Source: Frateuria flava (lineage in GTDB: Bacteria; Pseudomonadota; Gammaproteobacteria; Xanthomonadales; Rhodanobacteraceae). From it: DNA of 64,000 bases. Under the pieces are notes generated by a model that saw only the letters and a program-made list of their open reading frames with translations, had not been told where the DNA came from and made no database searches. A program made the translations under genes and the position numbers. Location: positions 62,001 through 126,000 of the forward strand of contig NZ_JAGJRS010000018.1 of the NCBI RefSeq assembly GCF_017837635.1. Direction: 5' to 3'. This document shows positions 1 through 64,000 of this stretch, piece after piece (position 1 is the first letter of the stretch; the number at the start of each line of letters is the position of its first letter).

Positions 1-794
1 TGCGCTTTGCCTACCGTGATGGGGAGACGCGCATCGACGCGACGGGCAGCAAGGTGGCCGACCTGCCCGCCGGTCCGATCAACCACCACTGGACCAAGAA
101 CGTGGTCGCCAGCCCCGATGGCAAGCGGCTGTACGTCAGCGTCGGCTCCAACAGCAACGTCGGCGAGAACGGCCTGGCGGTGGAGCGGGACCGCGCGCGC
201 ATCCTGCAGATCGATCCGGCCAGCGGCGCGACGCAGGTGTACGCCACCGGCCTGCGCAACCCGGTCGGCATGGCCTGGCAGCCACAGAGCGGCGGGCTGT
301 GGGTCGCAGTCAACGAACGCGATGAACTGGGCGGCGACCTGGTGCCGGACTACATGACCGCGGTGCGCGAGGGCGCCTTCTACGGCTGGCCGTACAGCTA
401 TTACGGCGCACACGTGGACACGCGCGTGCAGCCGCAGGATCCGGCGCGGGTCGCGCGCGCCGTGGTGCCCGACTACGCACTCGGCGCGCATACCGCCTCG
501 CTTGGCCTGGCGTTCTACGACGCCGGTCTCATGCCGCAATTCCGCAACGGCGCGTTCGTGGGCCAGCATGGCTCGTGGAACCGCAAGCCGCTGAGCGGTT
601 ACCGGGTGATCTTCGTGCCGTTCGCCGACGGCCGGCCCGCCGGTCCGCCGCGGGACGTGCTGACCGGCTTCGTGGACGAGCACGGCCAGGCGAAGGGGCG
701 CCCGGTCGGCGTGGCGGTGGCGAAGGACGGCGCGCTGCTGGTTGCAGACGACGTGGGTAACACCGTATGGCGCGTCGCTCCGGCCCATCCGTAG
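1..794 (+). CDS. PQQ-dependent sugar (sorbosone) dehydrogenase-like protein, 3' end only
   Basis: The reading frame is open from base 3, so this is the C-terminal part (about 263 residues) of a gene that starts outside the window. It matches, almost block for block, the C-terminal half of the lipoprotein gene at 59669-60988: [44 protein letters not shown] and [13 protein letters not shown] all have counterparts there. The family (L-sorbosone dehydrogenase / GH-B type beta-propeller) uses PQQ to oxidise sugars or aldoses in the periplasm; I infer that activity and did not see the N-terminus. The stop codon (792-794) lies within the first bases of a palindromic repeat that probably also ends transcription. 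Confidence 0.8.
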
Positions 795-855
795 GGTGGG
801 CTTGAGCCCACCGCTGCGATCGGCATCGGCGCTGGTGGGCTGAAGCCCACCCTAC
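791..855. repeat. Bipartite REP-like palindrome, family A, copy 1
   Basis: The outer arms GTAGGGTGGGCTT (791-803) and AAGCCCACCCTAC (843-855) are exact reverse complements. Each half also folds on its own through GGTGGGCT/AGCCCACC. The element sits between two convergent genes and starts inside the upstream stop codon. Related copies are at 15352-15416 and 29037-29095. This is the arrangement expected of a REP-type element that can act as a bidirectional transcription terminator. Confidence 0.75.
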
Positions 856-867
856 ACGGGCAAGCCG

Positions 868-2121
868 TTACATCAGCAGCTTGCGTACCTTCTGCAACGC
901 AGCGACGAACACGTCGATTTCTTCCATCGTGTTGTAGAACGCCATCGACGCGCGCAGCGTGGCGGGCACGCCGTAGTGCTGCATCAGCGGGTGCGCGCAG
1001 TGGTGCCCCGAGCGCACGGCCACGCCTTCCAGGTCCAGCAGCGTGGCAAGGTCGGTGGACTGCGTGCCTTCGATGAGAAAGGAGATCACCGGCTCCTTCT
1101 CCGCCGCCTCGCCGAACAGCCTGAGCCCCGGCACTTCGCGAAGGCGTTCGGTGGCGTAGGACAGCAGTTGCTGCTCCCACGCGTGGATCGCCTCCAGATC
1201 CAGGGAGTGGTAGTAATCCACCGCCGCGCCGAGGCCGACGAAGCCGGCGATGTTGGGCGTGCCCGCCTCGAACTTGTGCGGCGGCTCGGCGAAGGTGGTG
1301 CCGTCCACGCGCACCTGCCGGATCATGTCGCCGCCACCGAAGAACGGCGGCATCGCGTCCAGGTGTGCGCGCTTCGCCCACAGCGCGCCGGTGCCGGTCG
1401 GGCCAAGCATCTTGTGTCCGGTGAAGGCGTAGAAATCGCAGCCCAGCGCCTGCACGTCGACCGGCCGGTGCGGCACGGCCTGCGAGCCGTCGACCAGCAG
1501 CGGAATGCCGCGGCGCGCGCATTCGCGGGCGATCTCGCGCACCGGGTTCACGGTGCCCAGCACGTTGGACACCTGCGCCACGCAGGCGAGCTTCACCTCG
1601 GGCGTGAGCATGGCGACGTAGCGTTCCACGTCCAGCTCGCCGCGTTCGTCGATCGGCGCGAACTTCACCGTGGCGCCGCTGCGCTGGGCCACCAGCTGCC
1701 AGGGCACGATATTGGCGTGGTGTTCCATCAACGTGGTCAGGATGGCGTCGCCCGGCTTGAGCTGCGGCAGCGCGTAGCTGTAGGCGACCAGGTTGATCGC
1801 CTGCGTGGTACCGGAAGTCAGCACCAGCTCGTTGCGCGAGGGCGCGTTGATGAAGCGCGCCAGCTTGTCGCGCGCGCCCTCGTAGGCCAGCGTCGCTTCC
1901 TCGCCGAGTTGGTGCACGGCGCGCGAGACGTTGGCGTTGTGCAGGCGGTAGTGCGTGTCCACCGCCTCGATCACCACCGCGGGCTTCTGGCTGGTATTGG
2001 CGTTGTCCAGGTAGACCAGCGGCTTGCCGTGCACGCTGCGGGAGAGCAGCGGAAAGTCGGCGCGGATGCGCGTGATATCGAGGGCAGGTGCCGAGTGCGC
2101 GTGGGCGGCGGTGGCGGACAT
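868..2121 (-). CDS. sufS: Cysteine desulfurase SufS
   Basis: SufS is a pyridoxal-phosphate enzyme that takes sulfur from L-cysteine as a persulfide for Fe-S cluster assembly by SufBCD. The 417-residue protein shows the PLP lysine in FTGHK (K237) and the active-site cysteine in RSGHHCAH (C375), with the short loop typical of group II desulfurases. I chose ATG at 2121; a GTG ten codons upstream (2151) is in frame but has no ribosome site and lengthens the N-terminus beyond the family norm. It is the last gene of the suf operon, 96 bp after sufD, the only sizeable gap in the cluster. No sufE, sufU or sufA is present in the window. Confidence 0.95.
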   Translation of the reverse strand: MSATAAHAHSAPALDITRIRADFPLLSRSVHGKPLVYLDNANTSQKPAVVIEAVDTHYRLHNANVSRAVHQLGEEATLAYEGARDKLARFINAPSRNELVLTSGTTQAINLVAYSYALPQLKPGDAILTTLMEHHANIVPWQLVAQRSGATVKFAPIDERGELDVERYVAMLTPEVKLACVAQVSNVLGTVNPVREIARECARRGIPLLVDGSQAVPHRPVDVQALGCDFYAFTGHKMLGPTGTGALWAKRAHLDAMPPFFGGGDMIRQVRVDGTTFAEPPHKFEAGTPNIAGFVGLGAAVDYYHSLDLEAIHAWEQQLLSYATERLREVPGLRLFGEAAEKEPVISFLIEGTQSTDLATLLDLEGVAVRSGHHCAHPLMQHYGVPATLRASMAFYNTMEEIDVFVAALQKVRKLLM

Positions 2122-2217
2122 CGGTGTCTCGCTTTGTGAAGAAGGGATCACGACGTTTTAGCCTGCCGGATGTGAAGGAAAGTTGGGCTTGCTTCGGCCC
2201 CTCTGGTCCGGTCCCAA

Positions 2218-3518
2218 TCAGGCCGGGAGCCGACTCAGCAGCAACTGGTCGATGTGCTGGCGCAATGCATCGTCCGGCAGCGACTCGAAAGGCGCGCGGG
2301 CGAAGGCCGTGGTGAGCAGCGTGCGCGCCTGCTCACCCGGGATGCCACGCGAGCGCAGATAGAACAGCGCACGCTCGTCGAGCTGTCCGACGGTGGCGCC
2401 GTGCGCCGCCTTCACCTCGTCGGCGTAGATCTCCAGCTCCGGCTTGGTGTCGATCTCGGCCTGGGTCGACAGCAGCAGGTTCTTGTTGTTGAGCGAGGCA
2501 TCGGTGCCGTCGGCGCCGGTGTTCACCACGATCGCGCCGCGGAACACGCCGCGCCCGCGGCCGCTGGCCACGCCGCGCCAGGTCGAGGCGGACACGGTGT
2601 TGCGCGCCTGGTGGTGGATCGCCAGCTGGGTATCGATGTGCTGGCGGCCGTCCGGCAGGAATGCGCCATGGGTATGGAAAACGGCCGCGTCACCTACCAG
2701 CTCCGCACGCACGTCGTGGCGGGCAAGCGTGGCGCCCAGCTCCAGCACGTGCAGATGCGCCTGCGCGCGGGCGTCCAGGCGGTAGTGGCTGCGCCGCACC
2801 AGGCTGCTGCCGGCACCCGCCTGCTGCAGCACCACGTGGTGCAGGGCCGCGTCCGCGTGCAGCGTGAAGTCGGCCAGCCGGGTACCCAGGTGCGCCTGCT
2901 CGCCGGCGCCCAGGTGCTGCTCGATCAAGGCCAGCTCGGCGCCCTCGCCGAGCTCCACCAGGTCGCGCACGTGCCAGGCCACGTCACGCTCGGCCGCCGC
3001 GCCGATGAACAGCAGGCGGACCGGCGCGGCGACCTTGGCGCCCGCGGCCACGCGCAACACGGCACCGTCGGTGGCGAACGCGCCGTTGAGCCGTGCGAAC
3101 GCGTCGCTCGGCTCGCGATAGCGGCGGGACAGGGCGAAGCGCAGCGGATCCGGCGCATGGGTCAGTGCACCCGACAGCGGCTGCAGGCTCACACCGGGCG
3201 GCACGTCGTCGAGCAGAGAGAGATCGGCGCGGAACACGCCGTTGACGAATACCAGCGCGGGGCCCTCGATGCCCGGCAGCGCCAGCGCCACCGGATCGAC
3301 CGCCCGTCGGGCCGCCTGCGCATCGCCGGCGGCGAAGCTGCGCTGCGAAAGCGCGCGCAGCGCGGTGTATTTCCACGCCTCCACGCGCGTATCCGGCAAG
3401 CCGGCCTCGGCGAAGGCAACGAGGTTCTCGCGTCGAGCCTGGTCCAGCCAGGCGACACCGCTGGCCGGCAGCGGCGCGTCGGCCAGCGCGGCGACGAACG
3501 GCGTACGGGCCGGCTGAT

Positions 3519-3522
<4 letters not shown>
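2218..3522 (-). CDS. sufD: Fe-S cluster assembly protein SufD
   Basis: SufD is the SufB paralog of the SufBC2D scaffold, on which Fe-S clusters are built in the cytoplasm. The 434-residue product carries the family C-terminal block GATVGQLDERALFYLRSRGI, and the upstream stretch NNKNLLLSTQAEIDTKPELEI that marks the SufB/SufD beta-helix. The start at 3522 overlaps the sufC stop as ATGA, which indicates translational coupling; an in-frame start further upstream would lie inside sufC. The order sufC-sufD-sufS follows the usual SUF layout. Confidence 0.95.
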
Positions 3523-4297
<775 letters not shown>

Positions 4298-4298
<1 letters not shown>

Positions 4299-4713
4299 CA
4301 GGCAGAGAGGTGCGCGAGCGCGTCGAGCGCGTCCTCGCGGCGGTCCCAGGGCACGAACACGTGGTCGTGCAGGAACGCGGAAACCGGGTTGCGGGAGATG
4401 CCGCGCGTGGCGAGCGCGGCGGAGACGGCGGCCATCATGCCGACCGCGTCGAGGCTGGATTCCACGCCGAGCGTGATCTGCGCCCACAGCAGCCGGTCGG
4501 CCACCACTTCCGGGCCGTCCAGGTCGTGGTCGACGATCAGCGTGACGCCCTCGTCCTCGCGGAACATCATCAGCGCTTCCTGCATACGCACGGCGGCCTT
4601 CTCGTGCGAGACGAACAGGAACCGGCGCGGCATCGGATGCAGGCGCGGATTCAGGCCCGCGAGCAGGGCATGCAGATCGGTGCCGCCCGGATGCGTGCTG
4701 GTGGCGGTCGCCG

Positions 4714-4717
<4 letters not shown>
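4298..4717 (-). CDS. ACT_3 (DUF2241) small-molecule-binding protein inside the suf operon
   Basis: This 139-residue protein fits the DUF2241/ACT_3 family (COG3602-like). It has the block [20 protein letters not shown] followed by [19 protein letters not shown] and the terminal [21 protein letters not shown] domains usually bind amino acids and regulate partner proteins; no function is known for this group. It overlaps sufB upstream (ATGA at 4714-4717) and sufC downstream (ATGA at 4295-4298), so it is translated as an integral member of the suf operon. An amino-acid sensor linking cysteine supply to cluster assembly is an attractive inference only. ATG at 4717 is the only start compatible with the sufB overlap. 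Confidence 0.8.
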
Positions 4718-6170
<1,453 letters not shown>

Positions 6171-6174
<4 letters not shown>

Positions 6175-6626
6175 GCGTGGGTCCTGCCCTTCAGTTCGCT
6201 CAGCGCCACGGTGGCTACCGCCGGGCGCGGCGGTTGCAGCATGTCGGCCAGGCTGACCGCGCGCAGCGCGTTGTCCAGCACGCTGCTGATGCGCCGCCAG
6301 CTGCCGCGCACGCCGCATTGCGACTCGCGGTCGCACTGCCCTTCGACACTGCATTCGGTCATGCCGATCGGCCCTTCCATCGCCTCGACGATCTGCGCCA
6401 GGCTGATCTCGCGCGCCGGGCGCGCCAGCCGGTAGCCGCCGTTGACGCCGCGGAACGACTCGACCAGGCCGGCGTGGCCCAGCGACTTCAGCAGCTTGCT
6501 CACGGTCGGCAGCTCCAGCCGCGTCTCGTCGGCGATCTGCGCGGTGCTGAGCACGTCGTGCGGGTGGGCGGCGATGCAGGTCATCACCACCGCGGCGTAG
6601 TCGGTCAGGCGGCTGACGCGAAGCAT
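6171..6626 (-). CDS. Rrf2-family regulator of the SUF system
   Basis: This is a 151-residue Rrf2 winged-helix transcription factor of the type found at the head of gammaproteobacterial SUF operons (suf_reg family). The DNA-binding N-terminus ([20 protein letters not shown]) is followed by the [14 protein letters not shown] wing. Three cysteines at 92, 98 and 104 fall at the same numbers as the cluster ligands of IscR; the IscR histidine ligand at 107 is an arginine here. It probably senses Fe-S cluster status and represses its own operon. It is the first gene and is coupled to sufB by a 4-base overlap. A 25-bp dyad lies 17 bp upstream of the start. Confidence 0.93.
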
Positions 6627-6642
6627 GGGGAGAGCCTCGTCA

Positions 6643-6667
6643 AATCCAGACCAAAATGGTACGGATT
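6643..6667. promoter_or_regulatory. Candidate Rrf2/SufR operator in the suf promoter
   Basis: A 25-bp dyad reads AATCC-AG-ACCA-AAA-TGGT-AC-GGATT: both the outer (AATCC/GGATT) and inner (ACCA/TGGT) half-sites are exact inverted repeats, broken only at the two-base spacers. It is an AT-rich island in very GC-rich DNA, 17-41 bp upstream of the Rrf2 gene start. Its size and place are those of an Rrf2-type autoregulatory operator overlapping the promoter. Confidence 0.7.
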
Positions 6668-6711
6668 AGACGGCGCGCGGTCAACCGAAGGGCGGCCGGA
6701 TGCGTGCAGGA

Positions 6712-6779
6712 GCGTTCTCGGGCGCGACCGCACTTCCCCTTGCGCGGGGCATGACGGTCGCGCCCGGATGCGCCGCTAC
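6712..6779. repeat. REP-like inverted repeat, family C
   Basis: GGGCGCGACCG (6720-6730) and CGGTCGCGCCC (6755-6765) form an 11-bp stem around a 24-base loop. The flanks CAGGAGCG and CGCCGCTAC extend the symmetry imperfectly. This resembles the common pseudomonad/xanthomonad REP type with GCGCGACC cores. It abuts the stop codon of the nucleotide-sugar dehydrogenase gene and separates it from the suf promoter. Confidence 0.55.
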
Positions 6780-8050
6780 AGGCGCCCGTCGACCGCTTCC
6801 TGCGGCAGCACCGATTTGACGTCGTAGATGACAGCCCCCGGCTTGCCCAGCGCGCGGATGCGCCCCGCGCCCATCGCTTCGAACTGCCGGTGCGCCACGG
6901 CCACGATGATCGCGTCGTAGCCCTCGCCGGGCTCATCCACCAGCCGCACGCGGTAGGCCCGCTCGGCCTCGGCCGCATCCACCCAGGGATCGTACACGTC
7001 CACCTGCGCCGCGGAGGACTCCAGCTCGCGCACGATGTCGATCACCCGCGTGTTGCGCAGGTCCGGGCAGTTCTCCTTGAACGCAAAGCCCAGCACCAGC
7101 ACGCGCGCATCGACGATGTGCAGGCGCCGCTCGCTCATCAGGCGGATCACCCGGTCGGCCACGACGCTGCCCATGCGGCTGTTGATCCGGCGAGCGGCGA
7201 GGATCAGCTCCGGGTGATAGCCGGTGACCTCGGCCTTGTGGGTGAGGTAGTACGGGTCCACGCCGATGCAGTGGCCGCCGACCAGGCCGGGCCGGAACGG
7301 CAGGAAGTTCCACTTGGTGCCGGCCGCGGCGAGCACCTCCTCGGTGTCGATGCCCAGCCGATGGAAGATCAGCGCCAGCTCGTTGACCAGCGCGATGTTG
7401 ACGTCGCGCTGCACGTTCTCGATGACCTTGGCCGACTCGGCCACGCGGATCGAGGAGGTCTTGTGCGTGCCGGCGCGGATGATTGTGCGGTAGAGCGCAT
7501 CGACGCGCTCGGCCGCTTCCACGGTGGAGCCGGACGTGAGCTTGACGATGTCGGTCACGCGTCGCGCGTGGTCGCCCGGGTTGATCCGCTCCGGGCTGTA
7601 GCCACAGAAGAAGTCCACGTTGAACAGCAGCCCCGACCCCTCGGCCAGCAGCGGCACGCAGACTTCCTCGGTGGTGCCCGGGTACACGGTCGACTCGAAC
7701 ACCACCAGGTCGCCGCGCTTGAGCTGCGGCCCGAGCATGCGGCAGGCCGATTCCAGCGGCTTGAGATCCGGCCGCTGCGCTTCGTCGATCGGCGTGGGCA
7801 CGGTGACGATGTAGACATTGCACGAGGCGAGGTCGGCCACACGGTCGGTGAACGACAGCCGGGTGGCGGCACGCAGCTGCTCGGCGGTGGTTTCCAGCGT
7901 GTGGTCGCGGCCGCTGCGCAGTGCTTCCACACGCGCAGCGTCGATGTCGTAGCCGAGCGTGTCGAAGTGGCGCCCGAATTCCACCGCCAGCGGCAGGCCG
8001 ACGTAACCCAGTCCGATGATGCCGATGCGCGCGGGGGTATTCGGGTCCAT
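6776..8050 (-). CDS. UDP-sugar dehydrogenase (TviB/WbpO type)
   Basis: This 424-residue NAD-dependent nucleotide-sugar dehydrogenase belongs to the UDP-glucose / UDP-N-acetylhexosamine 6-dehydrogenase superfamily, which makes uronic acid precursors for surface polysaccharides. The Rossmann motif GLGYVG is at 13-18, the ESTVYPGTT loop at 119-127, and the catalytic cysteine lies in [12 protein letters not shown] (C261). Overall similarity is closest to TviB/WbpO (UDP-GalNAc or UDP-GlcNAc oxidation), judged by eye. No glycosyltransferase or epimerase gene is adjacent, so its polysaccharide pathway must be encoded elsewhere. Confidence 0.9.
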
Positions 8051-8141
8051 GGTTCCTGGCAGGCGGATGAAATGCGCTGAGCGTACAGGATGCCGGTAGC
8101 CTGAGTCCCTGCCTCGTTCGCCGTTCCTGGACGCCTACCCC

Positions 8142-8663
8142 GTGAGCATGCGCCGCATGGAAGAATCCCGCCTGTCTGCCCTCCCCTGGCCCGGTGTCTG
8201 GCCGGGTCGCGCATTGGTCCTGCCGCTGCCGGCCGAGGGCATGGCTGCGCCCTTCGGCGATGCATGCGGGATCGATGGCGTGCGGCTGAAACGCAAGTCC
8301 GAGTTCCACGTCACCGTGCTGGACCAGGCGATGTGCCGTTACGCGGCCGAAGGCATCGGCGAGGCCCGGCTGCGCGCGCTGTACGAGTCGCTGTCGTGGT
8401 CGCCACGGCGCACCGGCCGCTATGCCTTGCTGCACAAGACCAAGCCGGCCGACAGCGGCACGCTCGACTGCTGGTCGATCATCGAATACCTGGACCTGCC
8501 CGCGATGCACGCCTTCCGTGGCGAGCTGGCCCGCCTGCTCGGCCCTGCCTTCGCCGACCCGGTGCCACACGTAACCCACTACGTGCGTGGCGACCCCAAC
8601 GGCATCGGCGTGCCCGACACGCGTGCGCTGGGGGCCGTGTGGGTACGCGACGTGGCGACCTGA
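8142..8663 (+). CDS. Conserved hypothetical protein with paired HxT motifs (2H-phosphoesterase-like)
   Basis: A 173-residue cytoplasmic protein that I cannot name. It contains two histidine-x-threonine motifs, FHVTVL (H56, T58) and PHVTHYV (H143, T145), spaced as in the 2H phosphoesterase fold (2'-5' RNA ligase, cyclic phosphodiesterases), so that assignment is plausible but unproven. The first candidate start is GTG at 8142; ATG at 8148 or 8157 would also fit, and none has a strong ribosome site. It is divergent from the nucleotide-sugar dehydrogenase gene. Confidence 0.65.
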   Translation: MSMRRMEESRLSALPWPGVWPGRALVLPLPAEGMAAPFGDACGIDGVRLKRKSEFHVTVLDQAMCRYAAEGIGEARLRALYESLSWSPRRTGRYALLHKTKPADSGTLDCWSIIEYLDLPAMHAFRGELARLLGPAFADPVPHVTHYVRGDPNGIGVPDTRALGAVWVRDVAT

Positions 8664-8727
8664 CCATCACCCCGCCCGCACGGCCCGGACGCCACACTCG
8701 GGCGGTCTCCCCAGCGAGGTCAGCCTC

Positions 8728-9024
8728 ATGCAAGAACCGATCGAACCGGGCTTCATGGTGTTCGTCGCCGACGGCGAACTGGGTGTGGGCGCCGTGCGCG
8801 AGGTGCATGCGGACAGCCGCGAGCTGGTCGTCAACATCGAGAACGGCGGCGACTTCACCCTGCCGGCCGATGCGATCCGCGACGTGCACGAGGGCAAGGT
8901 GATCCTGGACGTCGCCCACCTGCCACCGGACGTGCGCCAGGCCTTGAAGCGACCGCACGCGGCCGAGTATCCGGACTCGGTCTACGCCGCGAGCGACCCG
9001 ACGGAAGGTGCGCTCAAGGATTGA
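8728..9024 (+). CDS. DUF2171-like small PRC-barrel protein
   Basis: A 98-residue acidic protein. The order GFMVFVADGELGVGAVREV, a short strand pair, then FTLPADAIRDVHEGKVILDV follows the DUF2171/PRC-barrel plan (glycine-valine turn, then an LPxDAI strand). ATG at 8728 has GAGGT 7 bases upstream and is preferred over upstream in-frame starts that run into the previous gene. Function is unknown; such proteins are usually cytoplasmic. Confidence 0.7.
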   Translation: MQEPIEPGFMVFVADGELGVGAVREVHADSRELVVNIENGGDFTLPADAIRDVHEGKVILDVAHLPPDVRQALKRPHAAEYPDSVYAASDPTEGALKD

Positions 9025-9031
9025 TCCGCCC

Positions 9032-9580
9032 ATGCGCAGCGAGAAGGAGAAGATGCTCGCTGGCGATCTCTACGACGCCAGCGCACCGGAGCTGCAGGCC
9101 GAACTCGGCGCCAACCATCGCTGGCTGTCCCGCTATAACGGCGCGCTCGCCGAGGGCCCCGAGCGCTGGCACGCGCTGCTGAAGGAGCGGCTCGCGACGG
9201 TCGGCGACGGCGCCGTGATTCGCCCACCCTTCCATTGCGATTACGGCTTCAACATCCATCTGGGCGCCGGGGTCTTCCTCAACTTCAACTGCGTGATCCT
9301 GGATGTGGTCCAGGTGCACATCGGCGAGCGCACGCAGGTCGGACCGGGCGTGCAGATCCTCGCTGCCGATCACCCGCGCGATCCCGCGCAACGCGCCACC
9401 GGCCTGGAGTTCGGGCGACCCGTGCGGATCGGCCGCAACGTCTGGATCGGCGCAGGCGCGCTCATCCTGCCCGGCGTCAACGTGGGCGACGATGCGCTGA
9501 TCGGCGCCGGCAGCGTGGTCACCCGCGACGTGCCGGCGGGCGCTACCGTCGTCGGCAATCCGGCGCGCGTGCGCGGCTGA
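9032..9580 (+). CDS. Sugar O-acetyltransferase (maltose/galactoside acetyltransferase family)
   Basis: A 182-residue acetyl-CoA-dependent transferase of the LacA/Maa/NodL family with a left-handed beta-helix. The N-terminal Mac domain starts SEKEKMLAGDLYDA; the hexapeptide region includes the catalytic histidine in AADHPRDP (H114) and ends NVWIGAGALILPGVNVG...GNPARVRG. The ATG at 9032 is chosen because the family begins MxxEKExMLAG and AAGGA lies 11 bases upstream; an upstream GTG at 9008 overlaps the previous gene. Substrate cannot be deduced. Confidence 0.9.
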   Translation: MRSEKEKMLAGDLYDASAPELQAELGANHRWLSRYNGALAEGPERWHALLKERLATVGDGAVIRPPFHCDYGFNIHLGAGVFLNFNCVILDVVQVHIGERTQVGPGVQILAADHPRDPAQRATGLEFGRPVRIGRNVWIGAGALILPGVNVGDDALIGAGSVVTRDVPAGATVVGNPARVRG

Positions 9581-9982
9581 GCGCATCGCGCGCGCGGGTC
9601 GCGGCGCACCGATGCAGGCCGCCGCGCTCACACGTTTCTTCCGCGCCACGACGCGCTGACCGCCGCCGGTTCCGGACTGGGCAAATCGATCGGGTGCGTT
9701 ATTTCGTTTTCGGCGGCACCTAGTCGCGTGCTTAACGCACGCGCGCGCACATTGCGCGCCCTTCGGGAGGGACTCATTGGGGAGGCGTGGGGAACGCCGC
9801 TTGCGCCACGGTCGGTCCGCGGCCGCACAACGTGCGCCAACCGCACGCCTCGTTCGGATTCATCCAAGGCTTTCGTCGCTCGTCTGTGCACATCCCGCCA
9901 TGCACGCGGGGTGTCGGCGCGGTCGCGTCCGTGCGTTGCCTTCGGGTGGCAAACGGGGGGATTTTCCAAACGGAGCATGACC
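9581..9982. other. Non-coding interval upstream of the secreted propeller gene
   Basis: No convincing gene in 400 bases on either strand; open frames here are continuations or antisense of neighbours. An AT-richer spot holds the inverted repeat GCGTGC-TTAAC-GCACGC (9726-9742), a possible regulator site about 240 bp ahead of the next start. Confidence 0.5.
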
Positions 9983-11041
9983 ATGAAAAAGCGCCCACTC
10001 GCGCCATCGCTTTTCGCTTTCCTGCTCGCCGTCCTGGCAGCGCCACCTGCGCTGGCGGCCACGGCCTCGGTGCTGTTTTCGCGGGCGACATACTGGCCGG
10101 ACGACACCCTGCGCACCGCCACGATCTACCGCGTCCGGCCGACCACCGGCGTGGTCGTGCCGCTGACGCCGCAAGTGGACAACATCTACTACCTCGGCGG
10201 CAGCTGGTCGCCCAACGGCACCACCATCGTCTTCGAGAAACTCAAGCGCGCCACGTCGGACCGCTCGCAGTTGTTCACCGTCGATCGCAGTGGCGGTTCG
10301 GTCAACCGCATCACCTCCGGCGTCGGCCTCAAGCAGTACGCCACCTGGGGGCCCGGAGCGCGCATCGCATACGTCGCCATGATCGGTGACCAGTCCTGCC
10401 TCTCGACCGTGCGCGGCGACGGCACCGCCAACCGTACCCTCTGGTGCACCTCGCACGATATGGATCCGCCGCAATGGTCCGCCGACGGCAAGAGCCTCTT
10501 CGTCCAGGTCGATTGGTTCGGGTCCGGGCTCGAACCGCCGTTCTATTCGCGCGCCTACCGCGTCAACGCCAACACCGGTACCCGCACACTGCTGACCGCA
10601 CAGACCCTGGACGAGGCGCGCTACTTCACGTTCTCGCCCGACGGCACCGAGGGCATCTACTACGATCTCACCGATAGCATCACCCCCATGATGCGGGTCG
10701 ACTTCGCCACCGACACGATGACGTCGCTCGGCGATGGGTACCGTCCACGCTATTCGAAAGACGGCACCCGCATAGCCTTCTCGCGCGAGGACCTTGGAAG
10801 CGCGCCGGACTACCCGCTCTACAGCTCGCTCTACGTCATGAATGCCGACGGCACCGGCCTCACCGAAGTCACCCACGAGCACGTCGATGGCGTGGAATAC
10901 CAGGCGGCCGACTGGTCCGATAGCGGCACGCGCGTCCTCGCCAACCGCAACGGCTCCCTGCGCATCATCGATGTGGCGACCGGCACGCAGACCATTCTGC
11001 CCAATGGAGCGGCCGGCCAAGGTTCCTGGTACCAACCCTGA
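9983..11041 (+). CDS. Secreted TolB/PD40-type beta-propeller protein
   Basis: A 352-residue exported protein. The signal peptide (about residues 1-26, ending PPALA-A) precedes six PD40/WD40-like blades recognised by repeats such as GSWSPNGTTIVFE, PQWSADGKSLFVQ, FTFSPDGTEGIYY, PRYSKDGTRIAFS and ADWSDSGTRVLAN. The closest general relatives are the propeller of TolB and DPP IV-like proteins; no Pal-binding N-domain is present. GGAG lies 7 bases before ATG 9983, so this start is preferred to ATG 9977. Role unknown; periplasmic protein binding is likely for the fold. Confidence 0.8.
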   Translation: MKKRPLAPSLFAFLLAVLAAPPALAATASVLFSRATYWPDDTLRTATIYRVRPTTGVVVPLTPQVDNIYYLGGSWSPNGTTIVFEKLKRATSDRSQLFTVDRSGGSVNRITSGVGLKQYATWGPGARIAYVAMIGDQSCLSTVRGDGTANRTLWCTSHDMDPPQWSADGKSLFVQVDWFGSGLEPPFYSRAYRVNANTGTRTLLTAQTLDEARYFTFSPDGTEGIYYDLTDSITPMMRVDFATDTMTSLGDGYRPRYSKDGTRIAFSREDLGSAPDYPLYSSLYVMNADGTGLTEVTHEHVDGVEYQAADWSDSGTRVLANRNGSLRIIDVATGTQTILPNGAAGQGSWYQP

Positions 11042-11049
11042 GCGACCGC

Positions 11050-11077
11050 GCGCCGTCCGCGGCCATGCGGACGGCGC
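11050..11077. terminator. Stem-loop between convergent genes
   Basis: GCGCCGTCCGC (11050-11060) and GCGGACGGCGC (11067-11077) form a perfect 11-bp stem with a 6-base loop. It sits in the 51-bp gap between two convergent genes. There is no T run, so it is a possible bidirectional pause or weak terminator. Confidence 0.5.
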
Positions 11078-11092
11078 AAGCGGCTGCGGTAC

Positions 11093-11818
11093 TCACGCTG
11101 GCCAAGGATGCCCGGGGTAGTGACGCTGCATCATGCGGGCGACGTACGCGGTCAGGTTGCCGTGCGCTTGCGCGGCGCGCCGCAACGGCGTGTCGAAGAA
11201 CGGCGTGAGTACGCAGGCGAGCATGCCGAAGGCAGTGGCGTCCACGCCGCTCGGGGTTCCGCCCATCAGCCAGGGCTTGTCGCCGAGCTGCACGGAAAGC
11301 GCGTCGATCGAGCGGGTACCAAGCACCGCGATGTCTTCGGGCGTGTGCCGGCCCAGTCCCTGCGCGTGCAGCTCGGCCCGCTTGCGCGACTGCAGCTCAT
11401 GACGCAGCTGCTCACGCTGGTCCTCCGGGGCCGTATCGGCGAAGTGCGCAGGCCCCTTGGCGAAGTTGGCCGGCTCCAGCCAGCGGAACCAGACCATGGC
11501 GAAATACAGGTGGTCTTCGAGCATGCGTTCGATCGCCCAGGCCTGGGCGCGCTGCAGCGCGTCCAGCCCCGCATCCAGGTCCAACCCGCAAGTGCGCTCG
11601 ACGTGCGCGCGGATGAAGGTCGAGTCGGTCACCACCACGCCATCGTCGTCGATGTAGGGCAGCTTGCCCTTGGGCGCCTGGGGCGGAATCGCGGACACAC
11701 GCTCGTAGGCCAGCCCCGCCATCTGCAACTGCACTTCGGTCTTGAGCACGAACGGGCTGGTGTCGGGCAGGTCGAAGCCGGCGCGGGTGGTGTAGAGAGT
11801 CAGGCTGGAAGCGGACAT
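11093..11818 (-). CDS. Glutathione S-transferase-like protein (metaxin/FAXC-type)
   Basis: A 241-residue protein with an N-terminal thioredoxin-fold domain (LTLYTTRAGFDLPDTSPFVLKT, then KGKLPYIDDDG and DSTFIRAHVERT) and an alpha-helical C-terminal domain ending in RMMQRHYPGHPWPA. The KLPYI-D-DS pattern places it with GST N-domains, closest to the metaxin/failed-axon-like bacterial group. Start ATG 11818 has GGAG 6 bases upstream; a GTG eight codons earlier lacks one. Substrate unknown. It precedes another GST gene on the same strand. Confidence 0.8.
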   Translation of the reverse strand: MSASSLTLYTTRAGFDLPDTSPFVLKTEVQLQMAGLAYERVSAIPPQAPKGKLPYIDDDGVVVTDSTFIRAHVERTCGLDLDAGLDALQRAQAWAIERMLEDHLYFAMVWFRWLEPANFAKGPAHFADTAPEDQREQLRHELQSRKRAELHAQGLGRHTPEDIAVLGTRSIDALSVQLGDKPWLMGGTPSGVDATAFGMLACVLTPFFDTPLRRAAQAHGNLTAYVARMMQRHYPGHPWPA

Positions 11819-11891
11819 GGGCGTCTCCGGGGAAGGTGCCACGGAGCGTGTTGCCGCCCTGCTGACAGCATCCTGTCAGCAGGCCAAGGCC

Positions 11892-12545
11892 TCAGCCCGG
11901 CGCCGCGACGTCGAACGCGTAGAGGGTGCGTCGCGCGGCGGAACGTTCGCGCCAGCTTGCCGCGAACGCGGCCAGGTGGTGGTAGGGCGCAAGCGGCAGC
12001 GTGTCGCGGAAGTGCAGGTGTTCGAGCAGGCAGAACAACGAGGCCTCGAGCAGGCTCAGGTCCCGGGGCGGCAAGCCGTGCAGCACCGACTCCAGATTGG
12101 CATCCAGCCAGGCCAGTGCGTTGCGGAAGCCATCGGCCGCCTTGGCGAAGTACACGTTTTCCGCGGGCAGCTGCGCCACCTGCATGCCGAAGACCAGTTG
12201 CACCTGCGCTCCCATGCCGTGCCAAATGAGCTCCTGCGCATTGCGTGCGCGTGGGTCCGGCAGCTGTTCGGTCCACAGGATGCGCAGCGGGTTGCCCGCC
12301 TGCGCAGCCAACGTGCGGCATATGTTCTCGGCGCCGAACACCGGCCCTTCGGCCAGCACCAGCACCGGCAGCTTGAGCGCCGGGTTGCCGGCGTAATCGG
12401 CCGGATCGCGCGAAGCCAGGTCATGCACGGGCTCGAACGTGTAGGCGATGTTCAACTCCTCGGCGAACAGCCGTGCGAGCCGGGTGTAGTGGGAGCTGCT
12501 CCGGCCAACGAGGCGGGGTGTCGTGGGCCGGGGTGTCGTGGGCAT
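11892..12545 (-). CDS. Glutathione S-transferase family protein
   Basis: A 217-residue GST-like protein. The N-terminal region SSSHYTRLARLFAEELNIAYTFEPV and NPALKLPVLV correspond to the thioredoxin-fold domain, and GAENICRTLA to the glutathione-binding turn. The rest is helical. ATG 12545 is taken; the TTG start upstream (12584) only adds an unstructured leader. It lies just upstream of another GST-like gene and downstream of a YCII-type gene on the same strand. Substrate unknown. Confidence 0.75.
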   Translation of the reverse strand: MPTTPRPTTPRLVGRSSSHYTRLARLFAEELNIAYTFEPVHDLASRDPADYAGNPALKLPVLVLAEGPVFGAENICRTLAAQAGNPLRILWTEQLPDPRARNAQELIWHGMGAQVQLVFGMQVAQLPAENVYFAKAADGFRNALAWLDANLESVLHGLPPRDLSLLEASLFCLLEHLHFRDTLPLAPYHHLAAFAASWRERSAARRTLYAFDVAAPG

Positions 12546-12602
12546 GGAAGCATCCGTCAGGGGCGGGCCGCCAATGTAGGGCAACCGCCCGTCCCGCGAA
12601 CG

Positions 12603-12998
12603 TCAACCGGCGGCGCCGGACGCCATCGCCTTCGAGGCCCCGCAGTGCTCGCTGTCCGGACCTTCGATCTGGCGCACCTCGCACTCGAGGTCCCAGGCGT
12701 CGCCATGCACGGCCAGGAAGCGTTTGGTCAGCGCGATGGCGTGGTCCATGGAATCGGCCTCCAGGACCGCATAGCCGCCGATCATTTCCTTGCTCTCGGC
12801 AAACGGGCCGTCGGTGGTGGAGATATGACCGGCGCGCAGCCGCACCCGCACGCCCTCCGCGCTCGGGCGCAGGCCGGCGGTATCGACCAGTGTGCCTTCG
12901 CGGGTCATCTGTTCGATCAGCCGCCCCATCTCGGCCATCAGTTGTTCGCTGGGCATCCGGCCGGTCTCCTGCAACCGGATCATCGACAAAAACCGCAT
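12603..12998 (-). CDS. YCII-related (DGPF) domain protein
   Basis: A 131-residue protein of the YciI-like/PhnB-associated family. It has the N-terminal MRFLSMIRLQE strand, then SAEGVRVRLRAG and the diagnostic DGPFAESKEMIGGYAVLEADS block with FLAVHGDAWDLECEVRQIE near the end. ATG 12998 is preceded by AAGGAG at 7 bases; the longer open frame has no family similarity. Proteins of this type often sit with ECF sigma factors, but none is adjacent here. Function unknown. Confidence 0.85.
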   Translation of the reverse strand: MRFLSMIRLQETGRMPSEQLMAEMGRLIEQMTREGTLVDTAGLRPSAEGVRVRLRAGHISTTDGPFAESKEMIGGYAVLEADSMDHAIALTKRFLAVHGDAWDLECEVRQIEGPDSEHCGASKAMASGAAG

Positions 12999-13208
12999 GG
13001 CTGTTCTCCTTCGCGTGCTACCCGGCGCCGCGTGATTGCCGCGCCCGGAGTACGACGCGCGAACGCGCGTGAAATCGACATGCCATGCGCCACTGCCGTT
13101 AACGCGACAACCCCGGGACAGACACGCGCGACGACGCGGCGTCGCATCGCAGGCGCGGATACGCAAGGGCGGCTGAGAGGGGGGCGCGCGGAAATCGGCC
13201 GCGAGCCA

Positions 13209-13243
13209 CAAAAAAATCCCGGCCCGTTGCGGGGCCGGGATTT
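13209..13243 (-). terminator. Rho-independent terminator
   Basis: AAATCCCGGCCC (13214-13225) and GGGCCGGGATTT (13232-13243) form a perfect 12-bp stem with a 6-base loop. On the minus strand it is followed by a T run. It lies 18 bp past the stop of the secreted-protein gene at 13261-13809. Confidence 0.9.
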
Positions 13244-13260
13244 ACAGACCAATGACGGGC

Positions 13261-13809
13261 TCAGCGCTGGTTGCGCGGCTGGCCCGCAGGCCGTGCGTGG
13301 GTTGCGCTGGAGGCGGCTGCGCCCTGCGTCGACGAAGCGGGATTCGTCGAAACGTCCCAGCGGTGGATGTTTTGCTGCGGGAGGGAACGATGCTGCAGCC
13401 GCGGCGACACGTCCTGGCTCTTCAAGGCGAGCCGGCGGTTGTCTGTGTGCACCCAGTGCCAGGAGCCCGTCGGTACCGGCGAGGTCGACACGTAGACGAA
13501 ACGAGCCTCGTAGTTACCGTCCGACCGGGGCACCGCCTGCATGCCAAGGTTGATCACGAACTGGCTCGCCACCGGTTGTCCGTGGTCGTTTGCGGGACGG
13601 GTGATCATCTGGTCCAGGGTTTTGCGCAGCAGCTTGTCGTAGCTCGGCCTCAACTCGACCGAAGGCGACACCTGCGTGACCTTGCCCTGACTATCCACCT
13701 GCACCAGTACGGGCAGGACATCGGGTGTGTTCATCGTGATCGAAGCTGCCAAGGCACCCTGGCCGGCAGCCATCGAGCCGAGCAAGACGAACGCGCACAT
13801 CCGTTTCAT
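13261..13809 (-). CDS. Secreted TonB_C-like protein, tandem copy 1
   Basis: A 182-residue exported protein with a signal peptide (about 1-21, GALA-A). The middle, PVLVQVDSQGKVTQVSPS...LDQMITRPANDHGQPVASQFVINL, has the strand-helix-strand spacing of the TonB C-terminal domain (VDxxGxV...PAxxxGxPV). There is no N-terminal TonB membrane helix or proline-rich linker. The C-terminal 50 residues are polar and low-complexity. GGAGG lies 5 bases before the ATG. The next gene (13998-14543) is a clear paralog. Function unknown; a periplasmic role is inferred. A strong terminator follows. Confidence 0.75.
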   Translation of the reverse strand: MKRMCAFVLLGSMAAGQGALAASITMNTPDVLPVLVQVDSQGKVTQVSPSVELRPSYDKLLRKTLDQMITRPANDHGQPVASQFVINLGMQAVPRSDGNYEARFVYVSTSPVPTGSWHWVHTDNRRLALKSQDVSPRLQHRSLPQQNIHRWDVSTNPASSTQGAAASSATHARPAGQPRNQR

Positions 13810-13997
13810 ATGAACCTCCAGTTTCGTTGATCCCCCTCCCCGAAGCCCGAGGCTACTCCTGCCAGTGGCTGCCTGCCACTTCCCCGGCGTCCCGCAGCGC
13901 TGCGCCGTTCCGGTCGCAGGGCGGCGACAGGATGACCGTCTTGTCGAACACTACGTCGCCCGAGGCTCGAAATCCCGATCCGCGTGGAACGGGTTTC

Positions 13998-14543
13998 TCA
14001 GCGATGGCCTGGCGGACGTGACGGCGGTCGGCTCGGCGGCGTGCTGGTGGTGTTCTGCACCGGCGGGTAATAGCGCGGCGGCGGCACGGGCCAGTGATAG
14101 TTCGGCGGGTGACGGAAGAAGCGCTGACGCACATCGGCGTTGCGACTTTGCAGCGCCAGCCGGTGGCCATCGACGTGCACCCAGTACCAGGAGCCCGACG
14201 GTACGGGCGAGGTCGACACGTACACGAACTTCGCGTCGAAATTGCCGTCCGGCCTCGGCGTGGTCTGCAGCCCGAGGTTGATCACGAACTGGCTGGCGAC
14301 CGGACGCCCGTGGTCGTTTGCCGGTCGGGTGATCATCTCGTCCAGGCTCTGGCGCAGCAGCCGGTCATAGCGCGGGGACAGCTCGATCGAAGGCGACACC
14401 TGGGTGACCTTGCCGTGGCTGTCCACCTGCACCAGCACCGGCAGGACCCTGGGCGTGAACCGGTTGAGCGACATCGAGGTCGCCAGCGCACTCTGGCCGG
14501 CGGCCAGCGTGCCCAGCAGCAGGAACGCGCAGAACGGTTTCAT
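13998..14543 (-). CDS. Secreted TonB_C-like protein, tandem copy 2
   Basis: A 181-residue paralog of the protein at 13261-13809: the central 100 residues (from LPVLVQVDSHGKVTQVSPS to VHVDGHRLALQS) are about three-quarters identical by eye, and the signal peptide is also alike. The C-terminus differs and is proline-rich (PVPPPRYYPPVQ...RPPSRPP), suggesting adaptation to another partner. ATG 14543 is taken because GGAGG lies 5 bases upstream and the signal peptide begins there; the longer open frame is not signal-like. Divergent from the GST gene at 14672. Confidence 0.75.
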   Translation of the reverse strand: MKPFCAFLLLGTLAAGQSALATSMSLNRFTPRVLPVLVQVDSHGKVTQVSPSIELSPRYDRLLRQSLDEMITRPANDHGRPVASQFVINLGLQTTPRPDGNFDAKFVYVSTSPVPSGSWYWVHVDGHRLALQSRNADVRQRFFRHPPNYHWPVPPPRYYPPVQNTTSTPPSRPPSRPPGHR

Positions 14544-14671
14544 GAGGACCTCCGTCGATTCGTTGCCCTCCGCCGGCCATGGTAGTCCCGCGGCGAGCCG
14601 CCTGCCAGCAGGCTCCCGTGTCGATTTTTCCGGTGGCGGCTCGTCGTGGAACGAACCCACTGGAGCGACTC

Positions 14672-15331
14672 ATGCCCTCGACCCTGCCCCGCCTCTACGC
14701 CCATCCGTTTTCCTCCTATTCGCAGAAGGTACTTGTCGCCCTCTACGAGAACGGCACCGCCTTCGAATACCGCTCGCTGGAAGAACCCGGCGCCAACGAG
14801 GAACTGGCGTCGCTCTGGCCGATGCGCCGTTTCCCGGTGCTGATCGACCAGGGCCGCACGATTCTGGAGGCGAGCTGCATCGTCGAATACCTGGATCTGC
14901 ACCATCCCGGTCCGATGCGGCTGGTTCCAGCGGACCCGAAGGCAGCGATGGAAGTGCGCATGCTCGACCGCGTGTTCGACAACTACGTTTCCACGCCGCA
15001 GCAGAAAGTCGTGCTCGACAAGCTCCGCCCGGAAGGCCGCCAGGATGACCATGGCGTGCAGAAGGCCAGATCCATGCTGGAAACCACGTATGCCTGGCTG
15101 GACCGGCGCATGGCGGGCCGCGAATGGGTCGCCGGCAGCTTCAGCCTCGCCGACTGCGCCGCTGCACCATTCCTCTTCTACGCCGACTGGACCCACCCGA
15201 TCGATCCGGGGTTCGCCAACCTGCACGCCTACCGTGCCCGCCTGCTTGCACGGCCATCGTTCGCACGCGCGGTCGACGAAGCGCGTCCCTATCGCGGTTA
15301 TTTTCCGCTCGGCGCGCCCGATCGGGACTGA
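14672..15331 (+). CDS. Glutathione S-transferase
   Basis: A 219-residue GST. The N-terminal domain shows HPFSSYSQKVLVALYENGTAFEYR, the cis-proline segment RRFPVLIDQG and the glutathione-binding ILEASCIVEYLD. The C-terminal helical domain contains FSLADCAAAPFLFYADW, the conserved N-capping region of GST helix 6. GGAG precedes ATG 14672 by 7 bases. Likely a cytoplasmic detoxification enzyme; substrate unknown. Confidence 0.9.
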   Translation: MPSTLPRLYAHPFSSYSQKVLVALYENGTAFEYRSLEEPGANEELASLWPMRRFPVLIDQGRTILEASCIVEYLDLHHPGPMRLVPADPKAAMEVRMLDRVFDNYVSTPQQKVVLDKLRPEGRQDDHGVQKARSMLETTYAWLDRRMAGREWVAGSFSLADCAAAPFLFYADWTHPIDPGFANLHAYRARLLARPSFARAVDEARPYRGYFPLGAPDRD

Positions 15332-15351
15332 GCACCCGGTTCTCCGCTTTT

Positions 15352-15416
15352 CGCAGGGTGGGCTTCGGCCTGCCGCCTTTCGGCCATTCGAGCGGTGGGC
15401 TGACGCCCACCCTGCG
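15352..15416. repeat. Bipartite REP-like palindrome, family A, copy 2
   Basis: CGCAGGGTGGGC (15352-15363) and GCCCACCCTGCG (15405-15416) are exact reverse complements, with inner GGCCTGCCG/CGGCCATT-like symmetry. Same design and spacing as the element at 791-855. It lies between two convergent genes, as that copy does. Confidence 0.7.
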
Positions 15417-15421
15417 GGCGC

Positions 15422-15601
15422 TTATCCGCGACGGGTGTCGCGGTCGCCGTCGTGCCGGCGCACGATCCCCTGTCCGCTGGCTTCCTCGTGGAAACCCTGT
15501 TTGGAGGCGGCCTGGGGCTGGCGCCGGTTCTCGATGTCCTTGGCGTCGTTCTTCAGGCCTTCCTTGTGTTGTGCATGGAGTTTTTGCTGATCGGGACGCA
15601 T
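15422..15601 (-). CDS. Small hydrophilic protein, 59 residues
   Basis: A gene too short for ordinary gene calling. ATG 15601 has a near-perfect ribosome site (AGGAGG, 4 bases spacing), and the frame runs 59 codons to TAA. The product is rich in Q, K, E, R and H (begins MRPDQQKLHAQHKEGLKND), without cysteine or membrane segments. I do not recognise it. It is convergent with the GST gene and its stop lies just beyond the family A repeat. Another 59-residue charged protein is encoded divergently at 15891. Confidence 0.6.
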   Translation of the reverse strand: MRPDQQKLHAQHKEGLKNDAKDIENRRQPQAASKQGFHEEASGQGIVRRHDGDRDTRRG

Positions 15602-15890
15602 GGGCCCTCCTGTCGCGAACCGGATCTCGTGGCCATGGCGGAGCAGGAATCCGGTGGCTCCCGTATCCGCCAGGGCAGGCTAGGAGAACGTGCGTTAGCA
15701 CGGGCGCATCGAGGCGTGATCCGCCCGCCACGACCCCATCGCACTCGCCGCGAACGCCGCCGCGCGACGGGATGACCAGTTTCTAACACCCACGGGCGCA
15801 TGGTTGGAGCGACGCTTCGAGCGTCCCACCGGAGGACTGCGGCCGACCACCGCGTACGGCCTCCCGTCATACCGCTGCAAGGAGCGCTCC

Positions 15891-16070
15891 ATGCCGCACA
15901 AGCAACAACCCGTTTCCGTCGCCGAGTTGCACGACATCTACGGCGGCGATCGCCCCAAACCCAAAGTCGAGGACACGGCGCGCTACCGCAAGTCGTCGTT
16001 CTCGGTCAGGGAGGCCGGCCATCCCGGCCAACCGCCGAGGCCATTGAACGAGAAAAAGAAGGGGCGCTGA
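15891..16070 (+). CDS. Small basic protein, 59 residues
   Basis: ATG 15891 has AAGGAG at 6 bases. The product starts MPHKQQPVSVAELHDIYGGD and ends in a lysine-rich PLNEKKKGR tail; it has no cysteine or membrane helix. An upstream in-frame TTG (15804) would extend into what looks like non-coding DNA. Unknown function. The first 20 residues could form a short amphipathic helix. Confidence 0.6.
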   Translation: MPHKQQPVSVAELHDIYGGDRPKPKVEDTARYRKSSFSVREAGHPGQPPRPLNEKKKGR

Positions 16071-16163
16071 GGCGATCTCGGGCAACGCATTGGCGGGATC
16101 ACACGTCCCACCGCGCGGGGGCCGCGATGCGGCCCCGCGCCACCGCCGTCGATGCAAGCGTCT

Positions 16164-17159
16164 TCAGTGGCCCTGCATGAACCCGTTCACGGCCTTAAGG
16201 AAGGCGTCCGGTTCTTCCTGGTAGGTGAAATGCGCACTGCCGGGAAGCACCACCAGCGTCGCGTGCGGCAGGCGCGCGGCCAGCGCGCGTTGCGGCGCGA
16301 CGCCCACGGCCCCGTCATGCGCCCCGACGAGCACCAGCGTGGGCATGTCCAGGCGCTCGGGGTGGCGCACCGAATAGCAGATGAAATTCGATTCCGGCGC
16401 CATCAGTGCGGCGCCGATCTCGCCGGTGTTGCGCAGGCCGCTTTGCGCATCCAGGCGCTCCTGCTCCTGCTTGGCGGCCATCACGTGGAACTGCTGGCGA
16501 TCGTGGAACGCGTGCCCGTCCGGCAACGTGGCCATGCCGGCGCCGACGAAAGCCAACCGCGCGTGGGCCAGCGCGCAGGTATCGCCGGGGGCGACGGCGC
16601 GCAGCGCCTTGCCGGCGTCGGATCGCTCGGCCGCCGCGTACGCCGCGGGGAACTGGCTGGCCAGCGTATGCATCCAGCTCTCCAGCGCACCCGGCAGGTC
16701 CACCGCCGCGTCGATCAGGATCAGCCGCGCCACGCGCTGCGGGTGAGTCTGCGCGTACTCCACCGCAAGCGTGCCGCCGAAGCTGTGCCCGGCCAGCACC
16801 ATCCGCTTCACGCCCAGTTGCCGGCGCAGTCCTTCGATGTCTTCCACCTGGGTCGCCAGCGCATAGTCCCCGCGCCAGGGCCGCTCGCTCTCGCCGCTGC
16901 CGCGCTCGTCCAGGTAAACCATCGGATAGCGTGCCTCCAGCGCCTTGCCGGCCGTCATGCGGAAACTGTAGGAGTTGTAGCCCGGCCCGCCGTGCAGAAA
17001 CACCACCGGCACGTCGGTCGGCGCGATCGGGCGCGAGGTCCAGTAAGTAAGACGGACGCCGTTGATGATGGCGTCATGGCGGGTCTGGGCAGCCTGCGCG
17101 CGCGATACCGGAGCGACAAGCCCGGTAAGGAGCACGGCGGCGACAAGCAATAAGCGCAT
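16164..17159 (-). CDS. Secreted alpha/beta hydrolase, prolyl aminopeptidase-like
   Basis: A 331-residue hydrolase with a signal peptide (1-24, ending AQA-A). The oxyanion motif HGGPG is at 56-60, the nucleophile elbow GHSFGG has S126, an acid lies in LVGAHDG and the histidine in GSAHFTYQEE. The HGGPGYNS and DERGSGES blocks are those of proline iminopeptidase-like enzymes (MEROPS S33). Probably periplasmic; substrate not assigned. ATG 17159 is used because the signal peptide begins there. Divergent from ligD. Confidence 0.87.
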   Translation of the reverse strand: MRLLLVAAVLLTGLVAPVSRAQAAQTRHDAIINGVRLTYWTSRPIAPTDVPVVFLHGGPGYNSYSFRMTAGKALEARYPMVYLDERGSGESERPWRGDYALATQVEDIEGLRRQLGVKRMVLAGHSFGGTLAVEYAQTHPQRVARLILIDAAVDLPGALESWMHTLASQFPAAYAAAERSDAGKALRAVAPGDTCALAHARLAFVGAGMATLPDGHAFHDRQQFHVMAAKQEQERLDAQSGLRNTGEIGAALMAPESNFICYSVRHPERLDMPTLVLVGAHDGAVGVAPQRALAARLPHATLVVLPGSAHFTYQEEPDAFLKAVNGFMQGH

Positions 17160-17337
17160 GGCAGATCCAGTCGATGGAAGGGTGTACGCCACTTTGCCGT
17201 CCTGCGCCGTGGCCACTAAGTGCCGTTGGTCCTGCAACGCGGCCGGGCGGCCGCTTTGGCATGGGACTGTCGTTGCTCTACCGCGGATTCACGACGCGGG
17301 TGCCACAACGACCTGGGCATTGTCGCGGAGCCATCGC

Positions 17338-19902
17338 TTGAGCCTCAGGGAATACGACCGCAAGCGGCGTTTCGATACGACGCCGGAGCCGCGCTCCGAG
17401 GGTTCGGCGGCGCAGGGCGGGCGGCCGATCTTTGTCGTGCAGCTGCATCACGCCAGCCGGCGGCATTACGACTTCCGGCTGCAGGTCGGCGACACGCTCA
17501 AATCCTGGGCCTGCCCAAAGGGCCCAAGCTACGACCCGAACGTCAAGCGCCTGGCCGTGGAAGTCGAGGACCACCCGATCTCCTATGCCAAGTTCCAGGG
17601 CGACATCCCCGCGGGCGCCTACGGCGGCGGCCACGTCGACACGTTCGACAGCGGCGTGTGGTCGACGCCGTACGATCCGGAGGCGCAGCTGGAGAAAGGC
17701 CACCTGCGCTTCGAGTTGTTCGGCACCCGGCTCAAGGGCAGCTGGCACCTGGTGCGCAGCGGCAAGCCGGCGAAACAGCCGCAGTGGTTCCTCATGCACG
17801 ACAAGGACGCCTACGCCAGCGACGTCGAGGCCGACGACCTGCTCGATGCGCGCATGATCGCCAGCACCCGGGCTGCCGCCGGCCGCTCCGGCGGCGCGAA
17901 GGAAGTGGCCGCAACGCTGGACACCCGCAAGCGCAAGAAGGTGCCGGCCGCCGGCCACCACGCCAGCAAGGCAGGCAAGCTCGCCGCCGCCGCGGAAGGC
18001 GCAAAGAAGGCAAAGGCAAGCGCCGGGTTCTTCGCTCCCGAGCTGGCCATCCTGCGCGAGAACCCGCCAAGCGGCGAGCAGTGGCTGCACGAGGTGAAAT
18101 GGGATGGTTACCGCATCCTCGCGACCGTGGCCAAGGGCCAGGTCGAGCTGTGGTCGCGCAACGGTCTGTCATGGTCGGACAAGATCCCCGACATCCGCCA
18201 GGCGATCGAATCGCTGGGCCTGGATTCGGCCCGGTTCGACGGCGAACTGATCGCGCTGAGCGCGGATGGTCAGGCCGATTTCAACGCGCTGCAGAAGACG
18301 CTCTCCGGCGAGGCCAACGCGCCGCTCGCGTACATGCTGTTCGACCTGCCCTTCCTGGAGGGCTACGACCTCTCCCGCACGCCGCTGCACGCGCGCAAGG
18401 GGATCCTGGAGGCGTTGCTGCAGGATCCACCCGCGCACCTCTCCTACAGCACCCATGTGGTGGGCAACGGCGACCAGGTGTTCGCCATGGCCTGTGCGCA
18501 GAAGCTCGAGGGCATCCTCAGCAAGCGCGTCGATTCCGGCTATCGCGCCGGTCGCGGCGATGACTGGCTGAAGATCAAGCGCGTGGAGTCGGACGAATTC
18601 GCGGTGGTCGGCTACACCGCGCCCAAGGGCGGGCGCCAGGGCTTCGGTGCGCTGCTGCTGGCAAAGCCGGCTGCGGAAGGCGGCTGGCATTTCATGGGAC
18701 AGGTTGGCAGCGGCTTCAGCCACCGGCAGCTGCTGGACCTCAGCCGCACGCTCGCGACCGGCGGCGGCAGCAAGCCCACCGTACGCAATCCCGAAGACGC
18801 GCCGCGCGGGGTCAAGTGGATCGAGCCCACGGCCGTGGCCGAGGTGAATCACCGCGGCATCGGCAATCAGGGCCTGCTGCGCCAGCCGAGCCTGAAGACG
18901 ATGCGCGCGGACAAGACGCCCGCCGACCTGCGCGACAGCGACCGGGCGACGCCCACGCCTGCCGCCCCGCGGCCCAGGGCGTCCGCGCGCAAGAGATCCG
19001 CTGGCAAGGCCGCGGCACCCGCGGGCATCGCCATCACCCACCCCGAACGCGTGGTGTATCCGACCGACGGCTATACCAAGCAGGACGTGGTCAATTACTA
19101 CCGCACGGTGATGGACTGGTTCCTGCCCGGCGTGATCGACCGGCCCACCTCGATCATCCGGTATCCCGACGGCATCGATAAACCGTCGTTCTTCCAGAAG
19201 CACATCCCTTCCGGCGGCCTGAAATACGTCGGCAGCGTGAAGCTCAAGGAGGAAACCGGCGCCGCCGCCATCTATCTCTATCCGCAGTCCGCCGAGTCGG
19301 TGATGGAGCTGGTGCAGTACGGCACGCTGGAATTCCATCCCTGGGGCGCCAGGGTCGCTACGCCGGACCTCGCCGACCGCGTGGTGTTCGACCTGGACCC
19401 CGGTCCGGACGTGAGCTGGGAGCGCGTGGTCGCTGCCGCCCGGCTGGTGCGCAAGCTGCTGGCCGACCTGGAGCTTGAATCCTTCCTGCGCACCACCGGC
19501 GGCAAGGGACTGCACGTCGTGGTGCCGCTCAACCCGCCGTCGGACTGGGCCACGGTCAAGCAGTTCGCGCAGGGGTTCGCCGGCGCGCTGGCGGGGATCC
19601 ATCCGATGGAGTTCGTCGCGGTCAGCACCAAGTCGATCCGCCACCAGAAGATATTCGTCGACTACCTGCGCAACGGTCGCGGCGCCACCGCGGTGGCCTC
19701 CTACTCGCTGCGCGGGCGCCCAGGCGCACCGGTCGCGGTGCCGCTGCGCTGGGAAGAGCTGGGCAAGATCAAGAGCGGCGCACAGTTCGACATCCACTCC
19801 CTGCCCGCCCGGCTCAAGCGGCTGCGCAAGGATCCATGGGCCGGTATCGACGAGCTGGAGCAGAGCCTGGACAAGGTGATCGGGAAGCTGGGCGGGGCTT
19901 GA
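17338..19902 (+). CDS. ligD: ATP-dependent DNA ligase LigD (phosphoesterase-ligase-polymerase)
   Basis: A multifunctional non-homologous end-joining enzyme, 854 residues. Order is PE (about 1-165), a lysine/alanine-rich linker, LIG (about 230-540) and POL (about 555-854), as in Pseudomonas LigD. PE residues H37, H43, D45 and H79 are present. The ligase nucleotidyl lysine is K254 in KWDGYR. The polymerase metal pair is D685/D687 in VVFDLDPG. The start is TTG at 17338: GGAG lies 7 bases upstream and the N-terminus then reads MSLREYDRKRRFDTTPEP, the family consensus; the longer upstream frame is not LigD-like. No ku gene is in the window. Confidence 0.96.
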   Translation: MSLREYDRKRRFDTTPEPRSEGSAAQGGRPIFVVQLHHASRRHYDFRLQVGDTLKSWACPKGPSYDPNVKRLAVEVEDHPISYAKFQGDIPAGAYGGGHVDTFDSGVWSTPYDPEAQLEKGHLRFELFGTRLKGSWHLVRSGKPAKQPQWFLMHDKDAYASDVEADDLLDARMIASTRAAAGRSGGAKEVAATLDTRKRKKVPAAGHHASKAGKLAAAAEGAKKAKASAGFFAPELAILRENPPSGEQWLHEVKWDGYRILATVAKGQVELWSRNGLSWSDKIPDIRQAIESLGLDSARFDGELIALSADGQADFNALQKTLSGEANAPLAYMLFDLPFLEGYDLSRTPLHARKGILEALLQDPPAHLSYSTHVVGNGDQVFAMACAQKLEGILSKRVDSGYRAGRGDDWLKIKRVESDEFAVVGYTAPKGGRQGFGALLLAKPAAEGGWHFMGQVGSGFSHRQLLDLSRTLATGGGSKPTVRNPEDAPRGVKWIEPTAVAEVNHRGIGNQGLLRQPSLKTMRADKTPADLRDSDRATPTPAAPRPRASARKRSAGKAAAPAGIAITHPERVVYPTDGYTKQDVVNYYRTVMDWFLPGVIDRPTSIIRYPDGIDKPSFFQKHIPSGGLKYVGSVKLKEETGAAAIYLYPQSAESVMELVQYGTLEFHPWGARVATPDLADRVVFDLDPGPDVSWERVVAAARLVRKLLADLELESFLRTTGGKGLHVVVPLNPPSDWATVKQFAQGFAGALAGIHPMEFVAVSTKSIRHQKIFVDYLRNGRGATAVASYSLRGRPGAPVAVPLRWEELGKIKSGAQFDIHSLPARLKRLRKDPWAGIDELEQSLDKVIGKLGGA

Positions 19903-19967
19903 GACGCTGTCTCGTTCGCGAGAGGCGCGGCCTCCTGGTCCAGGACAGGGAGATGCGCCGAGGCCTT

Positions 19968-20007
19968 GGCTCCCTCTCCCCCGCGGGGAGAGGGCTGGGA
20001 TGAGGGG
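19968..20007. repeat. CCCTCTCCCC-type repeat, family B, copy 1
   Basis: CCCTCTCCCCC and GGGGAGAGGG form a hairpin followed by CTGGGATGAGGGG. This short mobile-looking motif recurs at 31817-31855 and 47130-47170, always between genes. It resembles the widespread proteobacterial intergenic repeat with the TCACCCCAGCCCTCTCCCC core. Confidence 0.6.
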
Positions 20008-20164
20008 CCGAGCTTGCGCCAAGCCACACGCCCGCCGAATGCAAGGTCCTCTTCCATCCAGCTGCAACCACCCGCCCAGGCGGATCGGGGCATGGCCGAC
20101 ACCCCACCGATTCGCTATGGTCGCGCTCCACTTCGCGACTGCCGCGCGCCAGGAGCCGCCCTTC

Positions 20165-21007
20165 ATGCCCCACTACCACGGCCCCCTGCTCACCCGTCCT
20201 GTCGCCGAGGCGCTGGTCGCCGCACGCGACGCCGGCGCCGATACGTGGACGGGATCACTGGACCTCGACCGCTCGCGCTCGAACGCACATCTACAGGCGG
20301 ACGCCTGGCAATGGCAGGACGCACGCTACCCATATCCGGCGAAACTTAAGGACCGCACGATCTACTACTGGGATAGCGAGGCCTTCGCACCCGTTTCGCG
20401 CTTCTCCGGTTCGCTGATCAAGCTGGTGCCCACCGAGTGGGGCGCACCCACCTTCGAGATCGACGGCATCAAGATGCTGCCGACCTCGAAGGCGTCGCCG
20501 GTCGAGGACGCACGGCGCAAGGTGGCGCTGGTCGAACCACGCGGCAAGGTGGTACTCGACACCTGCGGGGGACTGGGCTACTTCGCGGCCGGTTGCCTCG
20601 AAGCCGGCGCGGCACGCATCCATTCGTTCGAAAAAAACATCGACGTACTGTGGCTGCGCACCTTCAACCCGTGGTCGCCGGACCCCGACGCGCCCGCCAG
20701 CGGTGGCCGGCTGCAGCTCGCCCACGCCGACGTGTCGGTCGCCATCGCGCAACTGGCCGACGCCTCAGTGGACGCACTGCTGCATGACCCACCGCGCTTC
20801 GGCATCGCCGGCGAGCTCTATTCACAGGCGTTCTACGACCAGCTCGCCCGCGTGCTGCGCCGTGGCGGGCGCCTGTTCCACTACACCGGCAGCCCGAACA
20901 AGCTCACCAGCGGCCGCGACGTGCCGCGCGAAGTGGCAAAGCGTCTGGAAAAGGCCGGCTTCAAGGCGCAACTGGCGCTGGATGGCGTGCTGGCGACGCG
21001 GCGCTAG
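20165..21007 (+). CDS. Class I SAM-dependent methyltransferase-like protein
   Basis: A 280-residue protein. Residues from about 120 form a Rossmann methyltransferase core: motif I VVLDTCGGLGYFAAGCLEAG, an acidic strand end FEKN, and motif IV LLHDPPRFG with the DPPR sequence typical of N-methyltransferases acting on nucleic acid or amide groups. The N-terminal 110 residues (with SLDLDRSRSNAHL) form a separate domain. ATG 20165 has AGGAG 9 bases upstream. Substrate unknown; the archaeal/bacterial family of this shape is uncharacterised to my knowledge. Confidence 0.75.
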   Translation: MPHYHGPLLTRPVAEALVAARDAGADTWTGSLDLDRSRSNAHLQADAWQWQDARYPYPAKLKDRTIYYWDSEAFAPVSRFSGSLIKLVPTEWGAPTFEIDGIKMLPTSKASPVEDARRKVALVEPRGKVVLDTCGGLGYFAAGCLEAGAARIHSFEKNIDVLWLRTFNPWSPDPDAPASGGRLQLAHADVSVAIAQLADASVDALLHDPPRFGIAGELYSQAFYDQLARVLRRGGRLFHYTGSPNKLTSGRDVPREVAKRLEKAGFKAQLALDGVLATRR

Positions 21008-21014
21008 GCGATGC

Positions 21015-21581
21015 TCAGATCGCTGGCGATCGACGGCCCTTGAGGCGTACCCACAGACGCGCAAGCCACGGGCGCACGACCAGGTGCAGGATGGCCGAGG
21101 CGAGCGCGATCACCGAAGCGACCAGCGTCGGCAACAACGCGCCAAAGGCATGCATCATGCCCAGCACGAACCCCAGCAGGCACTCGGCCCGGTAGCCCGG
21201 CAACAGCAAGGCCAGCACGATCATTCCCTGGAACCACCAGGACAGGAATGTCTCGTACCCGCCCGTGAACGACACCGCGATACCGATACCGAACAGCAGG
21301 CCCACGACGAAGCCCACCACGATCGTCCGATAGACGGACAGCCTTGCGCTCTCCGGATGTCCCTCGATCCGACGCTGGATTCGCCCGGTGAGGAACCAGG
21401 CCAGCGCAGGCACCAGCAGGGCACTCCATGCGTTCGATATGCCGGGAAGGTCTACGCGTGCGAACAGGTGGTGCGTGGCAATGCCGCCGTGGGCATGCTC
21501 CCAGCCGAGGTTGGCCAGCTCCACCAGCGTCGCCAGGATGGCGAATCCCAGGCGCCAGCGCAGGATTGCGTGTTTCCTCAT
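21015..21581 (-). CDS. Hypothetical inner-membrane protein
   Basis: A 188-residue protein with about four to five hydrophobic helices (roughly residues 10-30, 45-65, 85-105, 110-135 and 140-165) and a basic C-terminus ending LKGRRSPAI. ATG 21581 is preceded by GGAGG; the upstream extension is not membrane-like. I do not recognise a family. Convergent with the methyltransferase gene, 7 bp apart. Confidence 0.65.
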   Translation of the reverse strand: MRKHAILRWRLGFAILATLVELANLGWEHAHGGIATHHLFARVDLPGISNAWSALLVPALAWFLTGRIQRRIEGHPESARLSVYRTIVVGFVVGLLFGIGIAVSFTGGYETFLSWWFQGMIVLALLLPGYRAECLLGFVLGMMHAFGALLPTLVASVIALASAILHLVVRPWLARLWVRLKGRRSPAI

Positions 21582-21705
21582 GGTTCCCTCCACGCGAGGC
21601 CGGCGTCGTCCCGTGCACCGTACCGACTGAGACCGGCGCGGCAATCTGCCACAAGTCAGGCCATGTCAAAGGTATCGGTCATTGGCGCCCGCGCTGTCGG
21701 ACCGG

Positions 21706-23484
21706 TCAGGCCTGGACCAGGGCGTTGGCGACTTCCAGATCGCCCATGACGCAGTTGCGGCCCGCACGCTTGGCGCGATAGAGCGCCGCGTCGGCTTCCC
21801 TGCAAAGCCGCTGTACGCCGTAGCCGGACGTGGCGGTAGACGCCAGCCCGACGCTGGCCGATATCGTAATCTCGAACCCATCCTTGCTGACGGGCGACTC
21901 GAGAATCGCCGCACGGATGCGATTGGCGATGTCCATGCCCTGCTCGCGCGAACACTCGTACAGCAGGATGCCGAACTCCTCGCCACCCAACCGGCCGAAC
22001 AGGTCAACGGGACGCAACTGCTGCTGGCAGGCGGCGACGGCGCGCTTGAGCACCGTGTCCCCCGTGGCATGGCCATGGGTGTCGTTGACGAGCTTGAAGT
22101 GATCCAGATCCAGCACGATCAGGCAGGCATGGCCAACTTTCTTGTTCAGTAGCTGCAGAGCGCGCTCCGTCCTGCAGATGAAGTGCTGGTGGTTGAGGAT
22201 GCCGGTGAGGCCATCCAGTCGAGAGAGCCGCATGAAGCGCAGCTGTGAGCGCTTGAGCCGGAACAGCCAGAAGACGATCGACGCCAGCACCAGAAGGAGC
22301 AGGACATTGTAGAGGCGGCTGGTCTCGACGGCTTTGGTGTCCAGAGCCTGCTGCAAGCGGAGAATCTTGTTCTGCTTACTTAGTCGCTCTGTCTCCAGTT
22401 TCTGCGCCAACATGTGTTGCCGGGCTACTTCGTAGGCCAGCGTCCGCGCACTGATGTCATCGAGATAGCCCCTGTCCTGGACGACGTAGTGTTCGTAAAA
22501 GGACAACGCCGCCGCGGCGTTGCCCAGCCTCTTCTCGGTTCGATAGAGCACCTTGTAGGCTTCGGCCAGCGCCTGGTCGATGCTTCCGGGCTTCGCCATG
22601 GCGACCGCGACGAGGGCTGCGGCTCTAGCGTCTTTGTCACGGCCGAGGGCGGCCAGTGCTTGCGCGCGTTGCACCTTGGCGGACAGTATGTGCGGATAGT
22701 ATGCGCTGGTACGAATACTGGCAGAGAGCCGATCAAGCAGCGCGAGGGCCATGGATGGCTTTCCCTCTTCGATATAGAGGTTGACCAAGACCAGTTGCAT
22801 GCTGTTGCTAAAGGCCGGCTGGTCAGTGGCGTCGCACTTTTCGATGGCACGCTGAAGTTCCTGACTGGTCGAGGTCAGCCGCTTCCCGTTGTATAGCGCA
22901 GCGACCTCCCTCGAGAGCGGTCGGCACAGGTTTTCACCCGGAGGAACGGCCTGTTCGGCCATGTGCGCGTACTGGATTGCCAGGTCGATCTGGCCTGCCA
23001 GACTGAGCATCTGCGACAGATCCGACTGTAGCAAGAATCGGGCCTGTGGATCTTTGACCTGGTCCAAGCCCGCGGCCAGGCGGTTGGCCAAGGTGAATGC
23101 GTCTTCGTAGCGCCGGTTGAGCGCCAGATTGTTGAGAAGCAGCCCCGATGCCTTCGCGGCCAGCACGTCGTTGCCGGAACGGTCGATGATCTCGCGCAAC
23201 TGCGTTTCGGAGGCAGTGTAGTCGCCTTCGAACATGGCCTCCCAGGCATCGAGATACCGCAGATGCCATTGTTGAGCCGGAGTGAGGTTCGGTGCCTCGC
23301 GATGAATCCGGTCCAGCATCACGACAAATCGCGGATGGTCCCGGGTACGCAGAGCCTCGGCCTGTTCGAGAAACACGCCGGGATTCATGGCTGGCGAGTC
23401 GGCCTGGCTGACCTGCGCAAGCAGGCACCAGGCCAGGATTGCCCCCGCGAGCCAGACACGGCCACGGCTTGATGGCCGGGACAT
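21706..23484 (-). CDS. Membrane-anchored TPR-type diguanylate cyclase
   Basis: A 592-residue protein. A signal peptide (1-28) is followed by a large periplasmic region of TPR-like helices (about 35-355), a coiled coil (360-390), one transmembrane helix (about 397-413) and a GGDEF domain. The active site GGEEF is at 500-504 and the inhibitory I-site RxxD at 491-494, so it should make cyclic di-GMP with product inhibition. It is the third gene of the borosin-like locus, 19 bp after the precursor gene, so it is probably co-transcribed. The periplasmic TPR region may sense a peptide or protein signal; that is inference. Confidence 0.9.
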   Translation of the reverse strand: MSRPSSRGRVWLAGAILAWCLLAQVSQADSPAMNPGVFLEQAEALRTRDHPRFVVMLDRIHREAPNLTPAQQWHLRYLDAWEAMFEGDYTASETQLREIIDRSGNDVLAAKASGLLLNNLALNRRYEDAFTLANRLAAGLDQVKDPQARFLLQSDLSQMLSLAGQIDLAIQYAHMAEQAVPPGENLCRPLSREVAALYNGKRLTSTSQELQRAIEKCDATDQPAFSNSMQLVLVNLYIEEGKPSMALALLDRLSASIRTSAYYPHILSAKVQRAQALAALGRDKDARAAALVAVAMAKPGSIDQALAEAYKVLYRTEKRLGNAAAALSFYEHYVVQDRGYLDDISARTLAYEVARQHMLAQKLETERLSKQNKILRLQQALDTKAVETSRLYNVLLLLVLASIVFWLFRLKRSQLRFMRLSRLDGLTGILNHQHFICRTERALQLLNKKVGHACLIVLDLDHFKLVNDTHGHATGDTVLKRAVAACQQQLRPVDLFGRLGGEEFGILLYECSREQGMDIANRIRAAILESPVSKDGFEITISASVGLASTATSGYGVQRLCREADAALYRAKRAGRNCVMGDLEVANALVQA

Positions 23485-23503
23485 AACCTACACCCTGGAT
23501 GAC

Positions 23504-23776
23504 TTACGACTTACTGCCAAGAGGCGGGACGTCGAGCGGCTCCTCCTCCATCGGTTCGTCATCTTCGCGGGCAGGCATCTGATTGACCTGCGGCACCTGG
23601 TTGGGCAGTTGCCCGAATTCCACCGACAGTACCGAGCTGTCGCCCGATGCGGCCGCCGCAACCAGCGCCGCGGATGCCTGTGCCCCGTCGAGCCGCTGCG
23701 CCAGCTCTTCTCCCGGCGCGTGCCGCAGAGAGGCGTCGCGGCCAATCGCTTCCAATAGCTCGATAGTGTCGGTCAT
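23504..23776 (-). CDS. Likely split-borosin precursor peptide (SonA-like)
   Basis: A 90-residue peptide. The N-terminal half (about 1-50, TIELLEAIGRDASLRHAPGE and a second helix ending VAAAASGDSSVL) is an all-helical leader resembling the borosin-binding domain of SonA. The tail (51-90) is unstructured and rich in Q, N, V, P, then acidic, with polar/valine stretches GQLPNQVPQVNQMPA as a candidate core. AGGGGGA lies 7 bases before the ATG. It lies between the methyltransferase gene (90 bp upstream) and a diguanylate cyclase gene (19 bp downstream). The family call rests on leader shape and the neighbouring enzyme, not on a search. Confidence 0.7.
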   Translation of the reverse strand: MTDTIELLEAIGRDASLRHAPGEELAQRLDGAQASAALVAAAASGDSSVLSVEFGQLPNQVPQVNQMPAREDDEPMEEEPLDVPPLGSKS

Positions 23777-23866
23777 TTGTGATTCCCCCTGCGTTTGACG
23801 GTAACTAAAGCCTTCGTCGTGCGTATCGCTCAGCGAACCGCCCCCTGCTGCATTCGCACCCGACCA

Positions 23867-24697
23867 TTATGCGATTTTTTCGACTCGCTCCAATGCATCC
23901 AGTTTTTCCAGATACGCCTGCATGGCCACGTTGGGCTTGAGCGGCATGGCAGGGGGAAGCACCACCGTTTCCTCGGCAGTCAGCGGCGACAGGGCCAGGT
24001 CGCGTAAGGCCACACGCCTGGCACGGGGCCTCTCGATCGGAAGCGTGGCCGCCCGGTAGATAATTACTTCATGTTCGGGCGGATAATCCTTAACCAGCAG
24101 ATCGACCAGCAACTGGCGATAGGCCGGCCCGGTCGCGAAGCGACCGAGCGATCGATCACCGACCAACGCGACCTGCCAAAGGACGAGGTAACCGGTCGGA
24201 TCGATCCGCCGCTCGTAGAACAGCAACTGGCTTGCCTCAAAATGCTGGCAGCCGAAACGGCCCGGATCGATGCCCAGGTCCGCATAAAGGCAGTCTTCGG
24301 CAGAGACGCCCGGCTCCATGTGAGCTTCGAATCCCTCCGCACGCGCCACCTCGATGACTTTGTGCGGCGACCAGGCAAAAATACCCGGGTGTCCGTAGAA
24401 CACTCCGCACACGCGCTTGCCTGCGCGCACTTCGACCATCATCAACTCGACCCACTCGCGATAGGTCTTAAGGCGCGACTTGCCCTCGCGGTAATACGGC
24501 TGGAGGCTGCGCACATCAGGGTGCATGCGCTCCAGCCACTTCTCGACGATGCCGTCGGAAAGTCCGGCGAACACCACGTCAGCCTGCTCGATGTGGCTAC
24601 GCGCCAGCGGCGTCAGGTGGGAACCGAGGGTCATGCCCATGCCGACGCAGGCGAGGCTGCCGCGTGTCCTGTGCGCTATCGCAGGGGAAGTGTCCAT
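23867..24697 (-). CDS. SonM-like peptide backbone alpha-N-methyltransferase (borosin, tetrapyrrole-methylase fold)
   Basis: A 276-residue SAM-dependent methyltransferase with the tetrapyrrole methylase fold: GSLACVGMGMTLGSHLTPL at the N-terminus, ADVVFAGLSDG, then FYGHPGIFAWSPH and AHMEPGVSAEDCLYADLGIDP. This follows SonM, the split borosin enzyme of Shewanella, rather than cobalamin or uroporphyrinogen methylases. Y68/Y69, R75, Y79 and Y101 (YGHPG) correspond to the catalytic Tyr-Arg-Tyr-Tyr set of OphMA. No precursor tail is fused to it, so it should act in trans on the peptide encoded next (23504-23776). ATG 24697 is chosen; neither it nor the upstream TTG has a clear ribosome site. Confidence 0.85.
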   Translation of the reverse strand: MDTSPAIAHRTRGSLACVGMGMTLGSHLTPLARSHIEQADVVFAGLSDGIVEKWLERMHPDVRSLQPYYREGKSRLKTYREWVELMMVEVRAGKRVCGVFYGHPGIFAWSPHKVIEVARAEGFEAHMEPGVSAEDCLYADLGIDPGRFGCQHFEASQLLFYERRIDPTGYLVLWQVALVGDRSLGRFATGPAYRQLLVDLLVKDYPPEHEVIIYRAATLPIERPRARRVALRDLALSPLTAEETVVLPPAMPLKPNVAMQAYLEKLDALERVEKIA

Positions 24698-24749
24698 CGC
24701 GTGATGGTAAGACAAAAACGGGACGGAGCGCGTCGGCTCCTGACATGTA

Positions 24750-24779
24750 CAAGCCCCCGGCCCCTGGGCCGAGGGCTTG
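24750..24779 (-). terminator. Stem-loop after the secreted PGFWKN protein gene
   Basis: CAAGCCC and GGGCTTG arms (24750-24779) enclose CGGCC/GGCCG pairs with one bulged base. It lies 20 bp beyond the stop at 24799 on the minus strand. No T run follows, so termination strength is uncertain. Confidence 0.55.
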
Positions 24780-24798
24780 AGTCGACCGCGGACGGTCC

Positions 24799-25623
24799 TC
24801 AGTCGAGCGGCACCTTGTAGTTGCCGTGATTATCGATCGGGCAGGCGCATTCGTTGCCGACCTGTTTCGGAGCGAAGTGATACCCCGGAATGCGGCTGGT
24901 GAGATACGCAGCCGTGGCCTTGTAGGCGTTCAAGTTGTAAGGCGGCTTCGCCGAACCGAAGGTATTGCCGCCGGGGGTGGTCAGCACCTGCCACAGCGTC
25001 GGCTGCGCGGCAGATGGCGTGATGTAGAAGCTCGGCACGACGGTGTCATTGAAGTCGGCGTACTTGTCCACGCCGACCAGGTTCCAGGCATCCTGCGAGG
25101 CGTTCTTCCAGAAGCCCGGCGAGCACCATGCGCCCGGCGTCTTCATCGGCTGGCAGCCATGGCTGACGACCAGTTGGACGTTTCCGTTCCTGACATCACC
25201 CTCGTAGGTGGCCGTGACCGGCAGGCCAACGAGTTTGTTGTAGCGGTAGTACTTGCTGGCGTACTTGAAGGTGCCGCCCACTTTGATCATCTGCACGGTG
25301 CGATCGGGCAGGGTCAACGTCGCGGACACCGCGCCATTGGCGGTGAGCACCCAGACCAGGTAACCCTGCCCCGACTGGTAGGGCTGACCCGTTCCGTTCC
25401 AGTTGGCGAACAGGCCGGTGCCGCCGTCGTCGGCATCGTTCTGACCGGTCAGGCCACATCGCTCGTCCTGCAGGTTGTGCGTGTTGCCGTCGAAGCTGAA
25501 GCCCTGGCCGGTGTAGGTCACGGCCGTCGCAGCCCATGCGGGCGCGGCCCCAACCAGGGTCAGCAGGAGAGCCAGCAGCAGCATGGCGAACAGGCGCCTG
25601 GACTTCATGAGCAGGGTCTTCAT
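24799..25623 (-). CDS. Secreted hypothetical protein with CSPGFWKN motif
   Basis: A 274-residue exported protein with a long signal peptide (1-32, ending PAWA-A). The N-terminal half (TAVTYTGQGFSFDGNTHNLQ...) looks like an all-beta domain. Residues near 165-175 carry WCSPGFWKNAS, a motif seen in many bacterial and archaeal extracellular proteins, often with further cysteines; here C-pairs occur at HGC and ECACP. ATG 25623 is used; GGGAG lies 9 bases upstream. A 16-bp palindrome in the promoter region is shared with a divergent LuxR-type regulator gene. Function unknown; extracellular matrix or adhesion is a guess. Confidence 0.6.
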   Translation of the reverse strand: MKTLLMKSRRLFAMLLLALLLTLVGAAPAWAATAVTYTGQGFSFDGNTHNLQDERCGLTGQNDADDGGTGLFANWNGTGQPYQSGQGYLVWVLTANGAVSATLTLPDRTVQMIKVGGTFKYASKYYRYNKLVGLPVTATYEGDVRNGNVQLVVSHGCQPMKTPGAWCSPGFWKNASQDAWNLVGVDKYADFNDTVVPSFYITPSAAQPTLWQVLTTPGGNTFGSAKPPYNLNAYKATAAYLTSRIPGYHFAPKQVGNECACPIDNHGNYKVPLD

Positions 25624-25692
25624 GAGCGTGTACTCCCGGGGAACCGCCGCAGCGGGGGAGCGCAGCATGCGGCGCGCGCCAGAACGGATGAA

Positions 25693-25708
25693 TACTCCGA
25701 TCGGAGTA
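25693..25708. promoter_or_regulatory. Perfect 16-bp palindrome between divergent genes
   Basis: TACTCCGATCGGAGTA is an exact 16-bp palindrome, 70 bp upstream of the secreted protein gene (minus) and 159 bp before the LuxR-type regulator (plus). Its place suits an operator for that regulator; LuxR/NarL-type dimers bind short inverted repeats. Confidence 0.6.
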
Positions 25709-25866
25709 GACGGACCGGCCGACCCATGGCATGCCGCGACGATCGATCGGGCTCGTACCCGGGGCTGCCGCGGTGGTGGGCTGCAGCCCGGGGCGGAGTG
25801 AACACGCCCCGCTCACGGCGGCGCTTCAATCCTCCGCAGGAAAACGCGGGATCGCGGGAGGGCCGC

Positions 25867-26538
25867 GTGATCAGCATCGTGCTCGGCGGGCCGGACCCCG
25901 CCATCCGTCAGGCCCTGGCCGCCGGTTTCGGGCGCGTCGAAGGGTTGCAGGTCGTTGGTGAAAGTGGTTCGCCGGAGCACCTGTCGCTGCTGGTCGCCTC
26001 CCATCGGCCAGCCATTGCGGTGGTCGAAGCGTGCTGGGCTGATGCCTGTCCCGGCTTGCTCGGTCGCCTGCTGGCCCGGCCAAGCGCGCCAAGGATGGTG
26101 ATGTACGCGGACACGCTGGCCCGGCCGGAGATTCTCGCCGCGGTGAAGCTGGGCGCCCATGGCTGCCTGTCGCGGCATGCGCCTGTCACGACGTGGCGTG
26201 AGGCGATTCTCGCCGTCCATGGTGGCGATTCCTGGATCCCGCGCGCGTTGATGGCCGCCGCGCTGGCTGACCTGCGGCACCTGCTGTGCATGGACCAGTG
26301 GCCCGCGCCGGGCATGGCTCCGTTGACCGACCGCCAGCGCGAGATCGTGCGCTGGGTCGCGCAGGGCCTGAGCAACAAGGAGATTGGCCGGCGCATGGGC
26401 ATCAGCCCGACCACGGTGAAAACGCACCTGCACAATATCTTCGAGCGCGCCGGCATCAACGGCCGGCAGCAGCTGGCTGTCCACGCGCTCAGGCAGGCCA
26501 CCCCGGCGCACCCGGCGCCGGGGACCGGGGTGAACTGA
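25867..26538 (+). CDS. LuxR/NarL-type regulator with degenerate receiver domain
   Basis: A 223-residue protein with a response-regulator-like N-domain (1-115) and a LuxR helix-turn-helix (about 152-210: LTDRQREIVRWVAQGLSNKE...TTVKTHLHNI). The receiver lacks the usual residues: the phospho-acceptor Asp position is E54 (AVVEACW), the N-terminal acidic pair is replaced (VLGGPDP), and the GYLLK lysine position reads GCLSRH. It probably works without phosphorylation. GTG at 25867 has GGGAGG 5 bases upstream; the longer frame overlaps the divergent gene. It may control the adjacent secreted protein gene through the 25693-25708 palindrome. Confidence 0.87.
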   Translation: MISIVLGGPDPAIRQALAAGFGRVEGLQVVGESGSPEHLSLLVASHRPAIAVVEACWADACPGLLGRLLARPSAPRMVMYADTLARPEILAAVKLGAHGCLSRHAPVTTWREAILAVHGGDSWIPRALMAAALADLRHLLCMDQWPAPGMAPLTDRQREIVRWVAQGLSNKEIGRRMGISPTTVKTHLHNIFERAGINGRQQLAVHALRQATPAHPAPGTGVN

Positions 26539-26566
26539 ACTGCCCCCCGGCCCTCGTCCGCTTCAC

Positions 26567-26761
26567 CTAATACTGCGGCGCGTACCAGGCCAGCACGTCC
26601 CGCGCTTGCCGGATATCCAGCGGTGGGCACTGGCCCAGCTCGCCACCGGAGAGCGCCGACTGGGCCCGCATGCGGATGCGCGTCTCCTCCGGATCCACCG
26701 GCGCGGACAGCCGGCCCCATTTCGCTTCGCAATGTGCGGCGACTTCCTGGAATGCGTTCAT
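26567..26761 (-). CDS. Small conserved-looking protein, 64 residues
   Basis: ATG 26761 has AAGGAGGG about 7 bases upstream. The 64-residue product begins MNAFQEVAAHCEAKWGRLS, contains two cysteines, and has no membrane segment. It probably folds as two or three helices. No family recognised. Convergent with the LuxR-type gene and 29 bp from its end. Confidence 0.6.
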   Translation of the reverse strand: MNAFQEVAAHCEAKWGRLSAPVDPEETRIRMRAQSALSGGELGQCPPLDIRQARDVLAWYAPQY

Positions 26762-26927
26762 GCGTGATCCCTCCTTGCGACAGGTGGTTTGCCAGCAGCA
26801 GAACGAATACCGAAGTCCCCATGCCCGACCGTCGTGCCGAGCGTCGAGCCCGCTTCGGTTCGCGACCAGTATCGACGGCCTACGTGAACCCCCTGCCAAG
26901 TTCGCGTGGTCCGGGTGTGTGGTCGCC

Positions 26928-26970
26928 AACGAAAACGAAACGGGCGCGGTGGAGCTTCCACCGCGCCCGT
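26928..26970 (-). terminator. Rho-independent terminator
   Basis: ACGGGCGCGGTGGA (26940-26953) and TCCACCGCGCCCGT (26957-26970) form a perfect 14-bp stem with a 3-base loop. On the minus strand it is followed by a T-rich stretch (26928-26939). It lies 16 bp after the stop of the large secreted-protein gene. Confidence 0.9.
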
Positions 26971-26986
26971 CATCGGCGACCCTGGC

Positions 26987-28849
26987 TCAGAGCTGGAGCC
27001 GGGAAATGCGCGTCGACCAGTTGCTGAGCGCACCACGCGTGCCGCCGCACTGGAACAACGGCGGTGTCAGGTACTGCGCCAGCGTGCAGGCGTGCGCGAT
27101 GTACTCCGAGGCGGTCCAGATGGTGTTGCCCTCGGCCGCCGCCGCACCGTAGTCGCCCCAGCGCGGACGGTTGTCGCCCAGGTAGGGAATGCCGGTGAAG
27201 CCGTCCCACGGCGCCGCGCCGGCGGCGGCGATGTGCACGTCGCCCGCCCCATGCTTGGCATCGAAGCTGGCGTAGCCGGCACTGGGCCAGTCGTTCGGCC
27301 CCACCACGGTGAAGGCGATCACGCCGCGACCGCTCTGGGTCACCGCCGAGGTGCCGTAGGTGAGGTTGGCGTCAGGCAGCGCGAGCGTGCCGTTGGCGAA
27401 CACGCCGCCGGACTTCGGATCGATCACGAACCAGGCGACGCCCGATCCATGGCTGCCATCTCCCAGCAGCACGTCGGTGTCCAGCGTGCCCCACAGCTTG
27501 CCGTTGGCAAAACTGACCTGCTGCATGCGCGAGTCGTTGACCGCGAGCGCGCGCGGCGTGGAGTACACGATGTTCGGATAACCGAGGTACGTGGGCGCAC
27601 AACCGGTCAGTGCGAAGCAATCGCGCAGCGGCGCGTCGCCGGGCTTCTGTTGCGCCAGGCTGGTGGGTACCGCGTAGGTCTGCACGCCCACTGCCGACAC
27701 GTCCAGCGTCAGCGACATGGGCGCACTGTCGATCGCGCTGGTGTGGGATACGGACCACAGCCAGATCGTGTTCGACGTGCCTTCGTCGTAGAACACCGCG
27801 TCGGAGCTCAGCAGGTATTCGGTGCCGCCATGGGCGCCGGCGTACTGTCCGCCGCTGGAAATGGCCGGCCAGACGGTGAATGCCGGCGCCCGCACGCTCG
27901 GGTCGCCGGCGTTGAACAGCACCACGTTGGGCGAGGCATCACCCGCCACCAGCGCGCGCTTGGAGATCGCATAGATCTGCGCGCCGTAGAAACCCGGACC
28001 GAACAGCGCGAACTCATTGGTGGTCAGGAAGATCGCGTTGGCGTCGGCGCCGATGTGCGGGTAGTCGCCCAGGCAGAAGCCGGCGGTGCATCCGTGGTCC
28101 GGCGTGCCGTCGCTGCCGTTGTTCTGCACCGGCAACTGGTAGATCGTCCAGGCTCCGGTCGGATCGGCCGTCTGGCTGACCGCGATGTCCAGGTGGTTGG
28201 TGCCCGAGAGCGCCGAACTGGTGCCGGCCCGATCAAGCGTCAGCACGATGTGGAACCAGCGGCGGGTATCGGCGTCGTAGTAACACGAGGGATCGGTGAT
28301 GCTCGGGCCGTAGGCCCCGGTGGTGCGATTGATCGCCGCCGGGTAGCCGTAGAACGTGTTCAGATCGACCGGACCGACCAGCTCGTTGCCCGCGCGGTCG
28401 TAGATCGCCAGCACGTCGTTCACGCTTTCCACGATGAAGCCGTTGCCGACGCACAGCCCCTGGTCCGGCGGCTCCACGGAAAACTGGTTGCCACCGTTGG
28501 CATAACGCTGGTCGTGGAAGTTCAGCCCCTCGAAACCATCCTTCAGTTCAGGGTGAGACTTCGCGCGCGTGGCGTGCCCCATGCTGTTGAGGCCACCGTG
28601 GTGGCCGTGGTGGAGCGTGCGGTTGACCACCGGCTCGCCGCCCAGGTCGTCCTCGCCATCGCCCGAATCGGCATCGCCCGCCGCCATCGCCGGATCCTGC
28701 TCCAGGCTCGTGAGCGGCGCGCCGCCCACGGGGGTGGTGTGGGGTACGGTGGTGGTGCCCTTTTGCAACTTCAGCGTGACAGGGGTCGCCCCCATCGCGC
28801 AGGTGGCAAACGTCATCGCCGCGAGGGCGATGAGCAGTCGAGTCTTCAT
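26987..28849 (-). CDS. Large secreted protein of unknown function
   Basis: A 620-residue exported protein with a signal peptide (1-20, CAMG-A), an acidic histidine-rich segment (about 55-90, DADSGDGEDDLGGEP...HHGHHGG), then a long beta-rich body with repeated motifs of a propeller-like type (for example GFIVESVNDVLAIYDRAGNE, RWFHIVLTLDRAG, GDYPHIGADANAIFLTTNEF). Cysteines occur in several pairs. AAGGAG lies 7 bases before ATG 28849; upstream in-frame sequence is not signal-like. No family name can be given. A strong terminator follows. Confidence 0.75.
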   Translation of the reverse strand: MKTRLLIALAAMTFATCAMGATPVTLKLQKGTTTVPHTTPVGGAPLTSLEQDPAMAAGDADSGDGEDDLGGEPVVNRTLHHGHHGGLNSMGHATRAKSHPELKDGFEGLNFHDQRYANGGNQFSVEPPDQGLCVGNGFIVESVNDVLAIYDRAGNELVGPVDLNTFYGYPAAINRTTGAYGPSITDPSCYYDADTRRWFHIVLTLDRAGTSSALSGTNHLDIAVSQTADPTGAWTIYQLPVQNNGSDGTPDHGCTAGFCLGDYPHIGADANAIFLTTNEFALFGPGFYGAQIYAISKRALVAGDASPNVVLFNAGDPSVRAPAFTVWPAISSGGQYAGAHGGTEYLLSSDAVFYDEGTSNTIWLWSVSHTSAIDSAPMSLTLDVSAVGVQTYAVPTSLAQQKPGDAPLRDCFALTGCAPTYLGYPNIVYSTPRALAVNDSRMQQVSFANGKLWGTLDTDVLLGDGSHGSGVAWFVIDPKSGGVFANGTLALPDANLTYGTSAVTQSGRGVIAFTVVGPNDWPSAGYASFDAKHGAGDVHIAAAGAAPWDGFTGIPYLGDNRPRWGDYGAAAAEGNTIWTASEYIAHACTLAQYLTPPLFQCGGTRGALSNWSTRISRLQL

Positions 28850-28941
28850 AAACGGTCTCCTTCCATCCGTGAATCGGTTGGGTGACCGCGTCCCCCTGTG
28901 AGCGCCGCCGTCGATCAGGCCGACGAGCGTCCACGCAAGTA

Positions 28942-28959
28942 CGCATACGGGGGTATGCG
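28942..28959. promoter_or_regulatory. Inverted repeat upstream of the 620-residue secreted protein gene
   Basis: CGCATAC-GGGG-GTATGCG is a perfect 7-bp inverted repeat with a 4-base centre, 92 bp upstream of the start at 28849. Like the palindrome at 25693-25708 it has TAC...GTA half-sites. Confidence 0.45.
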
Positions 28960-29036
28960 CGCGCGCCACGATACGCCCGAGTCTGGCGCCATGCCACAGC
29001 AATAATGGAAGAGCTCGGCAGCGCGATAAAAACCCT

Positions 29037-29095
29037 CGCAGGGTGAGCTTCAGCCCACCGCTCGCGAATCCGCACCGGAGGGCTGAAGCCCCCTA
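29037..29095. repeat. Degenerate REP-like element, family A, copy 3
   Basis: The left half CGCAGGGTGAGCTTCAGCCCACC (29037-29059) keeps the family A pattern. The right half GGAGGGCTGAAGCCCCC is decayed. It overlaps the stop codon of the next gene at 29093-29095, as copy 1 does at its gene. Confidence 0.6.
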
Positions 29096-29761
29096 TGAAA
29101 GGTGCCCGGCGTCGGCCTCGTCATGCCCCGCGTGATCGCCCAGCGCAAGCCCGCCGCCACCAGCGGCCATGCCGCCCAGCCCCCCGCCGCCACCTTTGCC
29201 GGGGGCGTCCCTGCCGCCACCGTCGCCGCGCCCCTTGGCCGGCGAGGGGCGGGTCGGCCCCTGTTTTGGCAGCACCAGCCCGGCCGGGATGGGCGGCAGG
29301 TCCAGTGCGTGACGGACGAAATCACGCAACGAGACCACCAGCTCCGCCGTATGCACCGGCCGCCCGGCAGCCAGTTCGTTGGCGGCACGGGCAGCCAGCC
29401 GGACCTGCTCGTCGGTGCCCAGCAGCAGGATGTCCGAGAGCGCCGCCTCGACCGCGTCGCGGATGCGCCGCGAGCGATCCGAGCTGGCGCCCTCGCCCTC
29501 CGTCGATCCGGCGCGCTGGCACAGGTGACGAAGGTGCGTGGGATCGACCGCCAGATCACCGGTGAAGGACCCACCCAGCGTCTTGTACGCGGCCATCAAC
29601 GTACGCAGCCGCTCGTTGATCTGCCGGTTTTCGCGCTGCGGGCGACGCTGCACGGCCTGCATCGCGAGCAGGCGCATGCCCACGCCCAGCAGCGTGACCA
29701 GCACCAGGCCGAACAAGGTCGGCCACAGCGCGTGCCAGGAACTGAAATCGAGATTGCGCAC
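29093..29761 (-). CDS. Membrane-anchored protein with glycine-rich tail
   Basis: A 222-residue protein, starting at GTG 29761 (GGGAG 7 bases upstream, then MRNLDFSSWHALWPTLFGLV). One transmembrane helix (about 8-28) is followed by a basic helical cytoplasmic segment (QAVQRRPQRENRQINERLRT) and a helical domain with SDILLLGTDEQVRLAARAANEL. The last 50 residues are glycine-rich with histidines and aspartates (GGGGLALGDHAGHDEAD). The longer upstream frame is not credible. I do not recognise the family. Confidence 0.65.
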   Translation of the reverse strand: MRNLDFSSWHALWPTLFGLVLVTLLGVGMRLLAMQAVQRRPQRENRQINERLRTLMAAYKTLGGSFTGDLAVDPTHLRHLCQRAGSTEGEGASSDRSRRIRDAVEAALSDILLLGTDEQVRLAARAANELAAGRPVHTAELVVSLRDFVRHALDLPPIPAGLVLPKQGPTRPSPAKGRGDGGGRDAPGKGGGGGLGGMAAGGGGLALGDHAGHDEADAGHLS

Positions 29762-30086
29762 GCCGTCGCTCCCGCGGAGTTGGCGCCAGCATGGCAACGC
29801 GCATGCAGGCAGAGCGTGCTCGCCGCATGCCGCAGGGACACCTCCATGCCACGCCCGCAGTGGCGGACAGTGGGCGCCTGTCGCACCGCCATCGCCGATT
29901 TTCACGAGGGCCCCACAAGCGTGTGCCTAGTGTCCATGCCCGTTGTCCGCGGGGAGGCCGCGGCAGGGTTTGGCTGGAGGCAGGGGTTCTCCGGCTCCGA
30001 GGTTGCCTGTGACAGGACAGCGCCATCCGGCGCTGTCGTCGCTCGATGCGCCGCACGTCTGGCGCCCACCACCGGAGGACCACCGC
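29762..30086. other. Non-coding interval between divergent genes
   Basis: 325 bases without a gene. Both flanking genes start here, so it must hold two promoters; no clear -35/-10 pair or operator stands out by eye. Confidence 0.5.
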
Positions 30087-31718
30087 ATGACACACCGTTA
30101 CGCGATCAAGGCGCTGCTGGGCGCCTCCATCGCCCTTGCCCTGTCCCTCTCCGCCCACGCCGCCGCGCCATCGGGACCGGGCGGCACGCGCTACGACGTC
30201 AGTAGCCTGGCGCCCAATGGCCACTACGACCGCTTCATCGTCACCTACCGCGACGGCAGCACCGAACGCACCGACCATGCGGCGCTGCTGCAAAACGTCG
30301 GTGCGGCGATCAGCCGGGCGGGCCTGAACCGCGCGACCGCCGCCGGCGGCCGCAGCTCGGGCGTGCAGGCTGCCTACCAGCGCAAGCTGGCCACTGGCGC
30401 GGATCTGGTGCGCACCTCACGCAAGCTCGACAGCAGCGAAGCGGCGACGCTGGTCCGGCAGATCGCCGCCGACCCGGCGGTGGCCTTCGTGGCACCGGAC
30501 GTGATGCTGCACCGCGTGCGCGACATCCAGGCGCCCGCCAACCTCGCACCGGCGACCTTCAGCCCCAGCGATACCTACTACCCGTTCTACCAGTGGGACC
30601 TGAAGGCGCCCGACGGCACCGTCACCGTCTTCGGCGACGCAAACCACGGCGGCACGCGTGTCAACGACGCCTGGGACCTGGCCGACGGCAAGGGCGTGGT
30701 CATCGCCGTGCTGGACACCGGCATCACCCGCCACGTGGACGTCGACACCAGCCTCGCCGACAAGGGCTACGACTTCATCACCGATGCCCTGGTCTCCGGC
30801 CGCGCGACGGACGACCGCGTGCCCGGCGGCTGGGATCTGGGTGACTGGACCACCACCGAGCCGTGGCTGTCGGCCTGCACCAACGAGAACAATCCGCCCG
30901 AGCTCAGCTCCTGGCACGGCACACACGTGGCCAGCACCGCAGGTGCGGAAATCACCGACAACGCGCTGGGCATGGCCGGCATCGCCTTCCACGCCCGGGT
31001 GCTGCCGGTACGCGTGCTCGGTCACTGCGGCGGTTACACCAGCGACATCGCCGACGCGATCGTCTGGGCCGCCGGCGGCAAGGTGGACGGCGTGCCGCGC
31101 AACCGCCATCCGGCGCAGGTGATCAACCTGAGCCTGGGCGGCGAGGGCCGCTGCAATCCGCACGACGTCACCGCCAAGGCCGTGGCCAAGGCGAACGCAC
31201 TGGGTGCGGTGGTTGTGGTTTCTGCCGGCAACAGCGGCGACGATGCGGCCAAGTACACGCCGGCCGGCTGCCCGGGCGTGATCACCGTGGCGTCCACCGG
31301 CATCACCAGCCAGCGCGCGTACTACTCCAACTACGGCCACGCGGTGGAAATCGCCGCGCCCGGCGGCGGCGTGTACCAGGACGACGATCCCAACACCGGA
31401 ACGATCTCCTACGACGGCTTCATCTGGCAGGCGCTCAACAACGGCGACACCACGCCGGTCCCCGAAGGCACCACCTACAGCGGCTACGCGGGCACCTCCC
31501 AGGCCGCCCCGCACGTCACCGGTACGGTCGCGCTGATGCAGAGCGCACGCAAGGAACTGTGCCTGCCGCCGCTCAAGCCCAAGCAGGTCCTCAAGCTGCT
31601 GCAGGCGACCGCCTATCGGCCGATGATCCGACCCAAGGGCAAGTACTCCATCGGCGCCGGCATCCTGGACTCCGCCGCCGCCGTGGAAGCGGCCGTGCAA
31701 TTCGTTCCGCACAAGTAA
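30087..31718 (+). CDS. Secreted subtilisin-like serine protease (S8)
   Basis: A 543-residue extracellular protease. A signal peptide (1-24) and an inhibitor-like pro-region (about 30-160, FIVTYRDGSTER...AVAFVAPDV) precede the catalytic domain. The triad is D210 (AVLDTGI), H277 (WHGTHVAST) and S471 (GTSQAAPHVTG). An oxyanion asparagine lies in SAGNSGDDA. The domain is of the S8 type common in Xanthomonadales, with an insertion and paired cysteines. GGAGG precedes ATG 30087 by 8 bases. No C-terminal pre-peptidase domain is visible. Confidence 0.93.
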   Translation: MTHRYAIKALLGASIALALSLSAHAAAPSGPGGTRYDVSSLAPNGHYDRFIVTYRDGSTERTDHAALLQNVGAAISRAGLNRATAAGGRSSGVQAAYQRKLATGADLVRTSRKLDSSEAATLVRQIAADPAVAFVAPDVMLHRVRDIQAPANLAPATFSPSDTYYPFYQWDLKAPDGTVTVFGDANHGGTRVNDAWDLADGKGVVIAVLDTGITRHVDVDTSLADKGYDFITDALVSGRATDDRVPGGWDLGDWTTTEPWLSACTNENNPPELSSWHGTHVASTAGAEITDNALGMAGIAFHARVLPVRVLGHCGGYTSDIADAIVWAAGGKVDGVPRNRHPAQVINLSLGGEGRCNPHDVTAKAVAKANALGAVVVVSAGNSGDDAAKYTPAGCPGVITVASTGITSQRAYYSNYGHAVEIAAPGGGVYQDDDPNTGTISYDGFIWQALNNGDTTPVPEGTTYSGYAGTSQAAPHVTGTVALMQSARKELCLPPLKPKQVLKLLQATAYRPMIRPKGKYSIGAGILDSAAAVEAAVQFVPHK

Positions 31719-31730
31719 GCCTGCTCGCCG

Positions 31731-31768
31731 GAGAGAGGGAACTGCGCCGCAACGGCTCCCTCTCTCCA
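31731..31768. terminator. Stem-loop after the subtilase gene
   Basis: GGAGAGAGGGA (31731-31741) and TCCCTCTCTCC (31758-31768) form a perfect 11-bp stem, 12 bp past the stop codon. No T run, so it is a hairpin of uncertain strength or a relative of the family B repeat. Confidence 0.5.
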
Positions 31769-31816
31769 TGTGAGAGTCTGGGCTGGGACGCAAGGCCCAA
31801 CGCCTGCTGCAACAAG

Positions 31817-31855
31817 CGCCCTCTCCCCGCCGGGGAGAGGGCTGGAGTGAGGGTC
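31817..31855. repeat. CCCTCTCCCC-type repeat, family B, copy 2
   Basis: CCCTCTCCCC and GGGGAGAGGG arms with a short loop, followed by CTGGAGTGAGGG, as in the copy at 19968-20007. Lies between two convergent genes. Confidence 0.6.
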
Positions 31856-31959
31856 AGGCTTGCGGGAAACAGCGGCGGTCCTCGCAAGATCTGCACCCCT
31901 GCCCGCCAGCCACGGGAAAGCCGGCACCGCCGTCTCCCCTCGCGCCCCAGCACATGGCC

Positions 31960-32538
31960 TCAGGAGTGCACGTCCGCCTGCGCAGGCTTTACCCCGGCCC
32001 GGGCGAGCATGCCCCGCGCCAGGAACAGCTCCACCCGCTCCAGCGGAATGCGATCGCCCGCATCACCGCCGTAATAAGCCTCGACGATGTTGCCGTCCTC
32101 GTCGATAAGGAAATCGGCCGGCATCAGGTTGGTGGTGTTCAGACCCGCCAGGCCGACGATGCGCAGACCTTTGATCAGGGTCGGCACCCGCGTGACGATG
32201 CCCTTGAGCTTGCGCCACAGCGACCGCTCGATCCCGTAGGTTTCATGCGCGTTCGAACTGGGGTCCGCGATCACGCTGAAAGGCCTCGGCTTGCGTGCGA
32301 CGAACCGTTGCACCGCCTCGGGCGTGGAGGTGAACACCGCGACGATATCCAGCCCCAGCGCCGACAGTGCCGGGTGATGGTTGGTCAACTCGTAGATGCG
32401 GAAATTGCAGAACGGGCACGCCGCGTCGCGGAAGAAGCAAAGCAGCGTGCGACGCCCCGAGCCGCCGATGTCCACGCGGCGGCCGTAGATATCGACGAAG
32501 TGCAGCAGCGGCGCCCTGGAAGGTGCTTTCAGTCTCAT
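31960..32538 (-). CDS. AhpC/TSA-type peroxiredoxin-like protein
   Basis: A 192-residue thioredoxin-fold protein without a signal peptide. It has FFRDAACPFCNFRIYEL (a CPFC pair in the peroxiredoxin position), then FTSTPEAVQRFVARKPRPFSVIADPSS and NTTNLMPADFLIDEDGNI. The family reduces peroxides or acts as a thiol oxidoreductase; the CxxC rather than TxxC active site argues for the latter. AGGGGGA lies upstream of ATG 32538. Divergent from the next gene, another peroxiredoxin-type protein. Confidence 0.82.
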   Translation of the reverse strand: MRLKAPSRAPLLHFVDIYGRRVDIGGSGRRTLLCFFRDAACPFCNFRIYELTNHHPALSALGLDIVAVFTSTPEAVQRFVARKPRPFSVIADPSSNAHETYGIERSLWRKLKGIVTRVPTLIKGLRIVGLAGLNTTNLMPADFLIDEDGNIVEAYYGGDAGDRIPLERVELFLARGMLARAGVKPAQADVHS

Positions 32539-32729
32539 TCGGAAATCCCCCTGTTCCTGCCGAAGTCTTGCGTACCGCGGCTCGCGCGCGAGCCGATGCC
32601 GTTAGTGCCACAAACAAGGAAGAAGGTCGGGTCGTCCCCCGACAGCGAAAAACCCGTTCACCCGGCCGACATCCGCGGGCGTATTTGTAGCGTATAAACG
32701 GTCTGTCCATGCCGCCCAGGAGTCCTGCC

Positions 32730-33275
32730 ATGAAGTCTCCCCTCAAGCTCGCCGCGCTCGCCCTCGTCGGTACCGCCGTGCTGGCCTCGCCGGCCTTCGC
32801 CGCCCTCAAGGAAGGCACACAGGCGCCGGACTTCACTGCGCCGGCCTATCTCGCGGGCAAGGCATTCACCTTCAATCTCGCCGATGCCCTGAAGAAAGGT
32901 CCGGTGGTGGTGTACTTCTTCCCGGCCGCGCACACCGCCGGCTGCAACCTCGAAGCCCACCTGTTCTCGCAGGCCATCGACCAGTTCAAGGCCATGCACG
33001 CCACGGTGATCGGCGTGACCGCCGGCAACACCGACCAGCTGGCCGACTTCTCGAAGGAAACCGAGCATTGCAGCGGCAAGTTCCCGGTCGCCGCCGATGC
33101 CAATGCAAAAATCGCCCGGGAGTACGACGCCTTGCTGCCAATGCGGCCCGGTTGGTCGGACCGCACGTCCTACGTGATCGCCCCTTCGGGCAAGATCACC
33201 CACGTCTATTCGGACCTCAAGCCGAACAAGCACGTGCAGGAGACGCTCGACGCGGTGAAGGCGCTGGAGAAGTAG
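32730..33275 (+). CDS. Exported peroxiredoxin (AhpC/TSA, BCP-like)
   Basis: A 181-residue peroxiredoxin with a signal peptide (1-24, AFA-A), so periplasmic. The catalytic segment VVVYFFPAAHTAGCNLEAHLFS has the peroxidatic cysteine in TAGC, and a second cysteine lies in EHCSGKFPVAADA. The following DANAKIAREYDALLP and RTSYVIAPSGKI agree with the BCP/PrxQ group. AGGAG lies 7 bases before ATG 32730. Likely detoxifies peroxides in the envelope. Divergent from the CPFC protein gene with a 191-bp shared upstream region. Confidence 0.88.
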   Translation: MKSPLKLAALALVGTAVLASPAFAALKEGTQAPDFTAPAYLAGKAFTFNLADALKKGPVVVYFFPAAHTAGCNLEAHLFSQAIDQFKAMHATVIGVTAGNTDQLADFSKETEHCSGKFPVAADANAKIAREYDALLPMRPGWSDRTSYVIAPSGKITHVYSDLKPNKHVQETLDAVKALEK

Positions 33276-33351
33276 CCCGCCGGCCAGACACCGAGGCGTG
33301 AGGGCGGCCCGCGCCGGGCCGCCCGTGATGGGTCCACAGGGAGGGAAGACC

Positions 33352-34128
33352 ATGCTGCGCGTTGCAAGGCACCTGGCTGGATGGGGAATCGCGCTGCTGC
33401 TCGCCGCGTGCGCCGGCGCCCCCGGCAGAACGGCTGCCGCCGGCTCCGGCACTACGCCGCCGGACGGCGACGCCGACGTGCAGTCAGTGATCAAGGGCGT
33501 GCAGATGGTTCGCGACGGCCAGGTCATGGCGGCGCTCGACGGTCCGCTGGACAGCGTGATCGCCAGGTACGAAGCCGCCTATGCGCACACCGATGCGATC
33601 GTCTACAGCGCACGCGGAGCCGAGGACGCCCTGATCTACGCGTCGCTCCCCGGCACCGCGAACCCGCAGCGACCGAAGAAGGTGCTGGTGCTCGGGCCCG
33701 CCTGGGCCATGGCTTACTGGGCCCGCGGTTTTGCATACAACGAGTTGGCGCGCTACGACGATGCGATCGCGCAATTGCGGAAGGCGCTCGAGCGCGCGCC
33801 GATGGACAGCCAGTACCACCTGGAGATCGGCTTCGCCTACCAGGGCAAGCACCAGTGGGACGAGTCCCTGGCGCACTACAAGGAGGCCCAGACCGATGCC
33901 CCCTTTACCGCCGCGAACGTACCGGACACCACCTGCAAGGCCCTGCGCGGTCAAGGCTTCGCCTTGACCGAGATGCACCGGTACGACGAGGCCCGCGCCG
34001 CTTACCACGCGTGCCTGAAGCTGATCCCGGGCGAACCGCGCTCGCTGGCCGAGCTCCAGTACATCGAGCAGCAGGCCGCAAGCAAGGCGACGGAGAAGGC
34101 GTCCGGGCCCGGCGCGCCAGGGCCATGA
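33352..34128 (+). CDS. TPR-repeat lipoprotein
   Basis: A 258-residue lipoprotein: signal peptide with lipobox LLLAACAG (C20). The body has TPR-like repeats (AMAYWARGFAYNELARYDDAIAQLRKALERAPMD, then QYHLEIGFAYQGKHQWDESLAHYKEA and GFALTEMHRYDEARAAYHACLKLIP). A scaffold in the envelope is the likely role; no partner is evident. GGAGG lies 7 bases before ATG 33352. It follows the peroxiredoxin gene by 76 bp on the same strand. Confidence 0.8.
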   Translation: MLRVARHLAGWGIALLLAACAGAPGRTAAAGSGTTPPDGDADVQSVIKGVQMVRDGQVMAALDGPLDSVIARYEAAYAHTDAIVYSARGAEDALIYASLPGTANPQRPKKVLVLGPAWAMAYWARGFAYNELARYDDAIAQLRKALERAPMDSQYHLEIGFAYQGKHQWDESLAHYKEAQTDAPFTAANVPDTTCKALRGQGFALTEMHRYDEARAAYHACLKLIPGEPRSLAELQYIEQQAASKATEKASGPGAPGP

Positions 34129-34471
34129 ACCGGCACGCCGCCCGCACGCCGGCTGCCCGGCACGGCGGACCGTACGGGGCGCGCCATGCTGACATTTGCC
34201 GTTCCGCTACTCCTGTCAAAACGGTGGGCGTCATCGGCCTCGTCGGGGATCACGTCGGGCGCGCGTGTTCAAGGCCCGCTATCGGCGCTGCATGCCCGGG
34301 CCCGGCCCGGTAACCTGACGTGGTCATCTGGGGCTGGGCTCGTGGGCGAAGCTCGCCACCCAAGGACGTGCCCAGCTCTCTTCCTCGTTGCCATCGCGAA
34401 CCTGATCGTGGGCGAGCGTACTGCGGAAACAGTGGCTGGCGCGGTCGTCGCGGCCGCGCCAGCGGGTACGG
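34129..34471. other. Non-coding interval between convergent genes
   Basis: 343 bases downstream of two convergent genes. A plus-strand frame (34186 onward) begins with a hydrophobic stretch but runs antisense into the ScyD/ScyE gene and lacks a ribosome site. I see no repeat or clear terminator. Confidence 0.45.
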
Positions 34472-35632
34472 CTAGGGCGAGTGACGCCAGGCGTCGAAGT
34501 CGAAGCGCAGCACCTGCCCCATGCCCGGCGGGAAGCCGAAGCCCATGTTGGACACGTACAACGCCCCGTCCGGACCGAATGTCATGGCGGACGGCAGGGC
34601 CAGGCCGGTGATCACCGCGCGGCGCGCGCCGGAGGGATCGATCCGCACCACCTTGCCGGTCCCTGGCGTCGGTGCGAGGTTGTCCTTGCCGGTGGTGTTC
34701 TCCAGCACGTACATGTGCCCGTGGTGGAAGGCGATGCCCAATACGGTCGTCAACCGGTCCGCCACCGGCCACAGCTGCCCGTTGCGGGTCAGCCGGAGAA
34801 CCTTCTCGGAACCTGCCGAGATCGGGAACGTGCCAAGGTTGCCGATGAAGAACCGGCCGTGATACGCCAATGCCGTCGGCACGATGTGGCCCTGGCTCGC
34901 CGAGACATCGACCACGCGCCGGATCTTTCCGTCAAGGCTCACTTTCACCAGCTCGCCATGGTTGGGCTCGAGCGCGTACAGGTGGCCGTGCAGCGCAACC
35001 ATGCTGTACCAGGTGCCGTCCGGCTCGAAGTCTTCCTCTTCCGCGTTCTGCACCGGGTGGTGCTTCTGGTAGCGGCTCAGGTTGGCGATCCAGTGGATCG
35101 AGCCGTCGGAGTCGACGCGGGCGATGCCGTTGTAGGTGCCCTTGAGCCCGTGCGAACAGCCGGCGCCGGCCGTGATCGCATACAGGGTGTGGCCGATGAA
35201 GGCGACGTCCGCGACACCGCTGATCAGCGAACCGGTCTCGGCGCTGGTCTGGCTGGAGGGGAACTTGTTGGTGATCGTGACCCGGTGGCCGTGATGGTCG
35301 ATCCGCGAAATGCGTCCGCCGGTGTAGCTGCCGCTGTACGGGCCGACGCCCGGCACCTGCATGCAGTCCATGGCGGAGGTGGTGTGGCTGCCGCCGCGGC
35401 CGCCTTCGGCCACGTAGAGCTGGCCGTCGGGGCCGAACGTCAGGCCGCGCGGGTTGTTGAGCCCCGTCGCGTACACCGACACTTTGACTGGATAGCCGGT
35501 GTGCGTCTGCACCAGGCTGACGATGCCCCGCGTGCTGGGCGTCGCAGGGGACTCAGCGGCCGTCGGCAGGGCGGCAACGAGGGAGAGGCCAAGCGCCAGC
35601 GCGCCGACCAGAAGACGCTTACGAGGAGTCAT
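34472..35632 (-). CDS. Secreted ScyD/ScyE-family beta-propeller protein
   Basis: A 386-residue exported protein (signal peptide 1-26, ending TAA-E). The body is a six-bladed NHL-like propeller: YATGLNNPRGLTFGPDGQLYVAEGG at the N-terminus, ITGLALPSAMTFGPDGALYVSN at the C-terminus. These are hallmarks of the ScyD/ScyE family, named for the scytonemin cluster of cyanobacteria but widespread and of unknown function elsewhere. GGAGG lies 8 bases before ATG 35632. The final GPDG blade may close the propeller. Confidence 0.85.
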   Translation of the reverse strand: MTPRKRLLVGALALGLSLVAALPTAAESPATPSTRGIVSLVQTHTGYPVKVSVYATGLNNPRGLTFGPDGQLYVAEGGRGGSHTTSAMDCMQVPGVGPYSGSYTGGRISRIDHHGHRVTITNKFPSSQTSAETGSLISGVADVAFIGHTLYAITAGAGCSHGLKGTYNGIARVDSDGSIHWIANLSRYQKHHPVQNAEEEDFEPDGTWYSMVALHGHLYALEPNHGELVKVSLDGKIRRVVDVSASQGHIVPTALAYHGRFFIGNLGTFPISAGSEKVLRLTRNGQLWPVADRLTTVLGIAFHHGHMYVLENTTGKDNLAPTPGTGKVVRIDPSGARRAVITGLALPSAMTFGPDGALYVSNMGFGFPPGMGQVLRFDFDAWRHSP

Positions 35633-36496
<864 letters not shown>

Positions 36497-36940
36497 ATGA
36501 AACACGCATTGCCCAGGCCGCTGGCCGTGGGAGTGTTCGCAGCGCTCGCGGCAAGTACCGGCGCTTTCGCGCAGCAGGCCACGCCCATGCAGTCGTCACC
36601 TGCGTCCAGCCAATCGGCAGCCGGCGTGACCGGCGCGGATGCCGACAACACGCGGCTGAACCGGCGGGATCGCAACGATGCTTCAGTCACTCCCATGGAC
36701 CAGTCCAACAGCTCTTCCGCGGTCGATCTGGTGGCCAAGGTCCGCCAGGCGATCGTCGACGACAGCAACCTTTCGGTCAAAGCCCGCAACGTCAAGGTGG
36801 TGGCCAACAACGGCGTGGTGACCTTGCGCGGCCCGGTGGCCAGCGCACAGGAAAAGGCCCGCCTGGAGCACGATGCCGCCGGCGTGCGCGGCGTGACCCG
36901 TGTCGACAACCAGCTCGACATCGAAACCGATTCCGATTGA
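36497..36940 (+). CDS. Exported BON-domain protein
   Basis: A 147-residue periplasmic protein with a signal peptide (1-25, AFA-Q), a serine/asparagine-rich linker and one BON domain (about 75-145: DLVAKVRQAIVDDSNLSVKARNVKVVANNGVVTLRGPVAS). BON domains bind phospholipid and are typical of OsmY-like osmotic stress proteins. GAGGAGG precedes ATG 36497. It is followed after 10 bases by a glycine-zipper stress-type gene, so the pair is likely an operon. Confidence 0.88.
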   Translation: MKHALPRPLAVGVFAALAASTGAFAQQATPMQSSPASSQSAAGVTGADADNTRLNRRDRNDASVTPMDQSNSSSAVDLVAKVRQAIVDDSNLSVKARNVKVVANNGVVTLRGPVASAQEKARLEHDAAGVRGVTRVDNQLDIETDSD

Positions 36941-36950
36941 GGAGACCTCC

Positions 36951-37517
36951 ATGTACGCATCCGTCTATTGCACCGTCCCCAACGAGGACAAGGCCGAGGC
37001 CGTCGTCGACGACCTGAAGGACGCCGGCTTCTCCAACAACGACATTTCCGTACTGATGCAGAACCGCCGCGGCACGCGCGATTTCGCCACCGAGCACAAC
37101 ACCAAGGCGCCCGAGGGCGCGACCACCGGCGGCGTCATCGGCATGGGCGCCGGTGCGGGGCTCGGCTGGCTGGTGGGCATCGGCACGCTGGCCATTCCGG
37201 GCCTGGGTCCATTCATTGCCGCCGGGCCCATCATGGCCGCGCTCGGTGGCGCGGCGGTCGGCGGCGCGACCGGTGGCATCGTCGGCGCGCTGATCGGCAT
37301 GGGCATCCCCGAGGTCGAAGCCAAGCATTACGACGAGCGCATTCGCGAGGGCAACGCACTGATCACCGTGCACACCGAGGACATGGTCGAACGCGACCGC
37401 GCCCGGGCGATCTTCGAGCGTCACGGCGCCGCCGACATCGCGACCGGCACCGGCACCGGCCTGGGAACCACGCCGCGAGGCACTGGCGCAAACCTGCACA
37501 ACGGTCCGCGCTTCTGA
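36951..37517 (+). CDS. Stress-type protein with hydrophobic glycine-zipper segment
   Basis: A 188-residue protein. The N-terminus (ASVYCTVPNEDKAEAVVDDL...FSNNDISVLMQN) is an alpha/beta domain like general stress protein 17M/YflT. The centre (about 60-125) is very glycine-rich and hydrophobic, with GxxxG repeats, and probably inserts in a membrane. The end (HYDERIREGNALITVHTED) resembles the ferredoxin-like repeat seen in DUF1269-type proteins. GGAG lies near the ATG. Co-transcribed with the BON gene and followed by a strong terminator. Confidence 0.75.
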   Translation: MYASVYCTVPNEDKAEAVVDDLKDAGFSNNDISVLMQNRRGTRDFATEHNTKAPEGATTGGVIGMGAGAGLGWLVGIGTLAIPGLGPFIAAGPIMAALGGAAVGGATGGIVGALIGMGIPEVEAKHYDERIREGNALITVHTEDMVERDRARAIFERHGAADIATGTGTGLGTTPRGTGANLHNGPRF

Positions 37518-37538
37518 TCCACCAGCGATCGCTTCTCC

Positions 37539-37569
37539 GGCCGGGCATCAAGCCCGGCCTCTTCTTTTT
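37539..37569 (+). terminator. Rho-independent terminator
   Basis: GGCCGGGC-ATCAA-GCCCGGCC is a perfect 8-bp stem (37539-37559) followed by TCTTCTTTTT (37560-37569). It lies 21 bp after the stress-type gene. Confidence 0.92.
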
Positions 37570-37613
37570 GCGTGCGTGCGCCGGGCGACCCGCGCTCTTT
37601 CAGCGGATACGGT

Positions 37614-38519
37614 TCAGCGGCCCAGCTCGCAGGTGTCCGGCCAGCGGAATTTCGCGCCGAGCGCCGCATCCCAGTGCGGTGGTGACAGCGCATACATGCC
37701 GGCGCCCGGCGTAACCGTCAGCTCGCCCACATACACCCGGCCTGCGTAGTAGTAGCAGTCGACGCGCAGAAAACCGAACGGTGCGGCAAGTTTCCTGGCG
37801 ATATCCATCATCTCGTCCAGCCCGTCGACCACCGGCAAGGGCTTGCCGCTGGGCTTGAGTCCCCGGAAGCGAAACGGCGCGGGCGTCAGGTCGGACAGGT
37901 AGAAGTCCTGCGTCATGACGTCCTTGAAGCGGTCGTGGACGTACTGGACGAACACAAAGCTTTCCTCCCCGCCACCCGGGTTGAGCACGTTGAACTTGTA
38001 GTCGTCCGGTGGCTCGCCTGCGGGGCCCAGCAGCGCCTGCTCGAAAATGATCCGGGGGGCGATGCTCCGGTAGTGCTTTTCCCGCTGCCGGATGGAGAAG
38101 TCCGACTTCATCCAGCCGTTGGCCAGGTCGGCCAGCGCGTCGAGGTCTTCGCTGCGCTTGTCATGCACGATCCTCGTCTGTCCGGCACTGTGGTTGGCCT
38201 TCATGACAAATGTGTCAGGCAGGGCGTCGAAGGTTTCGCGGTTTACCCTGTCGCAGGTGAGGAAGACCGGTACCAGATACTGTTCGCCCACCACCTCGGC
38301 AATGTAACGGCGCACCGCGACCTTGTCCGCCAGCTGCGAGAAGACCGGCAACGGATGGCGCATGCGGTAGAAAATCTTTTCCGAATAGCGCTCCGGCTGC
38401 GCAAGACTTCCCACCCGGCGGTAGATCTGGAAATACCGGTAGGGGTAGTACACCGGATCGGGCATGCGCTTGACGATGGCTCTTCTTATTTTTTTTATGC
38501 GAGCGACGAGGCTGGCCAT
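37614..38519 (-). CDS. TupA-like ATP-grasp protein
   Basis: A 301-residue protein of the ATP-grasp TupA-like group (PF14305 type): KIFYRMRHPLPVFSQLADKV, DTFVMKANHSAGQTRIVHDK, a basic RQREKHYRSIAPRIIFEQAL, then DYKFNVLNPG, FLRVDCYYYAGRVYVGELTV and PGAGMYALSPPHWD. The group is tied to surface polysaccharide or peptide conjugation (teichuronopeptide in Bacillus); the reaction is not settled. AGGA lies 8 bases before the ATG. Its upstream region is unusually AT-rich for this genome, suggesting acquisition. No glycosyltransferase neighbours. Confidence 0.75.
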   Translation of the reverse strand: MASLVARIKKIRRAIVKRMPDPVYYPYRYFQIYRRVGSLAQPERYSEKIFYRMRHPLPVFSQLADKVAVRRYIAEVVGEQYLVPVFLTCDRVNRETFDALPDTFVMKANHSAGQTRIVHDKRSEDLDALADLANGWMKSDFSIRQREKHYRSIAPRIIFEQALLGPAGEPPDDYKFNVLNPGGGEESFVFVQYVHDRFKDVMTQDFYLSDLTPAPFRFRGLKPSGKPLPVVDGLDEMMDIARKLAAPFGFLRVDCYYYAGRVYVGELTVTPGAGMYALSPPHWDAALGAKFRWPDTCELGR

Positions 38520-38852
38520 TCAGGCTTTCCTGTAAGTATCGGCGCGTGACCCAAAGGGGCTTAAGCAGAACGCCGGAAAAAACCAGTGTATTGCCGTCCA
38601 GAAAGTCGACGGCCCAAGGCCGTGAAGCGTGTTTCACCTTGCGTGAAGAGTCTGGCAAGCAGGGGATCTATCAGATTTCTCCTACATCGACACTGTGCGC
38701 TGGCGCGCAGAACCAGCACGCAGCTATTCCCGGCACAACAAAAGTCGGCTACCGCCGCATTCGTCTTTCGATATCGCCGCCCAGGCGATCGCTCGCGCGG
38801 ATATCACCGGGTAGAAAACCATGTCCATGCCGGCCAGGCCTTTGCGTCGCGG
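38520..38852. other. AT-richer non-coding interval
   Basis: 333 bases between the M61 peptidase stop and the TupA-like start, both on the minus strand. Composition is clearly less GC-rich than the neighbours. It must hold the promoter of the TupA-like gene. No gene or repeat is convincing; possible remnant of a larger acquired segment. Confidence 0.45.
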
Positions 38853-40823
38853 CTATCGGGTACGCGGCGCGATGATCTCGCTCAGGTAGTCGGGCGTGCC
38901 CTTGACGCGCACCAGGTGCGGATACTGCAGACCGCCGTGGTAGTCCACCGGGACCGTGCGGTAGCCACCCTGGAACTTCAGCAAGAGCTGGATCGGCGCC
39001 TTGCCGCCCCTGGCCGCGGCGATCGCGCCTTTGAGCACGTCGGTCGAGTAGTCCTTGGCGTTCACGGCCACGAGCGTGGCGCCGGTGCTGACGCCTGCCT
39101 TGAAGGCCGGGCCCTCCCACCGTACGTCGTTGATCTGCCCGTGATCGTCCAGCGTCAGTCCGATCGACCAGGTGAAGTTGTACAGATGGCGTGGCGACTG
39201 CGGGCGGTTGTTGTACTGCTGCTCGTAGTCGCTGGGCTGGTCGGTGTAGACCAGCTTCCAGCCGGTGCGTGCCAGGCCGTCGAGCAGCGGCGGATCGAGC
39301 GCGTCGACGTGCGCGTGCAGGAAGCCCGCCCAGTCGTACGGGGCCACGCCATTCAAGGCCGCGACCACGTCGTCGAAGGCGTAGGTCCTGGTCACGAAGC
39401 TGCCGTTGTCCACGCCGAAGAACGCGCGCGCGAAGTCGTCCAGCGACTTCCTGTCGTGCGTCAGCGCGCGCAGCCTGGCATCGACCGCCAGCCAGATCAT
39501 CTGGCCGGCGCTGTAGTACTCCTCGCTCATCTGCCAGCTGCGGTACGGCAGGCCGGTGCGATGCGCGGCGGTCGGATCGTTGGTGGTGTCCTCCAGCGTG
39601 CGCCAGTGGAAGCCTTCGCGATTGCGCTCGTAGTTGGCGGCGGTCATGGCCAGCGCGTCGCGGAACTGCTCAGGCGTCCACAGGCCGGCGCGTGCGGTGA
39701 GCACGAAGCCCCAGTATTGGGTCTGCCCCTCGTACACCCACAGCAGCGAATCGCCCATCGGCACGTTGAAGTTGGGCGTCCACAGATCCGCCGGCCGGCG
39801 GAACTTGCCGTTCCAGGAATGGGTGTACTCGTGCGCAAGCAGGTCGCGTCCCGGCGCGGCGTCCTTCCACGCGGTGAAATAGTCGGCCTCCAGGCCGTTC
39901 TCGCTGGACTGGTGATGCTCCAGTCCATTGCCGCCGAGCTGGTCGGAGAGCGAGAACAGGAAGTCGTAATGGTCGTAGTGGTGCGAGCCGAACAACGCCG
40001 TCGCCTCCGCCACCAGCGCGCGATGCGCCTGCAACTGCTCTGGCGTCATCTCCAGGTACTTGGGCGCGTCCGCGAAGACGTCCAGGTGGACCGGCGCGCC
40101 TTCCTTGGGCGTCAGATCGACGCGCTTGAAGTACTTGCCCGCGTAGATCGGCGAGTCGACCAGCGTGTTGAACGTCACCGGCTTGAACGTCGTGGTATCA
40201 CCTGAGGAAGCGACCTTCGCCTGCCGCGACGGCTCCAGCGCGCTACCGAACTGCCAGCCGTGCGGCAGGGTCACGCTGGGCACGAAGGTGATCCGGCGCG
40301 AGAAGTACCCCGCCGGGTACAGCGCCATCTTGTTCCATTCCAGGTCCAGCATGCGGTCGGTCATCTCGTAACCGCCGTCGCGGCTGGAGAGGTACTGGAA
40401 GTCTGCATCGATCTTCGAGACACCCACCGGCACATTCACGTGGAATGCGTACACGTCGTATTCGTCCCGGGTCCACTTGAGCGGCTTGCCGCCGGCGCTG
40501 ATCTTCAGCCCGGCCAGCATGGCGACCGGGCCGCTCGGCGAATGGTCGCCCGGGATCCACTTCGGATAGAGCAGCGTCAGCGCACCAGCCTGCACCGGCA
40601 AGGTTTCGTGGACCCGGAAGATGCCCTGCCGCGTGTCGCTCGCATCCACGTGGATCGCCACGGTACCCGGATAAGGCGTGTCCTGCGGCGGCGGCACATG
40701 GGCGCCCCGCGATGCCTGGGCGCTGGCCACGCCGGCCGCGAGGGCCATCGATACGGCCAGGGCCAGGCGCGCATACCCACGGGCGGTGGCGACCAATGAG
40801 CCAGCAAGGACGGCACGGGACAT
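38853..40823 (-). CDS. M61-family metallopeptidase (glycyl aminopeptidase-like)
   Basis: A 656-residue exported zinc peptidase. The signal peptide (1-36, ASA-Q) precedes a beta-sandwich N-domain, the M61 catalytic domain with HEYTHSWNGK (HEYTH at 331-335) and the downstream glutamate in WVYEGQTQYWG, then a C-terminal PDZ domain (about 560-640, WSIGLTLDDHGQINDVRWEGPAFKAGVSTGATLVAVN). Such proteins remove N-terminal glycine or alanine residues from peptides. GGAGG is 5 bases before the ATG. Single gene on the minus strand. Confidence 0.92.
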   Translation of the reverse strand: MSRAVLAGSLVATARGYARLALAVSMALAAGVASAQASRGAHVPPPQDTPYPGTVAIHVDASDTRQGIFRVHETLPVQAGALTLLYPKWIPGDHSPSGPVAMLAGLKISAGGKPLKWTRDEYDVYAFHVNVPVGVSKIDADFQYLSSRDGGYEMTDRMLDLEWNKMALYPAGYFSRRITFVPSVTLPHGWQFGSALEPSRQAKVASSGDTTTFKPVTFNTLVDSPIYAGKYFKRVDLTPKEGAPVHLDVFADAPKYLEMTPEQLQAHRALVAEATALFGSHHYDHYDFLFSLSDQLGGNGLEHHQSSENGLEADYFTAWKDAAPGRDLLAHEYTHSWNGKFRRPADLWTPNFNVPMGDSLLWVYEGQTQYWGFVLTARAGLWTPEQFRDALAMTAANYERNREGFHWRTLEDTTNDPTAAHRTGLPYRSWQMSEEYYSAGQMIWLAVDARLRALTHDRKSLDDFARAFFGVDNGSFVTRTYAFDDVVAALNGVAPYDWAGFLHAHVDALDPPLLDGLARTGWKLVYTDQPSDYEQQYNNRPQSPRHLYNFTWSIGLTLDDHGQINDVRWEGPAFKAGVSTGATLVAVNAKDYSTDVLKGAIAAARGGKAPIQLLLKFQGGYRTVPVDYHGGLQYPHLVRVKGTPDYLSEIIAPRTR

Positions 40824-41034
40824 GGAAACCTCCGGCAGGCGTGTGGACAGCCTGGGAACTTAGCAGCAATCGGCGCCGCAAGTTCCTGCCGGCAGACATC
40901 GCAACGTCTTGCGAGTCCAGGGGTTGTCACGCCGGGGTACCGATCAACGCTCTCCAGAGAAGATAGGGATGCACGCATCGAAACCTGGTGCACGCTCCCC
41001 CTTCCCCCCCGTCGCCCGGATCGGCGGCACTCCA

Positions 41035-42558
41035 CTAGCGATGCGCGTCCTGCAGCGCAGCCGGAGCGAGTGTCTGCTGAGGCAACGCCGCCAGCGACGC
41101 TTCCGCGCGGGGCTGGGGCGCTGCCAGGAACGCCGCGCTGCTTTGCGCCAGCGGCGTTGCCACCGCCTGCAGGATGTCTACGGCCGCGAACCGTCTGAAC
41201 GGCGAATCGAGCGCCCCCTGCACGGCAAAGGCGCGCGTGGCGTTCTCGCCCAGCACCACGTGGTCGATGCGGGTAAGCCCCTGCGCTTGCGCCGCCGTGG
41301 CCAGTGAACCGGCCACGTTGTTCGACAGCTCGTCAGGCGTACGCCCGCACTTGGCGTCGATCAGATGAACCTTCTCCAGCGCCTGGCAGAACAGCGGATA
41401 GCCGGGGTGACTCCGATCGGCCAGGCTCGCGGCTTGTTGCTTAAGGGCGGCGCCCAGCGTATCGAGCGTCTTTGGCCCTACGCGACCATCGGCTTCCAGA
41501 CCGTGGGTCCGCTGGAACGCAACGACCGCTCGGCGGGTCGCCGGGCCGAAATCGCCATCCGGTTTCAATGCATGACCGTGCGCGTCGGTAACACCCAGCT
41601 TGGCGAGGCGGGCCTGGAGAGAGGCGACCTCGTCGCCACGGGAGCCTTGGCGCAGGACGTGGACCGGTTTCGCCTGACCAATGGCTCTCAACCCTTCCTG
41701 CAAGTCCCGATCATTGGCAAAGTCTGCAGGATTGAAGTCTGCGCTTGCCACCTTGGCCTGGGCGCGAGCAAGCGCAGCGGCTTTCTCCGGATCACCGTAA
41801 GCCTTCAGGTAACGGCCTGCGGATACGACCGCCGCGACACCCGCATACCCGCGATGGTGGCTCGCAATTTCGCCGGCTTTACTCACGAGATCCTGGTAAT
41901 CGCCACCATCCGAAAGAACCTTGCGGAACTCGACCAGTTCCGACGGCCTTTGGTTCGCCGTCTTCGTGAGAAGTGCCAGGGTTTCGAACCGGTGGCTCTC
42001 GGGGATGTTCTTACCGGCGGAGTCCAGCACATCGAGCGCCTGCTGAGCTGCATTGCGAATCTGCGGGTAGTCGATATTCGTGTGGATCCACTGCTCCCCT
42101 TCTTCGGAGCCTAACCATGTGTTGAAGCTGTCACGGGTTTCGGGCGCAATGAATTGCAGTGCGCTGTGCTGCCCCTTCCCATTGCCATGGGTCAGCAGTT
42201 GCTTGCGGAGTTGCGCTCTGTCCGACGGGAACTGCAGGTGATGGACTTCGGCGTACTTCGCTGCCTGCCCAATGATGGCGTCCACATAAGTGGACTGGCC
42301 AGACTCAAGCGATGCATCTGTCGTCGCTCCCAGCGGCCACGTCCCACGCTGGCCGAGGTCGACCTGGATCGTCCCCAGGGAGTAGCCGCTGTTGGCGACA
42401 ATCTTTTCAACCTCTCCCCAATTCTTGTCGCCTGCTTGCTGCGTAATGCCTGCGATGGACAGGCGGTAGGGATGGGGCCCCCCTTCGGTGGCGCGACCAA
42501 CGACGAAATACATGGCGCCGGCGATTGCATCTATGTCGCGGGTATCAGGATATTGCAT
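41035..42558 (-). CDS. Candidate X-T4SS antibacterial effector with PG-binding and XVIPCD domains
   Basis: A 507-residue protein without signal peptide. The N-domain (1-290) is of no family I can name; E25 in GRATEGG and SLGTIQVDLGQ at 60-70 suggest a lysozyme-like cell wall hydrolase. Residues 300-370 form a PG_binding_1 domain (VLRQGSRGDEVASLQARLAK...GRVGPKTLDTL). Residues 381-480 (SHPGYPLFCQALEKVHLID...FAVQGALDSPFRRFAAVDI...ATPLAQSS) fit XVIPCD, the C-terminal domain recruited by VirD4 of the Xanthomonadales-like type IV secretion system. AAAGGAG is 7 bases before ATG. The DUF1311 gene 37 bp upstream is the expected immunity gene. Confidence 0.85.
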   Translation of the reverse strand: MQYPDTRDIDAIAGAMYFVVGRATEGGPHPYRLSIAGITQQAGDKNWGEVEKIVANSGYSLGTIQVDLGQRGTWPLGATTDASLESGQSTYVDAIIGQAAKYAEVHHLQFPSDRAQLRKQLLTHGNGKGQHSALQFIAPETRDSFNTWLGSEEGEQWIHTNIDYPQIRNAAQQALDVLDSAGKNIPESHRFETLALLTKTANQRPSELVEFRKVLSDGGDYQDLVSKAGEIASHHRGYAGVAAVVSAGRYLKAYGDPEKAAALARAQAKVASADFNPADFANDRDLQEGLRAIGQAKPVHVLRQGSRGDEVASLQARLAKLGVTDAHGHALKPDGDFGPATRRAVVAFQRTHGLEADGRVGPKTLDTLGAALKQQAASLADRSHPGYPLFCQALEKVHLIDAKCGRTPDELSNNVAGSLATAAQAQGLTRIDHVVLGENATRAFAVQGALDSPFRRFAAVDILQAVATPLAQSSAAFLAAPQPRAEASLAALPQQTLAPAALQDAHR

Positions 42559-42595
42559 ACCGTTACTCCTTTAACGGGATCATTGAGCGCATGCA

Positions 42596-43039
42596 TCACA
42601 AGCCACTGGCGACCGCCAGGTACTCCTCCAGCTGATCGGCCCGGCGAGTGACGGCAAACAATTCGTTCTGGGCCACTTGCAGGTTATCGATGATCTCGCG
42701 ACCGTAAAGCGCCCCCTCAAATGGGGCCGTGGCGTCTTGTAACTCGATCCAAGCGCGCTCTGCTTGCACGAGGCGCTTCTTCTGACCTTCATCCAGCTTG
42801 TGCAACAACGCTTGATACGTCTTATTGAGCCGCTTTTCCTGCTCCGCTCGCTCGTGCGACGTGCAGTAGGCTTCCTCAATTTCGTTGAAGTTCGCCCTGT
42901 CGACGCACGCGTAGAACGCATCGGTGGTTCCTTTTGGCGCGCTGTGCCGAAGCGGATCGCTCGGGCGCTCGGTCGCTCCGGCTGCCGAGGCGCAGGCGAA
43001 AAGAGCCAAAGCGATGACGGTCGTTCTGATGCGGTCCAT
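42596..43039 (-). CDS. DUF1311 (LprI-type lysozyme inhibitor-like) immunity protein
   Basis: A 147-residue exported protein: N-terminal signal (about 1-22; C16 could make it a lipoprotein, though the lipobox is not ideal) and a DUF1311 domain (42-147) with the cysteine pair C45/C59 and the helix CTSHERAEQEKRLNKTYQAL...KRLVQAERAWIELQDA. DUF1311 proteins include lysozyme inhibitors. Located directly before the XVIPCD effector gene and co-directed, it is probably the periplasmic immunity protein guarding the cell against its own hydrolase. AAGGAA lies 5 bases upstream. Confidence 0.88.
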   Translation of the reverse strand: MDRIRTTVIALALFACASAAGATERPSDPLRHSAPKGTTDAFYACVDRANFNEIEEAYCTSHERAEQEKRLNKTYQALLHKLDEGQKKRLVQAERAWIELQDATAPFEGALYGREIIDNLQVAQNELFAVTRRADQLEEYLAVASGL

Positions 43040-43274
43040 GGCAGTTCCTTAGCTTGGATACGAAAGTCAAGCTTGCCGCGACCGGGAACGCCTGTCTGTC
43101 GGCCGATGACTACGTCCTAGGCACATTAGATCGGCAAGTAGGGCGCCACTCCTTTCCGGGTTGCTCCACGCCAGGCGGACACCCGCACAAGCACCGCGAC
43201 GCGTGGCTTCCGGCACTGCGACCCAGTCGCGCAGCCCGCTACCCTGTCGTTCCTCGAAACTCCGGAAGCGTGCC

Positions 43275-43994
43275 ATGCGTTGGTGGATGCTGCTTGGTGT
43301 ATGGCTGGCCCTGCCGATGGCGGCAATGGCCCAAGTGCAGCCGGCCACGGTGGTCGTGCTCGATACGCTGCATCAGATGCACGCCGAGGTGCCGGCTTAC
43401 GACAACACGGCGCTTGGCCACGCCATCGAACGGCTCAAGCCGGACGTGCTGTGCGTCGAACTGCAACCGGACGATCTGGTCACCCGGCCACCGGAGAAGA
43501 CCAAGCAGGAGTATCCGGCGGTCGTCTATCCGCTGATCGACCGCCACCATTACCGTGTCTACGCGATGGAGCCGGCGGAGCCGCTTTACGACAGGTTGCT
43601 TGCGCCGTATCGCGCCAACACCGTGGCCTTCTACAGCCGTGAGCCGGCTCAGGCCAAGGCGTTCGGCCAATACGTCGATGGGTTATATGAGGTGCTCAAG
43701 GCGCGCTGGACTTCGCCGGCGAGCGTCAACGACGACGTCACCGACGCCGCGCTGCGTGCCAAGCACGCGTTGCAGGAGGCGCTGATGGGCCCGGGCGAGC
43801 ACGCCGGCTGGGAGGCCTGGAACGGGCATTTCCTGCAGGTCATCCAGCGAGCGGCTCGCGAGAATCCGCGGCGGCGCATCGTCGTTCTGGTCGGCGCCGA
43901 GCACGGCTTCTGGCTGCGCGAGCATTTGCGCGATGCCCCGGGCGTCACCCTGCTCGACACGCCCCAGGCATTGGCAGATCACGGCGCGGATTGA
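43275..43994 (+). CDS. Exported TraB/DUF5694-like protein, uncertain
   Basis: A 239-residue protein with a signal peptide (1-19, AMA-Q). Residues 24-70 (VVVLDTLHQMHAEVP...RLKPDVLCVELQP) and the end (RIVVLVGAEHGFWLREHLRD) recall the TraB/GumN/DUF5694 group, whose conserved histidines flank a similar core; the match is weak. ATG 43275 begins the signal peptide; no strong ribosome site is seen. Divergent from the DUF1311 gene. Function unknown. Confidence 0.55.
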   Translation: MRWWMLLGVWLALPMAAMAQVQPATVVVLDTLHQMHAEVPAYDNTALGHAIERLKPDVLCVELQPDDLVTRPPEKTKQEYPAVVYPLIDRHHYRVYAMEPAEPLYDRLLAPYRANTVAFYSREPAQAKAFGQYVDGLYEVLKARWTSPASVNDDVTDAALRAKHALQEALMGPGEHAGWEAWNGHFLQVIQRAARENPRRRIVVLVGAEHGFWLREHLRDAPGVTLLDTPQALADHGAD

Positions 43995-44200
43995 TCGAGG
44001 TCAACACCGCGCCCACGGCGGCGGTCGAAAACACCGGCGGTGGAAGATGCGATGGTGCCGGCAGCGCGCCGCGGATGCGCACAAGATCCTGCCCGCCATG
44101 CCGATGGTGAGCGAGGCCCCGCCCCATCCGCCAGCCGGAGCGCTGCCCTCTTCCACCGCCTTCCGCGCAACGCGTGGCCCGGCAGGGCATCACGCGCCCA

Positions 44201-45355
44201 TCATTTGCGTATCGAGCTCACCACGCCCTGCACCAGCCGGTTCACCGCGATGGCCGTCGGCATCTCGTCGTAAGCGCCAGCCGTGGTGACGATGGCAAGG
44301 TCCAGGCGCGGCACCACGAACAGCCGCTGTCCCCCATTGCCGAACGCGGCGTGCCAGGCGATGTCCTGCCCCCGCCACCGTGCCGTGCCGGCCCACCACT
44401 GCGCGCCATAGCGAAAATCGCTCACGCCGGTCGCCAGCTTCGGCTGCAGCGAGCGTTCGATCCACGCCGCGGGCACCAGCTGGCGCCCGTGCCACTGGCC
44501 GTGGTCGAGCACCAGGCGTCCGATCTTCAGCAGGTCGCGTGGACGCAGGCGCAGGCCGTTGAACGCCATCGGCCGACCGTGCACGTCGTGCACCCACGTC
44601 CACGACGAGATGCCCATGGGCCGGAACAACCGCTCACGCGCGTAGGCATCCAGCGGCATGCCAACGCCGCGGGCGATGAGGTCAGCCAGCACCGCCGTCC
44701 CGCCGCCGTTGTAATTGAAGGTCGAGCCGGGGGCATGGACCATGCGATGCCCGAACACATACGCGGGAATGTCGCGCTTCCAGAACAGGCGTAATTCATC
44801 GTCGAGGCCAGGTTCGCCCTCGCGCCACGCCAGGCCGCTGCTCATGTCGAGCAGTTGCTGCACGCGGATCGCGCGCGCGGCACCCGAAGCGACCCGGTCC
44901 AGGGCAGGATAGGACGCGAGCACGCGGGCGGACGGATCGGGCACGCGCCCGTCGCCCAGCGCTATGCCGTACAGCAGACTGGTGACGCTCTTGCCTACCG
45001 AGCGAACGTCATGCAGTTGCATCGGGCCGAACGATTGCCGCCACGACACCAGACCATACACCGACCGGTCCCGGCCGCCCTGGTAGTACTCGGCGACGAG
45101 CCGCCCGTGGCGCTCGACCAGCAACGCGTGCACGTTGAACGGTCCGTCCAGCAGCGCGTCGGCCGCCTGCCCAAGCGAGCGGTCGTCGAAGCCTTCCGCC
45201 GCCGGCGCGGCTGTCGGCCAGTCTCCGAGCCGCGATGCCGGAACCGGGCCGACGCGCGGCGCGACCGGGCGCAGCCATGTCAGCCAGGCGGCAACGAATG
45301 CCAGCAGCACGGCCGCGACGCGCCACATCCATCGGATGCGGCCGGTGTTTTTCAT
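44201..45355 (-). CDS. Membrane-anchored serine hydrolase (class C beta-lactamase/DD-peptidase fold)
   Basis: A 384-residue protein. One N-terminal hydrophobic helix (about 10-28) anchors or exports it. The penicillin-binding-type active site is SVGK (S119-K122), with YNG in FNYNGGGT as the second motif. The family hydrolyses beta-lactams, peptides or esters; class C-like proteins with this spacing are often esterases, so activity is open. It resembles the widespread serine hydrolases of COG1680. The C-terminus ends in a strand-helix with AFGNGGQRLFVVPRLDLAI. Confidence 0.88.
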   Translation of the reverse strand: MKNTGRIRWMWRVAAVLLAFVAAWLTWLRPVAPRVGPVPASRLGDWPTAAPAAEGFDDRSLGQAADALLDGPFNVHALLVERHGRLVAEYYQGGRDRSVYGLVSWRQSFGPMQLHDVRSVGKSVTSLLYGIALGDGRVPDPSARVLASYPALDRVASGAARAIRVQQLLDMSSGLAWREGEPGLDDELRLFWKRDIPAYVFGHRMVHAPGSTFNYNGGGTAVLADLIARGVGMPLDAYARERLFRPMGISSWTWVHDVHGRPMAFNGLRLRPRDLLKIGRLVLDHGQWHGRQLVPAAWIERSLQPKLATGVSDFRYGAQWWAGTARWRGQDIAWHAAFGNGGQRLFVVPRLDLAIVTTAGAYDEMPTAIAVNRLVQGVVSSIRK

Positions 45356-45433
45356 GAGGCCAACCGGGCAAGCCGCGGAGTGCGGCCTGCCTATTCTTCC
45401 AGACGCCGGCGGTTGGCGCCTGTCGACTTGCCG

Positions 45434-45673
45434 CTAGCCGCAGTGGCCGCAGCAGGTGCTTCCACCGCTGATGTGCACCTCTTTCTCCAGCGGCCTGGCC
45501 ACGCAGCCGATACCGCGCAGCGCATCGAGGATCTGCTCGCCGCTTGCGCTGGCCAGCACCTCCAGGCGACCGCGCCCGGCATCCAGGACGACCCTGGCGT
45601 GGGGATCCAGCGCGTGGATGGCGGCGGTGATCGGGGCCGCATCCGTAGGGGCGGTGGACAGTTCGAATTGCAT
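45434..45673 (-). CDS. HMA-like small protein with Cys-rich C-terminus
   Basis: A 79-residue protein whose length and strand pattern (VVLDAGRGRLEVLASASGEQ...ILDALRGIG) suggest a ferredoxin-like heavy-metal-associated fold, but the N-terminal CxxC of true HMA domains is missing. Instead cysteines occur at the end of helix 2 (GIGCVA) and in the tail STCCGHCG. GGAG lies 6 bases before ATG 45673. Perhaps a metal (copper or mercury) carrier or sensor. Its start region is shared with the divergent end of a methyltransferase gene. Confidence 0.6.
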   Translation of the reverse strand: MQFELSTAPTDAAPITAAIHALDPHARVVLDAGRGRLEVLASASGEQILDALRGIGCVARPLEKEVHISGGSTCCGHCG

Positions 45674-45856
45674 CGTGGACTCCATGGGAACCCGGCAGTC
45701 GCCGGCTCGCGCATGGTCGGCAGATGGGCGCTTGTCCGCCTTGACCCGGGTCAATCGCATGGCCGGTAGCGCGACCGCGCCTGTCCGTGGAATGTCCGGC
45801 GACATCATCGGGCTTCCCTTCTCACTGCTGCTTGCCGGCGCCGCGAGCGCCTCGCT

Positions 45857-46675
45857 TCAGCGATCGATACGCACCACCAGCGCCTGAATCCGTCCGGTGA
45901 CCGGCCCGGCGCCGAACCTCGCGGTCATGGCGGCAGTCGCCGCTTCGGTCGCCTCGCCGAGCCGTGCGGGATCGCGGGCGACGATCTCGTTCCTCAAAGG
46001 CGTGCCCTGGCAATAAGCGATGGCCGCCATGGCGGATGTGATGGCCTGGCTCCGGGCAGCGACCGTTTCGATGAGCGGCTCGCCGGCAAAGCCCGCCTGC
46101 GCCAGGTCGCGCGCGATCGCGGATGCCGGGACATAGCCGTGCGGCAGGCGCTCCAGAAACCGCGGCGGGTCGTCCGGAAAGAGGCCGGCAACGGCCTGCT
46201 GGATGACCCACGCGAAATCGTTCGTCTGGATGCCGTCCCACACGTTGAACCACAGCGTGCCGCCGGGGCGCAGCACCCGCCGGGCCTCGGCGAAGGCGTG
46301 AGCCCGATCCGGAAAGAACATCGCGCCGAACTGACAGGCCACGGCATCGAAGGAAGCGTCGTCGAACGGCAGCGCCATCGCGTCCGCCTGACGCCAACGC
46401 ACGGGCCGCGACGTGCCCTGTTTCCGCGCCACGGCCAGCATCGCCTCGTTGAGGTCGGTCGCGACCAGTTGTACGTCCGGTGCCAGGCGCGAGGCCAGTT
46501 CGCGCGTCACCACGCCGGTACCGGCCGCCAACTCCAGCACGCTTGCCACCGGCAACCGCGCAAGCCGGCTGGCGAGGTCCACGGCGTAGGGCGTGAAGAT
46601 CATCGGCACCAGGAGGTCCTGGTAAAGCGTGGCAATGTCTTCGCCGAATCGCCTGTCGTTTTCGCGCGTCTGCAT
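45857..46675 (-). CDS. Class I SAM-dependent methyltransferase (UbiE/COQ5-like)
   Basis: A 272-residue soluble methyltransferase. Motif I is VLELAAGTGVVTREL, followed by VATDLNEAML, RWRQADAMALPFDDASFDAV, then ARRVLRPGGTLWFNVW. The DLNEAML and ADAMALPFDDASFD pattern is that of the Methyltransf_11/UbiE group, acting on small molecules or quinone precursors. ATG 46675 has AGGAG 8 bases upstream. No pathway neighbours; substrate unknown. Confidence 0.85.
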   Translation of the reverse strand: MQTRENDRRFGEDIATLYQDLLVPMIFTPYAVDLASRLARLPVASVLELAAGTGVVTRELASRLAPDVQLVATDLNEAMLAVARKQGTSRPVRWRQADAMALPFDDASFDAVACQFGAMFFPDRAHAFAEARRVLRPGGTLWFNVWDGIQTNDFAWVIQQAVAGLFPDDPPRFLERLPHGYVPASAIARDLAQAGFAGEPLIETVAARSQAITSAMAAIAYCQGTPLRNEIVARDPARLGEATEAATAAMTARFGAGPVTGRIQALVVRIDR

Positions 46676-46816
46676 GGCGTGCACTCCTGCGGTCCGCCGC
46701 ATGCGCCGAGCCTACGCCGTTCCGGGCCAGCCCAGCGCAGGCGGATATCGTGTCCGCCCGCGGCGGGCGACAATGGCAGCAGCACCCAAGCTTGCGCGGA
46801 CGCGACGGAGAGAGGA

Positions 46817-47092
46817 ATGACCAAAAGGATTCGCGCTATGCGCTCGGCACGTCATGCGCTGGAACTCGTAATCAGCCGCCTGGCCGCCAACCCGGCCTAC
46901 GGGGTTTACCTGCATGCGCACCGGCAACTCGGGCAGGTGCTGGAGGAACTGGGCCGGTCCAACCTCCCCGCTCCCAGGGAGCGGAGTTGGCTCGATATCG
47001 GGCTCATGGCGGCCAGGGAGCTGGAGGCTGACGACCCCGAGTTGGCCGATGCCCTGATGACTGCCGATTACGACTTCAAGCACGCCAGCTGA
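46817..47092 (+). CDS. Tsi6-like immunity protein (orphan)
   Basis: A 91-residue all-helical protein. ARHALELVISRLAANPAYGV, HAHRQLGQVLEEL and the end ARELEADDPELADALMTADY follow, helix by helix, Tsi6, the immunity protein that guards Pseudomonas against the type VI NAD(P)ase Tse6. GGAG lies 6 bases before ATG 46817. No Tse6-like toxin, PAAR or VgrG gene is nearby, so it may be an orphan that protects against rivals. It is divergent from the methyltransferase gene. Confidence 0.75.
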   Translation: MTKRIRAMRSARHALELVISRLAANPAYGVYLHAHRQLGQVLEELGRSNLPAPRERSWLDIGLMAARELEADDPELADALMTADYDFKHAS

Positions 47093-47426
47093 AAGTGGCG
47101 GGGGCGACCTGGAAGCATCCCGCGAGCCCGGCCCCTCACCCCAACCCTCTCCCCGGAGGGGAGAGGGAGCCAAGTGCGGCGCGCGCGGGGCCGGCAGACC
47201 GGCCGGGAGCCTCCTGTTGCACCTGATTCCAGAGACCGCCCCGAGCGACGGCAGGCGATCGGAAGCCCGCCGCAGGCGAGCCAAGTCGGAAGAGTCTCGC
47301 AACAGCGACAACCAAGGTCGCAGGGGCGTCGCGCAGCAGCCGAGGGAGCCCCGCCAGCGATGGGCCAATCAGCCAGACGCCATGCGCGCGGCCCGCCGTC
47401 CGGCGGGCCGCAACCGAAAACGCCCG
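47093..47426. other. Non-coding interval with a family B repeat
   Basis: 334 bases between convergent genes. It contains the repeat listed at 47130-47170 and a stem GCGGCCCGCCG/GCGGGCCGC near 47391-47412 that may terminate the minus-strand gene. Nothing resembling a gene. Confidence 0.5.
47130..47170. repeat. CCCTCTCCCC-type repeat, family B, copy 3
   Basis: CCCTCACCCC-like start, then CCCTCTCCCC and GGGGAGAGGG arms. It is the inverted-orientation counterpart of the copies at 19968-20007 and 31817-31855. Confidence 0.6.
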
Positions 47427-47981
47427 TTAGGACTCATCCGCCACCTCCGGCGCCGCGAACCCCTTGCTGTAGTAGCCGGAAGAGTCGAAGCAGCACACGC
47501 GCCGCTTGCCTGATGCAAGCATGCCGCAGGCGTCGGCGACGCGCTTGGCACGGGTAGCGGACTGCTTGGCCGACGTCAGCCAGTGGATCCAGTCCACGCG
47601 CGCCAGGGTGGTGGTGCCCTCCCAGGTCGCCAACGCCTCGGGCGCCCCCTCCAGCGCCTGGCGCAAGTCCGGCGGAAGCTTCGGCTCGGGCTCCCGGGCC
47701 ACCGGTGCGATCTCCACCACGACCAGGTCACCGGCGGTTGCGCCGGCGGCTTTGCACAGCGCCGCATCCACCTTGAACCAGTGGCTCAACCGGCCATCGG
47801 GTTCCAGCGTGGCATGCAGGGGCTGGCCGTTGATCGTGCCTTCCGCGGTCGTTCGTCCCCGTCGCGGAAATTGCGCGCTGGCCTCCTCGGGGAGAACCAC
47901 GAACGCCCAGGATGCGTTGCGCGGTTGCGCCGGGCGCAACAGCCTTGCCTCGAATCGGGACACGCTTTTCTTCTTGGCCAT
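47427..47981 (-). CDS. YdeI/OmpD-associated (DUF1905 + OmdA) protein
   Basis: A 184-residue protein. The N-domain (about 5-95, FEARLLRPAQPRNASWAFVVLPEE...VKVDAALC-like) is the DUF1905 double-psi barrel. The C-domain (about 110-184, PPDLRQALEGAPEALATWEG...IHWLTSAKQSATRAKRVADAC) is the OmdA/bacteriocin-protection helix bundle. The family is linked to tolerance of polymyxin and bacteriocins by YdeI studies, but mechanism is unknown. ATG 47981 has AAGGAA 7 bases upstream. Confidence 0.85.
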   Translation of the reverse strand: MAKKKSVSRFEARLLRPAQPRNASWAFVVLPEEASAQFPRRGRTTAEGTINGQPLHATLEPDGRLSHWFKVDAALCKAAGATAGDLVVVEIAPVAREPEPKLPPDLRQALEGAPEALATWEGTTTLARVDWIHWLTSAKQSATRAKRVADACGMLASGKRRVCCFDSSGYYSKGFAAPEVADES

Positions 47982-48098
47982 GGCGAGGTTCCTTGGGGGA
48001 GGTCCGAGGGTACCGTCCCGGCTACCCGGACAACCAGCCGTCATGCGCACCGTTGCGGCGGGGGCGGCCACCACGGCGGGCCAGCCTGCCGCCTTCGA

Positions 48099-48656
48099 CT
48101 ACCCGCGCCAGTTGGCGTGCGTGCGCCAGAATTCCACGCTGCGAAAGTAGGCCTCGCGATCCAGCGGCACGCCGGAACCACCCTCTTCCACGCCCAGCGC
48201 GTTGCGCATCATCGTGATCGGCGCCATGGGCGTTTCCTCCGGCTCCGCGGTGTACATGCACCCCACCACGCCCCAGTCGGCGTCGATGATCGAACCCTCT
48301 TTCGCCAGTTGCTCGCGGCTGTAGAGGATCGGAATCAGATAGCCCGCGACCGGCGGTTCCAGCTCCTCGAACCAGCGCACCAGCACCGGAAGTTCGTCGC
48401 GGGTACGCGCTTCGTAGTCCGAGCGCAGCAGGTGCCGGTTGGCCTCGGTGACCGGCACGGCCAGGCATCGCGTGGAGGTCCAGTTGCGATGCACGTGCAG
48501 CTTGCAGAACGGCGCGTAGCCGTCGAGCACGTTCAGCGGCGTGACCGTGTTGAGATGGTGCTCGAAGGCCTCGGGCGTGCAGTCCTGGATCGTGTTGCGT
48601 CGGGGCTCGCGCGGGAACAGCCGTGGGCGGGCGAAATCGGTGAGGACGATGGACAT
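48099..48656 (-). CDS. DUF3228-family protein
   Basis: A 185-residue cytoplasmic protein that appears to belong to DUF3228: SIVLTDFARPRLFPRE, NTIQDCTPEAFEHHLNT, VTEANRHLLRSDYEARTRDELPV, then EEPETPMAP and MRNALGVEEGGSGVPLDREAYFRSVEFWRTHANW. Function is unknown for the family. No membrane segment or catalytic motif visible. ATG 48656 is the likely start. Confidence 0.7.
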   Translation of the reverse strand: MSIVLTDFARPRLFPREPRRNTIQDCTPEAFEHHLNTVTPLNVLDGYAPFCKLHVHRNWTSTRCLAVPVTEANRHLLRSDYEARTRDELPVLVRWFEELEPPVAGYLIPILYSREQLAKEGSIIDADWGVVGCMYTAEPEETPMAPITMMRNALGVEEGGSGVPLDREAYFRSVEFWRTHANWRG

Positions 48657-48722
48657 GCGGCACAGCCAGGACGTGGAAACGACCGATTATGGCCCCGGCG
48701 AGCACCCGAGTGGCGGCCGGCA

Positions 48723-51620
48723 TTACGCCGCCTGATCGAGCATCGCCCTCACCTTGCGCGCCAGCCCGTCGAGGGTGAACGGCTTGCCGAGCAGTTCGAC
48801 GTCCGGGTCGAGCACGCCCTGGTGCACGACCGCGTCGCGCGTGTACCCGGTGGTGAACAGGATCGGCAGGTCCGGCCGGCGATGGTGCACTTCGTCGGCG
48901 AGTTTGCGGCCGTTGATCTCGGGCATGACGATATCGGTGAACACCAGGGCGACGTCCGGATGCCGGTCAAGCAGGCGCAATGCGGCTGGCGCACCGTCGG
49001 CCTGAAGCACCCGGTAGCCGAGCTCTTCCAGCGCATCGACGCTGAACTGGCGCACCGCCGGTTCGTCCTCCACCACCAGGATCAGCTCCTGCAGTCCGCC
49101 CGGCGCGGTGCCGGCACTGCCCTCGTCGACCCGCCCAGCGGCGGGTTCATCGCACAGGCGCGGCAGGTAGATCCGCACCGTGGTGCCCTGCCCGGGCTCC
49201 GAGTACAGCTTTACGTAGCCGCCCGACTGCCGCACGAAACCGTACACCTGGCTCAGGCCCAGACCGGTGCCCTTACCGACCTCCTTGGTGGTGAAGAATG
49301 GATCGAAGGCGCGCGCGAGCACGTCCGCGGGCATGCCGCTGCCGTTGTCGGTGACGGCGATCAGCACGTAGTCGCCCGCGCGAATGCCATTGGCCGCTGC
49401 ATTGCGCCTGTCCAGTTGCACGTTGCCTGTCTCGATGGTGAGGCAGCCGCCCTCAGGCATGGCATCACGTGCGTTGACGGCAAGGTTGAGCAGCACGTTT
49501 TCCAGCTGGTTGGCATCCACGCGAGTGCGCCACAGGCCATCGGCCAGTGCGGTGTGCAGGCGGATGGCCGCGCCGATCGAGTGGCGCAGCAGCTCGGACA
49601 TCTCGCCGACGAGGCGGTTGAGGTCGGTCGGCTGGGGATTGAGCGCCTGCTGCCGGGAGAAGGCCAGCAAGCGCCTGGTCAGCAAGGCGGCGCGTTCGGA
49701 CGCGTCGGTCGCGCTTTCGATCTGGCGGAGCACGCGGGGGTTGTCGCCCACGCGCCGCTTGAGCAGGTCCAGTGAACCCATCACTACCGCCAGCATGTTG
49801 TTGAAGTCGTGCGCGATGCCGCCGGTGAGCTGCCCCACCGCCTCCATCTTCTGGCTCTGGCGCAGGGCTTCCTCGGCTGCCGCGAGGGCCTGCTCCTGTT
49901 CCTTCTGCTGCGTCACGTCGCGTCCGCTGGCGTAGAGCACGCCCTGGTCGGCGGACTTGACCCACGACAGCCAGCGGTAACTGCCGTCCTTGTGCAGGCA
50001 GCGGACCTCTTCGGGCGGAAACCTGCCGGCCGCGGCCATCGACATCGCTTCCAGATGGGCGGCCACGTCATCCGGGTGCACGAAGGCCTCGGCGCTGCGC
50101 CCGATCAATTCATCCGGCCGGTAGCCGAGGATGTCGGACGCCTCGTTGGCGGCAAGAATGATGCCGGTGGCGTCCATCACCAGTTGCAGGTCGCGCGACA
50201 TGGCCCACGCGCGGTCGCGCTCGCGGGTGCGCTCCTCGACCCGGGCCTCGAGCGTTTCGTTCAGTTCGCGCAGGCGTTCCTGCGCCACGCGGCGCTCCTC
50301 CACCTCGCGCTGGGCGGTCGCCAGCAATCGCGCGTTGTCGATGGCGATGGCGGCATGCGCGGCCACGCCGGCCATCAGGCGCTCATGGCCGGCCGTGAAG
50401 TGCGCCGGCTCCGGATGGCCAAACACCAGGATCCCGAACGACTCGCCCGAGCGTGAGGTCACCGGCACGGTGAGCACGCTGCATATCGGCGCATGCTCCG
50501 CCGTGGCCGGGTGCGGCACGCGGGGGGCGACGGAGATGTCGTTGGACCTGAACGGCCGGTTGCGCTCGATCACCGGGCCGAACAGCTCCCGTACGCTTGC
50601 CGGCGGCATGACGGCACCGGCCCCGGCCAGCGCACAGAGCTTCACGCCGCCGGCCGCCGCGTCCAGCGTCTCGGAAAAGAACGCGCCAATACGTGCGTGC
50701 AGCAGCTCCACGCCGGCATCCGTGGCCAGTTGCGCGACCTGGGAGAGGTCCAGTTCGGCCGCCATGTTGGCGGCCGTGCGATTGAGGATTTCGAGCGTTT
50801 CGGTGTGCCGGCGCAGCGTGCGCTCGGCACGCTTGCGCTCGGTGATGTCGACCATGGCGCCGATCATGCGCACCGCGCGGCCTTCGGCATCGCGCGCCAC
50901 GGTGCCGCGGTCGCACACCTTTGCGTAGGTACCGTCGACGCGGCGGAAGCGGTACTCGTCGGTCCAGTGGGTGCCGCCATGGCGCGCCACGTGCTGCAAG
51001 CCCGCGTCGATGCGTTCGCGATCGGCGGGGTGGATCTGGGCGATGAACCAGTCGTAGGTGGCCTCCCTCACCCGATGGCCGTAAGCGACACACAACTGCT
51101 CGTTCCAGAGCGTGCGATCGGTCTGCAGGTCCCAGTCCCAGATCGCATCCTGGGTCGCCTCGATGGCAAGCCGGTAGCGTTGCTCCGCGTCGGCCAGCGC
51201 ACGCTCGGCCTGTACCCGCGTGGTGTCGTCGTGGAACGTGAGCACTGCACCGGTCATCGCGCCATGGGCATCGAAGAGCGGCTGCGCCGCGCCCGCGGCG
51301 ATGCGCACGGTGCCGTCGTCGCGCCGGATGCTCCAGCGCGCTTCGGCCAGCGTTTCGCCGCGCACGGCGCGCGCCAGCGGCAACTCCCGCGTCGGGTAGG
51401 GCTGGCCGTCCTCAGTCAGCACGTGGAAGACGCGGCTGTAGTCGGCCGGCATCACGCCCCGTTGCGATACGCCCAGAAAAGCCCCGGCCGCTTCGTTGAT
51501 GAAGGTGATCCTCCCCTCGCGGTCGGCCAGCACCACGCCTTCGCGCAACTGGCCGAGGACCGTGGCCTGTTCGGCGGGCAACAGGCCACGCAGGGATGGC
51601 GTGGGGTTTCGCATGCGCAT
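48723..51620 (-). CDS. PAS-GAF hybrid histidine kinase
   Basis: A 965-residue cytoplasmic sensor kinase without transmembrane helices. Domains in order: PAS (about 15-130), PAS with PAC (about 140-270), GAF (about 290-430), coiled coil, PAS (about 460-580), HisKA with H604 in [11 protein letters not shown], HATPase_c ([18 protein letters not shown]) and a C-terminal receiver with phospho-acceptor D896 in FTDIVMP. The HDFNN histidine box marks HPK4-like kinases. ATG 51620 follows GAGGG; earlier in-frame starts would add a low-complexity leader. No cognate regulator adjacent. Confidence 0.88.
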
Positions 51621-51780
51621 GGCACCCTCGGGTACCGCCGGTAATGCGCGCGGGGGTTCAGCCCGCATCGGCGCGGATGTTGCATCCCTTACGCCGGTTG
51701 GCGTGACGGAGGCAGGAAGGGAATGTCGCCGCCCAGACCATGCATCCGCCACGCTCGCCCGTGGCGCGCTCGCCGCCGCT

Positions 51781-52419
51781 TCAGCGCCGGGCGGCCGCCG
51801 CCTGCGCGGCATAGGCGCGCTGGTAGGCCGGTCGCGCTTCGCCGCGTGCGACGTAGGCGGCCAGGCTGGGGAATTCGTCGAGCAGGCCCGAGGGCCTCAG
51901 CCGCAGCAGGACCGACACCATCATCAGGTCACCCGCGCTGAACGCGCCGTCCAGCCAGTCGGCGTCGCCCAGGCGGGCGGAAAGCTGGCGCAGGCGGGTG
52001 CGAATGCGATCGGCGATCAGCGGCAGGCGTGCCTGCGTCCAGGGCTTGTCGCCCTCGATGAACTTGGCGACGACCAGTTCCAGGATCGGCGGCTCCACGG
52101 TGCTGAGCGCCGCGAACATCCAGCCGATCGCCCGCGCGCGGGCATCGACCCCTGCAGGCAACAGGCCCTCATGCTGTCCGGCGATGTGCAGGACGATCGC
52201 TCCGCTTTCGAACAGCGCAAGCCCGCTTTCCTCGTAGGTGGGAATCTGGCCGAAGGGATGGACGGCCATATGCGCCGGCTCCTTCATCGCCTGGAAGGAA
52301 ACCGGGCGCACCTCGTAGGGCTGGCCCACTTCTTCCAGCGCCCAGCGAACGCGCGTATCGCGCGCCAGTCCCTTGCCGCCATCGGGCGAGCGTTCGAAAG
52401 CGGTAATGGTGATGCTCAT
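51781..52419 (-). CDS. Glutathione S-transferase
   Basis: A 212-residue GST. The N-domain has the start ITAFERSPDGGKGLARDTRVRWALEEVGQPYE, cis-proline HPFGQIPTYEE and LFESGAIVLHIAG (glutathione-binding SGAI). The C-domain includes FSAGDLMMVSVLL. GGAG precedes the ATG by 8 bases. Likely detoxification; substrate unknown. It is divergent from mtfA. Confidence 0.9.
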   Translation of the reverse strand: MSITITAFERSPDGGKGLARDTRVRWALEEVGQPYEVRPVSFQAMKEPAHMAVHPFGQIPTYEESGLALFESGAIVLHIAGQHEGLLPAGVDARARAIGWMFAALSTVEPPILELVVAKFIEGDKPWTQARLPLIADRIRTRLRQLSARLGDADWLDGAFSAGDLMMVSVLLRLRPSGLLDEFPSLAAYVARGEARPAYQRAYAAQAAAARR

Positions 52420-52589
52420 CTAGGAAACTCCTCATGGCCAAAGTGGCAGGTGGACCGGCGCGTGCGGCGACGGTTTCATCTGCACGACGATCCAGACCGG
52501 TCCAGATCGACGGTCCGATACGGCGCCTTCTTGAGAAAGAGCACATCGCCCCGATCCATGGAGCGCAACGACTTCCTCCCGCAGGGGCC

Positions 52590-53345
52590 ATGCTCGACAC
52601 GATCAGGACCTGGCGCGCGCGACGCATCGTCGCCCGGCGCCCCATTGCCGAACCGCTCTGGCAGGATGCACTGCGCCGCTGCGCGCCGGCCCGTCGGCTG
52701 GGCGCTTCCGACCAGGCCGCGCTGCGCGTGCTGGCCACGCTGTTCCTCGAGCGCAAGTCGCTGGAGCCGGTCCAGGGGCTGGAACTGGACGACGCCGATC
52801 GGGTGCTGCTCGCCGCCCATGCCTGCATGCCTATCCTGAAACTGGGACTGGACTGGTACGACGGCTGGCACAGCGTCATCGTCTACCCGGATGCCTTCAT
52901 TCCCCGCCGCACCCACACCGACGAGGCCGGCGTGGTGCATGAAACCCGCAGCATCATGGCCGGCGAGGCATGGGGTCGCGGGCCGGTGATCCTGTCATGG
53001 GCGGACGTGCTCGAAGCCGGAAATACGCCGGGCCACAACGTGGTCATCCACGAGATGGCGCACAAGCTCGACATGCTCAACGGCGAGGCCAACGGTTTCC
53101 CGCCGCTGCACCGGCGCATGGATCGCCGCGCGTGGACGCGGGTCTTCTCCGACGCGTTCAAGCGCCTGCGCGGGGCCGATCGCCATGGACTTCCCGTGCC
53201 GATCGACCCCTACGGCCTGGAAAACGAAGCGGAGTTCTTCGCGGTGGTGAGCGAGGCCTTCTTCGAGACGCCGGCCGCGCTGCGCCAGGAGCTGCCGGAG
53301 GTCTACCGGCAACTGGAACTGTTCTACCGGCAGCATCCGTACTGA
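52590..53345 (+). CDS. mtfA: Zinc peptidase MtfA (M90 family)
   Basis: MtfA is a cytosolic zinc-dependent peptidase, in E. coli a regulator of the glucose transporter through Mlc binding. The 251-residue protein shows HEMAHKLDM (zinc motif HEMAH 154-158) and the downstream glutamate region AEFFAVVSEAFFETP; the 250-residue length matches the family (265 in E. coli). ATG 52590 is the start at which family similarity begins. Ribosome site weak (AGGGG at short distance). Confidence 0.9.
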   Translation: MLDTIRTWRARRIVARRPIAEPLWQDALRRCAPARRLGASDQAALRVLATLFLERKSLEPVQGLELDDADRVLLAAHACMPILKLGLDWYDGWHSVIVYPDAFIPRRTHTDEAGVVHETRSIMAGEAWGRGPVILSWADVLEAGNTPGHNVVIHEMAHKLDMLNGEANGFPPLHRRMDRRAWTRVFSDAFKRLRGADRHGLPVPIDPYGLENEAEFFAVVSEAFFETPAALRQELPEVYRQLELFYRQHPY

Positions 53346-53405
53346 GCGGCCGGCTGCGCGAGCGACGCTGCTATCCTGAGTGGCTTTCGTGTCTTACTCA
53401 GGCCC

Positions 53406-54785
53406 ATGCGCCAGTCCTATCTGACCGAACCCCTGGTGATGCTGGCGACGGTGCTTCAATGGCTGGCGCTGGCCACCCTGGCCGGCGCGCTGGTCGGCAC
53501 CGGCTGCAGCGCATTCCTGCGCATCCTGTTCGCCACCTCCGACCATATCTACGCCGCGCCGTTGTGGGTGCAGATGGCGGTACTGCCCATCGGTGGCCTG
53601 GCCAATGGCCTGTTGCTGCAGTACGGCAAGCGTCTGAACCGGACGGGCCTGAAGGACTCGGTGATCATCGCCGTCAACGACCAGCACGGCGCGCTGCCGT
53701 GGAAGACGTTGTGGGTCAAGCCGGTCGCCACGCTGATCACGCTCGGCTGCGGCGGCTCGGCCGGCAAGGAAGGGCCTTGCTCGCACCTGGGCGGGAGCAT
53801 CGCCTCGGGCCTGGGCGAGCTGCTCGGGCTCAATTCCGAGCTGCGCCGGCGCATGGTCGCCTGCGGCGTCAGCGCCGGCTTCGCCGCCGTGTTCGGCACG
53901 CCGATCGCCGGCGCCCTCTACGGCGTGGAAATGCTGGCGATCGGCCGCATCCGCCACAACTTCCTGTTTCCGGCGATCGTCGCCAGCGTGACCTCCTATG
54001 AAGTCAGCCGCTTCTGGGGCGTGCCCTACCCGCGCATCGACGTTTCCTTCGTGGGCGACTTCACCGAGCTGCTGTTCCTCAAGACGGTGGCGATCGGCAT
54101 CCTGTGTGGCGCGGTAGCCTGGGTGTTCATCGAACTGCTGCACGGGTCGCGCCGGCTGTTCACCCGGCTGCGCGATCGGCTGCATATCCCCGAGCCGCTC
54201 ATGCCGGCCATCGGCGGCGTCGTGCTGGCCGGCCTGATCCTGGTGATCCCCTACGACTACATGGGCCTGAGCCTGCCGCTGATGGACCGCGCGCTGCAGG
54301 GCGAGCCGATGCCCTACCTCGGCTTTCTGTGGAAAGCACTGCTGGTCGCGGTGACGCTGGGCTCGGGCTTCTACGGCGGCCTGATCACCGAACAGTTCGT
54401 GATGGGCGCGGTGGTTGGCGGTGCCTTCGCCCACCTGCTCGCCCTGCAGCCGGCGCTTGGCGCGGCGGTAGGCCTGGTGGCGGTGGTGGCGGCCGCCTCC
54501 AACACGCCGATCGCTGCGATCCTGATGGGCGTCGAACTGCTCGGCGGCGACAGTACGCTCTACGTGGCCGGCGCCTGCATCGCGGCCTACCTGATCGTCG
54601 GCCACCGCAGCGTGTATCCCGAACAGCAGATCGCCGCCACCAAGAGCTCCTGGATGACCGCCCGCGCCGATGTACTGGTGAGCGAGGAAAAAGTGCGGCT
54701 CTCGCGCGAAGTGGTGCGCTGGTGGCACGACCGCCGCCCCGGCGCGCCACCCGTGCCGCCCGACCCGCCGGACGACAAGCTCTAG
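53406..54785 (+). CDS. ClC-family anion transporter, divergent
   Basis: A 459-residue membrane protein with about 11 hydrophobic helices. The ClC signature GSAGKEGPCSHLGG (gating glutamate E122 in GKEGP) is present. The usual GSGIP selectivity motif before it and the GxFxP motif after it are missing or altered (GSGFYGGLITEQF occurs near 320). The protein is thus a divergent ClC whose ion preference, fluoride or chloride or other, cannot be read off. Short intergenic distances suggest it may be co-transcribed with neighbours mtfA and pyrC. The C-terminus is cytoplasmic and proline-rich. Confidence 0.82.
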   Translation: MRQSYLTEPLVMLATVLQWLALATLAGALVGTGCSAFLRILFATSDHIYAAPLWVQMAVLPIGGLANGLLLQYGKRLNRTGLKDSVIIAVNDQHGALPWKTLWVKPVATLITLGCGGSAGKEGPCSHLGGSIASGLGELLGLNSELRRRMVACGVSAGFAAVFGTPIAGALYGVEMLAIGRIRHNFLFPAIVASVTSYEVSRFWGVPYPRIDVSFVGDFTELLFLKTVAIGILCGAVAWVFIELLHGSRRLFTRLRDRLHIPEPLMPAIGGVVLAGLILVIPYDYMGLSLPLMDRALQGEPMPYLGFLWKALLVAVTLGSGFYGGLITEQFVMGAVVGGAFAHLLALQPALGAAVGLVAVVAAASNTPIAAILMGVELLGGDSTLYVAGACIAAYLIVGHRSVYPEQQIAATKSSWMTARADVLVSEEKVRLSREVVRWWHDRRPGAPPVPPDPPDDKL

Positions 54786-54825
54786 AGACGGCCCGACCAG
54801 GGTGGCAACCGGCTAGACTCTAGCG

Positions 54826-55866
54826 ATGAGCACGCCCCACCTCACCCTGACCCGTCCCGACGACTGGCACCTGCATCTGCGCGACGACGCCATGCTGGCT
54901 GCCGTGTTGCCGCATACCGCACGCTGCTTTGCGCGCGCCATCGTCATGCCGAACCTGAAGCCGCCGGTGACCACCGTGGCGCAGGCCCAGGCCTACCGCG
55001 AACGCATCCTGGCCGCGCTGCCGGCCGGCATGGCGTTCGAACCGCTGATGACGCTCTATCTCACCGAGGCGACCACGCCGGAGGACATCGCCGAGGCGAG
55101 CGCCAGCGGTTTCGTCCACGCGGTCAAGTATTACCCGGCCGGCGCGACCACCAACGCCGCCAGCGGCGTCACCGACCTGCGCCGCTGCTACCCGGTGTTC
55201 GAGGCGATGCAGAAGCACAAGCTGCCGCTGCTGATGCACGGCGAAGTCACCGATCCGGCGGTCGACGTGTTCGACCGCGAGCCGGTGTTCGTGGAGCGCC
55301 ACCTCACCACGCTGCGGCGCGATTTCCCGGCGCTGCGCATGGTGCTCGAACACATCACCACCCGCGAGGCGGCGCAGTTCGTGCGCGAGGCCCCCGCGCA
55401 CGTCGGCGCCACCATCACGCCGCAGCACCTGCTGATGAACCGCAACGCGATCTTCGCCGGCGGCCTGCGCCCGCACAGCTACTGCCTGCCCGTGCTCAAG
55501 CGCGAAAGCCATCGCCAGGCGCTGGTCGCGGTGGCCACCAGCGGCGATCCGAGTTTCTTCCTGGGCACCGACAGCGCGCCGCACCCGCGCCACGCCAAGG
55601 AGAGCAGTTGCGGCTGCGCCGGCATCTACTCCGCGCACGCCGCCATCGAGCTGTACGCCGAAGCCTTCGAGGAGGCCGGTGCGCTGGACAGGCTGGAAGC
55701 CTTCGCCAGCTTCCACGGCCCGGACTTCTACGGCCTGCCGCGCAATACCTCCACCATCACGCTGCACAAGGCGCCGTGGGTGGTGCCGGAAGAGATGGAT
55801 TTCGGCGGCACGCCGGGCGTGCCCATGCGCGCAGGCGAGACGATCGGCTGGCGCTTGCAGGCCTAG
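54826..55866 (+). CDS. pyrC: Dihydroorotase PyrC
   Basis: PyrC closes carbamoyl-aspartate to dihydroorotate in pyrimidine synthesis. The 346-residue length equals the class II family size. Metal ligands H15 and H17 lie in WHLHLRDD, the carboxylated lysine is K101 ([11 protein letters not shown]), and the catalytic aspartate is in [11 protein letters not shown] 54826 starts in the position expected from the family. It follows the ClC gene by 40 bp. Confidence 0.95.
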
Positions 55867-55983
55867 GCTTTCCCGCAAGCCGCGTCCCGCCGCGCACGCG
55901 AGCGGGACGAACGCAGCGTCGCTGCATCCATTGCCTGACCGGCCGCGTAAACCCACGACTGTTGCATCTCGTGGAAAGCCGCC

Positions 55984-56532
55984 ATGCGGGACCTGGTCCA
56001 GATCGTCTACGTCAGCCGCTCCACCTTCGCGCCCATGCCCCCGGAGCGCGGGATCGAGCCGAGCGTGGCGCGCATCCTGGCGCAGTCGCGGATCAACAAC
56101 GCCAGGCGAGGGCTGGTCGGTGCGCTGTACTTCGGGGACGGCTGTTTCTTCCAGTGCCTGGAAGGCCCCGTGGCGGCGGTGGACGGCCTGTGTGCGGCGC
56201 TGTTGCGCGACCCGCGCCACACCGACCTGAGGGTGCTGAGCCGGCGCGCCATCGAGCACACCAGTTTCAGCGCGTGGTCGATGAAATACGTCCCGCTGGA
56301 CGCTCCGATGCAGTCGCTGCTGCGGCAGTCGGGCCTGGCGCGGTTCGATCCCTACCGGTTCGACGAGGCCACGGTCGCGCGGGTGCTGGACATGCTTCGC
56401 AACGCGGGCGGATTGGCCGATCCCGTCCAGCCGGCGGCGTCCCGCTGGACGGGCCGTCGCGCCGCCTGGGCCGCGGGCCTGCTGGCGGTCGCGCTGGTGG
56501 CGGTCGCTGCCGCGTGGATGCGTCGGGCCTAA
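55984..56532 (+). CDS. BLUF-domain blue-light photoreceptor with C-terminal membrane helix
   Basis: A 182-residue FAD-binding BLUF sensor. Key residues are Y9 (IVYVSRS), N38 (RINNARRG), Q57 (FFQCLEG), and W98/M100 (AWSMKY), all placed as in AppA and BlrB. A single hydrophobic helix near the end (about 156-178, AAWAAGLLAVALVAVAAAW) would anchor it to the inner membrane, which is unusual. It precedes a DUF2256 gene and a photolyase gene, forming a blue-light cluster. No output domain other than the helix. Confidence 0.92.
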   Translation: MRDLVQIVYVSRSTFAPMPPERGIEPSVARILAQSRINNARRGLVGALYFGDGCFFQCLEGPVAAVDGLCAALLRDPRHTDLRVLSRRAIEHTSFSAWSMKYVPLDAPMQSLLRQSGLARFDPYRFDEATVARVLDMLRNAGGLADPVQPAASRWTGRRAAWAAGLLAVALVAVAAAWMRRA

Positions 56533-56564
56533 GGCGGCGACACTCCGCACGCATCCCCACCGGC

Positions 56565-56714
56565 ATGCACCGCAAGGCCCACCTGCCCACGCGAACCTGC
56601 CCCGTGTGCGGGCGTCCGTTCGCATGGCGCAGGAAGTGGGCGCGTGTTTGGGATCAGGTGCGCTACTGCAGCGAGCGTTGCCGCCGGCGCCGCACCGGCG
56701 GGCCGGTGGCATGA
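56565..56714 (+). CDS. DUF2256 zinc-finger-like small protein
   Basis: A 49-residue basic protein (MHRKAHLPTRTCPVCGRPFAWRRKW...YCSERCRRRR) with a CPVC/CSERC treble-clef-type zinc site. DUF2256 proteins are very often next to cryptochrome/photolyase genes, as here. Stop and next start overlap (ATGA at 56711-56714). Function unknown. Confidence 0.88.
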   Translation: MHRKAHLPTRTCPVCGRPFAWRRKWARVWDQVRYCSERCRRRRTGGPVA

Positions 56715-58237
56715 CCTGCCTGCGTCTGATCCTGGGCGACCAGTTGAACGCCCGGCACCCATGGTTCGGCCGCGTGGACGAGGGCGTGGTCTACGTGCTG
56801 ATGGAGGTGCGCAGCGAGACCGACTACGTGCGCCACCACGCGCAGAAGGTGCTGGGCATCTTCGCGGCCATGCGCCGCTTCGCCGAGGCGCTGGCTGCCG
56901 CCGGCCACCGGGTGGACTACCTGCGCATCGGCGACCCGCGCAACCGGCAGGATTTCGGCGCGAACCTGCCCTGGCTGATCGGGCGATGGCAGGCGTCGCG
57001 GCTGGAGCGGATGGAGGCGGACGAATGGCGCGTCGAGCAGGCCCTGGGCGAGGTCTTCGACGCCAGTGGCCTGCCCCATGCGGTGGTCAGTGCCGGGCAT
57101 TTCCTGCTCGAGCGCGATGAGGCGGCGAAGCGATTCGCCGGCAAGGTGCCGCGCATGGAGTTCTTCTATCGCGAGCTGCGCCGGCGCCACGGGATACTGC
57201 TCGAGCCCGACGGCGAGCCGCGGGGTGGCCGCTGGAACTTCGACGCGGAGAATCGCGCGAACTGGCCGGGCGATCCGCCGGCACCCGCCTGGCCGTGGCG
57301 CCGCCACGACCTGCGCGGGCTCTGGGAGGAGATCCAGGCGGCGGGCGTGCAAACCTTCGGCGAGCCCTCCGCCGACGCGTTCGGCTGGCCGCTGACCCGG
57401 CGCGAGGCGCGCGCGTGGCTGGCCGATTTCGTGGCGCGCCGGCTGGCCCATTTCGGGCGCTACCAGGACGCCATCAGCGCCCGCTCGCCCACGCTGTTCC
57501 ACGCCGGCCTCTCGTTCGCGCTCAACCTCAAGATGCTGCACCCGCGCGAGGTGATTGACGCGGCGCTGGCGGCCTTCGAGCGGGGCGATGCCTCGCTCGC
57601 GGCGACCGAGGGCTTCGTCCGGCAGATCCTCGGCTGGCGCGAATACGTGCGCGGCGTCTATTGGGCCCGCATGCCCGGCTACGCGCGGTTGAACGCGCTC
57701 GAGGCCCGGCGTCCGCTGCCTTCGTGGTACTGGGACGCGGACACCCGCATGGCCTGCCTGCGCGCGGCGATCGGGCAATCGCTGGCGACGGGGTACGCGC
57801 ACCATATCCAGCGGCTGATGCTGACCGGCAACTTCGCGCTACTGGCCGGATGCGACCCCGACGCGGTGGACGCCTGGTACCTGGGCATCTATGTCGACGC
57901 GTTCGAATGGGTGGAGCTGCCCAACACGCGCGGCATGAGCCAGTTCGCCGACGGCGGCCTCGTCGGCAGCAAGCCGTATAGCGGCTCGGCGGCCTACGTG
58001 AACCGGCAGTCAGACCATTGCCGCGGCTGCCATTACCGGCACACCCGCCGCCACGGCGAGCGTGCCTGCCCGTTCAACAGCCTGTACTGGCACTTCCACG
58101 CACGCCACCGTGCGCAACTGGCCCGCAACCCGCGACTCGCCATGGCCTACCGAAGCTTCGACCGCATGGACGCCGCCGAGCGCGCGGCGACCCTGGCACA
58201 GGCCGAGTACTACCTGACGCGGCTGGATTCGCTGTAA
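56711..58237 (+). CDS. Fe-S cryptochrome/photolyase (PhrB-type, FeS-BCP)
   Basis: A 508-residue photolyase of the prokaryotic (6-4) / FeS-BCP class (COG3046). The four [4Fe-4S] cysteines C349, C437, C440 and C453 are in the places of PhrB C350, C438, C441 and C454. N-terminal MTCLRLILGDQLNARHPWF, internal FAEALAAAGHRVDYLRIGDP and the C-terminal FAD-binding helices (FEWVELPNTRGMSQFADGGLVGSKPY) agree. ATG 56711 overlaps the DUF2256 stop. It should repair UV photoproducts using FAD and a ribolumazine antenna in that family. Confidence 0.93.
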   Translation: MTCLRLILGDQLNARHPWFGRVDEGVVYVLMEVRSETDYVRHHAQKVLGIFAAMRRFAEALAAAGHRVDYLRIGDPRNRQDFGANLPWLIGRWQASRLERMEADEWRVEQALGEVFDASGLPHAVVSAGHFLLERDEAAKRFAGKVPRMEFFYRELRRRHGILLEPDGEPRGGRWNFDAENRANWPGDPPAPAWPWRRHDLRGLWEEIQAAGVQTFGEPSADAFGWPLTRREARAWLADFVARRLAHFGRYQDAISARSPTLFHAGLSFALNLKMLHPREVIDAALAAFERGDASLAATEGFVRQILGWREYVRGVYWARMPGYARLNALEARRPLPSWYWDADTRMACLRAAIGQSLATGYAHHIQRLMLTGNFALLAGCDPDAVDAWYLGIYVDAFEWVELPNTRGMSQFADGGLVGSKPYSGSAAYVNRQSDHCRGCHYRHTRRHGERACPFNSLYWHFHARHRAQLARNPRLAMAYRSFDRMDAAERAATLAQAEYYLTRLDSL

Positions 58238-58435
58238 GGACCACGGACAGGCCAGCGTCGCGACAGTCGCCCAGGGGTGCATGCGCGATGCGCCCTACCG
58301 TGCCTGGCGCATCGCTACCGCCGAGACACGCGCGCGCGCTCTGCTCACCCCCGCTTGCCAGCGACTTCACCCCTTGCCTGCCATCGTGGCGTCGAGCCCG
58401 CTGTCGGGCCGTTGACCCGAGCCAAGGAGAGTTCC

Positions 58436-58783
58436 ATGAAAGCCGATTCCCTTTCCCGTATGCCGCGTTCCGCCCTGCTGGGCCTGGCACTGGCGGTGGG
58501 CGCCGCCACGATGGCGGCCGGCTGCGCCAGCGTCGACCAGGGCGTGGCGGGCTCGACCGAGCCGGTGAGCGACACCTGGATCACCACCAAGGTGAAGACC
58601 GACATCGCCACCTTGAAGGACATCGACGCCACCGACATCAGCGTCGAGACCAACAACGGCGTGGTGACCCTGAGCGGCAGCGTCGACTCGGCCGAGAAGC
58701 GCGACCGCGTGGTGACGGCGGTGCGCAACGTCGAGGGCGTCAAGGACGTCGACACCTCGCGGCTGGAGATCACCGGCCAGTAA
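58436..58783 (+). CDS. BON-domain lipoprotein
   Basis: A 115-residue lipoprotein: signal peptide with the lipobox MAAGCASV (C30), then one BON domain (about 45-115, DTWITTKVKTDIATLKDID...ISVETNNGVVTLSGSVDSAEKRDRV). It resembles OsmY-like envelope stress proteins, and is similar in plan to the BON protein at 36497. AAGGAGA lies 5 bases before ATG 58436. Followed by a stem-loop. Confidence 0.9.
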   Translation: MKADSLSRMPRSALLGLALAVGAATMAAGCASVDQGVAGSTEPVSDTWITTKVKTDIATLKDIDATDISVETNNGVVTLSGSVDSAEKRDRVVTAVRNVEGVKDVDTSRLEITGQ

Positions 58784-59231
58784 ACGGGCCGCGGGTCCCA
58801 TGAAGCCTGGCTCGCGCGCCGCGGTACGACGCGCGAGCCACCCTGCGGCGGGCTGCGCACGGCGCTGACGGCTGCCGCACACTGCGCCGGCCCCCGCCCT
58901 CATGCGCCGGCCGGAACCGCGTCGGGGCAGTCGCCCCGGCCCACCCGCAGCACGCGGCGATCAGGCCCGGCTCCGGCACTCCCGGGGCCCGCGCGGCACG
59001 TGCCGGTTTTGGCCAGGCGGTGCGCGGTTCCGGCAGGGAAGGCAGGCAGACGCCGTGGCGGCCCGGTCCGTGCGACGACGCGTACGGCTTGGTTCCAGCG
59101 GACCGGCCATTCGCCCCCTGACGCCGGACCGCCTCACGTCCGCTTCCCATGCACTGCACGCTGCGGCACCTAGGCTCGCGCGACAACTGATCCACGTGCA
59201 GCCGGCCGCGCGAGCGGAGGAGAGCCATCCC
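58784..59231. other. Non-coding interval before the DUF2231 gene
   Basis: 448 bases with no supported gene. A hairpin near its start (see 58809-58839) would end the BON gene. The remainder is GC-rich non-coding DNA with arginine-rich chance frames. Confidence 0.5.
58809..58839 (+). terminator. Stem-loop after the BON lipoprotein gene
   Basis: GGCTCGCGCG (58809-58818) and CGCGCGAGCC (58830-58839) form a perfect 10-bp stem with an 11-base loop, 26 bp past the stop. No T run. Confidence 0.55.
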
Positions 59232-59672
59232 ATGAGTTACGTTGCTCCGCCACGGGGAGCCCCCGTCGCGAACGCCGTCTACGACGTGCTGAACCCGATC
59301 CCCTACGGTTGCTTCGTCGCCACGCTCATCTTCGACATCCTCTACGCGAACACCGCGGCGATCCTGTGGGTCCATGCAGCCGCCTGGCTGGTGACCCTCG
59401 GCCTGCTGTTCGCGATCATTCCGCGGCTGGTGAACCTGGTGCAGGTGTGGGTCACCGGCCGTCGCGTCGCACTGGGCGCGGACAAGCTCGATTTCTGGCT
59501 CAACCTGGTGGCGATCGTGCTTGCCATCTTCAATGCCTTCGTCCACTCGCGCGACGCCTACGCGGTGGTGCCCGCGAATGTGTGGCTGTCGGCTTTCACC
59601 GTGCTGCTGCTGGTCATCGCACAGGTGGTCAGGGCGCTGGCCCCCTATCGCACCGGGAGGGTCGTGCCATGA
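59232..59672 (+). CDS. DUF2231 membrane protein
   Basis: A 146-residue inner-membrane protein with about four hydrophobic helices: GCFVATLIFDILYANTAAIL, AAWLVTLGLLFAIIPRLVNL, LNLVAIVLAIFNAFVHSRD and LSAFTVLLLVIAQVVRAL. HSRDAYAVVP is typical of DUF2231. GGAGGAG precedes ATG 59232. It overlaps the next gene by ATGA, so the two are translated together. In other genomes DUF2231 proteins sit next to sorbosone dehydrogenase-type genes, as seen here. Confidence 0.85.
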   Translation: MSYVAPPRGAPVANAVYDVLNPIPYGCFVATLIFDILYANTAAILWVHAAAWLVTLGLLFAIIPRLVNLVQVWVTGRRVALGADKLDFWLNLVAIVLAIFNAFVHSRDAYAVVPANVWLSAFTVLLLVIAQVVRALAPYRTGRVVP

Positions 59673-60988
59673 ACAAGTACGTGAGCATGAGCGTTCTCGC
59701 GCTGGTCTCGGCAGGCCTGCTGGCCGGCTGCGGCAACAAGGCCGACTACACCATGGCCGAACAGTCGGGCACCGGCAAACCGCCCTTGCCCGAGCCGCGC
59801 AACTTCCTGCTGCCGCCGATGAAGGTGCCCGACGGCGTGGGCTGGAAGGACGGCCAGACGCCCAAGGTGGCCCAGGGCCTGGCCATCGCCCGAATCGCCA
59901 GCGGCCTGATGCACCCGCGCCAGCTCTACACCCTGCCCAATGGCGACGTACTGGTGGTCGAGGCGAACAGCCCCGGCACCGAGGAAGTGAGCACGCCCAA
60001 GCAGCTGATCGCCGGCAAGATAAAGAACGGCTCGGGCAAGGGCGGCAAGGGCGGCAACCGGATCACCCTGTTGCGGCCGACCGGCGGCCCCGGCGAATGG
60101 GAAAAGCACATCTTCATCGAGCACCTGAACTCGCCCTTCGGCGTGCAGCTGATCGGCAACACGCTGTACGTGGCCAACACCAACGACATCGTCACGTTCC
60201 CCTATACCCCGGGCGAAACCCACATCGACGCGCCGGCCCAGTGGTTCACCGACCTGCCCGACACCATCAACCACCACTGGACCAAGGCGCTACTCGCCAG
60301 CCCGGACGGGCGCAAGCTCTACGTCGGCGTGGGCTCCAACAGCAACATCACCGAGAACGGCCTGGCGGTGGAGTACCGGCGCGCCACCGTGCTGGAGGTC
60401 GACGCGGCGACCGGCGCCAGCCGCATCTATGCCTCGGGCCTGCGCAACCCGACCGGACTGCAGTGGGAACCGCAAACCGGCGCGCTGTGGGCGATCGTCA
60501 ACGAGCGCGACGAGATCGGCGCCGACCTCGTACCCGACTACCTCACCTCGGTACGCGATGGAGGCTTCTACGGCTGGCCCTACAGCTACTGGGGCCAGCA
60601 TGTGGACCGGCGCGTGCAGCCGCAAAGACCGGAGCTGGTAGCCAAGGCGATCGTGCCCGACTACGGCCTGGGCTCTCACGTCGCGCCGCTGGGACTGCTG
60701 ATGACGCAGGGCAACGCACTGCCGGCGCAGTACCACAACGGCGCCTTCATCAGCGAACACGGCAGCTGGGACCGCCGCCCGCTGAGCGGCTACCGGGTGA
60801 CCTTCGTCGCCTTCCCGCAAGGCCATCCGGTCGGCAAGCCGCAACCGGTGGTGACCGGCTTCCACTCGCCGGACGAGTCGGAACTCTATGGCGCGCCGGT
60901 CGGCCTGGCGCAGGACCACGATGGCGCCCTGCTGATCGCGGACGACGTCGGCAACGTGGTGTGGCGGGTCACGCCGGCGGTGCGTTGA
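59669..60988 (+). CDS. PQQ-dependent sugar (sorbosone) dehydrogenase-like lipoprotein
   Basis: A 439-residue lipoprotein (lipobox LLAGCGN, C21) with a six-bladed quinoprotein propeller of the GDH-B/sorbosone dehydrogenase type: blocks HPRQLYTLPNGDVLVVEAN, LNSPFGVQLIGNTLYVANT, INHHWTKALLASPDG, GSNSNITENGLAVEYRRATV, SGLRNPTGLQWEPQTGALWA and ERDEIGADLVPDYLTSV. Ligands expected for PQQ and calcium are in such blocks but were not checked residue by residue. It is a paralog of the truncated gene at the left window edge. GGGAGG is 8 bases before ATG; overlaps the DUF2231 stop. Confidence 0.9.
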   Translation: MNKYVSMSVLALVSAGLLAGCGNKADYTMAEQSGTGKPPLPEPRNFLLPPMKVPDGVGWKDGQTPKVAQGLAIARIASGLMHPRQLYTLPNGDVLVVEANSPGTEEVSTPKQLIAGKIKNGSGKGGKGGNRITLLRPTGGPGEWEKHIFIEHLNSPFGVQLIGNTLYVANTNDIVTFPYTPGETHIDAPAQWFTDLPDTINHHWTKALLASPDGRKLYVGVGSNSNITENGLAVEYRRATVLEVDAATGASRIYASGLRNPTGLQWEPQTGALWAIVNERDEIGADLVPDYLTSVRDGGFYGWPYSYWGQHVDRRVQPQRPELVAKAIVPDYGLGSHVAPLGLLMTQGNALPAQYHNGAFISEHGSWDRRPLSGYRVTFVAFPQGHPVGKPQPVVTGFHSPDESELYGAPVGLAQDHDGALLIADDVGNVVWRVTPAVR

Positions 60989-61001
60989 CGGACGCCGCGG
61001 C

Positions 61002-62426
61002 TCAGGCAGCCAGTGCCCGCTGCAGCAGCGCGAGATCGCGCACGAAGGCCGGCCAGGCAACCTCGCGCTCGCCGGCGGTGAGGCGCAGCAGGTAGGACGG
61101 GTGCACGGTCGCCAGCGCCTGCGTGCCGTCGCCGAGCGCATGCCAGCGGCCGCGCTCCTCCAGCAGCCGGACGTCCTTGCCGAGGATCGCCTGCGCGGCC
61201 ATTGCGCCCAGGCAGACGATCCAGCGGGGCCGCAGGCGGATCAGCTCCGCCTCCAGCCAGCGGCGGCAGGCGGCCTGCTCGGTGGCGTTCGCGCGCGCGT
61301 GCAGGCGCCGCTTGCCGCGCGGCTCGAACTTGAAGTGCTTGACGGTGTTGGTGACGTACATCGCGCGGCGATCGAGCCCCAGCTCCTTCAGCGCGCGGTC
61401 GAGCAACTGCCCGGACGGGCCGACGAACGGCCGCCCGGCGAGGTCTTCCTGGTCGCCCGGCTGTTCGCCGAGCAGTACCACGCGCGCATCGGCCGGCCCT
61501 TCGCCGAACACCGTCTGCGTCGCCGGCTGCCACAACGGGCAGGCGCGGCAGGCGGCTGCTTCCACGCGCAGGACATCCAGCCCACCGGTTGCGGCGGGGA
61601 CGGCGCGTGCGGCCGGCGCGGGAAAGGCCTTGCGCGGCACCGTGGGTGGCGCCTGCACCATCGACTCCATGCGCGCGCTGGCGTCGCGGATCAGGCCGGG
61701 AATCAGGGTCGCTTCCGGCAGGTTCTTCCAGTAGCGCACGGGCATCTCCTTGACCATCGCGTCGACCTTCAGGCGCGCGGGGTTGAAGATGTTGGCGAAG
61801 TACGTGCGCCAGAGATCTTCCAGCGCATCGGCGCCGGGCGCGTCGGTACGGCGGGCGCCTGCACCAAGGGTCAGCGCCTGGCCGTCCCAGTGCGCGCTGC
61901 GTGTGGGGGTGAGGATCGACCAGCGCATCCCGGCGAAGCGACGCACGAAGAACGGCGCCACCTGGGGCAGCACATCGTGCTCCGGTTCGAACCAGGCGAC
62001 GAACACGTTGCCCTGCGCCCCCTGCACTTCGCGGAAGCGCACGAACGCCTTCATCTTGTGCTTTTCCCGGCTCACCGCCTTGGCCGCGCGCAGTGCCCAG
62101 GCGACATCGTCGTCGGTGACGATGCGCAGCAACGCCCGCTCGCCGTGCGCGAGGCGCCACAGCAGCCGGTACAGCACGGCGTGCCGGCGCGCATCGGCAT
62201 GCGCCAGCACCCGCGTGGCGAGCACCAGGAATTCGCGCGGCACGCTGCCGGCCACGCCGGCGGCCATCGACGGCATCGGCCCGTCCGCGTTGGCGGGCAG
62301 CAGGCCCGCCTGCTCGCCGACCTGCCACTGCACCTGCTCCGGCGCCACGCCCTCGGCGAGCAGCGCGCGCGCGTGCCCGCGCCATTCGGCCAGGTCAGCA
62401 CCATCGGCGAGCCGCACCAGCCGCAT
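61002..62426 (-). CDS. UdgX-type uracil-DNA-binding protein fused to a DUF4130 domain
   Basis: A 474-residue protein. The N-terminal part (1-275) is the DUF4130/TIGR03915 domain. The C-terminal part (about 285-474) is a uracil-DNA glycosylase family 4-like fold: motif A GEQPGDQED (320-328), HPSYLLR (442-448), cysteines C293/C296 and others suitable for a [4Fe-4S] cluster. The UdgX R-loop KRRLH (372-376) contains H376, the residue that covalently traps uracil-containing DNA. So it may bind uracil in DNA tightly rather than release it. Overlaps the radical SAM gene by ATGA. Confidence 0.9.
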   Translation of the reverse strand: MRLVRLADGADLAEWRGHARALLAEGVAPEQVQWQVGEQAGLLPANADGPMPSMAAGVAGSVPREFLVLATRVLAHADARRHAVLYRLLWRLAHGERALLRIVTDDDVAWALRAAKAVSREKHKMKAFVRFREVQGAQGNVFVAWFEPEHDVLPQVAPFFVRRFAGMRWSILTPTRSAHWDGQALTLGAGARRTDAPGADALEDLWRTYFANIFNPARLKVDAMVKEMPVRYWKNLPEATLIPGLIRDASARMESMVQAPPTVPRKAFPAPAARAVPAATGGLDVLRVEAAACRACPLWQPATQTVFGEGPADARVVLLGEQPGDQEDLAGRPFVGPSGQLLDRALKELGLDRRAMYVTNTVKHFKFEPRGKRRLHARANATEQAACRRWLEAELIRLRPRWIVCLGAMAAQAILGKDVRLLEERGRWHALGDGTQALATVHPSYLLRLTAGEREVAWPAFVRDLALLQRALAA

Positions 62427-63646
62427 CAGTGCCCGAACAGGTCAGCCTGCCGCGACGGCTCGCTCGCGGCGGCGCGCAGTGCGCGGGTCTCACCCTCGGC
62501 GTGCGGGCGATGGTCGAGCGTGGCGACGAACGGCGCCACCTTGCGCATCGGCACGCGCAGCTTGACCAGGTCGTCGTAGCGCACGCGCCGGTGGCGGCGC
62601 ATCGCCAGCAGTTTCTTGACCGTGGTGACGCCCAGGCCCGGCACGCGCAGCAGCGTCTCGCGCGGCGCGGTGTTGAGGTCGACCGGAAACTGCTCGCGAT
62701 GGCGCAGTGCCCAGGCAAGCTTGGGATCGATGTCCAGGTCGAGCATGCCGCTGGCGTCCGGCGGCGCGATCTCGGCCACGTCGAAGCCGTAGAAGCGCAT
62801 CAGCCAGTCGGCCTGGTAGAGCCGGTGCTCGCGCACCAGCGGCGGCGGGCGCAGCGGCAACGCCTTGGAGGCATCCGGGATCGGACTGAAGGCGGAGAAA
62901 TACACGCGCTTGAGCCGGTAGTTCGAATACAGGTTGCCGCTGGTGGTCAGCACGTCGCGGTCGCTCGCGTCGTCGGCGCCGACGATCATCTGCGTGCTCT
63001 GCCCGGCCGGTGCGAACCGCGGCGCCTTCTTCTCGGCCTTCGCCTCCTCGATGTTCAGGCGCATCCGGCCCATCGCCTGGCGGATGTCGCGCTGGTCCTT
63101 CTCCGGCGCCAGCGCCTTGAGGCCACCCTCGGTCGGCATCTCGACATTGATGCTCAGGCGGTCGGCCCAGCGCCCGGCCGCGGCGAGCAGCTCGGGCGAG
63201 GCGTCGGGAATCGTCTTCAGGTGGATGTAGCCGCCGAAACGCTCCTCCTGGCGCAGGCGGCGGGCGACCTCCACCAGCATCTCCATGGTGTAGTCGCTCG
63301 AGCGGATGATGCCCGAGGAAAGGAACAGGCCCTCGATGTAGTTGCGGCGGTAGAAGTCCATCGTCAACTGCACGACCTCTTCGACGGTGAAGCGCGCGCG
63401 CCGCACGTTCGAACTGCGCCGGTTGATGCAGTAGGCGCAGTCGTAGATGCAGAAGTTGGTGAGCAGGATCTTCAGCAGCGAGATGCAGCGGCCGTCGGGC
63501 GCATAGGCGTGGCAGATGCCCATGCCCTCGTTCGAGCCGATGCCGCCGCTGGCGCGCGCATCGCGCTTCTGCCCGCCGCTGGACGAGCACGAGGCGTCGT
63601 ACTTGGCCGCGTCGGCCAGCAGGGCAAGTTTCTCGCTGAGTTTCAT
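62426..63646 (-). CDS. Radical SAM protein, DNA modification/repair type
   Basis: A 406-residue radical SAM protein. The [4Fe-4S] motif CxxxCxxC is NFCIYDCAYC (C66, C70, C73), followed by SLSSGI-like GLFLSSGIIRSSDYTMEM. The C-terminal region holds a helix-hairpin-helix DNA-binding motif (LLRVPGLGVTTVKKLLAM). Domain and partner match the TIGR03916 family, which is always linked with UdgX. Its target is unknown. Stop and the next start (62424-62426) overlap. ATG 63646 is the start; upstream lies 150 bp with a dyad. Confidence 0.92.
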   Translation of the reverse strand: MKLSEKLALLADAAKYDASCSSSGGQKRDARASGGIGSNEGMGICHAYAPDGRCISLLKILLTNFCIYDCAYCINRRSSNVRRARFTVEEVVQLTMDFYRRNYIEGLFLSSGIIRSSDYTMEMLVEVARRLRQEERFGGYIHLKTIPDASPELLAAAGRWADRLSINVEMPTEGGLKALAPEKDQRDIRQAMGRMRLNIEEAKAEKKAPRFAPAGQSTQMIVGADDASDRDVLTTSGNLYSNYRLKRVYFSAFSPIPDASKALPLRPPPLVREHRLYQADWLMRFYGFDVAEIAPPDASGMLDLDIDPKLAWALRHREQFPVDLNTAPRETLLRVPGLGVTTVKKLLAMRRHRRVRYDDLVKLRVPMRKVAPFVATLDHRPHAEGETRALRAAASEPSRQADLFGH

Positions 63647-63743
63647 CGGGTGATTATCCTGCCCACCGCCGTCTCACCGCGTGAGAAACGCGAGGCCGGA
63701 TGCCGCAGGGGCGCGCAGCATTCAGGGGACGTTCCCACGCAGC

Positions 63744-63768
63744 TGCCGGCCTTCCCGGGAAGGCGGCA
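63744..63768. promoter_or_regulatory. Dyad in the radical SAM promoter region
   Basis: A perfect 16-bp palindrome GCCTTCCCGGGAAGGC (63749-63764), extended by TGCC/GGCA. It lies between the M24 gene end and the radical SAM gene start, and could be an operator or a terminator-type hairpin. Confidence 0.45.
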
Positions 63769-63796
63769 CCGTGTCGTGCGTCCCAGCCCGTCGTGC

Positions 63797-64000
63797 TCAG
63801 CCGAACGGCTGCTCGATGGACGGGCTTTGCGGCGTGAACCAGCGCGCGCCGTCGGTGGTGACGTGCATGTCGTCTTCCAGCCGCACGCCGAACTCGCCGG
63901 GGATGTAGATGCCCGGCTCGTCGCTGAAGGTCATGCCGGTTTCGATGCGGCGCGTGTTGCCCTGTACGAGGTAGTACCACTCGTGCATGTCCATGCCGAT
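63797..64000 (-). CDS. M24-family metallopeptidase (Xaa-Pro peptidase-like), C-terminal part
   Basis: The last 67 residues of a gene whose start lies beyond the window. GMTFSDEPGIYIPGEFGVRLEDDMHVTTDGARWFT has the glutamate residues typical of the M24 pita-bread metal site (EPG and RLED). The full-length enzyme would be an aminopeptidase P or prolidase type. It precedes the radical SAM gene on the same strand. Confidence 0.85.
   Translation of the reverse strand: MGMDMHEWYYLVQGNTRRIETGMTFSDEPGIYIPGEFGVRLEDDMHVTTDGARWFTPQSPSIEQPFG

Follow-up and report, generated by a model that had tools for sequence, protein, structure and literature searches.

A 64,000-nucleotide stretch of the Frateuria flava genome, referred to here as the window, carries on its minus strand a split borosin locus whose three genes probably form a signalling cassette, in which a methylated peptide would be the signal and a membrane diguanylate cyclase its cognate c-di-GMP receptor. 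The split-borosin identity of the locus, judged by homology, is nearly certain. The receptor role of the cyclase is the main functional claim of the signalling model and is inferred; we regard it as likely but unproven, and we read the locus as peptide signal plus receptor because of an observed gene association, a gene fusion, the replacement in Shewanella of core and sensor together, and the covariation of core with sensor.

Organization of the locus

The genes for methyltransferase, peptide and cyclase follow one another in that order on the minus strand, with gaps of 90 bp and then 19 bp, and comprise the following features.

23867..24697, minus strand: SonM-type peptide backbone alpha-N-methyltransferase, 276 aa, TP_methylase fold, predicted catalytic residues Y69, R75, Y79 and Y101 (Pfam, SonM and OphMA matches, residue mapping)
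23504..23776, minus strand: borosin precursor peptide, 90 aa (family alignments, profile match to SonA at E 8e-13, dN/dS 0.12-0.28)
23615..23776, minus strand: borosin-binding-domain (BBD) leader of the peptide, residues 1-54, five predicted helices (AF2 model, homology to the SonA BBD)
23570..23614, minus strand: putative core, residues 55-69 (GQLPNQVPQVNQMPA), from column counts and register against SonA; methylation not shown
23507..23569, minus strand: acidic follower tail, residues 70-90, from the sequence; E71 invariant in 28 rows
21706..23484, minus strand: membrane diguanylate cyclase, 592 aa, with signal peptide, periplasmic TPR sensor, TM helix and GGDEF domain
22525..23382, minus strand: periplasmic TPR sensor domain of the cyclase, residues 35-320; C187 and C217 invariant in 36 aligned cyclases
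22249..22323, minus strand: transmembrane helix of the cyclase, residues 388-412 (hydropathy)
21754..22218, minus strand: GGDEF domain of the cyclase, residues 423-577; catalytic GGEEF and I-site intact

A preliminary description had located the methyltransferase at 23867-24697 and the peptide at 23504-23776, both correctly and on the minus strand. Its span left out the third gene of the operon at 21706-23484, and its borosin reading, although supported, was incomplete in missing this partner, a conserved diguanylate cyclase that offers the best clue to what the locus does. Scans for an operon promoter and terminator gave no signal above chance.

Just upstream of the cassette, at 24799-25668 on the minus strand, lies a gene for a secreted protein of unknown family that is not a cassette member; in two further genomes of the genus a protein about 90% identical adjoins the cassette, and none was found in the other relatives checked. 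The window also encodes, at 17062-19902 on the plus strand, a multidomain DNA ligase D (phosphoesterase, ligase, primase-polymerase) of the non-homologous end-joining type.

The methyltransferase

The enzyme matches the Pfam family TP_methylase (E 2e-21), and its closest relatives of solved structure are SonM (7LTC; E 3e-72) and, next, the OphMA-type enzymes (about 1e-45). Although the TP_methylase fold is common to this enzyme and to cobalamin and siroheme methylases, the idea that it is one of the latter beside an incidental small ORF can be set aside, since the best cobalamin enzyme scores only 0.001 against 3e-72 for SonM, the NCBIfam cobalamin models fall far below cut-off, and the small ORF is conserved and under selection. 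A grouping with cobalamin-type methylases would have refuted the preliminary description; the enzyme groups with SonM and OphMA. Mutants of SonM residues Y58, R67, Y71 and Y93 have lowered activity (PMC8429565), and the corresponding residues, Y69, R75, Y79 and Y101, are all four present in the window methyltransferase. These are the catalytic residues that had been proposed for it; Y68, named with them, corresponds to SonM F57.

Of 233 Rhodanobacteraceae genomes, 162 have a strong homologue of the methyltransferase; a sample of about 367 other genomes from the class yielded 7. Within its family, then, the locus is nothing unusual, and outside it the distribution is patchy. The earlier claim that such loci are rare is thus wrong for Rhodanobacteraceae.

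The precursor peptide

The peptide aligns readily with counterparts that occupy its position in 27 other loci (28 sequences with the window's own), and both its leader and its tail are under purifying selection (dN/dS 0.12-0.28). Compared over its whole length with two close relatives it gives a dN/dS of 0.18-0.27, and the tail stays low too. Because of these relatives and this selection, we do not take the ORF for a chance one.

A profile of the wider peptide family reaches SonA itself (E 8e-13), a match that leans on one close Shewanella relative within the profile. With the Shewanella, Undibacterium and Sapientia rows removed, SonA is found at E 0.009, ahead of all of about 4,900 shuffled SonA decoys. 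A profile built from Rhodanobacteraceae alone produced no match reaching SonA, and the link between peptide and SonA therefore depends on intermediate sequences; a search with the single peptide sequence against solved structures, Pfam and NCBIfam gave no match. In the AlphaFold2 model (mean pLDDT 74) five helices occupy residues 3-54 and coil lies beyond, which agrees with the helical leader and disordered tail anticipated in the preliminary description. The nine best Foldseek matches of this model are all SonA chains, each of them weak (E > 1), and the SonA leader is a five-helix bundle of residues 1-53 (PMC8429565). Judged by profile and model together, the peptide leader is homologous to the SonA BBD, with five predicted helices.

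We took the register of the core from the alignment to SonA and from PMC8429565. In that alignment, which has no net gaps, the methylated SonA positions 63 and 65 (L63/I65) fall on Q63 and N65, near which stand the hydrophobic residues V64 and M67; the modified residues, if any, are unidentified. The conserved motif of the core is P62-Q63-x-x-Q66-x-P68, with P62 and P68 each kept in 26 of the 28 sequences, Q63 in 25 and Q66 in 22. In the window the core is polar (PQVNQMP) and runs into an acidic tail of about 20 residues. Characterised borosin cores are mostly hydrophobic, a trait of the examples that forms no part of the published definition of a split borosin.

The precursor is encoded apart from the methyltransferase, 90 bp downstream of it, and a separate precursor is kept in 71 of the 74 named loci. 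The homology of enzyme and peptide bears out the initial identification of a SonM-like alpha-N-methyltransferase with a separate small precursor as a split borosin locus. The peptide also proves to have relatives beside such enzymes, whose absence would have counted against the preliminary description: a BBD peptide lies near the methyltransferase in those 71 loci, and the profile finds SonA. Some loci (L094, L099, L102, L103, L113) have tandem BBD precursors, two or three in number, and in some peptides core-like stretches are repeated, such as CCMMLPATVCCMMLPG in L100.

The diguanylate cyclase partner

The third gene matches the Pfam families GGDEF (4e-38) and TPR_MalT (3e-4), the latter below that family's cut-off. 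The catalytic GGEEF lies at residue 500 and the RxxD I-site (RPVD) at 491, the active-site residues are invariant in 36 aligned cyclases, and the AF2 model of the protein has a mean pLDDT of 89. The sensor has a profile similarity to RapF (2e-9) that is generic for TPR. When the complete cyclase model was used for a structure search, matches to GGDEF and to generic TPR proteins dominated the results, and we assign no specific fold to the sensor.

According to the genome records, the cyclase is near the methyltransferase and on the same strand in 73 of the 74 named loci. The exception (L089) has two BBD peptides and no cyclase; one locus (L074) is cut by a contig end, and in another (L114) a GGDEF part is present but no sensor was matched. 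Of the 233 genomes, 157 have both methyltransferase and cyclase sensor, 5 only the methyltransferase, 1 only the cyclase and 70 neither, and all five methyltransferase-only genomes belong to the genus with a fused protein, whose sensor is too divergent for the threshold. In this one related genus TPR sensor, TM helix, GGDEF domain and methyltransferase form a single polypeptide, with the methyltransferase C-terminal and the BBD peptide encoded upstream. The loci of this genus (g5, of the same family; L122-L126, L131-L135) have, beside the fused cyclase-methyltransferase, a separate upstream BBD peptide whose tail ends like FATNHSVVAYTE.

The partnership is also found where the genes have been reordered, as in Undibacterium and Sapientia (Oxalobacteraceae), in which the order is peptide, cyclase, methyltransferase; in Shewanella, too, the cyclase gene comes directly after SonM-SonA. 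Because the more distant homologues of the class (31-45% identical to SonM) are mostly without a cyclase, the cyclase link belongs, on the evidence of the sequence tree, to the SonM-like clade and not to all borosins. Besides methyltransferase, peptide and cyclase, no other gene family is conserved across the 74 loci, and no conserved exporter, protease, tailoring or immunity gene was found near the cassette in them. In four distant loci (L099, L102, L106, L109), and not in the window, a GNAT-like acetyltransferase lies near the methyltransferase, which could be a tailoring enzyme or a chance neighbour.

The peptide and the cyclase also occur as a pair without the enzyme. All 24 of the BBD peptides in ten genomes sit immediately upstream of a TPR cyclase, and at several of these loci there is no methyltransferase within several kilobases and no substitute modifying enzyme was seen. 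Every genome with such a locus carries a methyltransferase elsewhere, and the peptides in question (L202-L204, L206, L208-L210) may be modified in trans or unmodified. TPR cyclases without a BBD peptide occur as well. The window genome itself has, at G000:C15:52949-53050 (L047, L212), the remnant of a BBD leader with a scrambled tail and no cyclase. It lies between hemerythrin-like and Nudix-like genes, where other Frateuria genomes keep a peptide-cyclase pair, and looks like a decayed second cassette.

Exchange and covariation of core and sensor

Two Shewanella loci, G619 and G649, have methyltransferases that are 99% identical and BBDs that are 96% identical, and differ in their cores (QAFLLVNHGNN against QSYLIISCGIGD). 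Core and sensor have diverged to about 35% identity, the sensor to 28-48% per 50-column window of the alignment, and the signalling helix, TM helix and GGDEF domain are back at 92-100%. Of the breakpoints, one lies at the BBD/core junction and the other ahead of the signalling helix; in the DNA, identity falls from 97% at the BBD/core junction and recovers about 1 kb on. A second pair, G606 and G633, has the same pattern of core-sensor exchange. The methyltransferases of G619 and G606 are less similar (90%), yet the two share core type and sensor. Upstream, G649 has kept one more precursor, whose core resembles the G619 core, as expected if one allele had replaced another.

Over 29 Shewanella loci, core covaries with sensor when the methyltransferase is controlled for (r 0.74, p 0.0005) and when the BBD is (r 0.51, p 0.0005). 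Over 58 loci of Rhodanobacteraceae and related bacteria, the window included, the covariation of core and sensor given methyltransferase, BBD and GGDEF is r 0.33 (p 0.001), and that of core and GGDEF given methyltransferase and sensor is r 0.04 (p 0.33). One caveat applies to all of these values: the codons of core and sensor adjoin, and a single recombination tract could move both with no physical interaction needed.

A signalling model and its alternatives

By homology to SonM-SonA, the enzyme would dock the helical BBD of the precursor and N-methylate backbone amides of the adjoining core. The later steps are inferred no less than this methylation: the core would be cleaved from its leader and reach the periplasm by way of unknown proteins encoded elsewhere, there it would bind the TPR domain that the cyclase, product of the next gene, exposes in the periplasm, and binding would set the activity of the cytoplasmic GGDEF domain and hence the level of c-di-GMP. 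Several observations count against this model. Neither an exporter nor a protease is conserved in the cassette, the putative core is polar, unlike the mostly hydrophobic cores that have been characterised, not every borosin needs a cyclase, and there are TPR cyclases that have no BBD peptide.

Of the alternatives, the one that survives best is that the locus makes an ordinary split-borosin natural product, for example an extracellular metabolite acting on neighbours or metals, and that the cyclase regulates production or biofilm by feedback or self-sensing and is not the main target. It has precedent in the fungal borosins, which are secreted metabolites (PMC8429565), and the cassette does hold a RiPP-pathway enzyme with its precursor; moreover, a dedicated receptor sensing its own product would yield the same gene association and covariation. 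We nevertheless consider it unlikely, though not negligible, as the cassette has no conserved companion gene for immunity, export or tailoring, the BBD peptide is paired with the cyclase alone in several loci, and the unit exchanged is exactly core plus sensor.

It is also possible that no peptide is exported and that the complex of methyltransferase and precursor is an intracellular subunit tuning the GGDEF domain. The core, however, tracks the periplasmic sensor and not the GGDEF domain once the sensor is accounted for, and the stretch exchanged between G619 and G649 ends before the TM helix. We give this arrangement little credence, while acknowledging that in one genus a fusion places the methyltransferase immediately behind GGDEF, on the cytoplasmic side, and that a conserved exporter is lacking.

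Finally, the covariation might reflect mere physical linkage at a recombination hotspot, with the cyclase an operon passenger. This appears very doubtful: the adjoining codons would indeed let one tract move core and sensor together, but the association survives reordering in Undibacterium and Sapientia, fusion, and the absence of a methyltransferase beside peptide-cyclase pairs, co-occurrence is near-perfect, and covariation remains after control for the BBD, which abuts the core as well.

Relation to known systems

Polymorphic peptide-receptor loci such as agr and comQXPA, and the RRNPP receptors (Rap) with their TPR domains, are known mainly from Gram-positive bacteria and have transcription or phosphorylation as their output. 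In agr and comQXPA ligand and sensor are exchanged as a unit between otherwise identical loci, as they are in the Shewanella loci, and RRNPP proteins (Rap) offer a TPR peptide receptor like the proposed sensor, the profile match to RapF being generic. The cassette differs from all of these in its predicted backbone-methylated peptide, its proposed c-di-GMP output and its Gram-negative host. At most it may work like them, by analogy; it is not a member of either group.

Its nearest counterpart is the type IV split borosin SonM-SonA of Shewanella oneidensis (PMC8429565; PDB 7LTC), which it resembles in its separate methyltransferase and BBD precursor, its catalytic residues, the predicted fold of the leader and the register of the core. 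In close relatives of SonM-SonA the same TPR-GGDEF gene comes next, as in the window, a neighbour that the text of the Shewanella study (PMC8429565) does not mention. The short core at the end of SonA carries methylated Leu and Ile, whereas the window core is polar with its acidic tail behind it. The fungal borosins of OphMA type have a homologous methyltransferase domain, with enzyme and core in one protein there and separate in the window.

Among the borosin classes of Xu et al. 2024 (PMC11395268), the window locus fits class 3, with BBD and core in one protein and the methyltransferase separate. The Figure 1 legend of that paper lists GGDEF as a domain in borosin architecture, from which it appears that the association of borosin and GGDEF genes, and perhaps the fusion, had already been seen and is not entirely new. 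The portion of its text at hand gives no function for GGDEF and describes no exchange of core and sensor, which our analysis does find. Apart from one figure legend naming GGDEF, a search of literature text did not find borosin and diguanylate cyclase together. No stated function for bacterial split borosins was found either, in a literature search of incomplete coverage, which limits any claim to novelty.

We lean somewhat, and no more than that, towards a general form of the model, in which bacterial split borosins belonging to the SonM clade act as peptide signals, their backbone-methylated cores being read by cognate periplasmic TPR diguanylate cyclases in strain-specific alleles, linking a RiPP to c-di-GMP control in Gram-negative bacteria. 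Provided that the neighbouring cyclase has the core as its ligand, the function of split borosins becomes directly testable. Should this hold true, Gram-negative bacteria would have in this cassette a signalling route from peptide to c-di-GMP, and its natural alleles would lend themselves to clean swap experiments.
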